Shown here: in pieces, positions 1 to 64,000 of the stretch
Layout of the letters: each line of letters begins with the position of its first letter
Position numbering within the stretch: position 1 is the first letter of the stretch
Assembly (NCBI RefSeq): GCF_001403735.1
Contig: NZ_CXPG01000012.1
Span: forward strand, 248,001 to 312,000
Source: Jannaschia rubra
GTDB taxonomy: Bacteria; Pseudomonadota; Alphaproteobacteria; Rhodobacterales; Rhodobacteraceae
DNA: 64,000 nt
Reading direction: 5' to 3'
Notes under the pieces: generated by a model
What the model was told of the DNA's origin: nothing
Seen by the model: the letters and a program-made list of their open reading frames with translations, nothing else
Database searches by the model: none
Program-made: the position numbers and the translations under genes

Positions 1-1169
1 CGCGCGGCCAGTCCCTGAGGCGTGATCCAGGCGGTGCCCTCCTCCGGCCAGCCGTCGGGGCCGGAGGGGCGCAGCCAGGGCTGCCCCATGAGGGTGAGCG
101 GATCGGTCAGCCCTTCGCGCAGGGGGCGTATGCCGCGCGCCGCCTCCAGCTCCGACCCGGAGTCGGTTACGCGCAGCGCGGCCGCCATGAAGTCGAGCGG
201 CCGGCGCACCTTGCGAAGCTCGGGCGCCCAGGCGGCGGGATGGTCGAGCATCGCGCCATAGACTGCCGGAAGCGACCCGTCGGTGTCGAGCCAGGTGCCG
301 GTCATCGCCTCGATCAGGTCAGCAGGCGGGTCGTCGGCGATGAAGTGGCGCGCGATCTTGGCCGACAGGTGCCGGGCGGTCGCCGGATGCACGGCCAGGT
401 CCGACAGGACGGCGGCGATGTCGTGACGGTTGGGCGTCTCGTCGCCGTAAGTCTCGCCCAGCACGGTCTCGGCCCCCGGCTCCACCATGTTGCGGACCCA
501 GCGGAAGCGGCCGTCCCTCGTCACGCTCAGCCCGGTCAGGAGCTTGGCCAGCTCGCGTACGTCGGTCTGCGAATAGGGCGCGCCCGCGCCGAGCGTGTGA
601 AGCTCCAGTACCTCGCGGGCGAGGTTCTCGTTCAAGCCGCCGCCGCGACGGCCGCGCGGCGAATTGGGGCCGATGGATTTCTCCTGGTCGAGATAGGTCA
701 GCATCGCCGGATGCGTGACCGCTGCGAACAGCAGGTCGCCGAAGCGTCCCGCGACGTGGGGACGGATCGCCGCGTCGTGGTAGGCGGCGACGCTACGGCG
801 CAGGTATCCGCCGCCGTCGGCCACGGCGAAATGACCCGCCCAGAACCACGTCAGCCGTTCGCGCAGCCCGTCACGCGTGACAATGGCGCGCATCATCGTC
901 TGGCGCAGGTCCCGGTGATAGATGGTGTGGAGGCGGCGGTTGATCTTCTTGTATTCCTCGGCCGCGGCGGGGTCTTCGCGCCGCGCTCGGCGCAGGCGGC
1001 CGTGACGGCGGATCAGGTCCATCCGGGTGTTCCAGTCGGGCACCGGAAAACGCTCCGCCATCTCGTCGGGGCCGTCCAGACGCGCGAGCAGGTCGGCGGC
1101 GCCATCCGGCGGCGGAAGGTCGGGCGACAGGCCGGTGCCGAACCGGATCGCGGCGAGCGTCGGGATCAT
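1..1169 (-). CDS. DUF1800 family protein, partial (C-terminus outside window)
   Basis: The reading frame is open from an ATG at 1169 to the window edge (389 codons), so the gene is truncated only by the window. The translation carries the DUF1800 hallmark NENLAREVLELHTLG, preceded by an R/K-rich helical stretch with FWAGHFAV and followed by a Thr-Gly-Leu motif. The family is secreted or periplasmic, of unknown function, and usually sits upstream of a DUF1501 gene, which would lie beyond position 1. No signal peptide is evident at the chosen start (MIPTLAAIRFGTGL), which is common for roseobacterial members. A -10-like TATCTT lies 6 nt before the ATG, so the mRNA may be leaderless. Family assignment is confident; function is unknown. 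Confidence 0.85.
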   Translation of the reverse strand, partial: MIPTLAAIRFGTGLSPDLPPPDGAADLLARLDGPDEMAERFPVPDWNTRMDLIRRHGRLRRARREDPAAAEEYKKINRRLHTIYHRDLRQTMMRAIVTRDGLRERLTWFWAGHFAVADGGGYLRRSVAAYHDAAIRPHVAGRFGDLLFAAVTHPAMLTYLDQEKSIGPNSPRGRRGGGLNENLAREVLELHTLGAGAPYSQTDVRELAKLLTGLSVTRDGRFRWVRNMVEPGAETVLGETYGDETPNRHDIAAVLSDLAVHPATARHLSAKIARHFIADDPPADLIEAMTGTWLDTDGSLPAVYGAMLDHPAAWAPELRKVRRPLDFMAAALRVTDSGSELEAARGIRPLREGLTDPLTLMGQPWLRPSGPDGWPEEGTAWITPQGLAA

Positions 1170-1175
1170 CGCGTC

Positions 1176-1181
1176 AAGATA
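1176..1181 (-). promoter_or_regulatory. -10 box of a probable leaderless promoter for the DUF1800 gene
   Basis: On the minus strand TATCTT is followed by GACGCG and then the ATG at 1169, which places the expected transcription start at or within a base or two of the start codon. No Shine-Dalgarno sequence precedes the ATG. The -35 region is weak (TGTGCA at 17 nt). The same arrangement recurs at leuL, the SDR operon, ygfZ and the MBL gene at 51700. Confidence 0.4.
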
Positions 1182-1241
1182 GGGGCCCGCCCCCGGCTTG
1201 CACAGGGGACCGGCGGGGACGTGCCGATGCGAAGGTGCCGA

Positions 1242-3221
1242 TCAGTCCTTCGGAATGACGCGCAGTCCCAGTTCCATCAACTGGCCACTGACAGGCTCGG
1301 ACGGGGCGCCCATCATCAGGTCCTCGGCCCGCTGGTTCATGGGGAACAGGATGACCTCGCGAATGTTGGCTTCGTCCGCCAGCAGCATGACGATGCGGTC
1401 GATGCCCGCGGCACAGCCGCCGTGGGGCGGCGCGCCGTAGTGGAACGCCTTGACCATGCCGCCGAAGCGCTTGCGAACCTCCTCCTCGCCGTAGCCGGCA
1501 AGCTCGAACGCCCTGAACATGATCTCGGGGCGGTGGTTGCGGATGGCGCCCGAGATCAGCTCATAGCCGTTGCAGGCCAGGTCGTACTGATAGCCCAGCA
1601 CGTCGAGCGGGTCGCCCGACAGCGCCTCCAGCCCGCCCTGCGGCATCGAGAAGGGGTTGTGGCTGAAGTCGATCCTGCCGTCGTCGTCGCGCTCGTACAT
1701 CGGGAAATCGACGATCCAGGCGAAGGCGAAGCGGTCGGTTTCGGTCAGACCGAGTTCGTCGCCAATGACGGTGCGCGCACGGCCGGCGACGGCCTCGAAG
1801 TCCGACGCCTTGCCGCCAAGGAAGAACGCCGCATCGCCCATACCGAGGCCCAGTTGCTGACGGATGGCTTCGGTGCGCTCGGGCCCGATGTTCTTGGCGA
1901 GGGGGCCGGCGGCTTCGATATTTGTTCTGCCAAAGTACTCAGTTACTAGGCTATCTGCCTTCTTAAGATCAAAAGGATCCCCTGTCTGAATAAGATCAAA
2001 AATTTCTTTTGCATCCCTGAGAAAGTCCTCATCGAAAGTCTTTTTTATCCATTCTAGATCAGACGCATCTGCTTCCTTAGCTTTGATCCACTGTTTCAGT
2101 ATCGGAAAAAGCTCTTTGTCATAGTAAAAGTTCTGAACTTCCCGCCAGAAGATATACCCCATCCCCGGCAGCCCCTGCTCTTGCGCGAACTTGTTCATCC
2201 GATCGCAGAACTTGCGCGATCCACCTGTGGGCGCGGGAATGGCGCGGATCTCGGTGCCTTCCTTTTCCAGAAGCGACGCGAAGATGGCGAAGCCGGAGCC
2301 GCGGAAGTGGTCGGACACGTCCTGCATCTCGATCGGATTGCGAAGGTCGGGCTTGTCGGTGCCGTATTTCAGCGCCGCGTCGCGGTAGGAGATGAGGGGC
2401 CAGTCGGTATCTACCTTGCGGCCGCCGCCGAACTCCTCGAACAGGCCCTGGATGACGGGCTGGATGGTGTCGAACACGTCCTGCTGCGTGACGAAACTCA
2501 TCTCCATGTCGAGCTGGTAGAAGTCGGTGGGGCTGCGGTCGGCGCGCGGATCCTCGTCGCGGAAGCAGGGCGCGATCTGGAAATACTTGTCGAAGCCCGA
2601 GACCATCAGAAGCTGCTTGAACTGCTGGGGCGCCTGCGGAAGCGCATAGACCTTGCCGGGATGCAGGCGCGACGGCACGATGAAGTCGCGCGCGCCCTCC
2701 GGCGACGACGCGGTGATGATGGGCGTCTGGAACTCGTTGAAGCCCTTGTCCCACATCCGCTGGCGGATCGAACGCACGACGTCGGACCGCAGGATCATGT
2801 TGCGCTGCATCGCTTCGCGCCGCAGGTCGAGGAAGCGGTAGCGCAGGCGCGTTTCCTCAGGGTATTCCTGATCTCCGAAGACCATCAGCGGCAGCTCGTC
2901 CGCTGGGCCCAGCACCTCCATGTCGCGCACGAAGACCTCGATCTCGCCGGTGGGGATCTTCGGGTTCACCAGGCTTTCGTCGCGCGCCTTGACCGTGCCG
3001 TCGATGCGGATGCACCATTCGGAGCGGACCTTCTCCATCTGTGCGAACACCGGGCTGTCGGGATCGCAGAGCACCTGCGTCATGCCGTAGTGGTCGCGCA
3101 GATCCACGAACAGGATGCCGCCATGGTCGCGAATGCGGTGGACCCAGCCCGCCAGGCGGACCGTCTCGCCCACGTTCTCGCGGGTGAGGTCGGCGCAGGT
3201 GTGGGTGCGATAGGGGTGCAT
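1242..3221 (-). CDS. aspS: Aspartyl-tRNA synthetase with an in-frame insertion
   Basis: Class II aminoacyl-tRNA synthetase charging tRNA-Asp, 659 aa. The N-terminal OB-fold anticodon-binding domain (about 1-105, with [11 protein letters not shown]) is followed by the catalytic core with motif 2 ([10 protein letters not shown], near residue 220), the bacterial GAD insertion domain, and motif 3 ([11 protein letters not shown], near 600). The start at 3221 ([12 protein letters not shown]) is chosen because it matches family N-termini and has GGAGAG upstream; the open frame extends 53 codons further without family similarity. As I recall the family, alphaproteobacterial AspRS is close to 590 aa, so this protein is about 68 residues too long. 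The surplus lies between W359 and E436 and is AT-rich, unlike the rest of the gene (see separate entry). Whether the enzyme also charges tRNA-Asn cannot be judged. Confidence 0.97.
1917..2144 (-). other. AT-rich in-frame insertion within aspS (GAD domain)
   Basis: Base composition falls abruptly to roughly 40% G+C over about 210 nt inside a gene of about 65%. It returns sharply at both ends (GGCCGGCGGCTTC on one side, GCCAGAAGATATACCCC on the other). The segment encodes residues about 360-435, between GYIFW and EAAGPLAKN, two blocks normally joined by a short linker in related AspRS. Codons are AT-ending and unlike the host (AGA, ACA, AAT, CTA, GTA, TTT). The peptide looks helical and charged (for example [36 protein letters not shown]). 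The reading frame is intact. TAAGATCAAAA occurs twice (1964-1974 and 1991-2001). No transposase, intein motif or long palindrome is present. It is interpreted as a recently acquired protein segment. Confidence 0.75.
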
Positions 3222-3260
3222 GGGAAGTCTCTCCGGGTGCGGCATGTCAGGCGTCGGCCC

Positions 3261-3289
3261 GATCAACACGCCCCCCCGGCGGCTGTCAA
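3261..3289 (-). promoter_or_regulatory. Candidate sigma-70 promoter of aspS
   Basis: On the minus strand a consensus TTGACA (3289-3284) is separated by 17 nt from TTGATC (3266-3261). The predicted start would leave a leader of about 30 nt ending in GGAGAG ahead of the aspS ATG at 3221. The -10 match is poor, so this is a candidate only. Confidence 0.35.
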
Positions 3290-3433
3290 CCGTGGACGGG
3301 CCGGGAACCGCCGGCACCGCAGGCGGTTTGACCCGTTCGATAGGGAATTCCGTTCCTGTCGGGCGACCGGGGGTTGCCATGGACGCCGCCGGCCCGTTTC
3401 CTGTGACCCGACAGGCGAAAGGGGGGTGAAGCC

Positions 3434-4684
3434 ATGTGGCAAGCGATCGTCCTGAAGATGCTGGGGCGCGTGGTGCGGAAGGGGCGGTTGACCGCGATCA
3501 TGCCCGACGGATCCCGCCACGTTTTCGGCGAGGGGGGGGACCCTGTCGTCACCGTCCGCCTAAGCGATGCGGAGCATCTGCGCGGGCTCGTCCGCGACCC
3601 GGAGCTTGCCCTGGGCGAGTCCTATATGGATGGGTCGCTGACCATCGAGGAAGGCGACCTGCGTCAGTTGCTGACGCTGTTCGCCGTGAACGGCGGGCGG
3701 GGCGTCATGCCGCCGATGATCGCCGCCGGATACCGCGCGCGGTTCCTGGCCCGCCGGTGGGTGCAGGCGAACGACCCGCGCAAGGCGCGCCGCAACGTCG
3801 CGCATCACTACGATCTGGGCGACGCGTTCTACGACCTGTTCCTGGACGAGGACCGGCAGTATTCCTGCGCCTATTTCCCCGACCCCGACATGACGCTGGA
3901 GGAGGCGCAGGCCGCCAAGAAGGCGCATATCGCCCGCAAGCTGTGCATCGAGCCCGGGATGCGCGTGCTGGATATCGGCTGCGGCTGGGGCGGCATGGCG
4001 CTGACGCTGGCGCGCGATTTCGATGCGCGGGTGACGGGCGTGACCCTGTCGGAGAACCAGCACCGCAAGGCCACGCAGCGCGCGCGGGAGGCGGGGCTGT
4101 CGGACCGCATCGAAATCAGGTTGCAGGACTACCGCGACCTGACGGGCCCCTTCGACCGCATCGTGTCCGTGGGGATGCTGGAGCATGTGGGCCAGCCGCA
4201 ATATGTCACCTATTTCGACAAGGTGGCCGACCTTCTGTCCGACGACGGGGTGGCGCTGATCCATACCATCGGGCGCTGTGCGCCGCCGTCGACCACCTCG
4301 AGCTGGCTCGCGAAGTACATCTTTCCGGGCGGATACACACCGTCGCTGTCGGAGCTGCTGACGCCGATCGAGCGGACGGACCTGTGGCAGGCCGACATCG
4401 AGGTCTGGCGCGGACATTACGCCGAAACGCTGCGCCGCTGGCAGGAGCGGTTCGAGGCGAACGTCGACGAGGTGCGCGCCATGTACGACGACCGGTTCAT
4501 CCGCATGTGGCGGTATTACCTGGTCGCGGCCGAGGTGGGCTTCGACGCGAACCGGCACGTCGTCTACCAGATGCAGCTTTCCAAGCGCAGAGAGACCGTG
4601 CCCAATTCGCGCGACTACCTGTATTCCAAAACGCCCGAAGCAGCGCCGGCGGCCGAACCGGCAACCGGCGTCGCGGCCCAGTGA
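3434..4684 (+). CDS. Cyclopropane-fatty-acyl-phospholipid synthase family methyltransferase
   Basis: A 416-aa SAM-dependent methyltransferase that would modify unsaturated acyl chains of membrane phospholipids, acting at the inner membrane face. The N-terminal domain ([16 protein letters not shown]) is typical of the CFA family. Then come the AHHYDLGD and YSCAYF motifs, the SAM-binding [12 protein letters not shown] (about residues 178-189) and GMLEHVG. The start is supported by a purine-rich AAAGGGGGG ribosome-binding site. The gene is divergent from aspS and stands alone. Members of this family do not all make cyclopropanes (other lipid methylations are known), so the exact product is left open. 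Confidence 0.88.
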
Positions 4685-4791
4685 CGTCCCTGCCCTGACG
4701 CAGGCGCGGTGCGGAACCCGCCGCCGCGCCCTTGCCCTCCCCTCCGCCGCCCCCTAAACCCCGGCGAGTTTGCCAGACAGCGGAGGCTTCG

Positions 4792-8112
<3,321 letters not shown>

Positions 8113-8182
8113 GGCAAACCGTTTGTTGCTGCGAAACGAAGGACCTGTTGGTGAATCGCCCCTAATCTCCCTCGACCCGATC

Positions 8183-8204
8183 GACGTAAGGTTTCCCCTA
8201 CGTC
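8183..8204 (+). repeat. Inverted repeat upstream of the BMP-family gene
   Basis: GACGTA (8183-8188) and TACGTC (8199-8204) flank AAGGTTTCCCC-type sequence that can extend the pairing (GG/CC around a TTTC loop). The element ends 8 nt before the GGGAGG ribosome-binding site of the gene at 8225. It could be a protein-binding operator or an RNA hairpin influencing translation. No known regulator is recognised. Confidence 0.45.
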
Positions 8205-8224
8205 ACTACAGGGAGGATGCGACG

Positions 8225-9238
8225 ATGCAGTCAGATGAACCGATTACGCGCCGGACGGCGTTTCTGGCAACCGCGGCTTTGGCCATGACCATGGGTTCGG
8301 CAGCGGTCGCCCAAGGGAACGACGCGCTGTCGGTGGCGATGCTCATTCCCGGTCAGATCGACGACAACGGGTTCATGGAAGCCGGCTATGACGGCCTGAT
8401 GGCCATCGAGCGGGAACTGGGCGCCACGACCGCCTATATCGACGGGGTGAAGCCGAAGCCCGAGCTTCTGATGGAAGCATTGCGAACATTGGCCGCCGAA
8501 GGCCCGGACCTCGTGATTGCGCATGGCGGACAGAACAACGAGGCGGCGCAGACCGTCGCGCCGGAGTTTCCAGCTGTGAAGTTCGTCGTGGTCCAGGGCG
8601 ACGTGACCGGCGCCAACCTGTCGAGCTATGACATCCTGCAAGAGGAGAGCGCGTGGCTGGCGGGGGCCGCCGCAGGGCTGATGACGGAAACGGACGTCGT
8701 GGGACACATTTCCGGCATCCGCGTCACGCCCGGCTTGAAGGGGCGGGGCGGGTTCTACAACGGGCTGATGCACACCAATCCGGAGGCGACGTTCCTGACG
8801 ATCTTCGCGGGCGATCAGGACGACAACGACCTGTCGTACAGGGTGGCGAACGAGGAAATCGACGGCGGTGCCGACATCATCTTCACCATGCTGAACGCCG
8901 GGCGCACGGGAGCCATCAACGCCATGCGCGAAAAGGGCGTGCGGCAGATCGGCAACGTGGGAGACTGGACGCAGGAGGAGCCGGAGGTGTTCGTCGCATC
9001 CGCCATCGCGGATGTGAGCCAGGCCGGCCTGATGGCCGCACGGGATGTAGCGGAGGGAGGGTGGAAGCCGGATACCATCGTCAGGATCGGCCTTTCCAAT
9101 CCCGAGGCCGTCTCGCTCAGCCTTGCGCCGGATGTTCCCGATGACGTGAGAGCCGAAGTGGACCGTCTGCGCGACGAGATCGTCGCCGGAAACATCGAGG
9201 TCTCGACCGACTATGAGGGCGCCGAACTGACGCCGTGA
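8225..9238 (+). CDS. BMP family substrate-binding protein (orphan)
   Basis: A 337-aa periplasmic binding protein of the BMP/PnrA family (nucleoside- or purine-type ligands are known for members). An N-terminal signal peptide (TRRTAFLATAALAM ... AVAQ, possibly Tat-like through RR, with an AxA-type cleavage near residue 29) precedes a mature domain with family features: AMLIPGQIDDNGFMEAGYDG, DLVIAHGGQNNEAAQ, and the GFYNGL/ADIIFTMLNAG core. The start has GGGAGG 8 nt upstream. No permease or ATPase gene lies nearby, so it must share a transporter encoded elsewhere, feed a sensor, or work outside transport. The ligand cannot be predicted. Confidence 0.82.
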   Translation: MQSDEPITRRTAFLATAALAMTMGSAAVAQGNDALSVAMLIPGQIDDNGFMEAGYDGLMAIERELGATTAYIDGVKPKPELLMEALRTLAAEGPDLVIAHGGQNNEAAQTVAPEFPAVKFVVVQGDVTGANLSSYDILQEESAWLAGAAAGLMTETDVVGHISGIRVTPGLKGRGGFYNGLMHTNPEATFLTIFAGDQDDNDLSYRVANEEIDGGADIIFTMLNAGRTGAINAMREKGVRQIGNVGDWTQEEPEVFVASAIADVSQAGLMAARDVAEGGWKPDTIVRIGLSNPEAVSLSLAPDVPDDVRAEVDRLRDEIVAGNIEVSTDYEGAELTP

Positions 9239-9483
9239 GGAAAGGGCGTTTGCGAGCATCCGGTGCTGTGTCCGGATGCCCGCCGTCCATCGCATCCGGA
9301 GCGTGCCACCCCCAATCGCGCCTCGCTGCCGTCCCGCGACCGTCGGATTGGCGCGATCATCTGCTGTCCAGCCGCTGATTTTGCGCTGAATCCGGCCGAG
9401 TTTCGGCCTCGGGTGGGTCAGGATGCAACGATTCCGGCATCTGGCGTGTTTGCAGGCATAACTTCACAGACGAGGAACGCGCC
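9239..9483. other. Intergenic region with a 9256-9279 hairpin and a third repeat copy
   Basis: This gap of 245 nt holds no convincing gene. GCATCCGG (9256-9263) and CCGGATGC (9272-9279) form an 8-bp stem with an 8-nt loop just after the BMP gene. There is no following T-run, so it is a doubtful terminator. A third copy of GCATCCGG occurs at 9292-9299. The rest probably contains the promoter of the gene at 9484, but no clear -35/-10 pair was found. Confidence 0.4.
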
Positions 9484-9957
9484 ATGCATCGCAACGTCAC
9501 AGCAATCTACCGAACCCACGCCGTCGCGGATCAGGTCCGACGAGAGCTGACCGAAGCCGGTCTCTTGGGTACTCACGTCAAGGTCGTGCCCGACCGCGAC
9601 GATGCTCTGGCCGCCGGAACCCATAGGGACGAGGCATCCTATCGCACCGACCTCGACCATCTTGGCCTGCCCGAGGATGACCAGCACACCTACGAACAGG
9701 CCGTCCGTCGCGGTGACTACATTGTGTCGGCGCGGGTCGACGACGATGACGACACCAGCAACCTTGACCGCGTGAAGGAGATCATGCGCCACCCCGAAGC
9801 GCAGTCGTTCGATACGCTCAACGATGAATTCGTCGATACTCCGCGCAGCCGCCACATGGCCGAAACCAACGTGGTGCGCGGCCGCCGGGACACCGAATAC
9901 GACTACGGCGACGAGTCTGTGCGCGGCTATCGCTATGACAAGCCCTACAACCCTTAA
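9484..9957 (+). CDS. Stress-protein-like hypothetical protein (YflT/YsnF N-domain type)
   Basis: A 157-aa acidic soluble protein with a GAGGA ribosome-binding site. The N-terminal half reads like the general-stress-protein 17M/YsnF-type domain: an opening beta strand followed by a helix (TAIYRTHAVADQVRRELTEAG), then YEQAVRRGDYIVSARVDDDDD, the position where that family has a conserved Arg-Gly-Asp/Gly strand. The C-terminal part (about 115-157) is charged and Tyr-rich, ending in RGYRYDKPYNP, and looks disordered. There is no signal peptide or membrane segment. The family link is by eye and weak. The neighbour at 10079 is also a small unassigned protein, and both may belong to a stress response. 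Confidence 0.6.
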   Translation: MHRNVTAIYRTHAVADQVRRELTEAGLLGTHVKVVPDRDDALAAGTHRDEASYRTDLDHLGLPEDDQHTYEQAVRRGDYIVSARVDDDDDTSNLDRVKEIMRHPEAQSFDTLNDEFVDTPRSRHMAETNVVRGRRDTEYDYGDESVRGYRYDKPYNP

Positions 9958-10078
9958 ACCGCGTCAGGATTACGCCTGACCTCCAACCGGGGCGATAGCG
10001 TCCCATCGACCCCCAAGGGCGGAGTTCACGCCTCGGCATATCCGTCCCGACCGGAAATCATTTCAAGGAGCAACCTTC

Positions 10079-10426
10079 ATGGCCCAGAACGACCCCAAGT
10101 ATCGCGACCCCAAGGTCACCACGACCTCCACCGCCGGCGGGGGGTCTTCCTCCTGGCTCAAATGGCTTTTGATCGCAATCGCCGTCATCGTCGTGCTCTG
10201 GCTGCTGTTCACGTTTTTCCTGAACACTGACGAAGTCGAGACCGAGGTACCCGCCGAGCCGGCGGCAGTCGTCGTCGAGGATCCCGTGGTCGAGGACCCC
10301 GTGGTCGTCGAGGACCCCGCCGTCGTCGTCGACGAAGACGTGGAAACGGGGACCGTCCCGCTCGTCGAGGAACCGCTCCTGGACGAAGAAGATGCCACCG
10401 TCGTTCCCGTCACGCCGACCGAATGA
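10079..10426 (+). CDS. Small single-pass membrane protein with acidic Val-Glu-Asp-Pro tail
   Basis: A 115-aa protein with AAGGAG upstream of its ATG. A short polar N-terminus (about 1-30) is followed by one membrane segment (LKWLLIAIAVIVVLWLLF, about 31-50). The outer tail is dominated by repeats of (V)VEDPVV and VVDED. At DNA level the tail is a direct-repeat tract of GTCGAGGACCCCGTGGTC units, prone to slippage. No family is recognised. The membrane anchor plus acidic low-complexity tail suggests an envelope role, with the tail probably in the periplasm. A strong terminator follows, closing the 8.2-10.5 kb group. Confidence 0.65.
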   Translation: MAQNDPKYRDPKVTTTSTAGGGSSSWLKWLLIAIAVIVVLWLLFTFFLNTDEVETEVPAEPAAVVVEDPVVEDPVVVEDPAVVVDEDVETGTVPLVEEPLLDEEDATVVPVTPTE

Positions 10427-10469
10427 CCGGCCTTCGCCGTCGCACTGGCGGCTGACATGGACGCCGATG

Positions 10470-10502
10470 CCGGACCCTGCCTTGACGGCAGGGTCCGGTT
10501 TC
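10470..10502 (+). terminator. Strong hairpin terminator after the 10079 gene
   Basis: CCGGACCCTGCC (10470-10481) pairs perfectly with GGCAGGGTCCGG (10487-10498) around a TTGAC loop and is followed by TTTCCGTT. The 12-bp GC-rich stem with a short T-run fits an intrinsic terminator. Confidence 0.8.
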
Positions 10503-10580
10503 CGTTCGTCCTGACATTGCGCGTCGCTCTTGACCTCGACTTTTGTCGCGTCCATCCCCGACGGTAATGGGGAGAGCCGC

Positions 10581-11678
10581 ATGAACAACGTCGCCGTCAC
10601 CGGATCGGGCGTCTTCACGCCCCGCCAGGTCATAACCAATGACGAGCTGGTCGCGGCATTCAACGCCTATGCGGACCGGCGCAACGCCGAAGGCGCCGAC
10701 CCTTCGATCCCCCATTCCAGCTCCGAATTCATACGCTCCGCCAGCGGGATCGAGCAGCGGTTCGTCCTCGACAAGTCCGGCGTGCTGGATCCGGACCGCA
10801 TGTATCCGCGCCTGCCCGCCCGCCCCGACGACGCGCCGTCGCAGATGGCCGAGATGGGGGTTGCGGCGGCCACCGATGCTCTGGCGCAGGCAGGAGTTGA
10901 CGCGGGCGCCGTCGACGCGGTGATCTGCGCCGCCTCGAACCACGAACGCGCCTATCCCGCCATCGCCATCGAGATACAGGAGCTTCTGGGCACCGGCGGC
11001 TTCGGCTTCGACATGAACGTGGCCTGTTCGTCGGCGACCTTCGGCATCCAGGCGGCCGCCGACATGATCCGTGCGGGGTCGATCGACCGCGCGCTGGTCG
11101 TGAACCCCGAGATCTGCTCGGCGCATCTCGAATGGCGCGACCGGGACTGCCACTTCATCTTCGGCGACGTCTGCACCGCTCTGGTGCTGGAGCGGGAGGA
11201 TTTGTCCCGGGGCGACCGCTTCGTGATCGAAAGCACCCGCTGCGCGACGCAGTTTTCCAACAATATCCGCAACAACGACGGCTTCCTGCGCCGCACGCGC
11301 GATGCCATGGACGACCGCCGCGACATGCAGTTCATGCAGAACGGCCGCAAGGTGTTCAAGGAGGTCCTGCCGATGGTCGCGTCGCATATCGCGGACCATA
11401 TGGCAGCCGAGGGGTGGCAGGCGGACGACTTGAAGCGGATGTGGCTGCACCAGGCGAACAAGTCGATGAACGACTTCATCGGGCGCAAGGTGCTGGGCCG
11501 GGTGCCGACGCCCGAGGAACAGCCGAATATCCTGCAGGATTACGCCAACACATCGTCGGCCGGGTCGATCATCGCCTTCGCGCAGCACTCGGCCGACCTG
11601 CAGCCCGGCGACCGGGGGCTGATCTGCTCCTTCGGTGCCGGCTATTCCGTGGGGTCCGTCCTTCTGAAGCGGGTCTGA
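10581..11678 (+). CDS. 3-oxoacyl-ACP synthase III-like condensing enzyme
   Basis: A 365-aa thiolase-fold KAS III (FabH-like) enzyme, expected to condense an acyl starter with malonyl-ACP. The catalytic triad is visible: Cys149 in NVACSSATF, His290 in LHQANKSM and Asn323 in YANTSSAG. The C-terminal GAGYSVGSVLLKR is typical of the family. The start at 10581 has GGGGAGA upstream; the open frame upstream is unsupported. It is longer than E. coli FabH (about 317 aa) because of an extended N-terminal region (FNAYADRRNAEGADPSIPHS). It is probably an auxiliary KAS III rather than the plsX-linked FabH, because it lies next to tdk, 9 nt downstream. Confidence 0.85.
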   Translation: MNNVAVTGSGVFTPRQVITNDELVAAFNAYADRRNAEGADPSIPHSSSEFIRSASGIEQRFVLDKSGVLDPDRMYPRLPARPDDAPSQMAEMGVAAATDALAQAGVDAGAVDAVICAASNHERAYPAIAIEIQELLGTGGFGFDMNVACSSATFGIQAAADMIRAGSIDRALVVNPEICSAHLEWRDRDCHFIFGDVCTALVLEREDLSRGDRFVIESTRCATQFSNNIRNNDGFLRRTRDAMDDRRDMQFMQNGRKVFKEVLPMVASHIADHMAAEGWQADDLKRMWLHQANKSMNDFIGRKVLGRVPTPEEQPNILQDYANTSSAGSIIAFAQHSADLQPGDRGLICSFGAGYSVGSVLLKRV

Positions 11679-11687
11679 GGGCGCGCC

Positions 11688-12290
11688 ATGGCCAAGCTCT
11701 ACTTCCATTATTCGACGATGAACGCGGGCAAGAGCACGCTGCTTTTGCAGGCGTCTTACAACTACATCGAGCGTGGGATGCAGACCTATCTGCTGACCGC
11801 GAACTTCGATGACCGGGCGGGCAAGGGGCGGATCGCCAGCCGGATCGGGATCGAGGCCGAAGCCGACACCTGGGCCGCGGACACCGACCTTTTCGCAATG
11901 ATCGAGGCGCGGCTGGCGCAGGGGCCCTGCGCCTGCGTGCTGGTGGACGAGGCGCAGTGGCTGTCGCGCGAACAGGTCTGGCAGCTGGCGCGCGTGGCCG
12001 ACGATCTGGACATGCCGGTCATGGCCTACGGCCTTCGCGTCGATTTCCGGGGCGAACTGTTCCCCGGCTCGGCCGCGATGCTGGCGCTGGCCGATGTCCT
12101 GCGCGAGGTGCGGACCATCTGCCACTGCGGACGCAAGGCCACCATGGTCATCCGCATGGGCCCCGACGGTCGCGCCCTGACCGAAGGCGCGCAGGTCGAG
12201 GTGGGCGGCAACGACCGCTACGTCAGCCTGTGTCGCCGCCATTTCCGCGAGGCGACGGGCGACCGGGTGCCCCCCGAAGCGCCCGTCTGA
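11688..12290 (+). CDS. tdk: Thymidine kinase
   Basis: A 200-aa type II thymidine kinase phosphorylating thymidine to dTMP in pyrimidine salvage. The P-loop MNAGKST is at residues 11-17 and the Walker B-like VLVDEAQWL near 85-93. The lasso and zinc region has CHCGRKA near 145 and a C-terminal CRRH. Length is normal. The ATG lies 9 nt after the KAS III stop, so the two genes are probably co-transcribed. The next gene is convergent, 14 nt away. Confidence 0.95.
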   Translation: MAKLYFHYSTMNAGKSTLLLQASYNYIERGMQTYLLTANFDDRAGKGRIASRIGIEAEADTWAADTDLFAMIEARLAQGPCACVLVDEAQWLSREQVWQLARVADDLDMPVMAYGLRVDFRGELFPGSAAMLALADVLREVRTICHCGRKATMVIRMGPDGRALTEGAQVEVGGNDRYVSLCRRHFREATGDRVPPEAPV

Positions 12291-12304
12291 CGGGGCGCCG
12301 CGCG

Positions 12305-13630
12305 TCAGGCCATAAGGTCGGCGAGCAGGCGTTCCGCACGGCGGATCAATCGCGGCAGGTCGATGGTCATCAGATGCCCGTCGCGCACGACCTGCCGCCC
12401 TTCGACGAACAGGTCGCGCACCTTCCGCGGCCCGGCCAGAAGCAGGGCGGAGCGGTCCCAGTTTCCCGCGGCCTCGACCCCGTTCATGTCCCATATGGCA
12501 ATGTCGGCGCGGAACCCCGGCGCGATCCGGCCACAGTCGTCGCGGCCAAGCACTTCCGCACCGCCGCGCGTGGAGAGACGCAGCGCCTCCGCCCCCGACA
12601 TCGCATCCGCCCCGCGCGACACGCGGGCGAGCAACATGGCCTGCCGCGCCTCGTCCACCAGCGAGGCCGCGTCGTTCGAGGCCGACCCGTCCACGCCGAT
12701 CCCCACCCGCACGCCAGCGTCGACCATGGCGCGCACCGGCGCGATACCCGACCCGAGGCGGCAGTTGGAGCAGGGGCAGTGCGCGACGCCGGTGCCGGTG
12801 CGGGCAAAGAGCGCGATCTCGTCCGCGTCCAGCTTGACGCAATGGGCGTGCCAGACGTCATCGCCGGTCCAGCCGAGATCCTCCGCGTATTGACCGGGGC
12901 GGCAGCCGAAGCGTTCGAGCGAGAAGGCCACGTCCTCGTCGTTCTCGGCCAGGTGGGTGTGCAGGCGCACCCCCTTGTCACGGGCGAGGATGGCGGCGTC
13001 GCGCATCAACTCGCGGCTGACGGAAAAGGGCGAACAGGGAGCCACGCCGACCCGGCACATCGAGCCCGGCGCGGCGTCGTGGAAGGCGTCGATCACGCGG
13101 ATCGCATCCTCAAGGATTGTGGTCTCGTCCTCGACCAGGGCGTCGGGCGGCAGGCCACCGGCGGATTCGCCGATGGACATGGCGCCCCGCGTCGGGTGGA
13201 ACCGCAGGCCGACCTCGGCCGCCGCGTGGATCGTGTCGTCGAGCCGCACCCCGTTCGGAAACAAATAGAGATGGTCCGATGACATGGAGCAGCCAGACAG
13301 CGCCAGTTCCGCCAGCCCGAGCTGCGTCGCCACCGCGACATGGTCCGGCGTGAACCGCGCCCAGATCGGATAGAGCGTCCGCAGCCAGCCGAACAGGAGC
13401 GCGTCCTGCCCCGCCGGTACCGCGCGCGTCAGCGTCTGGTAGAGGTGATGGTGCGTGTTGACGAGGCCCGGCGTCACGAGGCAGCCCTGCGCCGCGATCA
13501 CCTGCCCCTGCGTCGTCTGCCCCTGCCCCACCGCCGCGATCACCCCGTCGCGGATCAGGACGTCGTTACCGGCCGCCCCGTCGTCCATGGTGGCGACATG
13601 GGCCGCGCCGCGGATCAGCGTCTCAGCCAT
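12305..13630 (-). CDS. 8-oxoguanine deaminase (amidohydrolase family)
   Basis: A 441-aa metal-dependent amidohydrolase of the guanine deaminase / AtzB-like group. Metal and active-site motifs are visible: NTHHHLYQTLTR near 60, HTHLAEND in the middle, the His of WHAHCVKLD, and GIGVDGSASND near 315. Members with this pattern are 8-oxoguanine deaminases, which convert 8-oxoguanine to urate; related enzymes dechlorinate or deaminate triazines, so the substrate is inferred. The start overlaps the end of the upstream phosphatase gene by 8 nt, implying co-translation. Confidence 0.85.
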   Translation of the reverse strand: MAETLIRGAAHVATMDDGAAGNDVLIRDGVIAAVGQGQTTQGQVIAAQGCLVTPGLVNTHHHLYQTLTRAVPAGQDALLFGWLRTLYPIWARFTPDHVAVATQLGLAELALSGCSMSSDHLYLFPNGVRLDDTIHAAAEVGLRFHPTRGAMSIGESAGGLPPDALVEDETTILEDAIRVIDAFHDAAPGSMCRVGVAPCSPFSVSRELMRDAAILARDKGVRLHTHLAENDEDVAFSLERFGCRPGQYAEDLGWTGDDVWHAHCVKLDADEIALFARTGTGVAHCPCSNCRLGSGIAPVRAMVDAGVRVGIGVDGSASNDAASLVDEARQAMLLARVSRGADAMSGAEALRLSTRGGAEVLGRDDCGRIAPGFRADIAIWDMNGVEAAGNWDRSALLLAGPRKVRDLFVEGRQVVRDGHLMTIDLPRLIRRAERLLADLMA

Positions 13631-14411
13631 TCAGGACCTCCAGCGCGGCGCGGTGCAGGGCGGGGTTCGCGGCGGCGATGACGCGGCCGCCGTGGTGGGC
13701 CGGCCCGCCGGTCCAACCGGTCACGATGCCGCCCGCCGCGCGGATGACGGCCATGGGCGCGGCGATGTCATGGGGTTGCAGCCCCGCCTCGACCACCAGA
13801 TCGACGTGGCCGGCGGCAAGCAGGGCATAGGCATAGCAGTCCAGCCCATAGCGCGTCAGGCGGCAGCGAGCGGCGAGACGGTGGAAGGCCCCGCCCTCCT
13901 CCGCCGTGCCGACCTCGGGGAAGGTGCTGAGGATGGTGGCCCGATCCAGCCGCTCGGTCACGCTGACGGTCAAGGCGCGGCGGTCGTCGCCTCGCGTCCA
14001 GGTGGCACCGTCCGGTGCGCCCTCGAACCGTTCGCCGGTGAAGGGTTGATCGACGACGCCGAAGAACGGCCCGTCCGCGTCCTGAACCGCGATCAGCACG
14101 CCCCAGGTCGGCGACCCAGAGATGAAGGCGCGCGTGCCGTCGATGGGGTCCAGCACCCAGGTCAGGTCGCTCGTGCCGGGGGTCGCGCCCATCTCCTCGC
14201 CCAGGATCCCGTCGTGCGGGCGGCGGGCGGCGAGGATGTCGCGCATCGTCCGCTCGGCCTCGCGATCGGCGATGGTGACGGGGTCGAAATCGTCCCGCTT
14301 GCTGTCGACGGTCATGGGGCGGCGAAAGTGGCGCAGGGTGACGCCCCGCGCGGCGTCGGCCAGCGCATGTGCCGTGGCGCGGATGGCGGGCAGGTCGGCG
14401 GTTCGGTCCAT
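13623..14411 (-). CDS. hisN: Inositol-monophosphatase family phosphatase, HisN-like
   Basis: A 262-aa Mg-dependent phosphatase. Motifs in order are DFDPVTIADREAE, GEEMG (metal Glu), WVLDPIDGTRAFISG (the DPIDGT signature), and a C-terminal EAGLQPHDIAAPMAVIRAAGG. The combination of GTRAFISG and LQPHD is typical of proteobacterial histidinol-phosphatases (HisN) rather than SuhB, and histidine synthesis is the most likely role. The start at 14411 was chosen by family N-terminal length; the frame runs through into the upstream region without similarity. Its 3' end overlaps the 8-oxoguanine deaminase start. Confidence 0.85.
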   Translation of the reverse strand: MDRTADLPAIRATAHALADAARGVTLRHFRRPMTVDSKRDDFDPVTIADREAERTMRDILAARRPHDGILGEEMGATPGTSDLTWVLDPIDGTRAFISGSPTWGVLIAVQDADGPFFGVVDQPFTGERFEGAPDGATWTRGDDRRALTVSVTERLDRATILSTFPEVGTAEEGGAFHRLAARCRLTRYGLDCYAYALLAAGHVDLVVEAGLQPHDIAAPMAVIRAAGGIVTGWTGGPAHHGGRVIAAANPALHRAALEVLNG

Positions 14412-14513
14412 GGCACGGGGGTCGCACCGGGGGGCGCGCCGGTCAACGCCTTTCGTCTTGCGTCCCCGCACCACCGCGGGCCACATCGGCCGAAACCGAA
14501 GGGAGAGACCTCC

Positions 14514-15473
14514 ATGCGTGCCTATCAGGTCACCGGCCCCGGAACCGCCGGCCTCGTCCACGACCTTGACCGGCCGACCCCCGGCGCAGGGCAAGTCGCC
14601 CTGGAGATCGAGGCGGCGGCGCTCAACTTCGCCGACCTTCTCATGATCGAAGGCAGCTATCAGGACACGCCGTCCCTCCCCTTCGTTCCGGGGATGGAGG
14701 TCTGCGGAACCGTCAGTGCCCACGGACCGGACGTGACCGGGCCCGCTATCGGCACTCGTGTCGCAGTCTTCGGCGGACATGGCGGGCTGGCCCAATACGG
14801 GTGCTTTCCGGCGGATCGGGCCGTGCCCGTGCCGGACGACATGCCGTCCGACGTCGCCGCCGCCTTCATCGTCGCCTGGTCCACGAGCCATGTGGCGCTG
14901 ACGCATCGCGCGCGGTTGCAGGCGGGCGAGCGGTTGCTGGTGCTGGGGGCCGCGGGCGGCGTGGGCCTTACGGCGGTGGACCTGGGCGCCCGGATGGGGG
15001 CCGAGGTGGTTGCCATGGCGCGCGGCGCCGACAAGCTCGCCATCGCGGGGCAGCACGGTGCGGCACATCTGATCGACGCGGAGACGCCCGATCTGCGCGG
15101 CGCGCTGAAGGCGCTCGGAGGGGTGGACGTGGTCTATGACGCGGTGGGAGGCGACGCGGCGCAGGCCGCCTTCCGCGCGATACGGCCGGGGGGGCGATAC
15201 CTTGTCATCGGCTTCGCCAGCGGCACGGTGCCGACGTTTCCGGCCAATCACCTGATGGTCAAGAACGTGGACCTGATCGGTTTCTACTGGGGCGGCACGC
15301 TGACCTTTGCGCCGAAGGTCATCACCGACAGCATCGCCGCGCTGTTCGGGATGTATGCCGCCGGCGACATCCGCCCGCACATCAGCCACAGCCTGCCGCT
15401 CGAACGGGTGGAGGAGGCGCTCGGCCTGCTGCGCGACCGCAAGGCGACGGGCAAGGTGGTCGTCACGATCTGA
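14514..15473 (+). CDS. NADPH:quinone oxidoreductase family protein (zinc-independent MDR)
   Basis: A 319-aa medium-chain dehydrogenase/reductase. It has the GroES-like N-terminal domain with ALNFADLLMIEGSYQ and PFVPGMEVCG, and the Rossmann motif VLGAAGGVGLTAVDLG (about 142-157). The structural-zinc cysteines of alcohol dehydrogenases are absent, as expected for quinone oxidoreductases. The start has GGGAGAG upstream. It is divergent from hisN and overlaps the convergent LysR gene by 11 nt at its 3' end. The substrate is unknown; quinones or enals are likely. Confidence 0.88.
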   Translation: MRAYQVTGPGTAGLVHDLDRPTPGAGQVALEIEAAALNFADLLMIEGSYQDTPSLPFVPGMEVCGTVSAHGPDVTGPAIGTRVAVFGGHGGLAQYGCFPADRAVPVPDDMPSDVAAAFIVAWSTSHVALTHRARLQAGERLLVLGAAGGVGLTAVDLGARMGAEVVAMARGADKLAIAGQHGAAHLIDAETPDLRGALKALGGVDVVYDAVGGDAAQAAFRAIRPGGRYLVIGFASGTVPTFPANHLMVKNVDLIGFYWGGTLTFAPKVITDSIAALFGMYAAGDIRPHISHSLPLERVEEALGLLRDRKATGKVVVTI

Positions 15474-16377
15474 TCCGCGCCAGCCCGCCGGACGCCGCGA
15501 CCAAGGGACGGCGCGTTGCGGGGGCGAGTGCGCCATAGACGTCGCGCAGGATCTCCAGCAGGCGGTCGCGCGTGGGGTCGCGCCCGGTATCCGCGGACAG
15601 AAGCATGATGCCCACGTCGCCCATGTCAGGCAGCGCGCCGCCATGGGGCACGGGCGCGGTTTCCGGCGTGTCGAAGCCGTCGATGACCACGTGGCAGGCC
15701 AGATCGGCGCTGACGCTGGCGTCGACGGCGCGGCTCGATTCGGCACTGATGGCCACATCCCAGGGGATGCCGGCAGCATCGAGCGCATCCTGCGCGCGGG
15801 TGCGGAAGACGCAGGCGTTCTCGAAGGCCAGGGGAAGGGGCCGCCGCGTCCAGGCCGTGCCCTGCTCCGCCCCGACCCAGACGAGCGGCAGACGCACGAG
15901 TTCGGTGCCGCCGGCGGGTGGCGCGGCCTCGGTCGTGAGGATGACGTCGCAGCGGCCTTCCGCGAACATCTGGTGCAACGTGGTCGTGACGCTCGACAGC
16001 AGGCTGATGCGGACGCGCGGATAATCGGCGGCAAAGGCCCGCAGGACGGCGGGGATGCAGCGCGACACGATGTCATGCGGCACGCCCAGCCGGATCTCGC
16101 CTTCGGGCGCCACGTCACGCATCCGGTCGAGCAATTCGTCGTTCAGGGTCAGCATCCGGCGGGCATGGGCCAGCGCCTTTTCCCCGTCGGGCGTCAGGCG
16201 CACGCCGCGGGCGGTCCGGTCCAGCAGGCGGGCGTCGAGCATCTGCTCCAGCCGGATGACCTGCATCGACACGGCGGACTGCGTCAGGTGCAGCAGAGCC
16301 GCCGCGCGGGTCACGCTGCCAGTGGCGGCGACGGTGGTGAACGCCCGCAGGGCGGTCAGGTCGAGGTTCCGGGCCAT
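15463..16377 (-). CDS. LysR family transcriptional regulator
   Basis: A 304-aa regulator with an N-terminal winged helix-turn-helix (LTALRAFTTVAATGSVTRAA, QSAVSMQVIRLEQML) and a LysR effector-binding domain from about residue 90. The start at 16377 (MARNLDLTALR) fits the family and has AAAGGA upstream; the frame extends 32 codons further without support. The target is not evident. It is tail-to-tail with the quinone oxidoreductase (11-nt overlap) and divergent from the Bax-inhibitor gene, either of which could be regulated. Confidence 0.92.
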   Translation of the reverse strand: MARNLDLTALRAFTTVAATGSVTRAAALLHLTQSAVSMQVIRLEQMLDARLLDRTARGVRLTPDGEKALAHARRMLTLNDELLDRMRDVAPEGEIRLGVPHDIVSRCIPAVLRAFAADYPRVRISLLSSVTTTLHQMFAEGRCDVILTTEAAPPAGGTELVRLPLVWVGAEQGTAWTRRPLPLAFENACVFRTRAQDALDAAGIPWDVAISAESSRAVDASVSADLACHVVIDGFDTPETAPVPHGGALPDMGDVGIMLLSADTGRDPTRDRLLEILRDVYGALAPATRRPLVAASGGLARIRS

Positions 16378-16539
16378 GGTGTTCCTTTCGGAGGCGACGA
16401 TAGCAGCCCGTCGGTCATGACGGAAATCGAATGGGGAGATGGGTGACATCACGACCTGCAATGGCCTGACCATTGAGGCAGAACACCTGCGCCATAGCGA
16501 ATATCAATCAAAGTCACGAAAACGCCTTGAATTGACAGC

Positions 16540-16568
16540 TTGAAAACCGTCGCCTCGCGCCCGATATT
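16540..16568 (+). promoter_or_regulatory. Candidate promoter for the BI-1 gene
   Basis: TTGAAA (16540-16545) and GATATT (16563-16568) are separated by 17 nt, a good sigma-70-type match (5/6 and 4/6). Together they predict a 5' leader of about 50 nt before the ATG at 16627. The surrounding 16480-16545 stretch is locally AT-richer than the genes beside it. Confidence 0.5.
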
Positions 16569-16626
16569 GACCGGCGAGGGGTTCCATTCCGGCGCCCCAC
16601 CCCATGCATCCTTCTGGAGGAGCCAC

Positions 16627-17409
16627 ATGGCACAATTCGACGCCCTGCGGACCGGCTCGGTTTCCGGCGCCCGCGCTGCGGAGATCGATCAGGGCCTCCG
16701 CGCCCACATGAATAAGGTCTACGGCACGATGTCCGTGGGCATGCTCATCACGTTCGCGGCGGCTTGGGCCCTGTCGGGCCTGGCCACGACGACCGATCCG
16801 TCGCTGGCCGTGGCGCAGATGGGCAACGGCACGATGATCACGTCCTTCGGCGAGGCGCTGTATTTCTCGCCGCTGCGCTGGCTCGTCATGTTCGCACCGC
16901 TGATCTTCGTCTTCGGCTTCTCGGCCATGATCAACCGCATGTCCGCGGCCACGGCGCAGATCGTCTTCTATGCCTTCGCGGCGGTCATGGGGATGTCGCT
17001 CAGCTCGATCTTCATCGTCTTCACGGGCGTATCCATCGCGCAGACCTTCCTGATCACGGCGATCGCCTTCGCGGGCCTGTCGCTCTACGGCTACACCACC
17101 AAGAAGGACCTGTCCGGCATCGGCACGTTCCTCATCATGGGGGTGATCGGCCTGATCGTGGCGATGGTCGTCAACCTGTTCCTGCAGTCGGGGCCGCTGG
17201 CCATGGCGATCTCGGCCATCGGTGTGCTGATCTTCGCGGCGCTGACCGCCTATGACACGCAGAAGATCAAGAACGACTACATCGCGCACGCCGTGCACGG
17301 CGACGCCGAATGGCTGGGGAAGGCCGCGATCATGGGCGCGCTGAGCCTGTATCTCGACTTCATCAACATGTTCATGTTCCTGCTGCAGTTCCTCGGCAAC
17401 CGCGAGTGA
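16627..17409 (+). CDS. Bax inhibitor-1/YccA family membrane protein
   Basis: A 260-aa inner-membrane protein of the BI-1/YccA/YbhL family, whose members modulate FtsH proteolysis or act as pH-sensitive Ca2+ leak channels. Seven hydrophobic segments are visible from about residue 35 onward. The conserved C-terminal signature is AALTAYDTQKIKNDY, and the protein ends in a final membrane helix (LSLYLDFINMFMFLLQFLG). The start has GGAGGAG 6 nt upstream. It stands as a single gene with its own promoter and terminator. Confidence 0.93.
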   Translation: MAQFDALRTGSVSGARAAEIDQGLRAHMNKVYGTMSVGMLITFAAAWALSGLATTTDPSLAVAQMGNGTMITSFGEALYFSPLRWLVMFAPLIFVFGFSAMINRMSAATAQIVFYAFAAVMGMSLSSIFIVFTGVSIAQTFLITAIAFAGLSLYGYTTKKDLSGIGTFLIMGVIGLIVAMVVNLFLQSGPLAMAISAIGVLIFAALTAYDTQKIKNDYIAHAVHGDAEWLGKAAIMGALSLYLDFINMFMFLLQFLGNRE

Positions 17410-17432
17410 CCGCAGGCAGATGACACGGGATG

Positions 17433-17458
17433 GGGCCGCCCTTCGGGGCGGCCCTTTT
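17433..17458 (+). terminator. Intrinsic terminator with TTCG tetraloop
   Basis: GGGCCGCCC (17433-17441) pairs with GGGCGGCCC (17446-17454) around a TTCG loop and is followed by TTTT. It terminates the BI-1 gene and, on the other strand, may also serve the rodA end at 17478. Confidence 0.85.
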
Positions 17459-17477
17459 CGTCTGCGAAAGCGTCAGG

Positions 17478-18644
17478 TCAACGTCGGAACAGCTGCCCTT
17501 CCCCCTGCGCGCGCGGGCGGTGGACATGGGCCGACTGGACGATGCCGAAGGCCAGCATCAGGACCAGCATGGCCGATCCGCCGTAGCTGACCAGCGGCAG
17601 GGGCACGCCGACGACTGGGGCCATGCCCATGACCATCGACATGTTGACTGCGAAGAACAGGAAAAAGGCCACTGCAATGCCCAGCGTGACCAGCGAGGCG
17701 AAGCGGTCCTTCATCCGCAGGGCCGAGACGACGCAGAACGCGATGATGAGGAGATAGAGCGCCAGAAGCGACATCCCCCCAATCAGGCCGAATTCCTCCG
17801 CCAGGGTCGTGAAGATGAAGTCGGTGTGCTTTTCGGGCAGGAAGTTCAGCCTGGCCTGCGTGCCCTGCATGAACCCCTTTCCCGTCCATCCGCCGGACCC
17901 GAGCGCGATCTTCGACTGGGTGATGTGATAGCCTGCGCCGAGAGGGTCGCTGTCGGGGTCGAGGAAGGTATCGATGCGGCGGAACTGGTAATCCTTGATG
18001 AGTTGCCACGCCGTCCCGCGCGATTTGATGACCAGCGTGACGAGGCCCACGGCCGCGCCGATCACCGTTGCGAAATAGGCCCAGTGAACCCCTGCCAGGA
18101 ACATCACCGCCCCGCCGCCGGCCAGAAGCAGGATTGCGGTGCCGAGGTCGGGCTGTTTCAACACCAGCGCCGTGGGCAGCAGGATGAGAAGGATGGGCAC
18201 GATGACCCATTGCGGCCGGCTGACCCTGTTGGCGGGAAGCCAGTCGTAATAGGCCGCGAGCATCAGGACCAGCGCCACCTTCATCAGCTCCGAAGGCTGA
18301 AGGCGCATGAACCCGAGCTCGATCCACCGCTGCGCGCCGCCGCCGGTCGCACCGATCAGCTCGACCGCCACGAGAAGCAACAGCGTGACGCCGTAAATCG
18401 CGGGCGAGACGTTGCGCCAGAACCAGATCGGCACCATCGCCACCGCGAACATGAGACCGAGACCCAGGACGAAGCGCTGCATCTGCGGTTCGGCCCAGCG
18501 CCAGTTTCCACCGGCCACGGAATAGAGAACCATGAAGCCGATGCAGGCGACCGCCGTGATCAGCAGCACCAGACCCCAGTTGAGCGCCAGCAGCTTGCCC
18601 GGACCGGCCGGGACACGGGCGACGTTGTATTCAAGATAGCTCAT
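17478..18644 (-). CDS. rodA: Rod shape-determining peptidoglycan polymerase RodA
   Basis: A 388-aa SEDS-family inner-membrane glycosyltransferase that polymerises lipid II for cell elongation with PBP2. Ten hydrophobic segments are visible. The signatures GGGAQRWIELGFMRLQPSELMK, HTDFIFTTLAEEFGLIGG and VGVPLPLVSYGGSAM are those of RodA/FtsW. It is the last gene of the mreBCD-mrdA-rodA run, with a 7-nt gap after mrdA, so it is almost certainly co-transcribed. Confidence 0.95.
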   Translation of the reverse strand: MSYLEYNVARVPAGPGKLLALNWGLVLLITAVACIGFMVLYSVAGGNWRWAEPQMQRFVLGLGLMFAVAMVPIWFWRNVSPAIYGVTLLLLVAVELIGATGGGAQRWIELGFMRLQPSELMKVALVLMLAAYYDWLPANRVSRPQWVIVPILLILLPTALVLKQPDLGTAILLLAGGGAVMFLAGVHWAYFATVIGAAVGLVTLVIKSRGTAWQLIKDYQFRRIDTFLDPDSDPLGAGYHITQSKIALGSGGWTGKGFMQGTQARLNFLPEKHTDFIFTTLAEEFGLIGGMSLLALYLLIIAFCVVSALRMKDRFASLVTLGIAVAFFLFFAVNMSMVMGMAPVVGVPLPLVSYGGSAMLVLMLAFGIVQSAHVHRPRAQGEGQLFRR

Positions 18645-18651
18645 GGCGGGG

Positions 18652-20592
18652 TCAGACCTCGGACTTGACGCGACCGCGCACGACCGTGGGGTTCAGCCGG
18701 AGGCTCGACAGCACCTCGTCGGCCTTCTCACGCTCGGCAGCCGGATAGGCCCCGAGCGGCGGAAGACCCCCGTTCAGCGCATACATGATGGCGTCACGCG
18801 CGATCGGGCCGGCGACGGACGACCCGCCGCCGCCGTGCTCGACCACGACGGCCACGGAATACTTCGGGGCGTCATAGGGCGCATACCCCACGAACAGCGC
18901 ATGGTCGCGGCGGCCCCAGGGCAAGTCTTCGTTGCGGACGACGCCACGGGCCCGTTCGGCCGCCGTGATGTTGCGGACCTGGCTGGTGCCGGACTTCCCC
19001 GCCCATTTCATCCCCGCCATGTCGAACTTTGACCGGCTGCCGGTTCCACCGACGGCGTTGATGACCTGATACATCCCGTTGCGCGCGCCATCGAGATGGC
19101 TACGCGGAATATCCAGCGGACCCTGCACGCCGGATGGCCGCGCGACGCCGTCGACCGACCGGACGAGACGGGGATTGACCTCGAGCCCCGATGCGATGCG
19201 CCCGGTCATCACGGCCAGTTGCAGGGGCGAGGCCAGAACGAAACCCTGCCCGATCGAGGCGTTCAAGCTGTCGCCGATCACCCACTCCTCGCCCCGGCGC
19301 TCGCGTTTCCAGGCGCGGTCGGGAACCAGCCCCTCGCTCACGCTGGTCATCTCAAGGTCGAAGGCCGTGCCGAGACCCAGCTTGCGCGCCATGGCTGCGA
19401 TGCGGTCGATGCCCGTGCGCTGCGCCAGTTCGTAATAGAACACATCGCAACTTTCGCGCAGGGACTTGGCGATATCGACCCAGCCGTGTCCGCCCCGTTT
19501 CCAGCAGTGGAACCGGCGATTTGCCACCTTGGTGTAGCCGCCGCAATAGAACCTGTCGCCGCCGCCGATCTCGCCCGCCTCCAGCCCGGCCATGAGGGTG
19601 ACCATCTTGAAGGTCGATCCGGGCGGGTAGAGGCCCTGCACGATCTTGTTGTGCAGCGGCCGGTGATCATTGTCGCGCAGGCCGGCGTAGTCGGGCACGC
19701 TGATGCCCGAGACGAACAGGTTGGGGTCGTAGCTGGGTGCGCTGACGGCGGCCAGGACGTCGCCGTTGCGAACGTCCATCACCACCGCCGCGGCGCTCTC
19801 CTGACCCAGCCGCGCCTGGATGAAGTTCTGCAATCCCGCGTCGATGGTCAGCTGCACGTCCTGGCCCGACCGACCCTCGGTCCGGCCCAGTTCCCGCATG
19901 ATGCGGCCGGCGGCGTTCTGCTCGACACGGCGGGCCCCGGCCTTTCCGCGCAGCGCCCCTTCCAGCTGCTTCTCGGCGCCGATCTTGCCGATCTGGAACT
20001 GCGGGGTCTGGAGCAGCGGATCGGGGTCCTCCGCCTCGGCGATGTCGCGCTCGGAGACGCGGCCGACATAGCCGATGACGTGGGCGTAGTCGTGGCCCAG
20101 CGGATAGACCCGGCTCAGCCCCACTTCGGGGGTGATCCCCGGCAGCGCGGGCACGTTGACGGCGATGACCGAAAGATCCTCCCACGACAGCCGGTCGGCC
20201 AAGGTGACCGACTGATGCGGACGACGGTCCATCTCGCGCAGGGCGCGCTGAAGCGTCTCCTCGTCGAGCTTCACCAGACCGCGCAGATGCGCGATGACGG
20301 CGTCCACGTCGTCAGCATCTTCGCGGATCATGCTGACGCGGTAGATCTGTTCGTTTCCGGCCAGCACAACACCATTGCGGTCGTAGACCAACCCGCGCGC
20401 GGGGGCGATCAGCCGGACCTTGATGCGGTTTTCCTCGGCCAGCAGAAGGAACTCGTCGGCCTGATCGACCTGAAGATGCCGCATCCGCCCAAGAAGCAAC
20501 GCACCGAACCCGAGCTGCATCCCACCCATGACGAGGGCGCGCCGGGTGATCCGTCGGGAAGACAGGGCCTGATCCTGGATGTTGCGCTTCAT
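18652..20592 (-). CDS. mrdA: Penicillin-binding protein 2
   Basis: A 646-aa class B transpeptidase that cross-links peptidoglycan during elongation. A short cytoplasmic tail and one membrane helix (ALVMGGMQLGFGALLLG, about 20-38) precede the PBP dimerisation (pedestal) domain. The transpeptidase domain has the SxxK nucleophile Ser326 (PPGSTFK), SCD, and KSGTSQ. Length is normal for alphaproteobacteria. It partners with RodA, encoded immediately downstream. Confidence 0.96.
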   Translation of the reverse strand: MKRNIQDQALSSRRITRRALVMGGMQLGFGALLLGRMRHLQVDQADEFLLLAEENRIKVRLIAPARGLVYDRNGVVLAGNEQIYRVSMIREDADDVDAVIAHLRGLVKLDEETLQRALREMDRRPHQSVTLADRLSWEDLSVIAVNVPALPGITPEVGLSRVYPLGHDYAHVIGYVGRVSERDIAEAEDPDPLLQTPQFQIGKIGAEKQLEGALRGKAGARRVEQNAAGRIMRELGRTEGRSGQDVQLTIDAGLQNFIQARLGQESAAAVVMDVRNGDVLAAVSAPSYDPNLFVSGISVPDYAGLRDNDHRPLHNKIVQGLYPPGSTFKMVTLMAGLEAGEIGGGDRFYCGGYTKVANRRFHCWKRGGHGWVDIAKSLRESCDVFYYELAQRTGIDRIAAMARKLGLGTAFDLEMTSVSEGLVPDRAWKRERRGEEWVIGDSLNASIGQGFVLASPLQLAVMTGRIASGLEVNPRLVRSVDGVARPSGVQGPLDIPRSHLDGARNGMYQVINAVGGTGSRSKFDMAGMKWAGKSGTSQVRNITAAERARGVVRNEDLPWGRRDHALFVGYAPYDAPKYSVAVVVEHGGGGSSVAGPIARDAIMYALNGGLPPLGAYPAAEREKADEVLSSLRLNPTVVRGRVKSEV

Positions 20593-20626
20593 GGCATCTC
20601 CGGAAGATGAAAAGGGTCGGACCGTC

Positions 20627-21154
20627 TCAGGCGCGGGTGCCGAGGCTGTCGAGTTCGCCGGGAGCGAGCCGCCTGACCCCGATCATCCGCGAGAATACGA
20701 TTGTTGCGGGGTAAAACACAATCGTTGCCAGAGCATGCAACCCCTGCCCTGCGAGGGGCGGTGTCTCGGCGAGAAGCAGCATGAGAGCGACGTGATCGGC
20801 CAGAACGGCGGCCACGACGCAGGCCGAGACCATCGCCACCTCCGACCAGAACGTGAGCACTTCGCCGTGATCGACGCGGCGGCGGAGGTATTCGGACACC
20901 AGAAGCACGATCAGGGCCCAAAGCCCAAGCGGACGCATCAGCAGGAAATCCGCCACCAGAAGGACGAGCAGCAAAAGCCAGAATGGCACGTAGTCGGGGC
21001 GCCGCAGGATCCAGGCCGCCGTCAGACAGAAGATGAGGTCGGGGCCGGGCAGGCCGCCCTCTCCCGCCCCGAAGGGCAGAAGCGCGAAGAACAGGTAGAC
21101 CGCGGAGAGACCCACGAAGACCGCGCGATAGGTCCAGACCGACCGCATCCCCAT
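20627..21154 (-). CDS. mreD: Rod shape-determining protein MreD
   Basis: A 175-aa polytopic inner-membrane protein with five or six hydrophobic segments. MreD is poorly conserved; the identification rests on length, topology, the GPDLIFCLTAAWILRRPDYVP segment and position between mreC and mrdA. The ATG lies one base after the mreC stop, implying coupled translation. It supports the elongasome with MreC and RodA. Confidence 0.9.
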   Translation of the reverse strand: MGMRSVWTYRAVFVGLSAVYLFFALLPFGAGEGGLPGPDLIFCLTAAWILRRPDYVPFWLLLLVLLVADFLLMRPLGLWALIVLLVSEYLRRRVDHGEVLTFWSEVAMVSACVVAAVLADHVALMLLLAETPPLAGQGLHALATIVFYPATIVFSRMIGVRRLAPGELDSLGTRA

Positions 21155-21155
21155 G

Positions 21156-22058
21156 TCAGGGGCCCTCGGGCGGGGGCGGTGGGCCCTGCATCGGCGCGGG
21201 CGCGGGCAGCAGCAAGGCGCCCGTGGTGTCGATGCGCGGCGATTCGCGTGTGCGCAGGACGCGCAGGAACTCCAGCCGTCCGGTGTCGGCCGATAGGCGC
21301 ACCCGCAGCCGGCCGTCGGGCGCGCGCACGACCTGCCCCACGCTGAGGTCCGGCGGGAAGACGCCGCCGTCGCCCGACGTCACGATCCGGTCGCCCGCGC
21401 GCACGTCATCGGGGTTTTCGACGAAATCCAGCACCGGCGCCGCCGTCGTGTCGCCTGCGAGGATGGCGCGCTTGCCGGAGGGCTGGATCGTCACGGGGAC
21501 GCGGCTGTTGCCGTCGGTCAGCAGAAGAACCCGCGCCGTCCGGTCGCCCACCCCCGAGATGCGCCCCACCAGCCCCAGCCCGTCCATCGCCGCCCAACCG
21601 TCGCGAATGCCGTCATCGGCCCCGATGTTAAGCAGGACCGAACGACGGAACGGGCTGCCGCTGTCGGTCAGCACGACGCCGGTGACATAGGTCAGTTCGG
21701 GCGACAGGCGCACCTTGTTGAGGTCGAGAAGGCGCGCGTTCTCCTGTTCCAGCTGGATCGCGGCCTCGCGCCAGGCCTTCATCTGCTGCAACTCTCGGCG
21801 CAGTTCCTGGTTCTGGTCGTAGACGCGGGCATAGCCCTCGAAATCCTCGATCAGGCGTCCGGCCCAGGTGACGGGCGCCAGCGCCCATTCGAAGCTCGGC
21901 ACGATCCGGTCGACCATCGCGGCGCGCAGGCGTTCGGCGCGCGGGTTGTCGATCCGCCAGAGCAGGATCAACGCGATCAGCACGACGACGACGATTCCAA
22001 GAAGCAGCCGGCGCAGCGGCCGGTGATAGATGTCCTCGCCCGGTCGCGTCCGCGCCAT
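21156..22058 (-). CDS. mreC: Rod shape-determining protein MreC
   Basis: A 300-aa protein with a cytoplasmic N-terminus, one membrane helix (LLLGIVVVVLIALILLW, about 19-35), a coiled coil (YDQNQELRRELQQMKAWREAA) and the periplasmic beta-domain with TGDGG-type elements (IVTSGDGGVFPPDLSVGQV). The C-terminus is a short Pro-rich tail. The start at 22058 (MARTRPGEDIY) places the membrane helix at the expected distance; the longer frame adds 31 unsupported residues. It lies 8 nt downstream of mreB. Confidence 0.93.
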   Translation of the reverse strand: MARTRPGEDIYHRPLRRLLLGIVVVVLIALILLWRIDNPRAERLRAAMVDRIVPSFEWALAPVTWAGRLIEDFEGYARVYDQNQELRRELQQMKAWREAAIQLEQENARLLDLNKVRLSPELTYVTGVVLTDSGSPFRRSVLLNIGADDGIRDGWAAMDGLGLVGRISGVGDRTARVLLLTDGNSRVPVTIQPSGKRAILAGDTTAAPVLDFVENPDDVRAGDRIVTSGDGGVFPPDLSVGQVVRAPDGRLRVRLSADTGRLEFLRVLRTRESPRIDTTGALLLPAPAPMQGPPPPPEGP

Positions 22059-22066
22059 GGCGCGCC

Positions 22067-23164
<1,098 letters not shown>

Positions 23165-23278
23165 CTAACGGGTTCGGTGGGGTGGGGTCCAGTGGTGGAT
23201 TGCCGCCGGTTGCGCGAGGTTCTGCCGTTTTCGCGGCGACCGCCGGGGGCGGACGACCCCGACCGCCCGCGCTCCGCC

Positions 23279-24841
23279 TCAGCCGACGTCCTTGTAGCTG
23301 ATCTCCCGCCCGTCGGTGCCACCCTTTTCGCGGCGGACCATCAGGCGGTTGAGGGCGTTCACATAGGCACGAACGCTTGCGACCACCGTGTCCGTGTCGG
23401 CGGACTGGCCCGAGACGATGCGCCCGTCCTCCTCCATCCGCACGGTGACGGTCGCCTGCGCGTCGGTGCCCTCGGTCACGGCCGAGACCTGATAGAGCTG
23501 CAGCCGGGCATGATGCTCCACCAGCGCCTTCACGGCGTTGAACGCGGCGTCCACGGGCCCGTCGCCGGTGGCCTCCGACGCCTTGACCTCACCGTCGATC
23601 ACCAGCCGCAGGGATGCCTCCTGCGGCCCTTCGGTGCCGCAGACGACGCGCAGGTAATCGACCTTGATGCGGTCCTCGGACTGCCGCTCCTCGTCCTGCA
23701 TCAGGGCGATCAGGTCCTCGTCGAAGACCTCCTTCTTGCGGTCGGCCAGTGCCTTGAAGCGCACGAAGACGTCCACCAGCTGATTGTCGGCCAGGTCGTA
23801 GCCCAATTCCTTCATCTTGGATCGCAGCGCCGCGCGGCCCGAGTGTTTCCCCATCACCAGCGACGTGGCGTTCAGCCCCACGTCCTCCGGGCGCATGATC
23901 TCGAAGGTCTCGGCGTTCTTGAGCATCCCGTCCTGGTGGATGCCGGATTCGTGCGCGAAGGCGTTCTTGCCGACGATGGCCTTGTTGAATTGCACCGGAA
24001 AGCCGCTGACCGACGCCACCCGCCGTGAAATCGCCATGAGCTTCGTCGAATCGACGCCGGTGGTGAAGGGCATGATGTCGTGGCGCACCTTGAGCGCCAT
24101 CACCACCTCCTCCAGCGCCGTATTGCCCGCGCGTTCGCCCAGACCGTTGATCGTGCATTCGATCTGCCGCGCACCGCCCTCCACGGCGGCCAGCGCGTTG
24201 GCCGTGGCGAGCCCCAGGTCGTTGTGGCAATGGGTGGCGAACACGACGTCACTGGCGCCCGGCACCTCGGCGATCAGGCGGCGGATCAGTTCGGCGGATT
24301 CGTTGGGCGCGGTGTAGCCGACCGTATCGGGAATGTTGATCGTCGTGGCGCCAGCCTTGATGGCGATTTCGACCACGCGCGCCAGATAGTCCCATTCCGT
24401 CCGCGTCGCATCCATCGGCGACCACTGCACGTCGTCGCACAGGTTGCGGGCGTGGGTGACGGTCTCGTGGATGCGCTCGGCCATCTGATCCCGGGTCAGG
24501 TTCGGGATGGCGCGGTGCAGGGGCGAGGTGCCGATGAAGGTGTGGATGCGCGGCTGCCGGGCATGCTTCACAGCCTCCCAGCAGCGGTCGATGTCCTTGA
24601 GGTTGGCCCGCGCCAGCCCGCAGATGACCGCCCGGTCCGCGTTCCGGGCAATGTCCGAGACGGCAGCGAAATCACCGTCGGAGGCGATGGGAAACCCCGC
24701 CTCGATCACGTCGACGCCCATCTCGTCCAGCATGGTGGCGATCTCGAGCTTTTCGTCGTGCGTCATCGTGGCACCGGGCGACTGTTCGCCGTCGCGCAGC
24801 GTGGTGTCGAAGATGACGATCTTTTCGGAGGGCTTGGTCAT
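23279..24841 (-). CDS. leuA: 2-isopropylmalate synthase
   Basis: A 520-aa enzyme condensing acetyl-CoA with 2-ketoisovalerate, the first step of leucine synthesis. The N-terminal TIM barrel has DTTLRDGEQSPGA (12-24) and the metal-binding HCHNDLGLATAN. A linker with GIHQDGMLKN and the C-terminal LeuA allosteric domain (about 385-510) confer leucine feedback inhibition. A weak AGGA lies upstream of the ATG. A 15-codon Leu-rich leader ORF lies 73 nt upstream (24915-24962) and almost certainly controls this gene. Confidence 0.97.
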   Translation of the reverse strand: MTKPSEKIVIFDTTLRDGEQSPGATMTHDEKLEIATMLDEMGVDVIEAGFPIASDGDFAAVSDIARNADRAVICGLARANLKDIDRCWEAVKHARQPRIHTFIGTSPLHRAIPNLTRDQMAERIHETVTHARNLCDDVQWSPMDATRTEWDYLARVVEIAIKAGATTINIPDTVGYTAPNESAELIRRLIAEVPGASDVVFATHCHNDLGLATANALAAVEGGARQIECTINGLGERAGNTALEEVVMALKVRHDIMPFTTGVDSTKLMAISRRVASVSGFPVQFNKAIVGKNAFAHESGIHQDGMLKNAETFEIMRPEDVGLNATSLVMGKHSGRAALRSKMKELGYDLADNQLVDVFVRFKALADRKKEVFDEDLIALMQDEERQSEDRIKVDYLRVVCGTEGPQEASLRLVIDGEVKASEATGDGPVDAAFNAVKALVEHHARLQLYQVSAVTEGTDAQATVTVRMEEDGRIVSGQSADTDTVVASVRAYVNALNRLMVRREKGGTDGREISYKDVG

Positions 24842-24914
24842 GGTCTGATCCTGTCTGGTGTCCTGTTTCTCCGGCGCTGCGTCCCCTCCCGAGCGGTCGC
24901 GCCGAATGGCACGC

Positions 24915-24962
24915 TCAGGAGCGGATAAGAAGCAGGTCCAGGACGGGGCGGATCTTCGTCAT
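24915..24962 (-). CDS. leuL: Leucine-rich leader peptide of leuA
   Basis: A 15-codon ORF, MTKIRPVLDLLLIRS, ends with TGA 73 nt upstream of leuA. Four of its 15 residues are Leu (positions 8, 10, 11, 12), with Ile4, Val7 and Ile13 adding further branched-chain residues. The Leu codons are CTG CTG CTT CTT. This is the classic composition of an amino-acid attenuator. No Shine-Dalgarno precedes the ATG, but a -10-like TATCTT ends 6 nt before it, so the transcript may begin at the AUG itself. No T-run terminator is seen between leader and leuA. Instead the leader's TCCTG can pair with either of two CAGGA copies ahead of leuA, hinting at control of leuA translation. It was too short for routine gene calling. 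Confidence 0.8.
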   Translation of the reverse strand: MTKIRPVLDLLLIRS

Positions 24963-24968
24963 GGCAGC

Positions 24969-24997
24969 AAGATACAAATTGACGCGCGGAAGGAAAG
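24969..24997 (-). promoter_or_regulatory. Promoter of the leuL-leuA unit (leaderless)
   Basis: On the minus strand CTTTCC (24997-24992), a 17-nt spacer and TATCTT (24974-24969) precede the leuL ATG at 24962 by 6 nt. The spacing predicts transcription starting at or next to the A of AUG. The -35 element is weak. The same CTTTCC-N17-TATSTT layout is found at 51664-51692. Confidence 0.5.
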
Positions 24998-25101
24998 CGT
25001 TTTGTGCGCTTTGCGCCGGAAGCGCCCTGACCGCCCGTCGGGCTGGACAAGAGCGGCCGCCCCGCGCGACGTTGCGTGTGACCCGAACCCGGAGCTAGGC
25101 G

Positions 25102-25875
25102 ATGCGCGTCCTGATCCTCCTCCTCTGCCTGCTCGGTGCTCCGGCAATGGCCTGCGGACCTGACAGCGACTGCGCGGTGGAGAACGGCACCTATCGCATC
25201 CGCCTGCCCGACGCGCCGCCGCAGGGGGCCATCCTTTTCGCCCACGGCTATCGCGGCACGGCAGAGGGGATCATGGGCAATGCCGCGCTGGAACGGATGG
25301 CGCGCGATCTGGGTGTGGTGCTGGTGGCGTTGCAGAGCGCGGGCGAGGACTGGGCGATCCCCGATGCCCCCTCCGAAGGCCGCCGTCCCGCGCGGGACGA
25401 GGTGGCCTACGTTCAGGCGGTCAAGGCCGACGTGGTGGACCGCTTCGGCATGGATCCGGAGCGTTTCATGCTGGCCGGGTTCTCGGCCGGCGGCATGATG
25501 GTGTGGAACGCCGCCTGCAAGGCAGGCGATGCCTTCGCCGTCTTCGTGCCCCTGTCGGGAACCTTCTGGAAGGGACCCCCCGCCACCTGCCCCACCGGCG
25601 CCGTCATCTGGCATTTCCACGGCACCGCCGACGCCGTCGTGCCCGTCGCGGGCCGCCAGATCGGACCCGCGCGGCAGGGCGACGTCAACGCCGTTCTGGC
25701 CATGTACCGCAACGACCGATCCTTGCACGACGCGGTTCCGGCGCCCGTGGATGACCTCGACTGCGCCCGGGGGGAGGGGGCGGATGCCATGCTGCAATAC
25801 TGTCTGCATCCGGGCGGACACACCTTCGACGCCGGCTGGCTGGCCCGCGTCTGGCGCGCGACCTTCGACGGTTGA
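25102..25875 (+). CDS. Secreted alpha/beta hydrolase, PHB-depolymerase/LpqC-type esterase
   Basis: A 257-aa protein with a signal peptide (RVLILLLCLLGAPAMA, cleavage near 16-17). The alpha/beta-hydrolase fold shows the oxyanion-region HGYRGTAEG, the nucleophile elbow GFSAGG and an acid/histidine pair in HGTADAVVPV and HPGGHTF. This is the pattern of extracellular polyhydroxybutyrate depolymerase-like esterases. Several cysteines in the mature part suit a disulfide-bonded exported protein. Its stop codon overlaps the -35 box of the following SDR operon. Confidence 0.8.
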   Translation: MRVLILLLCLLGAPAMACGPDSDCAVENGTYRIRLPDAPPQGAILFAHGYRGTAEGIMGNAALERMARDLGVVLVALQSAGEDWAIPDAPSEGRRPARDEVAYVQAVKADVVDRFGMDPERFMLAGFSAGGMMVWNAACKAGDAFAVFVPLSGTFWKGPPATCPTGAVIWHFHGTADAVVPVAGRQIGPARQGDVNAVLAMYRNDRSLHDAVPAPVDDLDCARGEGADAMLQYCLHPGGHTFDAGWLARVWRATFDG

Positions 25876-25899
25876 CCGCGCCTCGCACCCCGCTAGCTG
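25872..25899 (+). promoter_or_regulatory. Promoter of the SDR-SDR-photolyase operon (leaderless)
   Basis: TTGACC (25872-25877), a 16-nt spacer and TAGCTG (25894-25899) end 7 nt before the ATG at 25907. No Shine-Dalgarno is present in CCCCGTC, so the transcript probably starts at the AUG. The -35 hexamer contains the TGA stop of the upstream hydrolase gene. Confidence 0.55.
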
Positions 25900-25906
25900 C
25901 CCCGTC

Positions 25907-26632
25907 ATGGAGATCGAAACGAGAACCGCGCTCGTCACCGGCGCGGGCGGCCTTATCGGAGCGGATTGCGTCGCGCACCTTCTGGCGCAGGGCTGGCGGG
26001 TCGCCGCACTCGACCGCGATCGTGCGGCGTTGGAGCGGCTGGGCGCGCCGGCGGGGGGCGACCTGCTGCGGCTGGAGGCCGATGTGGCGGACGAATCCGC
26101 CGTCGCCCGCGCGCTGGCCGAACTGGACGACTGGGCCGGGCAACTGGACCTTCTGGTGAACAACGCGGGCATCGCCGACCCCGTCAGCGGCGCGATCGAG
26201 GATCTGTCGCTCGACGACTGGAACCGGCGCATCGCCGTCAACCTGACCGGCCCGTTCCTGATGACGAAGCACTGCGTGCCCCTGCTGCGTGCGGCAAAGG
26301 GTTCCATCGTCAACGTCGCCTCCACCCGCGCCATCATGTCCGAGCCGCAGACGGAGGCCTATGCCGCCGCCAAGGGCGGCCTCGTCGCGCTGACCCATGC
26401 CACGGCGATCAGCCTCGGACCGGATATCCGTGTCAACGCCGTCGCGCCCGGCTGGATCTCGGATGCGGACGACCTGTCCCCCGCCGACCATGTTCAGCAC
26501 CCCGCAGGCCGCGTCGGCACCCCCCGCGACGTGGCCGAGGCGGTGGCCTACCTGGCAGGCGCGGGCTTCGTCACCGGCGCGGTGCTGGTCCTGGACGGGG
26601 GGATGACGCGGAAGATGATCTATGCCGACTGA
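25907..26632 (+). CDS. SDR family NAD(P)-dependent oxidoreductase
   Basis: A 241-aa classical short-chain dehydrogenase/reductase. It has TGAGGLIG (10-17) for the cofactor, an NNAG motif (LLVNNAGIADP), catalytic Ser in VASTRAIM and the YAAAK tyrosine/lysine pair, and a C-terminal VLVLDGGMTRKM. An acidic residue after the second strand (ALDRDRAALE) suggests NAD(H). The substrate is not evident. It is the first gene of an operon with another SDR and a photolyase; the downstream gene overlaps by 11 nt. Confidence 0.88.
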   Translation: MEIETRTALVTGAGGLIGADCVAHLLAQGWRVAALDRDRAALERLGAPAGGDLLRLEADVADESAVARALAELDDWAGQLDLLVNNAGIADPVSGAIEDLSLDDWNRRIAVNLTGPFLMTKHCVPLLRAAKGSIVNVASTRAIMSEPQTEAYAAAKGGLVALTHATAISLGPDIRVNAVAPGWISDADDLSPADHVQHPAGRVGTPRDVAEAVAYLAGAGFVTGAVLVLDGGMTRKMIYAD

Positions 26633-27278
26633 CCGCGCCCTCGTCGTCGGCGCGTCGGGCGGCATCGGCGCGGCCTTGGCAAACCGCTTGGACGACAGCC
26701 ACGACGTAACCCGTCTCAGCCGCAGCAGCGACGGACTGGACGTGACAGACGCAGCCTCCGTCGCGCGGATCATCGGCCCGCTGGAGGGGCCGTTCGACCT
26801 CGTGTTCGTCGCCACCGGCATCCTCGCGCCCGACGGCGCCGCCCCGGAAAAGACACTCGACGCCGTGGACGCCGAGGTCATGGCCCGCACCTTCGCGGTC
26901 AACGCCATCGGTCCGGCGCTGGTCCTGCGGGCCATCGTTCCCAAGCTGGCGGATGCGGGCAGGATCGGCGTTCTGACGGCGCGGGTGGGGTCGATCGGCG
27001 ACAACCGGATGGGCGGGTGGTATTCCTATCGCGCCGCAAAGGCCGCCGCGAACCAGATCGTCCACGGCGCCGCCATCGAGATCGGCCGCCGCAACAAGGG
27101 GTCCATCGTCGTGGCCCTGCACCCGGGCACGGTCGAGACGCCCTTCACCGAAGGTTACAAGGCCCCCAAGGTCAGCGCCGGGGAGGCTGCGGCGAACCTG
27201 ATCGACGTGCTGACCGGGCTCGACCCGGCGCAGTCGGGCGGGTTCTTCGACTATGCGGGCGACCGGATCGAATGGTAA
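26622..27278 (+). CDS. SDR family protein, C-factor-like
   Basis: A 218-aa short-chain dehydrogenase/reductase-fold protein with VVGASGGIGAALA (8-20), a short beta-alpha region, FVATGILAPDG, and YSYRAAKAAAN as the Tyr/Lys catalytic pair. It resembles the C-factor/CsgA-like SDRs often found beside photolyase genes in Rhodobacteraceae. Its start overlaps the preceding SDR by 11 nt and its end overlaps the photolyase start by 7 nt. The tight coupling suggests a common role, possibly in photolyase cofactor or stress metabolism (inference). Confidence 0.85.
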   Translation: MPTDRALVVGASGGIGAALANRLDDSHDVTRLSRSSDGLDVTDAASVARIIGPLEGPFDLVFVATGILAPDGAAPEKTLDAVDAEVMARTFAVNAIGPALVLRAIVPKLADAGRIGVLTARVGSIGDNRMGGWYSYRAAKAAANQIVHGAAIEIGRRNKGSIVVALHPGTVETPFTEGYKAPKVSAGEAAANLIDVLTGLDPAQSGGFFDYAGDRIEW

Positions 27279-28807
27279 GCCGGCCGCGCCTGATCCTGGT
27301 GCTGGGTGACCAGCTTTCCGACGACCTGTCGGCGCTGCGCGAAGCCGACAAAGACCGCGACATCGTCGTCATGGCCGAGGTGCAGGTCGAAACCGATTAC
27401 GTTCCGCACCACCCCAGGAAGATCGCCTTCCTGTTCGCCGCCATGCGAAAGCACGCGGCCCACCTGCGCGACGCGGGCTGGACTGTGCGCTATACCCTGC
27501 TCGACGATCCCGAGAATACGCACTCCATTCCGGGCGAGTTGCTGCGCGCCGCAGACGCGACCGGCGCTCAGGAAGCCATCGGGACCGAACCGGGCGAGTT
27601 CCGCCTGATCGCCGCGCTGGAGGACGGGCCGATCCCCGTGCACCTGTTCCCCGACGACCGCTTCCTGTGCAGCCACGCGGAATTCGAGGACTGGGCCGAG
27701 GGCCGCAAGGAACTGCGGATGGAATGGTTCTACCGCGAGATGCGCCGCAAGACCGGCCTCCTGATGGAGGACGGGGAACCAGCGGGCGGCAAGTGGAACT
27801 ACGACAAGGAAAACCGAAAGCCGCCGCCCAAGGGCCTGACGTCGCCGGGACCGCTGCGGCATGAGCCGGACGCTGCGACGCGCGATGTGCTGACGCTCGT
27901 GCGCGGCAGGTTCGGCAACCGCTACGGCACGCTCGACGGGTTCTGGTTCGCCACCGACCGCGCGGGCGCGCTGGCGGCGCTCGACCACTTCATCGCCAAA
28001 AGCCTGCCGTCCTTCGGAGACTATCAGGACGCCATGGTCATGGGGCAGCCGTTCCTGCACCACGCGATCCTGTCGGTCTACCTCAACGCGGGCCTTCTGG
28101 GCTGGCGCGAGATCTGCGAAGCGGCGGAGGCGGCTCATGATGCAGGCGACGCGCCGCTGAACGCGGTGGAAGGCTTCATCCGGCAGATCATCGGCTGGCG
28201 CGAATTCATCCGCGGCGTCTATTTTCGCGAGGGGCCGGATTATACGGCGCGCAACGAACTGGGCGCGTCGCGCGACCTGCCGGAGTTCTACTGGTCGGGC
28301 GATACCGACATGGCATGCCTGCGCGAATGCATCACGACGACCATGGCCGAGGCCTATGCCCACCACATCCAGCGCCTGATGGTGACGGGCAATTTCGCCT
28401 TGCTGGCCGGGCTCGACCCCCATCAGGTCCATGAATGGTATCTGGTCGTTTATGCCGACGCCTACGAATGGGTGGAATCGCCCAACGTCATCGGCATGTC
28501 GCAATTCGCAGACGGCGGCGTGGTGGCGTCGAAGCCCTATGTGTCGGGCGGAAACTACATCAACCGGATGTCGGATTACTGCAAATCCTGCACCTATGCG
28601 GTGACGAAGAAGGTCGGCGAAAACGCCTGTCCGTTCAACATGCTCTACTGGGACTTCCTCGACCGTCACCGCGACCGCTTCGACGGCAATCCCCGCATGG
28701 CGCAAATGTACCGGACCTGGGACAGGATGGACGCCGATCACCGCAAGGCGGTGCTGGACGGGGCCGCCGGGGTGTTGGCACGTCTGGACGCAGGCGAACG
28801 CGTCTAG
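27272..28807 (+). CDS. Cryptochrome/photolyase, FeS-BCP type ((6-4) photolyase-like)
   Basis: A 511-aa iron-sulfur bacterial cryptochrome/photolyase. The N-terminal antenna domain opens with LILVLGDQLSDDLSAL, as in PhrB. The C-terminal FAD domain carries GWREFIRG and the Trp/Tyr-rich segment around HEWYLVVYADAYEWVESPN. Four cysteines at 349, 437, 440 and 453 (DYCKSC plus NACPFN) match, one residue off, the [4Fe-4S] ligands known in Agrobacterium PhrB. PhrB-type enzymes repair (6-4) photoproducts; some relatives act as blue-light regulators (CryB of Rhodobacter), so repair versus signalling is not settled here. Confidence 0.93.
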   Translation: MVSRPRLILVLGDQLSDDLSALREADKDRDIVVMAEVQVETDYVPHHPRKIAFLFAAMRKHAAHLRDAGWTVRYTLLDDPENTHSIPGELLRAADATGAQEAIGTEPGEFRLIAALEDGPIPVHLFPDDRFLCSHAEFEDWAEGRKELRMEWFYREMRRKTGLLMEDGEPAGGKWNYDKENRKPPPKGLTSPGPLRHEPDAATRDVLTLVRGRFGNRYGTLDGFWFATDRAGALAALDHFIAKSLPSFGDYQDAMVMGQPFLHHAILSVYLNAGLLGWREICEAAEAAHDAGDAPLNAVEGFIRQIIGWREFIRGVYFREGPDYTARNELGASRDLPEFYWSGDTDMACLRECITTTMAEAYAHHIQRLMVTGNFALLAGLDPHQVHEWYLVVYADAYEWVESPNVIGMSQFADGGVVASKPYVSGGNYINRMSDYCKSCTYAVTKKVGENACPFNMLYWDFLDRHRDRFDGNPRMAQMYRTWDRMDADHRKAVLDGAAGVLARLDAGERV

Positions 28808-28882
28808 GCAGGACGGATGCGGCCGCGACAAGACCGCCGATTTTCCTCCGCCCGGCCTCATTTCCGCCGTCAGGTACCGACA

Positions 28883-28896
28883 GTCTGTCAACAGAC
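28883..28896 (+). promoter_or_regulatory. 14-bp palindrome upstream of the DUF2726-like gene
   Basis: GTCTGT-CA-ACAGAC is a near-perfect palindrome centred 30 nt before the ATG at 28920. Its central TGTTGACA-like sequence on the minus strand resembles a -35 box. The position is right for an operator controlling 28920. No regulator is recognised. Confidence 0.4.
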
Positions 28897-28919
28897 CCGA
28901 CGTACCGAGGACATTGATC

Positions 28920-29519
28920 ATGCAATTCGACCGCCTGATGGTTTGGCTCGCACGAGCCGGCGTCGTCGCCCCGCGCGAGGCGTGGCTGGCGCAGGCCGAG
29001 AGCCCGGCCGCGCCCGAACTGCGGGGATCGGGAAGCTGGGCGAGTGACTGGACGGTGACGCGGGGAGCCCTCGAACGGGCCCGGTCCCTCGCCCGGCCCG
29101 GCCACAAGCGGAAGACGGATCCGACGCCCTGCGACGCGATCCCCGAAGGCAGCATCCGGGTCAGGCCGCTGATGTCCGCGCGTGACCTGAAGCTTCACAA
29201 CTGGATCGCCGACCGGCTCGAGGCGGAGGCGCCGATATGCTCGCTTCACGCCGGTGTCGCGCTGCCAGCGTTCCTCACCGCCACAACGTCGCATGAGGAC
29301 AGCGACCCCCTGAGGGGGCTGGTGGCGGACCTGTTGATCGTGGACGAACACGGCCGGCCCGTCGCGGCCCTCTTGCGCGACAACACGGCCGAGCCCGCCC
29401 GTCACCTGATGCTGCTGGACGCGCTGCTCGATGCGGATGTGCCGATCATCGACATCCCCGCCCGTCCCGGCCTCGCGGCCCTCTGGGACGAGATCGCGCG
29501 CGTCCTGCCGACGGGCTGA
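28920..29519 (+). CDS. DUF2726-like hypothetical protein
   Basis: A 199-aa protein. From about residue 85 it reads RPLMSARDLKLHNWIADRL, followed by VADLLIVDEHGRPVAALL and DADVPIIDIPARPGL. This order and spacing resemble DUF2726, a nuclease-superfamily-like domain, with the ELD/H residues replaced. If correct, the catalytic residues look degenerate. The N-terminal 80 residues are basic. The ATG at 28920 is preferred over an in-frame TTG at 28914 because GAGG lies 9 nt upstream. It is convergent with the MORN gene. Confidence 0.6.
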   Translation: MQFDRLMVWLARAGVVAPREAWLAQAESPAAPELRGSGSWASDWTVTRGALERARSLARPGHKRKTDPTPCDAIPEGSIRVRPLMSARDLKLHNWIADRLEAEAPICSLHAGVALPAFLTATTSHEDSDPLRGLVADLLIVDEHGRPVAALLRDNTAEPARHLMLLDALLDADVPIIDIPARPGLAALWDEIARVLPTG

Positions 29520-29537
29520 CGCCCGCGACGGGACGGG

Positions 29538-31241
29538 TCAGTTCCCGTCGGCGGACGTGTCGTCGTCGCCGTCACGGGTCGGCAGGACGGGAAGCCGCTG
29601 GATGCCGTCGGTCGCCTCCGGTGCGGCATCCGACCCGCCGGCATCCTCGGCGGCCGGCGCGGGATCGTCGGCAGCGGGTCCGGGTTCCGCCTCCTCAGCC
29701 GGGGTGGAAAGTGTCTCCTCCGCGACGGCAGGCGCATCGTCGTCCGGCCCAGGCGTGGCGTCCCCGACAGCGGATGCGGCCTCGCCCCCCTCCGTCGGCG
29801 CCGTGTCCGCAGGCGCCGCGTCCGAAGTCGGCGCAGCCTCATCGACCATCGCCTCGCCCGTCTCCGCCTCGGCAAGAGCGCCCGCCGCCCAGCGACCGCT
29901 TTCGACCTGCCCTGTGGCATAACGCATCGTCCCCGGCCCTTCGCGCCGGCCGGCGAGGAACGAACCCTCGTAGACGTCGCCGTTGGCATAGGTGGCAGTC
30001 CCCTCGCCGTCGATCTCGCCGTTCCGCCAGCTGCCGGTGTAGGTGAACCCGTCGGCCATGGTGATGGTCCCTGCGCCCTGGCGCTGGCCGCGGACGAAGC
30101 CGCCCTCGTAGACGGTGCCGTCGGCATAGGTCGCACGGCCCTGCCCGTGGCGCAGGCCTTCGGCCCATTCACCCTCGTAGCGGTAGCCGTCGGTGAAGGT
30201 CATGACGCCGGTGCCGTGGTTCTGGGCGTTCAGGAACTGGCCCTCATAGACCAGCCCGTTGGGATATACCGCGCGCCCCTCGCCGTCGATCACACCGTCC
30301 TTCCAGGTTCCTTCGTAGGTGCCGCCGTCCACATAGGTGATCTTCCCCTCGCCATCGGCGACGTCGTTGCGGAATTCGCCCACATAGACCGATCCGTCGG
30401 GATAGGTGATCTCGCCCGTGCCCTCGATCCGGCCCTCGACCCAGCCGCCGGTGTAGCGGTAGCCGTCGCTGCCCGTGAAGGTGCCCTGCCCGTGGCGCCG
30501 GTCGGCCTTGAACTCGCCCTCGTAGACGTCGCCGTTGGCATAGGTGACCTTGCCCTGCCCTTCGCGCTTGCCATCGACCAGGGTGCCCACGTAGACGTCG
30601 CCGTTCCCTTGCGTCAGGGTGCCGGTGCCGTTGATCTGCCCGTCCGCCCAGGATCCGTCGTAGACCAACCCGTCGGGCGTCCGCAGGATACCCTTGCCTG
30701 ACCGGACGTTGCCGGCCATCGCGCCATCGTAGGTGGATCCGTCGGGATAGGTGATCTTGCCCTGCCCCTGCTTGACCCCCTCCGACCAGCCGCCGTCGTA
30801 GCGGTATCCGTTGGGCGCCTCCATCACGCCCTGCCCGTCGTGGACGGCATTGACGAAGCTGCCGGTGTAGCGGGTGCCATTGGCGTATTCCGCGACGCCC
30901 TGCCCCTCGATCCTGCCGTCGACCCAGCCGCCGGTGTAGGTGGCGTTGTCGGCGAAGATGATGGTTCCGGTGCCGTTGGGCTCCCCCCGCGCGAATTCGC
31001 CCTCATAGACCGATCCGTCGGGAAAGACGGCACGGCCCTCGCCCCGGATCTCTCCGTTCACCCATTCGCCGGTGTAGGTATAGCCGGACGGCAGCGTGTA
31101 GGTGCCTGTGCCGTGCTGTTTGCCGTCGAGAAACGTGCCCTCGTAGACGCCGCCGCCGTCGTATTGTTTCGTGACGACGTCCTGCGCCTGCGCGCCGCTC
31201 GCCATCATGGCGATCACTGCCGCCCCGATCAGCCTGTTCAT
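29538..31241 (-). CDS. Secreted MORN-repeat protein
   Basis: A 567-aa exported protein. A signal peptide (NRLIGAAVIAMMASGAQAQ) cleaves near residue 19-20. From about residue 28 to 441 there are 18 consecutive 23-residue MORN repeats of the form GxxYxGxWxxGxxxGxGxxxY, then a degenerate nineteenth. Residues about 457-567 are an Ala/Pro/Glu/Asp-rich disordered tail. The fifth position after the Tyr alternates between Trp and Phe in successive repeats, so the true unit is two repeats (46 residues). MORN arrays form elongated beta-hairpin rods in eukaryotes and bacteria; a periplasmic or surface scaffold is inferred. It is divergent from nadE. Confidence 0.9.
   Translation of the reverse strand: MNRLIGAAVIAMMASGAQAQDVVTKQYDGGGVYEGTFLDGKQHGTGTYTLPSGYTYTGEWVNGEIRGEGRAVFPDGSVYEGEFARGEPNGTGTIIFADNATYTGGWVDGRIEGQGVAEYANGTRYTGSFVNAVHDGQGVMEAPNGYRYDGGWSEGVKQGQGKITYPDGSTYDGAMAGNVRSGKGILRTPDGLVYDGSWADGQINGTGTLTQGNGDVYVGTLVDGKREGQGKVTYANGDVYEGEFKADRRHGQGTFTGSDGYRYTGGWVEGRIEGTGEITYPDGSVYVGEFRNDVADGEGKITYVDGGTYEGTWKDGVIDGEGRAVYPNGLVYEGQFLNAQNHGTGVMTFTDGYRYEGEWAEGLRHGQGRATYADGTVYEGGFVRGQRQGAGTITMADGFTYTGSWRNGEIDGEGTATYANGDVYEGSFLAGRREGPGTMRYATGQVESGRWAAGALAEAETGEAMVDEAAPTSDAAPADTAPTEGGEAASAVGDATPGPDDDAPAVAEETLSTPAEEAEPGPAADDPAPAAEDAGGSDAAPEATDGIQRLPVLPTRDGDDDTSADGN
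29919..31160 (-). repeat. 69-bp coding repeats (18 MORN units; 138-bp higher-order unit)
   Basis: The region encodes residues 28-441 of the MORN protein as 18 tandem units of exactly 69 bp, without an indel. Recurring DNA words such as GTAGCGGTAGCCGTC, GTAGACGTCGCCGTTGGCATA and ATAGACCGATCCGTCGG mark related units. Similarity is strongest between units of the same Trp or Phe class, implying duplication in steps of 138 bp. Confidence 0.8.
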
Positions 31242-31397
31242 CCGTTCGTCCCCTGCACGTGCCGTCCCTGGTGGCGCAAGCTATGGAAACGGGCAGGAAC
31301 AGGCAACGGGTGATGCGCGCCCTTGCGCCCGATCGGCGCTTCCCCCCGGATGCCCGTCGCGCTAGGTCAGCCGGGACCCGAGGAACCGGAGCGGCCG

Positions 31398-33062
31398 ATG
31401 TCCGATACCTTCCGCCTGACGCTGGCGCAGCTCAACCCCGTGATGGGCGATCTGGACGGCAACGCGGCGCAAGCGCGCGCCGCCTGGGCCGCCGCGCGGG
31501 ATGCGGGGTCCGACATGGTTGCCCTGCCCGAGATGTTCCTGACCGGATACCAGCCGCAAGACCTGATCCGCAGGCCCGCCTTCGTCGCCCATGCGCAGCG
31601 CGTGCTGGAGGCGCTGATCGCCGATTGCACCGACGGCCCGGCCTTGGGTATCGGCACCGTCCACTGGCCGGAGGGCGAGGAAAAGCCCTTCAACACCTAT
31701 GTTGTGGCTTCGGGCGGCGCCGTGGTGGCCGAAGTGCACAAGCATCACCTGCCCAACTACCGCGTCTTCGACGAGAAACGCTTCTTCGCGGCCGGCGACG
31801 TCTCGGGCCCCTATGCCGTGGGTCCGGTGCGGCTGGGCACGCCCATCTGCGAGGACGCCTGGCTCGACGACGTGGCCGAGACGCTGGCCGAGACCGGCGC
31901 CGAGATCCTGCTGGTGCCGAACGGCAGCCCCTTTTTCCGGGGAAAGCAGGATGTGCGCTATGGCCATATGGTCGCGCGCACGGTCGAGACCGGGCTGCCG
32001 CTGGTGTACCTCAACATGACCGGGGGGCAGGACGATCAGGTGTTCGACGGAGCCAGCTTCGTGCTCAACCCCGGCGGCATCCTGACCCACCACCTTCCTG
32101 CCTTCGAGGATGCGATCGTCCATGTCGATTTCGACCGCACCGACGATGGCTGGCGCGCGCGCCCCGGCGACCGTGCGCTGCAACCCGAGGGCCCGGGCGC
32201 CGATTACCGCGCGATGGTCGTGGGGCTGCGCGACTACATCACGAAGGCCGGGTTCACCAAGGCGCTGCTCGGCCTGTCGGGCGGGGTGGATTCGGCCATC
32301 GTCGCGGCCATCGCGGCCGACGCCCTCGGCCCCGACAACCTGCGCTGCGTCATGCTGCCGTCGGAATATACCTCCGACCACTCGCTCGACGACGCGCGCG
32401 GCGTAGCGGAGCGGCTGGGATGCAGGCTCGACACCCTGCCCATCGACGGCCCGCGCGCCGCCGTGACCGAGACGCTGGCGCCTCTGTTCGACGGCACCGC
32501 ACCCGATCTGACCGAAGAAAACATCCAGTCCCGCCTGCGCGGCCTGCTGCTGATGGCGCTGTCCAACAAGTTCGGTGAGATGCTGCTGACCACCGGCAAC
32601 AAGTCCGAGGTCGCCGTGGGCTATTCCACCATCTACGGCGACATGGCGGGCGGCTACAATCCGGTCAAGGACCTCTACAAGACCGACCTGTTCGCGGTCT
32701 GTCGCTGGCGCAACGCGAACCACGTCCCCTGGTTCAAGGGCCCGGCGGGCGAGGTGATGCCCCCACGCGTGATCGACAAGCCCCCTTCGGCCGAGTTGCG
32801 CGCCGACCAGAAGGACGAAGACAGCCTGCCGCCTTATCCGGTGCTCGACGACATCCTGAAACGTCTGATCGACGGCGAGGAATCCGTGGCGCAGGTCGTC
32901 GCGGCGGGCCACGACCGCGACACCGTCAAGCACGTCGAGCGGCTGATCTACCTTAGTGAATACAAGCGGTTCCAGTCTGCCCCCGGCATCCGTCTGTCGG
33001 AGCACGCCTTCTGGCTCGACCGCCGCTATCCCATCGTCAACCGCTGGCGCGATCCGTCCTGA
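31398..33062 (+). CDS. nadE: NAD+ synthase, glutamine-hydrolysing
   Basis: A 554-aa two-domain enzyme making NAD+ from deamido-NAD+, ATP and glutamine. The N-terminal nitrilase-type amidase has Glu (PEMFLTGYQ), Lys (HKHHLPNY) and Cys (PICEDAW). The C-terminal ATP-pyrophosphatase domain has the P-loop LSGGVDSAIVAA (about 293-304) and TGNKSEVAVGYSTIYGDM. The start at 31398 follows GAGGAACCGGAGCGGCCG; the frame extends 25 codons further. The glycosyltransferase gene begins 16 nt after the stop. Confidence 0.96.
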   Translation: MSDTFRLTLAQLNPVMGDLDGNAAQARAAWAAARDAGSDMVALPEMFLTGYQPQDLIRRPAFVAHAQRVLEALIADCTDGPALGIGTVHWPEGEEKPFNTYVVASGGAVVAEVHKHHLPNYRVFDEKRFFAAGDVSGPYAVGPVRLGTPICEDAWLDDVAETLAETGAEILLVPNGSPFFRGKQDVRYGHMVARTVETGLPLVYLNMTGGQDDQVFDGASFVLNPGGILTHHLPAFEDAIVHVDFDRTDDGWRARPGDRALQPEGPGADYRAMVVGLRDYITKAGFTKALLGLSGGVDSAIVAAIAADALGPDNLRCVMLPSEYTSDHSLDDARGVAERLGCRLDTLPIDGPRAAVTETLAPLFDGTAPDLTEENIQSRLRGLLLMALSNKFGEMLLTTGNKSEVAVGYSTIYGDMAGGYNPVKDLYKTDLFAVCRWRNANHVPWFKGPAGEVMPPRVIDKPPSAELRADQKDEDSLPPYPVLDDILKRLIDGEESVAQVVAAGHDRDTVKHVERLIYLSEYKRFQSAPGIRLSEHAFWLDRRYPIVNRWRDPS

Positions 33063-33078
33063 TCCGGGGAGCAGCAAG

Positions 33079-34125
33079 ATGGCGACGATCCTTTTCGTGG
33101 TGCCGCGGTTTCACACGAACCTCTTTTTCGCCACACGCGCGCTGCTGGAAGCCGATCATCGCGTCGAGGTCGCCGTCGCCGACGTGGCCGACGGGGAAGA
33201 CCATACCTACGTCCGCCCCCTGTGCGTCGGACCGGAACCCGACGCAGGCTCACTGCGGGCCCTCGTCGACCGCGTCCGGCCGGACCTCGTCATCGTCCGC
33301 GGAAGCCCGGCGCTCATCCGACATGCCAGCGTTGCCGCGCGGCGGCACGGGCGGGAGGTCGCTGTCTTCAGGTACGATCAACGGCCCGCGACGCGCATGA
33401 CATCGCTCGGGCGTCGCCTGCGGAACGCGCTCGGCGGCATTCCCGCACGACGCATCACGCCCGTCCCCGGCCTGCAAGCCGAAGCACCGCGCGATCCGAT
33501 GGCCGTCTGCATTCCCTTTCCGGTCGCCGCTCTGCCGCACGATCCGCTCGCGCGCCCCAGTGATGGCCCCGTTCGCGTCCTCTGCGTCGGCAAGCTGGCG
33601 CAGCGGCGGAAGAACCAGCACCTTCTGATCGCCGCACTTCGAAGCCTTGCCTCTGCATCCCGCCGCTTCGAGCTGACGCTCGTCGGTTCGTCCACACGAC
33701 AGGCGAGCGGCGCGGCCGAGAGCTTCTACGACGCGCATTTGGCTGCGGTCCGCGCGAAACCCTGGATCGAGTTGCTGAGCGACCGGCCGTTCGCGGAAAT
33801 GACTGCACTCTACGCCGCGCATGATATCTGCGTGCTGCCGTCGGTGGGCGAGCCGTTGGGAAGCTCTCCTATAGAAGGAATTGCCTACGGAACCATCCCG
33901 GTGGTATCCGTCGAGGCGGGATCGGCTGGGTTCGTGGATCACGGACGGACGGGACTGCGGGTGGATATGTCGATGGACGGCGCCCTGACCGAGGCTCTGG
34001 CCTCGCTTCTGGACGATCCGGCCCTTCGCAAGCGACTGTCGGACGGCACGCGGCGGCTCGCGGAGGATGAACTCTCGCCCGCGCGCTCTGTCGCGCGCAC
34101 CGAGGCCCTGTTGCCGACCCCTTGA
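33079..34125 (+). CDS. Glycosyltransferase, GT-B fold (family 4-like)
   Basis: A 348-aa cytoplasmic or membrane-associated sugar transferase. The C-terminal half carries the nucleotide-sugar-binding pattern of GT4 enzymes: VLCVGKLAQRRKNQHLLIAAL, then LPSVGEPLGSSPIEGIAYGTIPVV with the E-x7-E-type motif. The N-terminal half opens with ILFVVPRFHTN. No membrane segment is visible. It is probably co-transcribed with nadE (16-nt gap), though the functions are unrelated, so it may be a lineage-specific insertion. The donor and acceptor are unknown. Confidence 0.8.
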   Translation: MATILFVVPRFHTNLFFATRALLEADHRVEVAVADVADGEDHTYVRPLCVGPEPDAGSLRALVDRVRPDLVIVRGSPALIRHASVAARRHGREVAVFRYDQRPATRMTSLGRRLRNALGGIPARRITPVPGLQAEAPRDPMAVCIPFPVAALPHDPLARPSDGPVRVLCVGKLAQRRKNQHLLIAALRSLASASRRFELTLVGSSTRQASGAAESFYDAHLAAVRAKPWIELLSDRPFAEMTALYAAHDICVLPSVGEPLGSSPIEGIAYGTIPVVSVEAGSAGFVDHGRTGLRVDMSMDGALTEALASLLDDPALRKRLSDGTRRLAEDELSPARSVARTEALLPTP

Positions 34126-34182
34126 CCTAGGCGGCCCGAAGGCTCGACGTGTGAAAAGCGATTCAGAAGGAAGCCCTGCCTC

Positions 34183-34596
34183 ATGACCATCTTCCACCTC
34201 GCCTTCAATGTGGGCGATCTCGACGGAGCGCGGCTGTTCTACGGCGACCTGCTGGGTTGCACCGAGGGGCGGTCGACCAAGACCTGGGTCGATTTCGACT
34301 TCTTCGGCCACCAGATCAGCTTGCACCTGGGTGAGCCCTTCGCTCACCGACCCACGGGCAAGGTGGGCGACCACATGGTGCCGATGCCCCATTTCGGTGT
34401 CCTGCTGCAGCTCGATGAATGGCGCGCGCTGGCCGACAAGCTGGTGGCGGCCAGGCAGGACTTCGTGATCGAGCCCACGTTGCGGTTCAAAGGGCAGCCG
34501 GGCGAACAGGCGACGATGTTCCTGCTCGATCCCTTCGGCAACCCCATCGAGATCAAGGGGATGCGCGACCCTGCCGGGCAGGCCTTCGCCACATGA
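34183..34596 (+). CDS. VOC family (glyoxalase/dioxygenase-like) protein
   Basis: A 137-aa protein of the vicinal-oxygen-chelate fold. It opens with HLAFNVGDLDGARLFYGDLLGC and closes with the second half-motif TMFLLDPFGNPIEIKGM. Candidate metal ligands are His5 and the Glu near residue 125. The ribosome-binding site is AGAAGGAAG. Its stop overlaps the next gene's start (ATGA), so it is coupled to the hydroxyacid reductase. The substrate is unknown. Confidence 0.85.
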   Translation: MTIFHLAFNVGDLDGARLFYGDLLGCTEGRSTKTWVDFDFFGHQISLHLGEPFAHRPTGKVGDHMVPMPHFGVLLQLDEWRALADKLVAARQDFVIEPTLRFKGQPGEQATMFLLDPFGNPIEIKGMRDPAGQAFAT

Positions 34597-35531
34597 CCCG
34601 CGTGCTGTTCGCGGCGAAGCCGAAGACCTGGGCCGAGTACCGTGCGCCCCTGACGGCCGCGCTGGCCGAGACGGGCGTGACGGCCGAGATCGTGACGCTG
34701 GACGATGCGACCGATCCCGCGACCGTCGACTGGATCGTCTATGCTCCCAACTCCGCTTTGCAAGATTTCGTGCCCTACACGGCGCTCAAGGGATGCCTCT
34801 GCCTTTGGGCGGGGATCGAGGATGTGGAGGGCAACCGCACCCTGACCGCGCCGCTGACGCGGATGGTGGACACGAACCTGACGCGCGGCATGGTCGAATG
34901 GGTGACGGGCCACGTCCTGCGCCATCACCTCGGCATGGACGCCCACGTCGTGAACCCCGACCGTCGCTGGGACGGCACGCCGCCGCCGGTGGCGACCGAC
35001 CGCCCCGTCGCCGTGCTGGGGCTGGGCGTTCTGGGCGCAGCCTGTGCGCGGAACCTGGCCGAACTGGGGTTTCCTGTCACCGGCTGGTCGCGCCGCCCGA
35101 AGGAAATCCCCGGCGTCCGGTCCGTCACGGGGGACGACGGATTGCGCGATGCGCTGTCGGGCGCGCGGATCGTCGTCCTGCTGACGCCGCATACGCGGTC
35201 CACGGAAAATCTGATGAACGCGCGCACGCTGGGCTGGATGCAGCGGGGCGCAGTGCTGCTGAACCCCGGACGCGGCGCTTTGATCGACGATGAGGCGCTG
35301 CTGGCGGCGCTGGACGGGCATCTGGGCCATGCGACCCTCGACACCTTCCGGGTCGAGCCGCTGCCGCAGGATCACCCGTTCTGGTCGCATCCCCGCGTCA
35401 CCGTCACGCCGCATATCGCCTCGGCCACCCGGCCAGCCTCGGCCGCGCGGGTCATCGCGGACAACATCCGGCGCGGGGAGGCGGGGATGCCGATGCGCCA
35501 CGTCGTCGACCGGACGGAGGCCTTGACATGA
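34593..35531 (+). CDS. ghrA: Glyoxylate/hydroxypyruvate reductase A family protein
   Basis: A 312-aa D-2-hydroxyacid dehydrogenase. It has the NAD(P) motif VLGLGVLGAACARNLAELG (about 139-157), WSRRPKEIPGV (Arg suggesting NADPH), LTPHTRSTENLMN, GRGALIDDEALL, the catalytic His in EPLPQDHPFW, and a C-terminal PHIASATRP. Members reduce glyoxylate and hydroxypyruvate. It overlaps by 4 nt both the VOC gene before it and the aminotransferase gene after it, forming a coupled trio. Confidence 0.85.
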   Translation: MTRVLFAAKPKTWAEYRAPLTAALAETGVTAEIVTLDDATDPATVDWIVYAPNSALQDFVPYTALKGCLCLWAGIEDVEGNRTLTAPLTRMVDTNLTRGMVEWVTGHVLRHHLGMDAHVVNPDRRWDGTPPPVATDRPVAVLGLGVLGAACARNLAELGFPVTGWSRRPKEIPGVRSVTGDDGLRDALSGARIVVLLTPHTRSTENLMNARTLGWMQRGAVLLNPGRGALIDDEALLAALDGHLGHATLDTFRVEPLPQDHPFWSHPRVTVTPHIASATRPASAARVIADNIRRGEAGMPMRHVVDRTEALT

Positions 35532-36625
35532 AGTTGACCCCCCTCGCCCGATCCCTCCCCGCCTCGGTCCCCTTCGTCGGGCCGGAGGCGCAGGAACGCA
35601 GCCGCGGCGCGCCCTTCGCGGCGCGGCTGGGCGCCAACGAGTCGGCCTTCGGGCCCTCTCCCCGTGTGATCGCGGCGATCGAGGCTGCGGCCCACGACGT
35701 CTGGATGTACGGCGACCCCGAGGCGCACGACCTGCGTGCGGCCATCGCGGCACACCACGGGGTCGAGCCGACGAACGTGGTGGTGGGCGAAGGCATCGAC
35801 GGCCTGCTGGGGTATCTCGTGCGGCTGCTGGTCGGCCCGGCCGATCCGGTCGTGACCTCCGACGGCGCCTATCCGACGTTCAACTATCACGTCGCCGGTT
35901 TCGGCGGGGCGCTGCACAAGGTGCCCTATGCCGCCGATCACGAAGACCCGGAGGCGCTGGCCGCGAAGGCACGTGAGGTGCGCGCCCGCCTCGTCTACCT
36001 GGCGAACCCTGACAATCCGATGGGAAGCTGGCACACCGCCGATACCATCCAAGCGATGATCGGCGCCCTGCCGCCCGACTGCGTCCTGTGCCTCGACGAA
36101 GCCTATGCCGACCTCGCCCCGCCCGAAGCGATCCCGCCCGTCGACGTCACCGACGCGCGCGTGATCCGCATGCGGACGTTTTCCAAGGCACACGGGCTGG
36201 CCGGGTTGCGCGTCGGCTATGCGTTGGGTCATTCCGACCTGATCCGGGCCTTCGACAAGGTGCGGAACCACTTCGGCCTCGGCCGTCTGGCCCAAGCCGC
36301 GGCGCTGGCCGCGCTGGCCGACACGGACTGGCTGGCCGAGGTGCGTGCCCGCGTGGTCCAGTCGCGGGACGCCATCGGCGCCATCGCGCGCGACAACGGA
36401 CTGCTGCCCCTGCCGTCGGCGACGAATTTCGTCGCCATCGACTGCGGCGGCGACGGCGATCACGCGCGCCGGGTGCTGGCCGCGCTGGCCGCACGGGGCA
36501 TCTTCGTGCGGATGCCGGGGGTCGCCCCGCTCGACCGTTGCATTCGGGTGTCCTGCGGCCCGGCAGCCGACATGGACGCCCTGCGCGCGGCCTTTCCGGG
36601 GGCACTGGCCGATGCGGCGACCTGA
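35528..36625 (+). CDS. HisC-like PLP-dependent aminotransferase
   Basis: A 365-aa fold-type I aminotransferase of the histidinol-phosphate/threonine-phosphate group. It has LGANESAFGPSPRV at the N-terminus, NPDNPMGSW, the Asp of CLDEAYADL and the PLP lysine in RTFSKAHGLAGLRVGY. The C-terminal Arg is in RCIRVSCG. It resembles HisC but is not in a his operon. Coupling to a hydroxyacid reductase suggests that it supplies or consumes a 2-keto acid (inference). Confidence 0.85.
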   Translation: MKLTPLARSLPASVPFVGPEAQERSRGAPFAARLGANESAFGPSPRVIAAIEAAAHDVWMYGDPEAHDLRAAIAAHHGVEPTNVVVGEGIDGLLGYLVRLLVGPADPVVTSDGAYPTFNYHVAGFGGALHKVPYAADHEDPEALAAKAREVRARLVYLANPDNPMGSWHTADTIQAMIGALPPDCVLCLDEAYADLAPPEAIPPVDVTDARVIRMRTFSKAHGLAGLRVGYALGHSDLIRAFDKVRNHFGLGRLAQAAALAALADTDWLAEVRARVVQSRDAIGAIARDNGLLPLPSATNFVAIDCGGDGDHARRVLAALAARGIFVRMPGVAPLDRCIRVSCGPAADMDALRAAFPGALADAAT

Positions 36626-36632
36626 TCGGGGG

Positions 36633-36782
36633 TCAGTCGGGCGCCATCTCGGCCCGCGCGACATGTGCGTCACCACCGGCTAGGGTGTCCACGGCGCGCA
36701 GCGCGGTAGCCAGGACCGGCACCCACAACAGGCACAGGGCAACGGCGGCAAGGATCGTCTTCGTCGAACTGGGTAACGTCAC
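36633..36782 (-). CDS. Small single-pass membrane protein
   Basis: A 49-aa ORF starting at a GTG (36782) preceded by GAGAGGGA at a suitable distance. A longer ATG start at 36815 is possible. It consists of a short polar start, one membrane segment (ILAAVALCLLWVPVLATAL, about 11-29) and a soluble tail. No family is recognised. It is convergent with the aminotransferase gene. Being short and unsupported by homology, it could be spurious, but the hydrophobic segment and ribosome-binding site favour a real gene. Confidence 0.45.
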   Translation of the reverse strand: MTLPSSTKTILAAVALCLLWVPVLATALRAVDTLAGGDAHVARAEMAPD

Positions 36783-36918
36783 TGAATGTCCCTCTCGCTC
36801 GGGGAATCCGCCCATCTTGTGCCGATGGGGTCAGGTGCCGCGCGTCGAAGGTGCACGGCACATCCGCGGCGGCAGGGATGCCGTCGAAAAGTGTCGATAC
36901 TCTGACGAAAATCCGTCT

Positions 36919-38151
36919 TTACGTATCCGGGATGCAAATTGACGTTACGCCAGACATCACGGCCGTCGCCGCCTCCAGCGCGCCGCCGCCGTGGGGGATG
37001 GAGAGCGCTTTCAGCCCTGCGTCGATGGCCGAGAGCGTGCCCATCAGGCTGTGACCGGACAGATGACCCATATGCCCGATCCGCAGGAAATCGTCCCATT
37101 CGGGCGTTCCGGCAGGCGCCATCCCGAGACCGATGCCCAGCGTCACGCCCATCTGCGTCTCGGTCCAGTCGCGCAGGCGCGTGCCCGCACCCGGCAGGCG
37201 CACGGCGGTCACGGCATGGCTGCGGTGCTCGGGCGCGCGGACGTTCAACTCGACCCCCCTGCCGTCGGTCCCGTGATCCTCCCACCGCGCGAAGGCTGCG
37301 TGCAACGCGCGGGCCAGCCGGGCATGGCGGGCCCAGACGGCTTCCAACCCTTCCTCATGGACGATCATGTCCAGCGCTTCGCGCAGGCCGTAGAGGTGAT
37401 GCGTCGGCGCCGTCCCGTCGAACAGATGCGAGAAGACCTCCGGGTCGGTGCGGGGCACCCAGTCCCAATAGGCGGTGACGCAATCGGCCCGCTCCCGCGC
37501 GCGGGTGGCCTTGTCGTTGTAGAATACGAAGGCGACGCCCGGTGGCGTCATCAGCCCCTTCTGGCAACCTGTGATCGCCGTATCCACGCCCCATTCGTCC
37601 ATCTCGAACACGTCGCAGCCCATGGACGCGATGCAATCCGCCTGGAGCAGCGCCGGATGGCCGGCCGCATCCATCTCGGCCCGGATGGCGCGCAGGTCCG
37701 ACCGCACCGACGACGACGTATCCACATGCACGCAGAGAACCGACCGGATCTCATGGTCGGTATCGTCGCGCAGGCGCTGGCCGATGGCGGCAGGGTCCAT
37801 CGCCACGCGGTTGCCGAAGTCGAGGTACTCCACTTGCAGTCCCAGCCCCCGCGCCACCGCGCCCCACCCGTCTGCAAAGCTGCCCGTCCGCGGGATCAGC
37901 ACCAGATCGCCCCGCGCATGGGTGTTGGCCAGAACCGCCTCCCACGCCGCATGGCCATTGCCGATATAGATGGTGGCGTGATGCTCCGTCCGCGCGACCT
38001 TCTTGAGATCGGGGATCAGCGACCGCGTCATGTCGACCAGAGCGCCCACATAGATGTTCGGCGCAGGCCGGTGCATGGCGCGCAGCACGCGGTCGGGCAC
38101 GATGGACGGGCCGGGAATGGCGAGCGTGCGGGGGCCGTGGGCAAGGGACAT
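36919..38151 (-). CDS. Class V aminotransferase (serine/alanine-glyoxylate type)
   Basis: A 410-aa PLP enzyme of the alanine-glyoxylate / serine-glyoxylate aminotransferase group. It has PGPSIVPDRVLRAMHRP at the N-terminus, GNGHAAWEAVLAN for phosphate contacts, LLQADCIASMGCD with the PLP-contacting Asp, and the Schiff-base Lys in ITGCQKGLMTPPG. The C-terminal part has GIGLG and RIGHMGHLSGHS. Members use serine or alanine with glyoxylate, which fits the nearby GhrA-like reductase, although that gene is on the other strand. Confidence 0.86.
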   Translation of the reverse strand: MSLAHGPRTLAIPGPSIVPDRVLRAMHRPAPNIYVGALVDMTRSLIPDLKKVARTEHHATIYIGNGHAAWEAVLANTHARGDLVLIPRTGSFADGWGAVARGLGLQVEYLDFGNRVAMDPAAIGQRLRDDTDHEIRSVLCVHVDTSSSVRSDLRAIRAEMDAAGHPALLQADCIASMGCDVFEMDEWGVDTAITGCQKGLMTPPGVAFVFYNDKATRARERADCVTAYWDWVPRTDPEVFSHLFDGTAPTHHLYGLREALDMIVHEEGLEAVWARHARLARALHAAFARWEDHGTDGRGVELNVRAPEHRSHAVTAVRLPGAGTRLRDWTETQMGVTLGIGLGMAPAGTPEWDDFLRIGHMGHLSGHSLMGTLSAIDAGLKALSIPHGGGALEAATAVMSGVTSICIPDT

Positions 38152-38230
38152 GGACGCTCCTGCATGGGGGAATACGCGGTATCGCTACGCCGGGCGCTTC
38201 AGACGGTCAATCGGGAGCGGACAGACGGGG

Positions 38231-38259
38231 TTGGGTCGACGGCCGAACGGGCCTATGTC
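38231..38259 (+). promoter_or_regulatory. Promoter of ygfZ (leaderless)
   Basis: TTGGGT (38231-38236), a 17-nt spacer and TATGTC (38254-38259) end 7 nt before the ATG at 38267. No Shine-Dalgarno precedes the start, which suggests a leaderless mRNA. Confidence 0.45.
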
Positions 38260-38266
38260 TCGGGGC

Positions 38267-38977
38267 ATGACACGCACCGTCCTTCGCATCTCCGGCGACG
38301 ACCGGACCCGCTTTCTCCACGGCCTGCTGACGCGGGACGTGCCCGAGACGGGGCTGGGCTATGCCGCGCTGCTGTCGCCGCAGGGCAAGTATCTGGCCGA
38401 TTTCCTCACCTTCTCGGATACCGACGCGCATTATCTGGACGTAGCCAAGGATTTCGCGCCCTCGCTGGCGCAGCGGCTTTCGATGTACCGCCTGCGGTCG
38501 AAGGTCTCGATCGAAGACAGCGGCATGGCCGTCGCGCGGGGGCTGGAGGATGCGCCCGACGGCGCGCTGGCCGATCCGCGGCCCGGAATGGGCTGGCGTC
38601 ACTACGGCGGCGCGGAGAGCGGCGACGTCGATTGGGATGCCGAGCGGGTCGAGAACCTGGTCCCCGAATCCGGGATCGAGCTCATCCCCAACGAATCCTA
38701 CATTCTGGAAATGGGGTTCGAGCGTCTGAACGGCGTCGATTTCCGCAAGGGATGTTTCGTCGGGCAGGAGATCGTGGCCCGGATGAAGCACAAGACCGAG
38801 CTTCGCAAGGGGCTGGGCCGCGTCCGGGGCGCCGTGTCACCCGGTGCCGCGATCACCTCCGGCGGCCGCCCCGTGGGCACCGTCCACACCGTCAGCGGCG
38901 ACCGGGCGCTGGCCTATCTGCGTTTCGACAGGACGGCGGAGATGGAAACGGCGGACGGCCCCGTTGCACTGGCGTGA
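38267..38977 (+). CDS. ygfZ: Folate-dependent Fe-S cluster protein YgfZ
   Basis: A 236-aa GcvT-related protein that uses tetrahydrofolate to support assembly or repair of certain Fe-S enzymes. The diagnostic motif KGCFVGQEIVARMKHKT (family K-G-C-Y/F-x-G-Q-E) is near residues 162-178. It is shorter than E. coli YgfZ (about 326 aa), as is usual in alphaproteobacteria. The start at 38267 (MTRTVLRISGDD) fits the family; the frame is open 71 codons further upstream without similarity. Confidence 0.92.
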   Translation: MTRTVLRISGDDRTRFLHGLLTRDVPETGLGYAALLSPQGKYLADFLTFSDTDAHYLDVAKDFAPSLAQRLSMYRLRSKVSIEDSGMAVARGLEDAPDGALADPRPGMGWRHYGGAESGDVDWDAERVENLVPESGIELIPNESYILEMGFERLNGVDFRKGCFVGQEIVARMKHKTELRKGLGRVRGAVSPGAAITSGGRPVGTVHTVSGDRALAYLRFDRTAEMETADGPVALA

Positions 38978-39075
38978 CAGACTTTAACTCGCTGGAAACC
39001 CTGATATCCGAAGGGCTTTGACCCGGGCGTTCCCGATATGATCTTCCTTCGCGCGACAACAACGAAGGGAAGACA

Positions 39076-39912
39076 ATGCCTGCCAGATTCGCGCTTCGCG
39101 CCTGCGCCCTTGCCGCGACGCTGATGCTCGCCGCATGCGGCACCACGTATCAGCTCGCCGATATCGACCCCGATACCTCCGGCCGCGCTTCGGCCATGTT
39201 CCAGGCCGCCGCATCGCAGGGCGTACGAAAGCCCGCCTCCGACGCCGCCGCCCGCGCCCGTTTCGCCCGTGTCGTGGCCCGCATCCGCCCCGTGGCCGAA
39301 GGTCTGTGCCGCCAGGAATTGGCCGGCCGGCGCAACGTCACCTGCGGGGTCGATGTCGGCGTCGACACGAAGATGAAGGTCCGCAACGCTTATTTCACCT
39401 ATGCCGACCCGGCAAAACAGCGTCCGATGGTCATGGTCACGGTTCCCCTTCTGCGCGACGTGGCCAATGAGGACGAACTGGCCTTCGTCCTCGGCCACGA
39501 ATACGGCCACCTGATCGGCCAGCACATCCAGAAGGGTGAGCAGCAGGCCGTCGCCGGCGCGCTGATCATGGGCGCGATCGCAGCCGCCGCGACCGCCGAC
39601 AACCCCTATGCGAACCACGACCAGATCATCTCCGACAGCATGAATATCGGTGGTGCCCTGGGCGGACGCGCCTTCTCGCAGACCTACGAGCTGGAAAGCG
39701 ACACGCTGGGAACCCTGATCACGCGGCAGGCGGGGTACGATCCGGTCAAGGGCGCGCGTTATTTCGCCCGGCCGGCGGAAGCGAAGTCCGTGAACGGAGA
39801 ACTGTCGTTCTGGGGCACCCACCCGCCCGACGAGGTTCGGCTGGCCACCGTCATGGCGACCGTGGCCCAGATCGAGACGCAGGGCGGCATCGGCCGCAAG
39901 GCGGCCCCCTGA
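39076..39912 (+). CDS. M48 family metalloprotease, lipoprotein
   Basis: A 278-aa periplasmic zinc protease. The N-terminal lipoprotein signal peptide has the lipobox LAAC with Cys21. The zinc motif is His141-Glu-Tyr-Gly-His145 (GHEYGHLIGQH). The third ligand is probably the Glu of YELESDTLG, and a C-terminal HPPDEVRLATV is typical of LoiP/YfgC-like members. It is likely envelope quality control acting at the outer membrane. AAGGGAAG precedes the start. A strong hairpin follows the stop. Confidence 0.9.
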   Translation: MPARFALRACALAATLMLAACGTTYQLADIDPDTSGRASAMFQAAASQGVRKPASDAAARARFARVVARIRPVAEGLCRQELAGRRNVTCGVDVGVDTKMKVRNAYFTYADPAKQRPMVMVTVPLLRDVANEDELAFVLGHEYGHLIGQHIQKGEQQAVAGALIMGAIAAAATADNPYANHDQIISDSMNIGGALGGRAFSQTYELESDTLGTLITRQAGYDPVKGARYFARPAEAKSVNGELSFWGTHPPDEVRLATVMATVAQIETQGGIGRKAAP

Positions 39913-39920
39913 ACGAAGGA

Positions 39921-39950
39921 CGGGCGGCCGCATTCCCCTGCGGCCGCCCG
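39921..39950 (+). terminator. Strong hairpin after the M48 protease gene
   Basis: CGGGCGGCCGCA (39921-39932) and TGCGGCCGCCCG (39939-39950) form a perfect 12-bp stem with a TTCCCC loop. There is no T-run after it, so termination would be imperfect or Rho-assisted. It may instead insulate pepF. Confidence 0.6.
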
Positions 39951-40013
39951 CCCCGATTGCCCTTGGCCACCCGGGGACATAGCTATGGGCCAACCGATCG
40001 AAACGAGGCCCGC

Positions 40014-41831
40014 ATGACCCACCCCCTTCACGACGCCAACGCGACCCCCGCCGGGGGAAAGCCGCTGGGCGACCTGCCCGAATGGAACCTCGACGACCTC
40101 TACACGTCAGAGACCGCGCCGGAGCTCCTGTCCGACCTCGCATGGCTCGAAAAGGAATGTGCGGCCTATGCGACCGACTACGAAGGCAAGCTGGCCGGGC
40201 TGACCGGCGACGAGATGCTGCGTGCGATCCAGCGCAACGAGAAGATCGACGAGATCGCGGGCCGCATCATGTCCTACGCGGGGCTGCGATATTACCAGAT
40301 CACGACGGACGGCGGGCGCGCCAAGTTCATGTCCGACATGCAGGACCGCATCACCGTGATGACCGCGCCGCTCGTGTTCTTCGGGTTGGAGTTCAACCGC
40401 ATCGACGACGCCGAGCTGCAGGCGATGTACGAGGCCAACGCCGATCTCGCCCGCTATCGTCCGGCACTCGACCGGCTGCGCGCGATGAAGCCATACCAGC
40501 TCTCGGATGAACTGGAACGGTTCCTGCACGACACCTCCGTTGTCGGCGCGGCCGCATGGAACAAGCTGTTCGACGAGACCATCGCGGGGCTGACCTTCGA
40601 CGTCGATGGCGAGCCGCTGGGGATCGAGGCGACGCTGAACCTGCTGACCGACAGCGACCGCGCCCGGCGCGAGGCCGGCGCCCGTGCCCTGGCCGACGTC
40701 TTCGGTCGCAACGTCCGCACCTTCGCCCGCGTTCACAACACCCTGACCAAGGAAAAGGAAATCGTGGACCGCTGGCGCGACCTGCCCTCGCCGCAGGCCG
40801 CGCGGCACCTGGCCAACGACGTCGAGCCCGAGGTGGTGCAGGCGCTTCGCGATGCCGTCGTCGCCGCCTATCCGCGCCTGTCGCATCGCTACTACGCGCT
40901 CAAGGCGAAATGGCTCGGTCTCGACCGCCTGCAAGTGTGGGACCGTAACGCACCCCTTCCGATGGAGGAGGATCGCATCATCGGCTGGGACGAGGCCCGC
41001 AAGACCGTCATGGATGCCTACGCCGGTTTCTCGCCCGAGATGGCCAGACTGGCGGAGCCCTTCTTCGACCGCGGCTGGATCGACGCCCCGGTGAAGCCCG
41101 GCAAGGCGCCCGGCGCCTTCGCGCATCCGACTGTCACGACCGTGCATCCCTATGTGATGCTGAACTATCTGGGCAAGCCGCGCGACGTGATGACGCTCGC
41201 GCATGAATTGGGCCACGGCGTCCATCAGGTACTGGCCGCCGGTCAGGGCGAGATGCTGTCGGCCACGCCGCTCACACTGGCCGAAACGGCGTCGGTCTTC
41301 GGCGAGATGCTGACCTTCCGCGCCATGCTCGACGCCGCCCCAACCAAGGCCGCGAAGAAGGTCATGCTCGCCAAGAAGGTCGAGGACATGATCAACACCG
41401 TGGTCCGCCAGATCGCCTTCTACGACTTCGAATCCAAGCTGCACGCGGCCCGCCGCGACGGGGAGCTGACGCCCGACGACATCGACGCGCTGTGGATGTC
41501 GGTGCAGGCCGAAAGCCTGGGGCCGGTCTTCGACTACATGGACGGTTACCAGCACTTCTGGGCCTACATCCCGCACTTCGTCCATTCGCCCTTCTACGTC
41601 TATGCCTACGCCTTCGGGGACGGTCTGGTGAACGCGCTCTACGCCGCTTACGAGGATGCGCCCGACGGGTTTCAGGACAAGTATTTCGACATGCTCCGCG
41701 CGGGCGGGTCAAAGCACCACAGGGAACTTCTGGCGCCCTTCGGACTGGACGCCTCGGATCCGGCTTTCTGGGACAAAGGCCTGTCGATGATCGAAGGCTT
41801 CATCGACGAATTGGAAGCGATGGAGGACTGA
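40014..41831 (+). CDS. pepF: Oligoendopeptidase F (M3 family)
   Basis: A 605-aa cytoplasmic zinc peptidase cleaving short peptides. The M3 signature TLAHELGHGVHQ gives zinc ligands His397 and His401 with catalytic Glu398; the third ligand Glu lies in ETASVFGEM about 25 residues on. The C-terminal part has HFVHSPFYVYAYAFGD, which contains the conserved substrate-binding His/Tyr residues. Length and architecture are normal. A TATGGG box lies about 25 nt upstream of the start. Confidence 0.95.
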   Translation: MTHPLHDANATPAGGKPLGDLPEWNLDDLYTSETAPELLSDLAWLEKECAAYATDYEGKLAGLTGDEMLRAIQRNEKIDEIAGRIMSYAGLRYYQITTDGGRAKFMSDMQDRITVMTAPLVFFGLEFNRIDDAELQAMYEANADLARYRPALDRLRAMKPYQLSDELERFLHDTSVVGAAAWNKLFDETIAGLTFDVDGEPLGIEATLNLLTDSDRARREAGARALADVFGRNVRTFARVHNTLTKEKEIVDRWRDLPSPQAARHLANDVEPEVVQALRDAVVAAYPRLSHRYYALKAKWLGLDRLQVWDRNAPLPMEEDRIIGWDEARKTVMDAYAGFSPEMARLAEPFFDRGWIDAPVKPGKAPGAFAHPTVTTVHPYVMLNYLGKPRDVMTLAHELGHGVHQVLAAGQGEMLSATPLTLAETASVFGEMLTFRAMLDAAPTKAAKKVMLAKKVEDMINTVVRQIAFYDFESKLHAARRDGELTPDDIDALWMSVQAESLGPVFDYMDGYQHFWAYIPHFVHSPFYVYAYAFGDGLVNALYAAYEDAPDGFQDKYFDMLRAGGSKHHRELLAPFGLDASDPAFWDKGLSMIEGFIDELEAMED

Positions 41832-41883
41832 CGCGCTGCCGGACCCATGTGGTCCGCCCGCCAATGATCGAGGGGAAGACGAG

Positions 41884-42561
41884 ATGCAGCTTTGGGTCGG
41901 ACTGGGCAATCCCGGTGCCAAATATGCGGGCAACCGGCACAACGTGGGTTTCATGGCACTCGACCGTATCGCCGACGACCAGGGCGCGGCGTGGCGTTCG
42001 AAGTTCCAAAGTCAGGTGGCCGAGGTCCGCTTCGGCTCCGACCGCGTGCTGCTCCTGAAACCGGGGACGTTCATGAACCTCTCGGGCCAATCGGTTGGCG
42101 AGGCGATGCGCTTCCACAAGCTGACCCCCGGGAACGTCACCGTTTTTCACGACGAACTCGACCTCGCCCCTGGTCGCCTCAAGCTGAAGCAGGGCGGCGG
42201 CCATGCGGGCCACAATGGCCTTCGGTCGATCCACCAGCACATCGGCGACAGCTATGCGCGCGTGCGGCTCGGCATCGGCCATCCGGGGCACAAGGACCGG
42301 GTGTCCGGATATGTCCTGTCCGACTTCGCCAAGGCGGAAGGCGAGATGCTCGACGACCTGCTGCGCGGGATCCTTGACGGCGCGCCGAAACTCGCCGCCG
42401 GGGACGGCGCGGGCTTTTCCAATGCGGTGGCGCTTCGCACGACGCCGCAGCGAAAATCCGATACCGCATCGCCGACCGGCCCGCCGCCTGCGCCGAAACC
42501 CGCCGATCCCGCACCGGAAAAGCTGTCGCCGCTACAGCGGCTGGCGCAACGTTTTCGCTGA
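41884..42561 (+). CDS. pth: Peptidyl-tRNA hydrolase
   Basis: A 225-aa enzyme recycling peptidyl-tRNA released from stalled ribosomes. It has WVGLGNPGAKYAGNRHNVGF with Asn9 and catalytic His19, KPGTFMNLSGQSV, FHDELDL with the catalytic Asp, and GGGHAGHNGLRSI. The core ends near residue 185; a Pro/Lys-rich tail (about 190-225, GPPPAPKPADPAP) is an alphaproteobacterial extension. In many relatives it follows rplY; here it follows pepF, with 52 nt between them. Confidence 0.96.
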   Translation: MQLWVGLGNPGAKYAGNRHNVGFMALDRIADDQGAAWRSKFQSQVAEVRFGSDRVLLLKPGTFMNLSGQSVGEAMRFHKLTPGNVTVFHDELDLAPGRLKLKQGGGHAGHNGLRSIHQHIGDSYARVRLGIGHPGHKDRVSGYVLSDFAKAEGEMLDDLLRGILDGAPKLAAGDGAGFSNAVALRTTPQRKSDTASPTGPPPAPKPADPAPEKLSPLQRLAQRFR

Positions 42562-42581
42562 CCGGCCGGAGGGCACCCGGG

Positions 42582-43733
42582 ATGGGAAAATGGCTCAGGC
42601 GGTCGGCAACTGCAACACTGACGGCGGCGGCATTGCTCGGCGGCGTCGCGCTCTGGAAGGGCGAGGAGATCGGTCGCCTGATGGCCGTCAACTCCCTGTT
42701 CGATCCGGACCGCATCGTCCAGAACTTCACCCACATGGACCGGGCGTTCCTCCACGTCCCGCTCTCGGCCGGCCCCGGCACCCCCCTGCCGGCGGCCGAC
42801 CCCGTCCCCCTCCCTCGCGGCGCGGACGACTGGATCGCAGAACGGCGGATCACGGGTCTCGTCATCCTCAAGGACGGGCGGATCACTCATCAGAGCTATC
42901 ACCTCGGCACCTCCGCGGGCGACCTTCGGATCAGCTGGTCCGTGGCCAAGTCCTTCCTGTCGCTGCTCACCGGCATATTGATCGATGAGGGCCTGCTCGA
43001 CCTTTCCGATCCCGTGACGCGTCACGTTCCCGCCCTTGCCGGCACGGCCTACGACGGGGCCACGGTCGAGGATGTGCTGCAGATGGAATCCGGCGTAGCC
43101 TTCGACGAGGATTATTTCGATCGGAACAGCGACATCAACCGCATGGGCCGTGTGCTGGCCCTGGGGGGCGCGCTGGACGATTTCACCATAGGGCTGGCAG
43201 ACCGCAACCGCGAACCGGGCGGGCCGATGCAGTACGTGTCGATGGATACGCATGTGCTCGGCATGGTGCTGCGCGGGGCCACCGGGCGGTCGGTGCCCGA
43301 CCTTATGGCCGACCGCTTGGCCGGGCCGATAGGGCTCGGCCCGGCGTACTACCTCACCGATGGCGAGGGCGCGGCCTTCGTGCTGGGCGGGCTCAACATG
43401 GCAACGCAGGACTACGCGCGGCTGGGGCTTCTGGTCGCGCAGGACGGACGCATCGGCGACCGACAGATCGTGCCCGCGGCCTGGATCGACGCCGCGACGG
43501 CGCCGACCGCGAACACGGCGCCCGGATCGCTCGGCTATGGCTACCAGTGGTGGGTCCCCGCGGATGCCCGCACGGGAGAGGTCATGGCCCAGGGCATCTA
43601 TGGCCAGTGGATCTATATCGACCGGCCGCGCGACGTGGTCGTCGCCGTCAATGCCGTCGACAGCCGGTTCCGCGACCCCGGCGTGACCGATGCGACCATT
43701 GCCATGTTCCGCGCCATCGCCGACGCGCAGTGA
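42582..43733 (+). CDS. Serine hydrolase, beta-lactamase/class C-like
   Basis: A 383-aa penicillin-recognising-fold hydrolase. A hydrophobic N-terminus (about 8-25) is a signal anchor. The SxxK catalytic pair is Ser120-Val-Ala-Lys123 in SWSVAKSFLSLL, followed by LDLSDPVTRHVP. A YVSMDTHVLG segment occupies the YxN position (as Y-x-S) and the third box is degenerate, as in esterase-type members. It is more likely an envelope esterase or peptidase than a beta-lactamase. It is 20 nt downstream of pth. Confidence 0.8.
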   Translation: MGKWLRRSATATLTAAALLGGVALWKGEEIGRLMAVNSLFDPDRIVQNFTHMDRAFLHVPLSAGPGTPLPAADPVPLPRGADDWIAERRITGLVILKDGRITHQSYHLGTSAGDLRISWSVAKSFLSLLTGILIDEGLLDLSDPVTRHVPALAGTAYDGATVEDVLQMESGVAFDEDYFDRNSDINRMGRVLALGGALDDFTIGLADRNREPGGPMQYVSMDTHVLGMVLRGATGRSVPDLMADRLAGPIGLGPAYYLTDGEGAAFVLGGLNMATQDYARLGLLVAQDGRIGDRQIVPAAWIDAATAPTANTAPGSLGYGYQWWVPADARTGEVMAQGIYGQWIYIDRPRDVVVAVNAVDSRFRDPGVTDATIAMFRAIADAQ

Positions 43734-43787
43734 CGGGGTTGGCGCGGACCGCGCCCTGCCCTAACCTTCACCGAGGAGGAGGTGCCC

Positions 43788-44174
43788 ATGCCCGACCCGC
43801 ATCCCGGCATGTTGCCGCCCCTGAACGTCCTCGGCGGCGAACTTCAGGCCTGTTCGACCGATCCGATTACCGGGTTCTTCCGCGACGGTTGTTGCAACAC
43901 GGGCGCCATGGACGGCGGCCTGCACACCGTCTGCGCGGTGATGACGGCCGAATTCCTTGCCAACTCCAAATATCTGGGAAACGACCTCTCGACGCCCCGG
44001 CCCGAATTCGGCTTCCCCGGCCTCAAACCCGGCGACCGCTGGTGCCTTTGCGCAGCACGCTTCCTGCAGGCGCATGAGGAAGGCGTCGCGCCCCGCGTGC
44101 AGCTGGCGTCGACGCATCAGCGCACGCTCGACGTGGTGCCGATGGACGTCCTGCGGACCTACGCGCTCGACTGA
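43788..44174 (+). CDS. DUF2237 family protein
   Basis: A 128-aa protein with the very conserved DUF2237 core: NVLGGELQACSTDPITGFF, RDGCCNTGAMDGGLHTVC, and GNDLSTPRPEFGFPGLKPGD. Function is unknown; the conserved Cys and His residues could bind a metal. The ATG at 43788 has GAGGAGG upstream, which excludes the in-frame GTG at 43782. The stop overlaps the GNAT gene start by 1 nt. Confidence 0.93.
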   Translation: MPDPHPGMLPPLNVLGGELQACSTDPITGFFRDGCCNTGAMDGGLHTVCAVMTAEFLANSKYLGNDLSTPRPEFGFPGLKPGDRWCLCAARFLQAHEEGVAPRVQLASTHQRTLDVVPMDVLRTYALD

Positions 44175-44788
44175 TGACGGTGACGGCATCCGATCTGACC
44201 GATGGCTTCCACACGGTGCCCCCCGGCAAAGTGGCGGCCGTCGTCACCCATCTGGAAATGACCGCACCGCCGCCTGCGCTGGATGCGCCGCTGCCCGACG
44301 GCCTTACCCTGCGTCACGAGCCCGCGCCCGATCCCGATTGGTACCGCGATCTGTTCCTGCGGGTCGGCGCGCTGGACTGGCTCTGGTTTTCGCGGCTGCG
44401 GATGGCACGGGACGACCTGGGCGGGATCCTGTCGGATGAGGACGTCGAAGTTTACGCCCTGATCCACGACGGCCGGGCGGAGGGGCTGCTGGAGCTCGAC
44501 TTCCGCATCGGCGACAGTTGCGAGCTGGCCTTCCTGGGCCTGACGGCGGCGATGCAGGGCCGCGGTGCGGGGCGGGCCATGATCGGCACGGCCGTGGCCC
44601 GCGCCTTCGCCCGCCCCATCGCGCGTCTGCACGTCCATACCTGCACCTTCGACAGCCCCGTCGCCCTGCCCTTCTACATACGCGCGGGCTTCGTCCCCGT
44701 CCGGCGCGAGGTCGAGATCACCGACGACCCGCGCCTGACCGGCACTCTACCCGAGGGCGCCGCCCCGCACGTCCCGCTCATCCGCTAG
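44174..44788 (+). CDS. GNAT family N-acetyltransferase
   Basis: A 204-aa acyltransferase with an N-terminal extension of about 60 residues and the GNAT core. The core has [33 protein letters not shown], in which QGRGAG is the acetyl-CoA pyrophosphate loop, then [19 protein letters not shown]. The substrate is unknown. Translation is coupled to DUF2237. Its 3' end overlaps the convergent trpB by 4 nt. Confidence 0.85.
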
Positions 44789-46017
44789 AGCACGTCGCCC
44801 ATGTCCCAGCCGAGCGCGCGCGCCACGGTGAAGATGTCCTTGTCGCCGCGCCCGCACATGTTCATGCAGATGATGTGGTCGCCCGGCAGATCCGGCGCGA
44901 TCTTCATGACGTGGGCCAGCGCATGGCTCGGCTCCAGCGCGGGAATGATCCCCTCCATCTCGCAGCACAACTGGAACGCCTCCAGCGCCTCGCGGTCGGT
45001 GATAGACACGTATTCTGCGCGACCGATGTCGTGCAGCCAGGCGTGCTCGGGCCCGATGCCGGGATAATCCAGCCCTGCGCTGATCGAGAAGCCTTCGAGG
45101 ATCTGCCCGTCGTCGTCCTGAAGCAGATAGGTCCGGTTGCCGTGCAGCACCCCGGGCCGTCCGCCCGTCAACGACGCGCAATGCTCCATCCGGTCGTTCA
45201 CGCCCTTGCCGCCGGCCTCCACCCCGATGATGGCGACGTCCTTGTCGTCGAGAAAGGGATAGAACAGCCCCATCGCGTTCGACCCGCCCCCGATCGCCGC
45301 GATGATCGTGTCGGGCAGACGCCCCTCGGCTTCCTGCATCTGCCGCTTCGCTTCCTGACCAATGATCGCCTGGAAATCCCGCACCATCGCAGGATAGGGA
45401 TGCGGCCCCGCGACCGTGCCGATGCAGTAGAACGTGTCATCTACGTTCGTCACCCAGTCGCGCAGCGCGTCGTTCATCGCGTCCTTCAACGTGCCGCGAC
45501 CGGATGTGACCGGCACGACCTCCGCCCCCAACAGCTTCATGCGGAAGACGTTGGGCGACTGACGTTCGACGTCGTGCGCCCCCATGTAGACCACGCATTT
45601 CAATCCGAACTTCGCGCAGACGGTTGCAGTCGCCACACCGTGCTGGCCCGCGCCCGTCTCGGCGATGATCCGCGTCTTGCCCATGCGCCGCGCCAGGATG
45701 ATCTGGCCCAGGACGTTGTTGATCTTGTGCGCGCCCGTGTGGTTCAACTCGTCGCGCTTGAGGTAGACCTTGGCCCCGCCGAGGTGTTCCGTAAGGCGTT
45801 CGGCGAAATAGAGCGGGCTGGGGCGGCCGACGTAATGCGTCCAGAGGTCGTGCATCTCGGTCCAGAAGCTGTCGTCGGTCTTCGCGTGCTCGTATTGACG
45901 CTCCAGCTCCAGGATCAACGGCATCAGCGTTTCCGAAACGAAACGGCCGCCGAAGTCGCCGAAGCGGCCGTTCTCGTCCGGGCCGGTCATGAAGCTGTTC
46001 AGAAGATCGTCGGGCAT
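44785..46017 (-). CDS. trpB: Tryptophan synthase beta subunit
   Basis: A 410-aa PLP enzyme forming tryptophan from indole and serine. The Schiff-base lysine is Lys98 in [17 protein letters not shown] (the PLP phosphate loop) and ETGAGQHG are present. The N-terminal [15 protein letters not shown] is the family signature. The alpha subunit gene is not adjacent; the trpF-trpB order without trpA next to it is common in Rhodobacteraceae. It lies 66 nt downstream of trpF. Confidence 0.97.
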
Positions 46018-46083
46018 ATGCGCACCTCCCCATTCGTCACGGGTGTAGGCGCAGGGCGGCGGAGCTGCAACGGCCCCCGCCGT

Positions 46084-46746
46084 TCAGACGGTCGCGGCGT
46101 CGACGAAGGCGGCGATCCGCGCCGCGTCCTTCATCCCCGGCGCGCTTTCGACACCAGACGACACGTCGACCTGCGCCGCTCCGGTCAGGCGGATCGCCTC
46201 GGCCACGTTGTCGGGCGTCAGCCCCCCCGCCAGCATCCAGGGGCAGGTCCAGTCGCGCCCGGCGATCAGGCGCCAGTCGAAGCCCACGCCGTTTCCGCCC
46301 GGCAGGTCGGCGCCCTCGGGCGGCTTGGCATCGACGAGGATCTGGTCGGCGACACCCGCGTAGGCGTCGATCCTGGCCAGGTCGTCCGCCGTCCGCAGCC
46401 CCACGGCCTTCATCACCGGCAGCCCGGTCCGGGCCCGCACCTCCGCCACGCGGACCGGCGGTTCGCTTCCGTGCAACTGGATCATGTCCAGCGGAACCTC
46501 CCCTCCGATCCGATCCAGCATCGCGTCGTCCGGGTTCACCAGCAGCGCCACCTTGGCCAGGCCTACGGGTGCCGCCAGCGCCAGCGCGCGAGCCTGGTCC
46601 ACGTCGACGTTCCGCGGCGACTTTGGGAAGAACACGAGACCCATGTAGGCGGCCCCCGCCGCGGCCACCGCCGTCACGTCATCTGGTGTCCGCAGGCCGC
46701 AGATCTTGACGCGCACCCCCATCCGGGGCCGAGTCACACGCAGCAT
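46084..46746 (-). CDS. trpF: Phosphoribosylanthranilate isomerase
   Basis: A 220-aa TIM-barrel enzyme of tryptophan synthesis. It has [12 protein letters not shown] with the catalytic Cys, [16 protein letters not shown], and [10 protein letters not shown] with VDVSSGVES. The start at 46746 is chosen because GGGGG precedes it at about 7 nt. An internal ATG at 46722 ([11 protein letters not shown]) would give a length nearer to many homologues but lacks a ribosome-binding site. Confidence 0.94.
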
Positions 46747-46770
46747 GGTCGCGACCCCCGCACAGGCGCG

Positions 46771-47115
46771 TCAGGGCGCATTGTCCAGAAGCGCCAGAAC
46801 CTCGTCCCGGTCGGACGCGGTCCGCGTGCGCGCCAGTTCCTGCTCAAGCTGTTCCTTCTGTGCCCTTTGCGACCGGGCTTCGGCGCGGTGCTTGTGCTCG
46901 CGCAGCCACTCCCAGACGAACCCGATCAGCAGGCCGACCGCCATGGCCAGAAGCATCACGATGAACAGCGGCAGCGTGACCGCGGCGTCGAGACCGACGT
47001 AGCCGCCGAAATCCTCCGGCAGCAGGCGCAGCGTCACCAGCGACCGGTTGGCCAGCGCCAGCACCACGAGGATCAGGGCCAGAAGCCCGAGAAGGAGATA
47101 ACGCAGGAAATTCAT
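46771..47115 (-). CDS. lapA: LapA family (DUF1049) inner-membrane protein
   Basis: A 114-aa protein with two membrane helices (LLLGLLALILVVLALAN, about 8-24; and LFIVMLLAMAVGLLIGFVW, about 50-68) and a cytoplasmic coiled-coil tail rich in Lys/Arg/Glu. This is the LapA topology; in enterobacteria LapA works with LapB in LPS assembly control. The gene's position after ihfB is conserved in this bacterial group. The role here is inferred. Confidence 0.85.
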   Translation of the reverse strand: MNFLRYLLLGLLALILVVLALANRSLVTLRLLPEDFGGYVGLDAAVTLPLFIVMLLAMAVGLLIGFVWEWLREHKHRAEARSQRAQKEQLEQELARTRTASDRDEVLALLDNAP

Positions 47116-47167
47116 GCAACTGACCTAGCCTCGCCGCGCGCGCGTGTCCAGCGCCACGGAAGGCCAC

Positions 47168-47452
47168 TCAGGCCTTGCCGTTCATCCGGTCGCGCAAGAG
47201 CTTCCCCGCCTTGAAGAACGGCACATGCTTTTCCTCGACCTCCACCGCCTCGCCGGTGCGCGGGTTGCGACCCGTGCGCGCGTCACGCTGCTTGACCGAA
47301 AATGCGCCGAAGCCGCGCAGTTCGACGCGGTTTCCCGACGCCAGCGACTCGATGATCTCCTCGAAGATCGTGTTCACGATCTTCTCGACATCCCGTTGGT
47401 AAAGGTGCGGATTCTCGTCCGCGACTTTCTGGATCAACTCAGAGCGTATCAT
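47168..47452 (-). CDS. ihfB: Integration host factor beta subunit
   Basis: A 94-aa DNA-bending protein of the HU/IHF family. It has the N-terminal [33 protein letters not shown], the arm [24 protein letters not shown], and a short tail. The Arg-Asn-Pro-Arg-Thr-Gly arm tip is intact. The start has GGGGGAG upstream. It follows rpsA after a terminator-containing gap, so it may have its own promoter in the 47453-47678 interval. Confidence 0.96.
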
Positions 47453-47678
47453 CAAACTCCCCCTTCGGCCGTGGCCGAACCCGTCTTGTCGTCGCGCAGG
47501 TATGGGGTGGGTATACTCAATATCGCCCTGCGGCAAAACGCCAATTTGCCGTCGGCTGCCGCGTTCGACGGGAACATTCCGATCAAATCGCCCACAATGT
47601 CGCCCCGGCCACAACTGGCGTCCCGCGGGCGGCCGATGGCCTTGTCGACGCAACAGCATGATTCGTGCGGGCAATGCG
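47453..47678. other. Gap between the rpsA terminator and ihfB
   Basis: No gene is supported here. It is locally AT-richer around 47505-47560, where the minus strand contains TTGCCG and GAGTATACCC, so it probably carries the ihfB promoter. The spacing between candidate boxes is non-ideal (15 nt), so no exact promoter is called. Confidence 0.35.
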
Positions 47679-47712
47679 AAAACGGCCCCGCCCCATGCAG
47701 GGGGCGGGGCCG
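47679..47712 (-). terminator. Intrinsic terminator of rpsA
   Basis: On the minus strand CGGCCCCGCCCC (47712-47701) and GGGGCGGGGCCG (47694-47683) form a perfect 12-bp stem with a 6-nt loop and are followed by TTTTCGC. It lies 30 nt after the rpsA stop codon. Confidence 0.85.
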
Positions 47713-47741
47713 CAATGGCTACGGCTTTGGGGGCCGCAGGT

Positions 47742-49424
47742 TCAGTCCCGGTCGCCCTTGAGCGCGGCACCCAGGATGTCGCCCAGCGACGCCCCCGAGT
47801 CGGAGGAGCCGAACTGTTCCACGGCATCCTTTTCCTCGGCGATCTCGCGCGCCTTGATCGACAGGCCAAGGCGGCGGTTCTTGCTGTCGACGTTGGTCAC
47901 GCGGACGTCGACCTTGTCACCCACGCCGAAGCGCTCGGGGCGCTGGTCGGCCCGGTCGCGTGCCAGGTCGGAGCGGCGGATGAAGGACTTCATGCCTTCG
48001 TATTCCACCTCGATCCCGCCGTCCTCGATCTTGGTGACCTCGACGGTGATGATCGACCCGCGCTTCACGCCGCCGATGGCCTCCGCATAGGGGTCGCCCC
48101 CGGCCGCCTTGATCGAGAGCGAGATGCGCTCCTTCTCGGTGTCGACCTCGGAGACGACAGCCTTGACGATGTCGCCCTTGCGATAGTCGCCGATGACGTC
48201 CTCGCCCCGGCCTTCCCAGGTCAGGTCCGACAGATGGACCATGCCGTCGATGTCGCCTTCGAGGCCGATGAACAGACCGAACTCGGTGATGTTCTTGACC
48301 TCGCCCTCGACCGGCGTGCCTTCGGGATGGGTCTCCGCGAAGACTTCCCACGGGTTCCGCATCGTCTGCTTGAGACCCAGGCTGACACGGCGCTTGGCGG
48401 TGTCGATCTCCAGCACCATGACCTCGACCTCTTGCGAGGTGGAGACGATCTTGCCCGGATGGACGTTCTTCTTGGTCCAGGACATCTCGGAGACGTGGAC
48501 AAGGCCCTCGACCCCCGCCTCAAGCTCCACGAATGCACCGTAATCGGTGATGTTCGTGACGCGGCCGGTGTGCGTCGAATCCAGCGGGTACTTCGCGATC
48601 ACGGTGTCCCAGGGATCGTCCTGAAGCTGCTTCATGCCCAGGCTGATACGATGGGTTTCCTTGTTGATCTTGATGACCTGCACCTTGACGGTCTCGCCGA
48701 TCGACAGGATCTCCCGCGGGTCGTTGACGCGGCGCCAGGCCATGTCGGTGACGTGCAGCAGGCCATCCACACCGCCCAAGTCGACGAAGGCGCCGTACTC
48801 GGTGATGTTCTTGACGACGCCGTCGACGGTCTGGCCCTCGGCCAGGTTGCCGATGACCTCCGCACGCTGCTCGGCGCGGCTCTCCTCCAGGATGGCGCGG
48901 CGCGAGACGACGATGTTGCCCCGGCGACGGTCCATCTTGAGGATCTGGAACGGCTGCTTCAGGCCCATCAGCGGACCCGCGTCGCGCACGGGGCGCACAT
49001 CGACCTGGCTGCCCGGCAGGAACGCCACGGCGCCGCCCAGATCGACGGTGAACCCGCCCTTGACGCGGCCGAAGATGGCGCCCTCGACGCGCTCTTCCTT
49101 CCCGTAGGCTTCTTCCAGACGGTCCCACGCGGCTTCGCGGCGGGCCATCTCGTGGCTGATGACGGCTTCGCCGCGGGCGTTCTCGACGTTCCGCAGGAAG
49201 ACTTCGACCTCATCGCCGACTTCGATTTCGGGCGCTTCGCCGGGCTGGGCGAATTCCTTGAGATCGACGCGGCCTTCCATCTTGTAGCCGACGTCGATGA
49301 TGGCCTGTCCCGCCTCGATGGCGAGAACCTTGCCCTTGACCACGCTGCCTTCTTGCGGCGTGTCGATTTCGAGGCTTTCGTTCAAGAGGGCCTCGAACTC
49401 CTCCATGGATGCATTCTGAGCCAT
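47742..49424 (-). CDS. rpsA: 30S ribosomal protein S1
   Basis: A 560-aa RNA-binding ribosomal protein needed for initiation on structured mRNAs. Six S1 (OB-fold) domains are visible, the central ones with the repeated pattern GxVxxITxYGAFVxLxxGVxGLVHxSxMSW. The last two are separated by charged linkers. The start has AAAGGAA about 15 nt upstream. Leaderless mRNAs, suggested at several places in this window, do not need S1. Confidence 0.97.
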
Positions 49425-49600
49425 ATGGCTGTGTCTATTCCTTTGTTCGATGTTTCCGGCCGCGCGGTTGTCTCCGCCGGTCTTGGGGATTGGTCGGGTG
49501 AAAGTCCGGGCGGACGCGGGGCTGGCCGCATGGTGCCTGGACGGTCGGTGACGCGCGGGGGGTTAGGCGAAATTCGGGCGCAGCGCAAGGGGCGCGCACG
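49425..49600. other. 5' region of rpsA
   Basis: A 176-nt gap upstream of rpsA containing AAAGGAA near the start and a locally AT-rich stretch (49430-49460). Ribosomal protein S1 often autoregulates translation through its leader, but no specific structure is recognised here. Confidence 0.3.
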
Positions 49601-50221
49601 TCATCGGCGGGCCAGCTTCTCGGCCACACGGGCGGTGGCGGCTTCGACCGCATCCTCGATCGAAAGGCACGACGTGTCGATGATCGTGGCGTCCGCAGCC
49701 GCGATCAGCGGGGACTCCGCGCGTCCAATGTCGCGCGCGTCCCGTGCCTCCACGTCGGCCAGCACCGCCGCCCGCGTCAGCGCGGGATCGCCAGGCGACA
49801 GCTCCAGGAACCGGCGGTCCGCCCGCACCTCGGCCGATGCGGTGACGAACAGCTTCACCTCCGCGTCCGGCACGATGACGGTGCCGATGTCGCGTCCGTC
49901 CAGCACCGCGCCCCCGTCCATGCGGGCGAACCAGCGCTGGAACTCCGCCAGCGCCGCGCGCACTTCGGGGATGACGGCCACCTCGCTTGCCGCCTGCGCC
50001 ACCGCTTGCGTCCGCAGGCCCTCCACCGTCAGGTCCTCCGGCGTCAGGTCGCGCGCGGCGGCCACCGGTTCGGCCCCCGCCAGGACCCGGGCCCCGACCG
50101 CGCGGTAGAGAAGCCCCGTATCCAGATGCCGGAACCCGAACCGCGCCGCCACGGCGCGGCCGACGGTCCCCTTGCCCGCCGCCGCCGGTCCGTCGATGGC
50201 CACGGTGAACGGGCCGGTCAC
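49601..50221 (-). CDS. cmk: Cytidylate kinase
   Basis: A 206-aa kinase phosphorylating CMP and dCMP. It has the P-loop [14 protein letters not shown] (9-22), [20 protein letters not shown] and the lid region [17 protein letters not shown]. The start is a GTG (50221) overlapping the aroA stop as GTGA. That choice is supported by family N-termini, which begin 7-9 residues before the P-loop. It is part of the aroA-cmk-rpsA cluster conserved in proteobacteria. Confidence 0.95.
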
Positions 50222-51564
50222 GATCCGCGCTCCTCGAACGCTGCCCCCAGCCGCTCCATCAACGCGCGGAAGATCGGGAACGAGGTGGCGATCGGCCCCG
50301 CGTCGTCCACCGTCACGGCCTCCCGCGCGGCCATCCCGGCGACGAGGAAGCTCATCGCGATCCGGTGGTCCAGATGCACCGCCACCATGGCCCCGCCCGG
50401 CACCCCGCCGGGCCCGCGCCCGTCCACCTCCCACCAGTCGGGCCCGTCGCGCACGGCGACGCCGCAGCCGCGCAGGCCCTGTACCATGGCGTCGATCCGG
50501 TCGCATTCCTTGACGCGCAACTCGGCCACGCCCCGCATGACCGTGGTGCCCGCCGCATTGGCCGCGACGACCGAAAGGATGGGGTATTCATCGATCATGC
50601 TCGCCGCGCGGTCGGGCGGCACCTCGATGCCGTGCATGTCGGGCGAGAACCGCGCGCGCAGATCAGCCGCAGGCTCGCCCCCCTCCTCGCGCGGGTTCTC
50701 ATAGGTCAGGTCCGCGCCCATCTCGCGCAGCGTCTCGAACAGCCCGGCGCGCGTGGGGTTCAGGCCGATGTTCGGCACCAGCACGTCCGACCCCGGAACG
50801 ATCAGCGCGGCGCAGACGGGAAAGGCGGCGGAACTCGGATCGCGGGGTACGGCGATGGTCTGGGGCGACAGCTCGGGCCGCCCGACCAGCGTGATCTCGT
50901 GACCCTCCGCCGTGCGGCGCACGTCGATCTCGGCGCCGAAGCCGCGCAGCATCCGCTCGCTGTGGTCGCGCGTCGCCTCCCGCTCGATCACCACGGTCTC
51001 GCCCGGCGCGTTCAGCCCGGCCAGCAGGACTGCCGACTTGACCTGCGCGCTGGCCACCGGCGTGGCATAACGGACCGGCACCGGGTCGCCCGCCCCCACC
51101 ACCGTCATGGGCAGCCGCCCGCCCGACCGCCCGTAGGCGGCCGCGCCGAACAGCGACAGCGGCTCCGTCACCCGCGCCATGGGCCGCTTCCGCAGCGAGG
51201 CGTCGCCGGTATAAGTCACCGAGAACCCATGCGTCGCCGCCGCGCCCATCAGCAGCCGCACCCCCGTCCCCGAGTTCCCGCAGTCGATGACGTCCTCGGG
51301 CTCCATCAATCCGCCGACGCCCACGCCACGCACCACCCATTCCTCGCCCGCCTTCTCGACCGAGGCGCCGAACGCCCGCATCGCCGCCCCCGTGTCCAGC
51401 ACGTCCTGCCCCTCCAGCAAGCCCGTGATCCGCGTCTCGCCCACCGCCATCGCGCCCAGGATCAGACTGCGGTGGCTGATGGACTTGTCGCCGGGCACAT
51501 GCGCCGCGCCCGTCAGGGGGCCGCTCGCCGTGGCGGTCAGGGGGTGGCCGGATGCATGGCTCAT
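50218..51564 (-). CDS. aroA: 3-phosphoshikimate 1-carboxyvinyltransferase (EPSP synthase), class II-like
   Basis: A 448-aa shikimate-pathway enzyme. Four motifs used to define class II EPSP synthases are present: [19 protein letters not shown] and NPTR. RKRPM occurs in the phosphate-binding region. The glyphosate-contact loop reads [12 protein letters not shown], with Gly where the CP4 enzyme has Ala100. The start at 51564 (MSHASGHPL) has GGGAGGATC upstream. It is first in the cluster leading to cmk and rpsA. Confidence 0.96.
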
Positions 51565-51663
51565 GAAGATCCTCCCATGGGTCGGCACGGGGGATAACGG
51601 CCCCGCCCGGGCACGTCCATCGCCGTCTTCGCATGTCGAATATCACCGCCGGAGGCTTCTACG

Positions 51664-51692
51664 CTTTCCACCCATGCCCCGCCCCCTATGTT
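51664..51692 (+). promoter_or_regulatory. Promoter of the MBL-fold gene (leaderless)
   Basis: CTTTCC (51664-51669), a 17-nt spacer and TATGTT (51687-51692) end 7 nt before the ATG at 51700. No Shine-Dalgarno is present. The -35/-10 words resemble those of leuL. Confidence 0.45.
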
Positions 51693-51699
51693 GCGCGCC

Positions 51700-52743
51700 A
51701 TGAAACGCCGCACCCTGATCGGCCTCGGCGCCGCGTTGGCCGCCTCCGGCTGGTCCGTCCGGCGGGCCACGGCGGGCAATCGCTACTACAACGGGCCGAT
51801 CACCGACCATTTCGACGGAACCCGCTTCTTCAATCCCGGCGGGACGCTGCCCCGCGGGTTCGGCGACCTGCTGCGTTGGCAGTGGCAGCGTGACCGCGCG
51901 CCATGGCCCGACCATGTCGCCGTCACCGCCGCCATCCCCGATGCCCGGACGGCGGACCTGCGGGTGACGATGGTGGGCCACGCCACGGTCCTGATCCAGG
52001 CGGGCGGCATCAACATCCTGCTCGACCCCGTCTGGTCCCATCGCGCCAGCCCTGTGAGCTTTGCCGGACCCGCTCGCGTGACCGCACCGGGCATCGCCTG
52101 GGATGCCCTGCCGCCCATCGACGTGGTGCTGCTGTCGCACAACCACTACGACCACATGTGCATCGATACCCTGCGCCGCCTGCACGGCCGCCGCGCCATG
52201 CCGGTGCTGACGCCCCTGGGTAACGACACCATCCTCCGCGATGCCATCGACGGCATCGATGCCCGGGCGGGCGATTGGGGCGACGTACTGGAAGGGGGTG
52301 GCGTGACCGCCCGTCTTCTTCGCGCCCATCACTGGAGCGCGCGAGGAACCCGCGACCGCAGCCATGCGCTCTGGTGTTCCTTTGCGGTGGATACGCCCGC
52401 GGGTCGCCTGTTCGTCAGCGGCGACACCGGCTACGACCGGGGCCGCCCCTATGCGGCGGCGGCCGAACACGGGCCCTACCGCCTTGCCATCCTGCCCATC
52501 GGCGCCTATGCGCCGCGCTGGTTCATGAAGGGTCAGCATCAGGACCCCGCCGAGGCCGTGACCGGGTTCCGGGCCTTGGGCGCAAGCTGGGCCATGGCGC
52601 ATCACTGGGGCACCTTCCGACTGACCGACGAGGCGCGCGACGACCCGCCCGCGGGCCTTGCCGCCGCGCTGGCCGACCAGGGCATCGACCCCGCGCGTTT
52701 CCGCGTCATCCTGCCGGGCACAGCCTGGGACGTGCCGGCCTAG
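51700..52743 (+). CDS. MBL-fold metallohydrolase, NAPE-PLD/UlaG-like
   Basis: A 347-aa protein with an N-terminal export signal (MKRRTLIGLGAALAASGW), then the metallo-beta-lactamase core. The core has TMVGHATVLIQAGGINILLDPVW, the metal motif SHNHYDHMCIDT (His-x-His-x-Asp-His), ARLLRAHHWSARG, FVSGDTGY and AHHWGTF. This set resembles bacterial NAPE-phospholipase-D-like enzymes acting on lipids. The start at 51700 is preferred over the ATG at 51688, which lies inside the -10 box. Confidence 0.83.
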   Translation: MKRRTLIGLGAALAASGWSVRRATAGNRYYNGPITDHFDGTRFFNPGGTLPRGFGDLLRWQWQRDRAPWPDHVAVTAAIPDARTADLRVTMVGHATVLIQAGGINILLDPVWSHRASPVSFAGPARVTAPGIAWDALPPIDVVLLSHNHYDHMCIDTLRRLHGRRAMPVLTPLGNDTILRDAIDGIDARAGDWGDVLEGGGVTARLLRAHHWSARGTRDRSHALWCSFAVDTPAGRLFVSGDTGYDRGRPYAAAAEHGPYRLAILPIGAYAPRWFMKGQHQDPAEAVTGFRALGASWAMAHHWGTFRLTDEARDDPPAGLAAALADQGIDPARFRVILPGTAWDVPA

Positions 52744-53435
52744 TCCCGGCGGAAGGTCAGATAATGGGGCCTCCGCCCCTCGCGCACGGCCTTGGCCTCA
52801 TAGCGCGTCCGCGTCCAGTCGGCCCAGGGGGCGCGCCAGTCCTCCGGCCCCTCGGCCAGCCAGGTGAACCCATGGCGCGGCACCTCCTCCAGCGTCTGGC
52901 GGACGTAGTCGGGAATGTCCGTCGCCACGCGAAACTCCGCCCCCGGGCGCAGGACGCGGGCCAGCGGCTCAAGGTGTTCAGCCGTCACGAAACGGCGCCG
53001 GTGGTGGCGCGCCTTGGGCCATGGGTCGGGATAGAGGAGGAACGCGCGGGACATGGAGCCGTCGGGCAGCACATCGAACAGGTCCCGCACATCGCCCGGA
53101 TGGATGCGGACGTTGTCGACCTCCGCCTGTCGCAGCTTGCCCAGCAGCATCGCCACGCCATTGATGTAGGGCTCCGCCCCGATGATCCCCATCTCCGGGT
53201 TCCGGGCAGCCTGGTGCAGCATGTGCTCGCCGCCGCCGAACCCGATCTCCAGCCAGACGTCCCGTCCCCCGAACAGCGCGCCGAGGTCCAGCGGACGCCG
53301 TTCCGGATTCGCCTCCCATCCCACGTCGCCGGGCGACAGCGCAGCCAGATCGGCGTCGAGATAGCCCTTGTGCGATTCCTTCAGGTGCTTGCCCTTCAGG
53401 CGGCCATAGAAGTTTCGGTGCGGGCGTTCGGTCAT
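52740..53435 (-). CDS. trmB: tRNA (guanine-N7-)-methyltransferase
   Basis: A 231-aa SAM-dependent enzyme making m7G46 in tRNA. It has EIGFGGGEHMLHQA, GAEPYINGVAMLL, FLLYPDPWPKARHHRRRFV (the family hallmark DPWPKxRHxKRR) and a C-terminal TRYEAKA. The start at 53435 (MTERPHRNFYGRL) fits the family; an ATG at 53477 is also in frame. It overlaps the convergent MBL gene by 4 nt. Confidence 0.95.
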   Translation of the reverse strand: MTERPHRNFYGRLKGKHLKESHKGYLDADLAALSPGDVGWEANPERRPLDLGALFGGRDVWLEIGFGGGEHMLHQAARNPEMGIIGAEPYINGVAMLLGKLRQAEVDNVRIHPGDVRDLFDVLPDGSMSRAFLLYPDPWPKARHHRRRFVTAEHLEPLARVLRPGAEFRVATDIPDYVRQTLEEVPRHGFTWLAEGPEDWRAPWADWTRTRYEAKAVREGRRPHYLTFRRD

Positions 53436-53473
53436 CGGGTCATCGTCATTTCTGAAAGAACGGGCGGCCGGGG

Positions 53474-54541
53474 TCATCCGCGGCGAATGCGGTTCACATG
53501 GCCCATCTTGCGGCCCGGCCGGACCTCGGCCTTGCCGTAGAGATGTACCTGCGTGGCCGGCGCGGCCAGCAGGTCGGGCAGGCGATTCATGTCGTCGCCG
53601 ATCAGGTTCTCCATCACCACGTCCGCATACCGGCCCCCGTCGCCCAGCGGCAGGCCGGCGACGGCGCGGATGTGCTGCTCGAACTGGTCCACGGCACAAC
53701 CGGCCTGCGTCCAGTGGCCCGAGTTGTGAACGCGGGGCGCGATCTCGTTCACGATCAGGCCGTCCGACGTCACGAACAGCTCCACCCCCAGAACGCCAAC
53801 GTAGTCGAGCGCATTGAGGATGCGCCCCGCCAGCAGTGCCGCATCGGTGCGCTGCGCCGTGCTCAGGGTCGCGGGAACGGTGGTGGTCCGCAGGATGCCG
53901 CCCCGGTGGACGTTCTCGCCGGGGTCGTAGCAGACGACCTGCCCGTCGAGGCCCCGCGCGGCGATCACGCTCACCTCGCGCGCGAAGTCCACAAATCCTT
54001 CGAGGATGGCGTCCTGCCCCTCCATCGCCGCCCAGGCCGCTTCTGCGTCGGCGGCATCGTCGATGCGGACCTGCCCCTTGCCGTCATAGCCCAGCCGCCG
54101 GGTCTTGAGGATCCCGGGCATGCCGATCACATCCAGCGCCGCGCGCAGCGAGGCCAGGTCATCCACCGCCCGGAACGGCGCGCATCGCAGCCCCAGCCCT
54201 TCCAGAAAGGTCTTCTCGTCCAGCCGGTCCTGGCTGACGGCCAGCGCCCTTACCCCGGGCCGGATCGGCCGCGCCTGCTCCAGCAGGTCCAGCGCGGCGG
54301 CCGGCACGTTCTCGAACTCATAGGTGATGACGTCGACCGACCGGGCGAAGGCGTCGAGCGCCGCCGTGTCGTCGTAGCCTGCCGTCGTGCAGGCCTGCGC
54401 CACCTGCGCGGCGGGGGCGGCGCCCGGCTCGTAGATATGGGTGACGTATCCCAGACGGCTTGCGGCGACCGACAACATCCGGCCCAGCTGCCCGCCGCCC
54501 AGGATACCGATGACCGCCCCCTGCGGCAGGGGCGCGGTCAT
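53474..54541 (-). CDS. purK: 5-(carboxyamino)imidazole ribonucleotide synthase
   Basis: A 355-aa ATP-grasp enzyme carboxylating AIR in purine synthesis. It has [17 protein letters not shown] (11-27), [21 protein letters not shown], and [27 protein letters not shown]. The ATG overlaps the purE stop (ATGA), so the two subunits are translationally coupled. The open frame upstream into purE is a shadow. Confidence 0.96.
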
Positions 54542-55023
54542 TCCGGAACCTCGGGGATGCCGGCCGACAGGTCGGCACGCCAGCGGTCCAGCCGCGCGGC
54601 CAGCCCGTCGTCCGACAGCGCGAGGATGCCCGCCGCCATCAGCCCCGCGTTCACGGCACCCGCCGCCCCGATGGCCATGGTCGCCACGGGAAATCCGCGC
54701 GGCATCTGCACGATGGAATAGAGCGAATCGACTCCGGACAGCGCCTCTGTCCGCACCGGCACGCCGATCACCGGCAGCCGCGTCTTGGACGCCATCATGC
54801 CGGGCAGATGCGCGGCCCCTCCCGCCCCCGCGATGATGACCTTCAGCCCCCGCTCCACCGCGCCGCGGCCATAGTCCCACAGGCGATCCGGCGTGCGGTG
54901 CGCCGACACGATCCGCGCCTCATGCGCGACGCCCAGCGTGTCCAGGATGTCGGCCGCGCCCTTCATCGTGGGCCAGTCCGAGGTCGAGCCCATGATGATG
55001 CCGACGGGGGGTGTCCGGGTCAT
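54538..55023 (-). CDS. purE: 5-(carboxyamino)imidazole ribonucleotide mutase
   Basis: A 161-aa enzyme converting N5-CAIR to CAIR, the partner of PurK. It has [20 protein letters not shown] at the N-terminus, [13 protein letters not shown] with the catalytic His, and [13 protein letters not shown]. Length is typical. It lies 7 nt downstream of the DUF465 gene. Confidence 0.97.
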
Positions 55024-55030
55024 GGCGGCC

Positions 55031-55231
55031 TCAGGCGATGATGTCGGGGGTCAGCTCATCCTCGATCCGCGCGATGCGGTCCTTCAGATGCAGCTTCTGG
55101 CGCTTCAGGCGGCGGATCACCAGCAGGTCGGGGTTCGTCCGCTCCTCCAGCGCGCGGATGGCCACGTCAAGATCGCGGTGATCCTGGCGCAGCACTTCCA
55201 GCCGCATCCTCAGCACGTCCTCGTGGTTCAT
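55031..55231 (-). CDS. YdcH family (DUF465) small protein
   Basis: A 66-aa helical protein with the DUF465 pattern: two antiparallel helices ([19 protein letters not shown] and [21 protein letters not shown]), ending in an acidic tail. Function is unknown. The start at 55231 ([14 protein letters not shown]) has GGAGAG upstream. It is co-oriented with purE-purK. Confidence 0.88.
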
Positions 55232-55314
55232 CTCTCCGGGGGTCTCGTTCACGGCATCGGCCTTCGCGCAGGGGTGGCCGCCTGTTACACCGGGCGGGGC
55301 TGCGTTCCAACCGT

Positions 55315-55343
55315 CTTGCACGCGCCCGCCCGCATCCCCACAT
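55315..55343 (+). promoter_or_regulatory. Sigma-32 (RpoH)-type heat-shock promoter of hsp20
   Basis: CTTGCAC (55315-55321), a 14-nt spacer and CCCCACAT (55336-55343) match the heat-shock consensus CTTGAAA / CCCCATNT closely. The element ends about 73 nt before the hsp20 ATG, and no competing sigma-70 pair is seen. Confidence 0.65.
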
Positions 55344-55416
55344 TGTTGGCAGACCCGGCGCCGCAGGATTGGGCCGGGGCAGACGATCGGATCGCTTCGC
55401 GAAAGGACCCGAAGAC

Positions 55417-55866
55417 ATGACCAAGCCGACCTTCGGCACCCATCCGTTCCTTCTGGGCTTCGATGAACTCGAACGCCTGGTGGAACGAACCGTCCGTACG
55501 GGAAACGACGGGTATCCGCCCTACAACATCGAACAGACCGGAGAGACCGGCTTCCGCATCACGCTGGCCGTCGCAGGCTTTGCCAAGGAAGACCTGTCAA
55601 TCACGCTCGAGGATCGCCAACTGGTGATCCGCGGCCGGTCCGCCGACGACACCGCCCGCGTCTATCTGCACCGCGGGATCGCCGCGCGGCAGTTCCAGCG
55701 GGCCTTCGTGCTGGCCGATGGGGTGGATGTCGCGGGCGCGGGCCTGGAAAACGGACTTCTTCACGTCGATCTGAACCGTTCCGCCCCCGAAAACGTTGTC
55801 AGGACGATAAGGATCGAATCGGGTCGCCCCGACAGGTCCCCGTCCCGCCAGACGACCGAAGCCTGA
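55417..55866 (+). CDS. Hsp20/alpha-crystallin small heat-shock protein
   Basis: A 149-aa chaperone holdase of the IbpA type. An N-terminal FLLGFDELERLVERT and YPPYNIEQTGETGFRITLAVAGF lead into the alpha-crystallin domain (about 33-125), which has the IbpA-like LEDRQLVIRGR and LHRGIAARQFQRAFVLADGV. The C-terminal IRIESGRPDRS is a short tail. The start has AAGGACC upstream. The DUF1150 gene follows at 34 nt, as in many alphaproteobacteria, and both are served by the sigma-32-like promoter. Confidence 0.93.
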   Translation: MTKPTFGTHPFLLGFDELERLVERTVRTGNDGYPPYNIEQTGETGFRITLAVAGFAKEDLSITLEDRQLVIRGRSADDTARVYLHRGIAARQFQRAFVLADGVDVAGAGLENGLLHVDLNRSAPENVVRTIRIESGRPDRSPSRQTTEA

Positions 55867-55900
55867 TTTGACGGCGCGTTCACAAGGGAAAGGAAAGACC

Positions 55901-56131
55901 ATGTCCCATCATACCGACATCGAAGCCCTGGGCGGATCGTTGGTCTACGTGCGCCGCATCGCGCTCGACGACCTTCCCGAAGCGTTGCAGGACGAGGCGC
56001 GTGAAGGCGGGCTGGACGAATTGTTCGCTCTCCACCGTGCCGACGGCGAGCAGGTGGCCCTCGTGGGCGACCGTGCGCTGGCCTTCAACCTTGCGCGGGA
56101 AAACGACATGACGCCGGTAAGCGTTCACTGA
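55901..56131 (+). CDS. DUF1150 family small protein
   Basis: A 76-aa protein with the DUF1150 pattern: YVRRIALDDLP in the first half and LFALHRADGEQVALVGDRALAFNLAREND at the end. It is regularly encoded after hsp20 genes in alphaproteobacteria, suggesting a role in the heat-shock response, but function is unknown. AAGGAAAG precedes the ATG. A strong terminator follows. Confidence 0.9.
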   Translation: MSHHTDIEALGGSLVYVRRIALDDLPEALQDEAREGGLDELFALHRADGEQVALVGDRALAFNLARENDMTPVSVH

Positions 56132-56160
56132 CAGAACCGTCGTCGGATGCCCGAACGAAT

Positions 56161-56193
56161 AGGACCTCCCGATTTGTGTCGGGAGGTCCTTTC
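56161..56193 (+). terminator. Bidirectional intrinsic terminator between DUF1150 and the response regulator
   Basis: AGGACCTCCCGA (56161-56172) and TCGGGAGGTCCT (56179-56190) form a perfect 12-bp stem with a TTTGTG loop and are followed by TTCGTCTT. It lies between convergent genes and can act for both. Confidence 0.82.
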
Positions 56194-56204
56194 GTCTTAC
56201 CGCC

Positions 56205-56579
56205 TCAGTGTACGCGGGCCCGCGCCCGGTCCAACGCCTCGCGCAGCGCCTCGACGATCTGCGCGCTCCGGGTAGGTTTCAGCAAGATGGTGACGTCCGC
56301 GCCGTAGCGCCCCGCCAGAAGCTCCCTGTCCGGCCGGCCGGTATGAAAAACGAAGGGCTTGCCCTCCGCCATCAGCCTGTCGGCTACGGGAAATACCTTC
56401 GTTCCGCACAGGTCCACATCCAGCAGCGCCACATCGACCGCACAGCAAGCCGGCAACGCGGTCGGTACGGTGGCGAACGGTCCCTCGACCTGCGCGCCCT
56501 CGTCCTCCAGCGTCATGGCGAGGTCCAGCGCGATCAGCGCCTCGTCCTCGACCAGCAGTATGGTGCAATCGTTCAGCAT
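56205..56579 (-). CDS. Single-domain response regulator
   Basis: A 124-aa receiver domain without an output domain. The acidic pair Glu11-Asp12 (LLVEDEALIA), the phospho-acceptor Asp54 (ALLDVDL), Thr80 (FHTGRP) and Lys101 (LLKPTRS) are all in place. Such stand-alone receivers in alphaproteobacteria often work with HWE-family kinases in stress or light signalling; no kinase is nearby. The start at 56579 has GGAAAG upstream; the longer frame is unsupported. Confidence 0.9.
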   Translation of the reverse strand: MLNDCTILLVEDEALIALDLAMTLEDEGAQVEGPFATVPTALPACCAVDVALLDVDLCGTKVFPVADRLMAEGKPFVFHTGRPDRELLAGRYGADVTILLKPTRSAQIVEALREALDRARARVH

Positions 56580-56805
56580 CGGCTTTCCGGCGTTCGGTGC
56601 AGCGGGCCCAATGCCCGCCATCCATCGCTTGGAGGAACAACCTGCCCGCGGTCCGCCTGTTCCGGAATAAACGACGAACAACGTTTCAAATTTCCGACAC
56701 CGCCGCGAAGCGTTGCGTCCGTGCAACCCAATAAGGCGATTCCGTGGCCGTCAACGGCTGGACCGACCACCGGCGGAAACGTTCCCCCGGCGGTCGGTCG
56801 TCGTC

Positions 56806-58524
56806 TCAACCCTTGATCAGGCCCATCGATTCGAGCTTGAGGAGCACCTGCTGCGCACAGTTGTCGACCTCATAGCCTTCGGTATCGACCACGAGTTCCG
56901 CCTGCGTCGGCTCCTCATAGGGGTCGGAGATCCCGGTGAATTCGGGGATCTTTCCGGCCCGCGCCAGCGCATAGAGGCCCTTGCGGTCGCGCCGCTCGCA
57001 TTCCTCCAGCGAGGTGGCGACATGCACCTCGACGAAGGCGCCATAGGCCTCGATCATCTCGCGCGCGGCCCGGCGTGTCGCGGTATAGGGCGCGATGGGC
57101 GCGCAGATGGCGATACCGCCGTTCTTGGTGATCTCGGAGGCGACATAGCCGATGCGGCGGATGTTGATGTCCCGATGCTCCTTCGAGAACGTCAGTTCCG
57201 ACGACAGGTGCTTGCGGACCACGTCCCCGTCCAGCAGCGTCACGGGACGCCCGCCCATCTCCATCAGCTTGACCATGATGGCGTTGGCGATGGTGGATTT
57301 GCCCGACCCAGACAAGCCGGTGAAGAACACGGTGAACCCCTGCTGCGACCGCGGCGGAGAGGTGCGGCGCAATTCCTTGACCACCTCGGGAAAGCTGAAC
57401 CACTCGGGGATCTCCAGCCCCTCGCGCAGGCGGCGGCGAAGTTCGGTGCCCGAGATGTTCAGGATGGTGACGTTGTCGCGGTCCTCGATCTCGTCATTGG
57501 GCTCGTATTGCGCGCGCTCCTGCACATAGACCATGTGCTTGAAGTCGACCATCTCGATGCCGATCTCGTCCTGATGCTCGCGGAACAGGTCCTGCGCGTC
57601 ATAGGGGCCATAGAAATCCTCGCCGGCGGAGTTCTTGCCCGGCCCGGCGTGGTCGCGGCCGACGATCATGTGGGTGCAGCCGTGGTTGCGGCGGATCAGC
57701 CCGTGCCACATCGCCTCGCGCGGGCCGGCCATGCGCATCGCCAGGTTCAGCAGCGACATGGTCGTGGTGGCCTGCGGATACTTGTCGAGCACCGCCTCGT
57801 AGCAGCGCACGCGCGTGAAATGGTCCACGTCGCCGGGCTTCGTCATGCCGACGACCGGGTGAATCAGCAGGTTCGCCTGCGCCTCGCGCGCGGCGCGGAA
57901 GGTCAGTTCCTGATGCGCCCGGTGCAACGGGTTGCGGGTCTGGAACGCCACGATGCGCCGCCAGCCCAGCTTGCGGAAATAGGCGCGCAACTCGTTGGGC
58001 GTGTCCCGGCGGCCGCGGAAATCGTAGTGGACGGGCGGCTGCAATCCCGTGATGCGCCCGCCGACATAGACCGGCCCCGCCACGTTGTGCAGGTAATTCA
58101 CCGCCGGATGCGCCAGGTCGTCGGCACCGAACACCTTTTCGGCCTCGTGCGACTTGTCGGGCGTCCAGATGTCCGTGACCGACAGCGTGGCCAGGATCAC
58201 GCCTTCCTGGTCGCGCAGGGCGATGTCCTTGCCCGGCTCGATCTTCTCGGCGAACTTTTCCGACACGTCGAGCGTGATGGGCATGGGCCAGAGCGTGCCG
58301 TCGGCCAGCCGCATGTCGTTGACGACGCCATCGTAGTCGTCCTTGCCCAGGAACCCCGTCAGCGGATTGAAGCCGCCATTCATCAGAAGCTCCAGATCGC
58401 AGATCTGGCGCGGGGTCATGTCCCAGCTGACCATCTCCCCGGCCTCGCGCTTCAGCTTCTGGGCGCTCTCGTGGTTGACGTAGAGTTCCGGGATGGGGGC
58501 AAGGTTCGACGATTCAATGGTCAT
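56806..58524 (-). CDS. Bifunctional sulfate adenylyltransferase / adenylylsulfate kinase
   Basis: A 572-aa fusion enzyme activating sulfate to APS and then PAPS. The N-terminal ATP sulfurylase (about 1-385) has AFQTRNPLHRAHQELTF and IVGRDHAGPGKNSAG. The C-terminal APS kinase (about 395-572) has the P-loop FTGLSGSGKSTIANA, the LDGDVVRKHL motif and a conserved FVEVHVATSLEECERRDRKGLY. Both active sites look intact. The start at 58524 (MTIESSNLAPIPE) fits the family. This sat-cysC architecture is common in roseobacters. Confidence 0.95.
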   Translation of the reverse strand: MTIESSNLAPIPELYVNHESAQKLKREAGEMVSWDMTPRQICDLELLMNGGFNPLTGFLGKDDYDGVVNDMRLADGTLWPMPITLDVSEKFAEKIEPGKDIALRDQEGVILATLSVTDIWTPDKSHEAEKVFGADDLAHPAVNYLHNVAGPVYVGGRITGLQPPVHYDFRGRRDTPNELRAYFRKLGWRRIVAFQTRNPLHRAHQELTFRAAREAQANLLIHPVVGMTKPGDVDHFTRVRCYEAVLDKYPQATTTMSLLNLAMRMAGPREAMWHGLIRRNHGCTHMIVGRDHAGPGKNSAGEDFYGPYDAQDLFREHQDEIGIEMVDFKHMVYVQERAQYEPNDEIEDRDNVTILNISGTELRRRLREGLEIPEWFSFPEVVKELRRTSPPRSQQGFTVFFTGLSGSGKSTIANAIMVKLMEMGGRPVTLLDGDVVRKHLSSELTFSKEHRDINIRRIGYVASEITKNGGIAICAPIAPYTATRRAAREMIEAYGAFVEVHVATSLEECERRDRKGLYALARAGKIPEFTGISDPYEEPTQAELVVDTEGYEVDNCAQQVLLKLESMGLIKG

Positions 58525-58565
58525 GGCACAAACTTTCTGGAGCGCACGAGGCAAACGGATGGGGG

Positions 58566-58595
58566 CCTCTAGCCGCAACGGCGCGCGGAGTTCAA
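58566..58595 (-). promoter_or_regulatory. Candidate promoter of sat-cysC
   Basis: On the minus strand TTGAAC (58595-58590) is separated by 18 nt from TAGAGG (58571-58566). The predicted leader is about 35 nt. The -10 match is weak. Confidence 0.3.
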
Positions 58596-58644
58596 GCCGC
58601 GCGCCGCGCAGAGCCGACATGCGGGCGGCGGCGGGCCTCGATTT

Positions 58645-60110
<1,466 letters not shown>

Positions 60111-60123
60111 TCAGGACCGTGAC

Positions 60124-60624
60124 ATGCCCGCCGCCAAGCTCGACCCCATCGACCGCCAGATCCTGTCGGAGCTTCAGGCCGACGGGCGCATGACGAACGT
60201 GGAACTGGCCCGGCGGGTCGGCATCTCCGCCCCGCCCTGTCTGCGCCGTGTCCGCGCGCTGGAGGAGGCGGGTCTGATCCAGGGCTATCACGCCGATGTC
60301 GACGCCCGCGCCCTCGGGTTCGAGGTGCAGGTCTTCGCCATGGTCTCCCTCGCTCGACAGGCGGAAACCGACCTTTCCGCGTTCGAGGCCCGCTGCCGCG
60401 ACTGGCCGCTCGTGCGCGAATGTCACATGCTGAACGGGGAGATCGACTTCATCCTGAAGTGCGTGGCCCCCGATCTCTCGACCTTCCAGTCGTTCCTGAC
60501 GGGTGAGTTGACTGCCGCCGACAACGTCGCCAGCGTCAAGACCTCGCTGGTGATCCGGGGCGCAAAGGATGTGCCCGGCGTCCCCTTCGACGTGCTGGAG
60601 GAACGCCTGGCGCGCGTGCCCTGA
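60124..60624 (+). CDS. Lrp/AsnC family transcriptional regulator
   Basis: A 166-aa regulator. The N-terminal helix-turn-helix (LDPIDRQILSELQADGRMTNVELA, ISAPPCLRRVRALEEAGLI) is followed by the RAM/AsnC ligand domain (VQVFAMVSLARQAE, ECHMLNGEIDFILKCVAPDL). It has the Lrp rather than AsnC length. It is divergent from trxB and probably binds the intervening inverted repeat. The ligand is unknown; an amino acid is likely. Confidence 0.92.
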   Translation: MPAAKLDPIDRQILSELQADGRMTNVELARRVGISAPPCLRRVRALEEAGLIQGYHADVDARALGFEVQVFAMVSLARQAETDLSAFEARCRDWPLVRECHMLNGEIDFILKCVAPDLSTFQSFLTGELTAADNVASVKTSLVIRGAKDVPGVPFDVLEERLARVP

Positions 60625-60627
60625 CGC

Positions 60628-61008
60628 CTATTCCTTCCGCATCGCCTTCGGCGCGCCCGTCCCCATGTCGGTGCCGGTGTACTCCAGCCCCGCTTCCTTC
60701 CAGGCGGCCAACCCGCCTTCCATGTGCGCGATCTCGTCGAAGCCCGCCTTGAGGCACTGCTCCGCCACCTTCCCCGACCGCACCGCCGACCCGCAATGCA
60801 GCACGATCCGCTTGTCAGCCTGCCCCGGCAGATAGGCGGGGTCGAAGGATTGCATGGGCGACAGCAACGCGGCGGGAATGCGCTCGAAGCTGAACTCCTG
60901 CGGCGTCCGCACGTCGATCAGGACGATCTCGCGCCTGTCTATCGCATCCGACACCTCCTGCGGGGTCATGGTGACGATGGTGCCGTCTTCGGTCTGGTCG
61001 CGATTCAT
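60628..61008 (-). CDS. Rhodanese-like sulfurtransferase
   Basis: A 126-aa single rhodanese domain. The active-site Cys72 lies in the loop HCGSAVRSGKV, and IDVRTPQEF is the domain signature. The C-terminal MEGGLAAWKEAG is conserved. It probably handles persulfide or thiosulfate sulfane sulfur with the MBL enzyme encoded upstream: its ATG overlaps that gene's stop (ATGA). Confidence 0.9.
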   Translation of the reverse strand: MNRDQTEDGTIVTMTPQEVSDAIDRREIVLIDVRTPQEFSFERIPAALLSPMQSFDPAYLPGQADKRIVLHCGSAVRSGKVAEQCLKAGFDEIAHMEGGLAAWKEAGLEYTGTDMGTGAPKAMRKE

Positions 61009-61922
61009 TCCGGAACCTCCTGTGCAAAGCGGTTGAGGGGGATCTTCAGGTATCGGTTGCCGTCCGCCTCCGTCTCGGGCAGGCGCCCGGCGCGCAGGTT
61101 CATCTGCAAGACGTGCAGCATCCGGTCCGGCAGGGGCAGCGTCCGGTCGCGTGCCTCGCGCCGTTCGACGTAATCCTCGCGCGACGTTCCCCCACCGATG
61201 TGCTTGTTCTCCGTTCGCTGCTCGGCCACGGTCGCTTCCCAGGCAGGCTCCGGCCGGTCGTCTGTGCCGTAGTCGTGGCCTACGAACAGACGCGTGTCGT
61301 CGGGCAGCGTCAGGATTTCCTGCAAGCTGTCATAGAGCTTCGCCGCCGACCCGCCGGGAAAATCCGCGCGCGAGGTTCCCGCGTCGGGCTGCATGAAGGT
61401 ATCGTGCACGAAGGCCGCGTCATGCCCCACAACATAGGTGATCGACCCCAGCGTGTGCCCCGGCGACAGCATCACCCGCACGGGCAATTCGCCGATGTGA
61501 AAAGTGTCGCCATCCGCAAACAGCCGGTCGAAATCGCGCTCCGGATCGAAGGCGTCGGGCATGTGATAGAGGTCGCGCCACAACTCCGCGATCCCGGCCA
61601 CCTTGGCGCCGATAGCATTGGGCGCGCCCGTCTTGCCGCGCAGATAGTCCGAGGCCATCAGGTGATCGGCGTGGGGGTGCGTGTCGAGCACCCATTCCAC
61701 CGTCAGCCCCCGGTCGCGCACATGCGACAGGATGCGGTCGGCCTGCGCGGTGTCGGTCTGCGCGGCCTTGGGGTCGAAACCCATGACCACGTCGATCAAC
61801 GCGGCCTTCTTCGTGGCCGGGTCCGAGACGACATACTGGATGCTGCCGGTATCCTCTTCGTAGAAGCCCGTCACCTCGGCCGATCCCGGCCCCTTCGATG
61901 CGCTCGTCGATGTCGCGGTCAT
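61005..61922 (-). CDS. MBL-fold hydrolase, persulfide dioxygenase (BLH/ETHE1)-like
   Basis: A 305-aa metallo-beta-lactamase-fold protein. The motif THPHADHL supplies His82, His84, Asp86 and His87, and later HTLGS and FVGHDYG add ligands. IQYVVSDPATKKAALIDVV is the typical beta-strand start of the BLH/ETHE1 type. ETHE1 and Blh relatives oxidise glutathione persulfide or take part in sulfide sensing. The rhodanese coupled downstream supports sulfur metabolism. The start at 61922 has GGGAGGAGGGG upstream. Confidence 0.88.
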   Translation of the reverse strand: MTATSTSASKGPGSAEVTGFYEEDTGSIQYVVSDPATKKAALIDVVMGFDPKAAQTDTAQADRILSHVRDRGLTVEWVLDTHPHADHLMASDYLRGKTGAPNAIGAKVAGIAELWRDLYHMPDAFDPERDFDRLFADGDTFHIGELPVRVMLSPGHTLGSITYVVGHDAAFVHDTFMQPDAGTSRADFPGGSAAKLYDSLQEILTLPDDTRLFVGHDYGTDDRPEPAWEATVAEQRTENKHIGGGTSREDYVERREARDRTLPLPDRMLHVLQMNLRAGRLPETEADGNRYLKIPLNRFAQEVPE

Positions 61923-62002
61923 GTCCCCTCCTCCCGTTCTGACGTTTCGGGTTCGAAGGGAAAACGACCCGGCCCGGCCTTTGTTCCGGGCCGAACGGGC
62001 CA

Positions 62003-62923
62003 TCACATCGTGAGGACGGGAATGATCTGCTTCTTGCGGCTCATCACGCCCGGCAGGACCACGGTATCACCCGTGACGGTGACGCCGAAGCTCGCCTCGG
62101 CCACTGCCTGCGTCAGAGTGTCTGGGACCAGCAACGTCGCTTCCTCGGCCAGAATGTCGACGACGAACAGCAGAACGCGCTCCACCCCGTCCTCCTCGGC
62201 CACCTTGGGCATCGCGGCGACCAACGCGTCCTTGCGCTGCAGGATCGCGGCGGGCGACGTCGTCTCCAGCACCGACACGCGAAGCTTCGTCCCCTCCATG
62301 TCGAACTCCTTGGAGTCCATCCGCAGCAGCGCCTCCTCCGACCAGGCCGACACGTCCGACTTGGCCGCGAACATCTCCGCGGCGAACTCGGGGATATCGA
62401 CGCCCAGGTCCGACGCCAGCCGCTCGGCCAGCGCGCGGTCGTGATCGGTGGTGGTGGGCGAGCGGAACTCCAGCGTGTCCGACAGGATGCAGGTGAGCAT
62501 CGCGCCCCGGATGCCTTCCGGCGCCGACGACAGCGACTGGCCCATCAGGTCGGCCATGATCGTGGCGGTGCAGGCCAGCGGACGGATGGTGATGTCGATC
62601 GGCCCCAGCGTCTCCAGCCCGCCCACCAGCCGGTGATGGTCGATGATCTGGCACAGGTCCGCCTCGGCGATGCCATCGGGCAGTTCGGCGGGGTTGTTGG
62701 TGTCGACGACGACGCAGCGCTGCCCTTCCTCCAGATCCGCGATGATCCGCGGCTTGGGCAGGTTCCACCGCTCCAGCATCCAGGTCGCTTCGGTGTTCGG
62801 CTCGCCCAGCAGGGCGGGCTCGGCCTCGGTGCCCACGACTTCGTTCATGTACCAGGCCCAGGCGATGGCGCTGCCGGTGGAATCGGTATCGGGGGACTTG
62901 TGTCCGAAGACGAGGGTGGTCAT
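62003..62923 (-). CDS. ppaC: Manganese-dependent inorganic pyrophosphatase (family II)
   Basis: A 306-aa DHH-family pyrophosphatase hydrolysing PPi. It has FGHKSPDTDSTGSAIAW at the N-terminus (metal-binding His8, Asp12, Asp14), the DHH signature Asp95-His96-His97 and the C-terminal SRKKQ substrate loop. The family is Mn- or Co-dependent. It is uncommon compared with family I PPase but regular in roseobacters. It is divergent from the DUF2161 gene. Confidence 0.95.
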   Translation of the reverse strand: MTTLVFGHKSPDTDSTGSAIAWAWYMNEVVGTEAEPALLGEPNTEATWMLERWNLPKPRIIADLEEGQRCVVVDTNNPAELPDGIAEADLCQIIDHHRLVGGLETLGPIDITIRPLACTATIMADLMGQSLSSAPEGIRGAMLTCILSDTLEFRSPTTTDHDRALAERLASDLGVDIPEFAAEMFAAKSDVSAWSEEALLRMDSKEFDMEGTKLRVSVLETTSPAAILQRKDALVAAMPKVAEEDGVERVLLFVVDILAEEATLLVPDTLTQAVAEASFGVTVTGDTVVLPGVMSRKKQIIPVLTM

Positions 62924-62948
62924 GGCAGGGGTCCGTGCGTTGAAATCA

Positions 62949-62977
62949 GGTCGGCGCGGCCTTAACGCGCGCCGACC
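62949..62977. repeat. 10-bp inverted repeat between ppaC and DUF2161
   Basis: GGTCGGCGCG (62949-62958) and CGCGCCGACC (62968-62977) are perfect complements with a 9-nt spacer. They lie in the 71-nt gap between two divergent genes, where a shared operator or an RNA hairpin in either 5' leader is possible. Confidence 0.45.
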
Positions 62978-62994
62978 GGCTTGTCACGGGTGCC

Positions 62995-63639
62995 ATGCAA
63001 GAGACCGACCTCTATCCGCCGATCAAGACCTTCCTCGAAGGTCAGGGCTACGCTGTGAAGGGAGAGATCGGCCCCGCCGACGTCGTGGCCCTGCGCGACG
63101 ACGACCCCCCGGTGATCGTCGAACTCAAGACCGCCTTCAGCCTCGCCCTCCTCCATCAGGGCATCGATCGGCAGGCGGTGACGCCACATGTCTACCTCGC
63201 CGTGCCCGACGCGGGCGGCGCGCGCGGGTGGAAGGCGCTGCGCGCGAACCTGAAACTCGCCCGCCGGCTGGGCCTCGGAGTGCTGACAGTGCGGCTGTCG
63301 GACGGTCTCGTGACCGTCCACTGCGACCCCGGCCCCTTCCGTCCGCGCCTGACCACGAAGCCCCGCGAACGCCTGCTCCGCGAATTCGCCGCCCGCCGGG
63401 GCGACCCGTCGCCGGGCGGTGCCACGGGCGCGGGTCTCGTCACCGCCTACCGTCAGGACGCCATGGTCCTCGCCCGCCACCTCGCCGTCCAAGGCCCCTG
63501 CCGCGGCCGCGACGTGCGCGACGCCACCGGCATCCCCAATGCCACCCGGATCATGCGCGACAACCACTACGGCTGGTTCGCCCGCACCGCCCCCGGCACC
63601 TACGCGCTCAGCGCGGAGGGCCGCGACGCCTGCGGCTGA
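62995..63639 (+). CDS. DUF2161 protein, predicted PD-(D/E)XK-type phosphodiesterase
   Basis: A 214-aa protein matching DUF2161. It has DLYPPIKTFLEGQGY, GEIGPADVVAL and VIVELKTAFS, together an E-x(n)-D-x(n)-E-x-K pattern like that of restriction-type nucleases (Asp of PADVV, Glu-Leu-Lys of VELKT). The C-terminal half has a winged-helix-like end (RDATGIPNATRIMRDNHYGWF). A DNA or nucleotide substrate is inferred; the biological role is unknown. It starts just after the inverted repeat. Confidence 0.88.
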   Translation: MQETDLYPPIKTFLEGQGYAVKGEIGPADVVALRDDDPPVIVELKTAFSLALLHQGIDRQAVTPHVYLAVPDAGGARGWKALRANLKLARRLGLGVLTVRLSDGLVTVHCDPGPFRPRLTTKPRERLLREFAARRGDPSPGGATGAGLVTAYRQDAMVLARHLAVQGPCRGRDVRDATGIPNATRIMRDNHYGWFARTAPGTYALSAEGRDACG

Positions 63640-63643
63640 CCCG

Positions 63644-64000
63644 ATGCCACTCGTCCTCCTCACCGCCACGGCGCTCGTATTCCTCGCGGCGAACTCGATC
63701 CTCACGCGGGCGGGGGTGCTGGACGGGACGGACCCGCTGGTCTTCGCCGTGATCCGCGTGGCGGCGGGGGCCGCGGTGCTCACGGCGCTCGCGGCCCGAC
63801 GGGGCATCACGCTGACCGGCACCCGCCGCTGGGGCGCGGCGGCGGCGCTCTCGGTCTACCTGCTGGGCTTCTCGCTCGCCTACCGCAGCCTCGACGCGGG
63901 GCTCGGCGCGCTGATCCTGTTCGCTACGGTGCAGCTCGGCCTCTTTGCCCTCTCGCTCCTGCGCGGGGAACCGACGGGACCGCTCCGCCTCGCCGGCATG
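63644..64000 (+). CDS. EamA/DMT-family transporter, partial (3' end outside window)
   Basis: 119 codons are open to the window end. Four hydrophobic segments are visible (LVLLTATALVFLAANSIL, VFAVIRVAAGAAVLTALAA, AAALSVYLLGFSLAYRSL, ALILFATVQLGLFALSLL). LVFAVIRVAAG and LGALILF are EamA-like. It is likely a drug/metabolite exporter; the substrate is unknown. It begins 4 nt after the DUF2161 stop, so the two are co-transcribed. Confidence 0.82.
   Translation, partial: MPLVLLTATALVFLAANSILTRAGVLDGTDPLVFAVIRVAAGAAVLTALAARRGITLTGTRRWGAAAALSVYLLGFSLAYRSLDAGLGALILFATVQLGLFALSLLRGEPTGPLRLAGM

What the first reader, a model, noticed from the sequence alone, without database searches (positions are those of the whole stretch)
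1917..2144. AT-rich, in-frame insertion of about 68-75 codons inside the GAD domain of AspRS
Within aspS the composition falls to roughly 40% G+C with foreign-looking codons (AGA, ACA, AAT, CTA, GTA) for about 210 nt and returns abruptly to host-like sequence at both ends. The frame is kept. Without the segment the protein would be about 590 residues, the usual length as I recall it. Flanking blocks GYIFW and EAAGPLAKN are normally adjacent. The inserted peptide is helical and charged, not an intein, and no transposase is present. An essential gene carrying a horizontally gained protein segment resembles the in-frame palindromic elements known from Rickettsia, but no strong palindrome is visible here, so it may be a different kind of mobile protein module.
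Basis: partly seen in the sequence, partly recalled or inferred. Interest (0 to 1): 0.78.

Follow-up and report, generated by a model that had tools for sequence, protein, structure and literature searches.

The report
Swappable peptide slot in aspartyl-tRNA synthetase
An essential protein-making enzyme in a large family of bacteria has one loop where dissimilar foreign-looking peptides seem to be swapped in and out between species, as if something keeps attacking or recognising that spot.

Summary
aspS (window 1242-3380, minus) carries a 75-codon in-frame segment (1917-2141; GC 0.38, GC3 0.37 against 0.89 in the flanks) in place of a 6-residue hairpin tip in the GAD domain. It is one allele at a hypervariable slot. 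In Rhodobacteraceae this site is empty, holds a conserved 25-residue insert (class A), or one of many dissimilar inserts of 37-94 residues (class B). Class B occurs in 7 of 20 genomes of the window's genus and at least 49 of 382 family genomes with an aspS match. All 67 distinct class B inserts measured have lower GC3 than their own flanks. In the main insert group, insert kinship is uncoupled from gene kinship (Mantel r 0.04; nearest neighbours agree in 1 of 36). Within the genus one origin is rejected (AU p 2e-9). A main-group profile matched strongly only in aspS. The only usable close pair suggests purifying selection on the insert. Best reading: a horizontally exchanged cassette slot, perhaps kept diverse because an antagonist or partner recognises the GAD hairpin. 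Exchange is well supported; function is inferred. No structure could be predicted (tool switched off). A Rickettsia-type dispersed element is not supported.

The parts
1242..3380 (-). aspS, aspartyl-tRNA synthetase (ORF 712 aa; likely start at residue 54, about 659 aa); the only match to it in the genome at E<=0.001
1917..2141 (-). class B cassette, 75 codons, GC3 0.37; member of the largest insert group (37 of 63 distinct class B inserts)
2142..2165 (-). conserved left border GMGYIFWR (GAD domain, before the hairpin tip)
1890..1916 (-). conserved right border EAAGPLAKN

Best explanation
The segment is one allele of a horizontally exchanged peptide-cassette slot at the tip of a GAD-domain hairpin in AspRS of Rhodobacteraceae. 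Recombination with tight borders replaces the 6-8-residue tip by a cassette of 37-94 residues, more than half of them from one widely diverged group and the rest from smaller groups or singletons, in frame. Cassettes are later lost or replaced. While resident, a cassette appears to be under purifying selection (one testable pair), so variety would come from replacement rather than local hypermutation. Most likely function: the GAD hairpin is a contact surface that an antagonist (phage protein, interbacterial toxin or other AspRS-binding factor) or, less likely, a partner recognises; swapping the projecting cassette changes that recognition, and rare-type advantage keeps many alleles and the empty state in circulation. 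My odds: multi-allelic slot 0.95; horizontal exchange of cassettes 0.85; escape from or tuning of a recognition event 0.35. The first is shown by direct comparison, the second rests on uncoupled kinship and composition, the third is inferred.
For: Same-site variation: empty, class A or class B. Own genus 7 B and 13 empty of 20; genus of G405 (Rhodovulum) 4 B and 12 empty of 16; genus of G383 3 B and 3 empty of 6 genomes with a match, of 7 searched. GC3 lower than own flanks in 57 of 57 class B inserts (mean 0.494 against 0.831), in 6 further distinct ones and in 4 more read, while flanking GC3 in B genes equals that in empty genes up to the junction. Insert and flank similarity uncoupled in the main group (36 rows, Mantel r 0.04, 503 of 2000 permutations as high; nearest neighbour agrees 1 of 36). 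One clade of B in own genus rejected (AU p 1.98e-9; fewest changes 5, bootstrap 5-6). Very similar genes with unrelated inserts: L046 and L158, flanks 92.5% nt identical. Constraint: L045 and L191, insert dN 0.01 and dS 0.26, flank dN 0.08 and dS 0.56. Single aspS in the genome.
Against: No antagonist or donor reservoir was found: no credible hit in phages or plasmids for the window insert, none in the family libraries or PDB; linked genes were looked at only for the two neighbours. On the 166-row tree the class B label is more clustered than shuffled labels (36 changes against a shuffled mean of 46.4, 0 of 500 as low), so there is some vertical inheritance; within the genus it is no more clustered or scattered than shuffled labels (119 of 500 as low) and starred branches alone force only 2 changes. 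Insert GC3 rises weakly with host GC3 (r 0.34, p 0.01). The constraint estimate rests on one pair of 41 codons; in the other non-identical pairs insert dS is saturated or above 2. No within-species data. Flanks near inserts show little sign of donor DNA, which long-tract homologous exchange would predict.
Confidence: 0.55

Rival explanations
1. Permissive loop: the hairpin tip tolerates anything, and inserts of random origin drift in and out without function.
For: Length (37-94 aa) and sequence vary enormously; the empty state is common; the tip also varies in length in other alphaproteobacteria (13 and 34 codons between the flank matches in two of 24 genomes).
Against: 37 of 63 distinct inserts are linked by similarity and recur at the same codon in many genera; random insertions would not. 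In 24 genomes of other families of the class none has more than 34 codons between the flank matches. L045 and L191 show a conserved insert. Charged, proline- and cysteine-poor composition is shared.
Confidence: 0.2
2. Tuning of a partner: inserts adjust contact with GatCAB or tRNA-Asn in the indirect asparagine route, species by species.
For: The GAD domain is specific to bacterial-type AspRS (PMC4206432, passages) and the insertion domain contributes to positioning the tRNA (PMC4237437, passages); P. aeruginosa AspRS 4wj3 is among the solved relatives (its organism and that it is the complex with GatCAB are recalled). No second, AsnRS-like match to AspRS in the window's genome (weak evidence).
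Against: GatCAB and tRNA should be conserved between sister species whose inserts are unrelated or absent (inference, not tested); co-adaptation gives no reason for exchange between genera.
Confidence: 0.15
3. Selfish in-frame mobile element (RPE- or MITE-like).
For: In-frame, AT-rich, apparently horizontally spread.
Against: One copy in the own genome; strong main-group profile matches only in aspS; no inverted repeats; no RNA structure (z 0.29).
Confidence: 0.05
4. Old vertical insert that diverges very fast and was lost often.
For: Members of the main group keep a common C-terminal pattern; the class B label is partly clustered on the gene tree.
Against: Insert and flank similarity uncoupled, foreign GC3, constraint in the testable pair, unrelated inserts in near-identical genes.
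Confidence: 0.05

Closest known systems
Rickettsia palindromic elements (in-frame MITE-like inserts; PMC10969869, passages read)
   Same: In-frame peptide inserted in a housekeeping ORF of an alphaproteobacterium
   Different: RPEs are elements of about 150 bp repeated in many genes; here one site, no palindrome, many dissimilar peptides
Exchangeable specificity modules, e.g. target-recognition domains of type I restriction HsdS (recalled, not tested)
   Same: Conserved frame with horizontally swapped, mutually dissimilar modules
   Different: Here the frame is an essential intracellular synthetase with no known specificity role for the slot
Lineage-specific conserved signature indels in aminoacyl-tRNA synthetases (recalled)
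   Same: Insert in a synthetase loop; class A (25 aa) looks like one
   Different: Class B is not conserved or clade-specific and is foreign in composition
GAD domain PF02938
   Same: Host domain of the slot
   Different: Split by the cassette so that the Pfam model scores just under its cut-off

Membership tests
Rickettsia palindromic element | Repeated copies in several genes of a genome | tested here: not met
   Only aspS in own genome at E<=10; strong main-group profile matches only in aspS in 60 relatives and 390 order genomes; smaller insert groups not searched
Rickettsia palindromic element | Palindromic (inverted-repeat) sequence | tested here: not met
   No inverted repeat of 10 nt or more in 1850-2250
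Rickettsia palindromic element | In-frame within an ORF | tested here: met
Intein | Splicing-domain match and size | tested here: not met
   75 aa; Pfam finds only AspRS domains in the protein and nothing in the segment alone
Bacterial-type AspRS | tRNA-synt_2 and OB-fold domains | tested here: met
   PF00152 E 1.7e-107 and PF01336 E 1.7e-17
Bacterial-type AspRS | GAD insertion domain | tested here: inconclusive
   PF02938 first half only, 23.1 bits, just below cut-off 23.4; same-genus relatives without the insert match on both sides of it and L009 aligns with solved AspRS across the region
Class A 25-residue insert | TADSVAQELGIxVKEAQA-like sequence | tested here: not met
   No credible match of the main-group profile to class A rows (best E 0.53)
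Known protein family (Pfam, PHROGs, NCBIfam, PADLOC, PDB) | Credible match shared by members of the insert group | tested here: not met
   each hit found by a single one of 16 members, best E 0.0012; best PDB profile hit E 0.03, a designed protein

The most novel reading that the evidence does not exclude
The GAD hairpin of AspRS is the docking point of an unknown, widespread AspRS-targeting agent in Rhodobacteraceae (phage, toxin or plasmid factor), and the cassettes are exchangeable resistance or self-recognition alleles in an essential enzyme, traded between genera like restriction specificity modules.
Probability: 0.3. Interest if true: 0.9.

Novelty: new variant of a known kind. Interest (0 to 1): 0.74.

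Why it matters
Essential housekeeping enzymes are expected to evolve mainly vertically and slowly. A single slot in the only AspRS that repeatedly takes up dissimilar peptides of foreign composition, with the rest of the gene unaffected, points to an unrecognised selective agent acting on translation. It gives a sequence-level handle for finding that agent and a natural set of cassettes that a synthetase tolerates. It also warns that GAD-domain models can fail, as here, on aspS genes of this family.

Tried and rejected
Copies elsewhere: window insert in own genome; main-group profile of 16 inserts in 60 relatives, 390 order genomes and 385 class genomes. Strong matches lie only in aspS of Rhodobacteraceae. 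Weaker matches outside aspS start at E 0.004 and at E 8.6e-5 for one genome (G829), where about 0.03 such matches are expected over 385 genomes; nine such loci, L296 to L299 among them, hold none of the AspRS motifs that I looked for and were not followed further, so a remote relative in G829 is not excluded. The profile covers the main group only and misses class B genomes known (G006, G010, G015 gave no match); the smaller insert groups were not searched for outside aspS. Phages and plasmids, window insert only: nothing credible (best phage hit E 0.3). Viral contigs: 16 held the left-border DNA pattern; only L228 also held the right border, and it is an empty site. Linked neighbour genes: tblastn of the DUF1800-like and Cfa-like neighbours (names recalled from sequence, not from a family search) against 19 genus loci with about 1.5 kb flanks; the first lies next to aspS in 4 of 6 B and 7 of 13 empty loci, the second in 1 of 6 B and 5 of 13 empty; no B-linked gene seen, weak test. 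Donor tract: local third-position similarity 10-20 codons 3' of the insert is lower in B pairs (deviation +0.060 without B, +0.008 with one B, -0.038 with two), pairs not independent, not conclusive. RNA structure of the insert: z 0.29. Palindrome: none; target duplication: no direct repeat flanks the insert. Literature: the listings showed no report of a variable AspRS insert in this family; only open-licence PMC papers are held.

Weak points of my classification: class B was defined by length and lack of an AQE motif; one row (L049, 31 residues) looks like a class A relative and is the reason why I give 37 and not 31 as the lower length. L039, L159, L176, L178, L186 and L219 were not parsed by the main script; the GC3 of four of them (L039, L159, L178, L186) was added (all lower than their flanks; L186 measured over 53 codons only), L176 is cut by a contig end, and L219 was never classified. 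The 166-row tree is FastTree only, whose support values deserve caution; five rows with short flanks were dropped there (L050, L051, L173, L191, L210), and one of the 37 main-group members was dropped from the Mantel test for short flanks. L051 in the pair L051-L185 is a partial gene. Family draw: I chose 121 of 382 genomes (most of those with two matches, plus weak single ones; G176, G211 and G335, with two or three matches but a strong best one, were not chosen). Of the 121, 100 were read and 21 were not. The other 261 were taken as lacking a large insert without being read; their match coordinates were listed only for the best part. The AU test holds strictly only for a group named before the tree was seen.

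Full report
Observation. The window's aspS gene (1242-3380, minus; 712-aa ORF, likely start at residue 54) contains a 75-codon in-frame segment at 1917-2141 between the blocks GMGYIFWR and EAAGPLAKN. GC is 0.377 in the segment and 0.656 in the flanks; GC3 is 0.37 and 0.89. Among 42 likely coding ORFs of at least 250 codons in the window, aspS has the lowest 60-codon GC3 minimum, 0.35. Pfam finds tRNA-synt_2 and the OB fold strongly and only the first half of GAD, 0.3 bits below its cut-off. The protein has one match in the genome at E<=0.001, itself.

The site. By alignment of the empty-site relative L009, the slot falls in the insertion domain between YIKVN and EGINSPVAKF of the E. coli enzyme 1c0a. 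[quoted passage not shown] A same-genus genome without an insert reads [21 protein letters not shown].

Not one insert but a slot. In 20 genomes of the same genus, 7 carry a class B insert, no two alike, and 13 are empty. In a draw of 394 family genomes (nearly one per genus) 382 gave an aspS match. I selected 121 of these, most of those with two matches plus weak single ones, and read 100. Loci L123-L222 without L221 cover 99: 44 class B, 44 class A (a conserved 25-residue insert), 6 empty and 5 that my script could not parse; four of these five are class B by eye, one of them cut by a contig end, and the fifth (L219) was not classified. The hundredth, G031, is class B (L008). So at least 49 of 382 (13%) carry class B and 44 of 382 (12%) class A; 21 of the 121 and the other 261 were not read. 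In the genus of G405 (its genome G687 is identical to Rhodovulum steppense L046 over the stretch compared) 12 of 16 are empty and 4 carry class B; in the genus of G383, 3 are empty and 3 carry dissimilar class B inserts, one of 7 genomes giving no match. In 24 genomes of other families of the class none has more than 34 codons between the two flank matches.

Foreign composition. In 57 of 57 class B inserts GC3 is below that of the same gene's flanks (mean 0.494 against 0.831); so it is in 6 further distinct ones and in 4 that the main script had missed, 67 of 67 in all. Class A is near the host (0.669 against 0.731; 41 of 54 lower), and so are the tiny empty tips (41 of 60 lower). The flanks themselves do not differ in GC3 between class B and empty genes. 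Insert GC3 correlates weakly with flank GC3 (r 0.34, p 0.0096), as partial amelioration would give. One of the 57 rows (L049) resembles class A.

Groups and exchange. Of 63 distinct class B inserts, 37 including the window's form one linkage group by phmmer (E below 0.01), five groups have 2-4 members and 14 stand alone. The main group shares a C-terminal pattern around GDxxxAxxLxxxxFG. In 36 of its 37 members insert similarity is unrelated to flank similarity (Mantel r 0.039, 503 of 2000 permutations as high) and the nearest neighbour by insert is the nearest by flank in 1 of 36. The window's insert is closest to one in another genus (L214, 32% identity, flank rank 22 of 35). On the flank tree of 166 rows class B needs 36 changes, at least 17 of them forced by starred branches; it is nevertheless more clustered than shuffled labels (mean 46.4, 0 of 500 as low), so part of the pattern is inherited (FastTree). 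Within the genus a careful DNA tree needs 5 changes (bootstrap 5-6; starred branches alone force 2; shuffled mean 6.0, 119 of 500 as low for class B) and rejects one clade of the 7 class B rows (p-AU 1.98e-9). L046 and L158 have 92.5% identical flanking DNA and unrelated inserts; L003 (class B) and L012 (empty) 88.2%; L051 (class A, partial gene) and L185 (class B) 88.3%.

Selection. L045 and L191 share an insert: dN 0.01 and dS 0.26 in 41 insert codons, against 0.08 and 0.56 in 275 flank codons. In the other homologous pairs tried the insert was either identical along with the flanks (two pairs) or had saturated or very high dS, so this is the only usable pair. It argues against local hypermutation or positive selection by point change and for replacement as the source of variety, but it is one pair.

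Not found elsewhere. The window insert is unique to aspS in the own genome. A profile of 16 main-group members gives strong matches only in aspS in 60 relatives and 390 order genomes. In 385 class genomes the only strong match is the window's own; the best outside the family is E 8.6e-5 for one genome, in a frame without AspRS motifs. The smaller groups were not searched in this way. No family in Pfam, PHROGs, NCBIfam or PADLOC is shared by members, there is no credible PDB relative, and the window insert has no credible phage or plasmid hit. The only viral contig with both borders has an empty site. There is no inverted repeat and no RNA structure signal.

Interpretation. Shown: a single, precisely bordered slot with presence, absence and many allelic cassettes, foreign composition, and insert similarity uncoupled from gene similarity. 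Inferred: horizontal exchange of cassettes with tight borders (flank tests show at most a weak 3' tract), and a recognition-related function. I favour antagonist escape or self-recognition because exchange between genera, many alleles beside an empty state, and constraint on a resident cassette are what such conflicts leave, and because partner tuning or a neutral loop does not explain recurrent related modules. Microcin C-type antibiotics inhibit AspRS (PMC9239234, start of the abstract in a search listing) through a released isoaspartyl-nucleotide, so a hairpin cassette would not be an obvious answer to them (inference).

Verdict. The feature is larger than described: a family-wide hypervariable cassette slot in an essential synthetase, for which I saw no report in the paper listings searched.

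Noticed in passing
L032-L038, L126-L127 and other loci: Class A: a conserved 25-residue insert (EKTADSVAQELGIKVKEAQAKLKSGEVEGG type) at the same site in many Roseobacter-clade aspS genes, near host in GC3 but also scattered on the flank tree (25 changes, at least 14 forced).
   Followed up: partly
window 26633-28804 (+), 55042-55863 (+), 53477-54919 (-), 40110-41708 (-): Other long ORFs with local GC3 minima of 0.45-0.53 over 60 codons; may hold foreign segments or be non-coding frames.
   Followed up: no
L228 (viral contig) 2600-2900: An IMG/VR contig carries an aspS gene with an empty site; may be misassigned host DNA.
   Followed up: no
L294 and L046: A smaller insert group ending in GNWMEAAGP or GHWMEAAGP is shared by Rhodovulum and the genus of G383.
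   Followed up: partly
L209 and L216 (G203, G327): The N-flank matches are 264 nt long for 83 query residues, about 5 extra residues upstream of the slot: possibly a second variable loop.
   Followed up: no
window 1242-3380: The aspS ORF has a 53-residue N-terminal extension before the conserved start [12 protein letters not shown]; matches of several relatives that begin upstream of it contain stops (positions not checked), so it is probably untranslated.
   Followed up: no
L296 (G829, another family of the class): Weak match of the main-group insert profile (E 8.6e-5 for one genome) in a 724-aa open frame without AspRS motifs.
   Followed up: no
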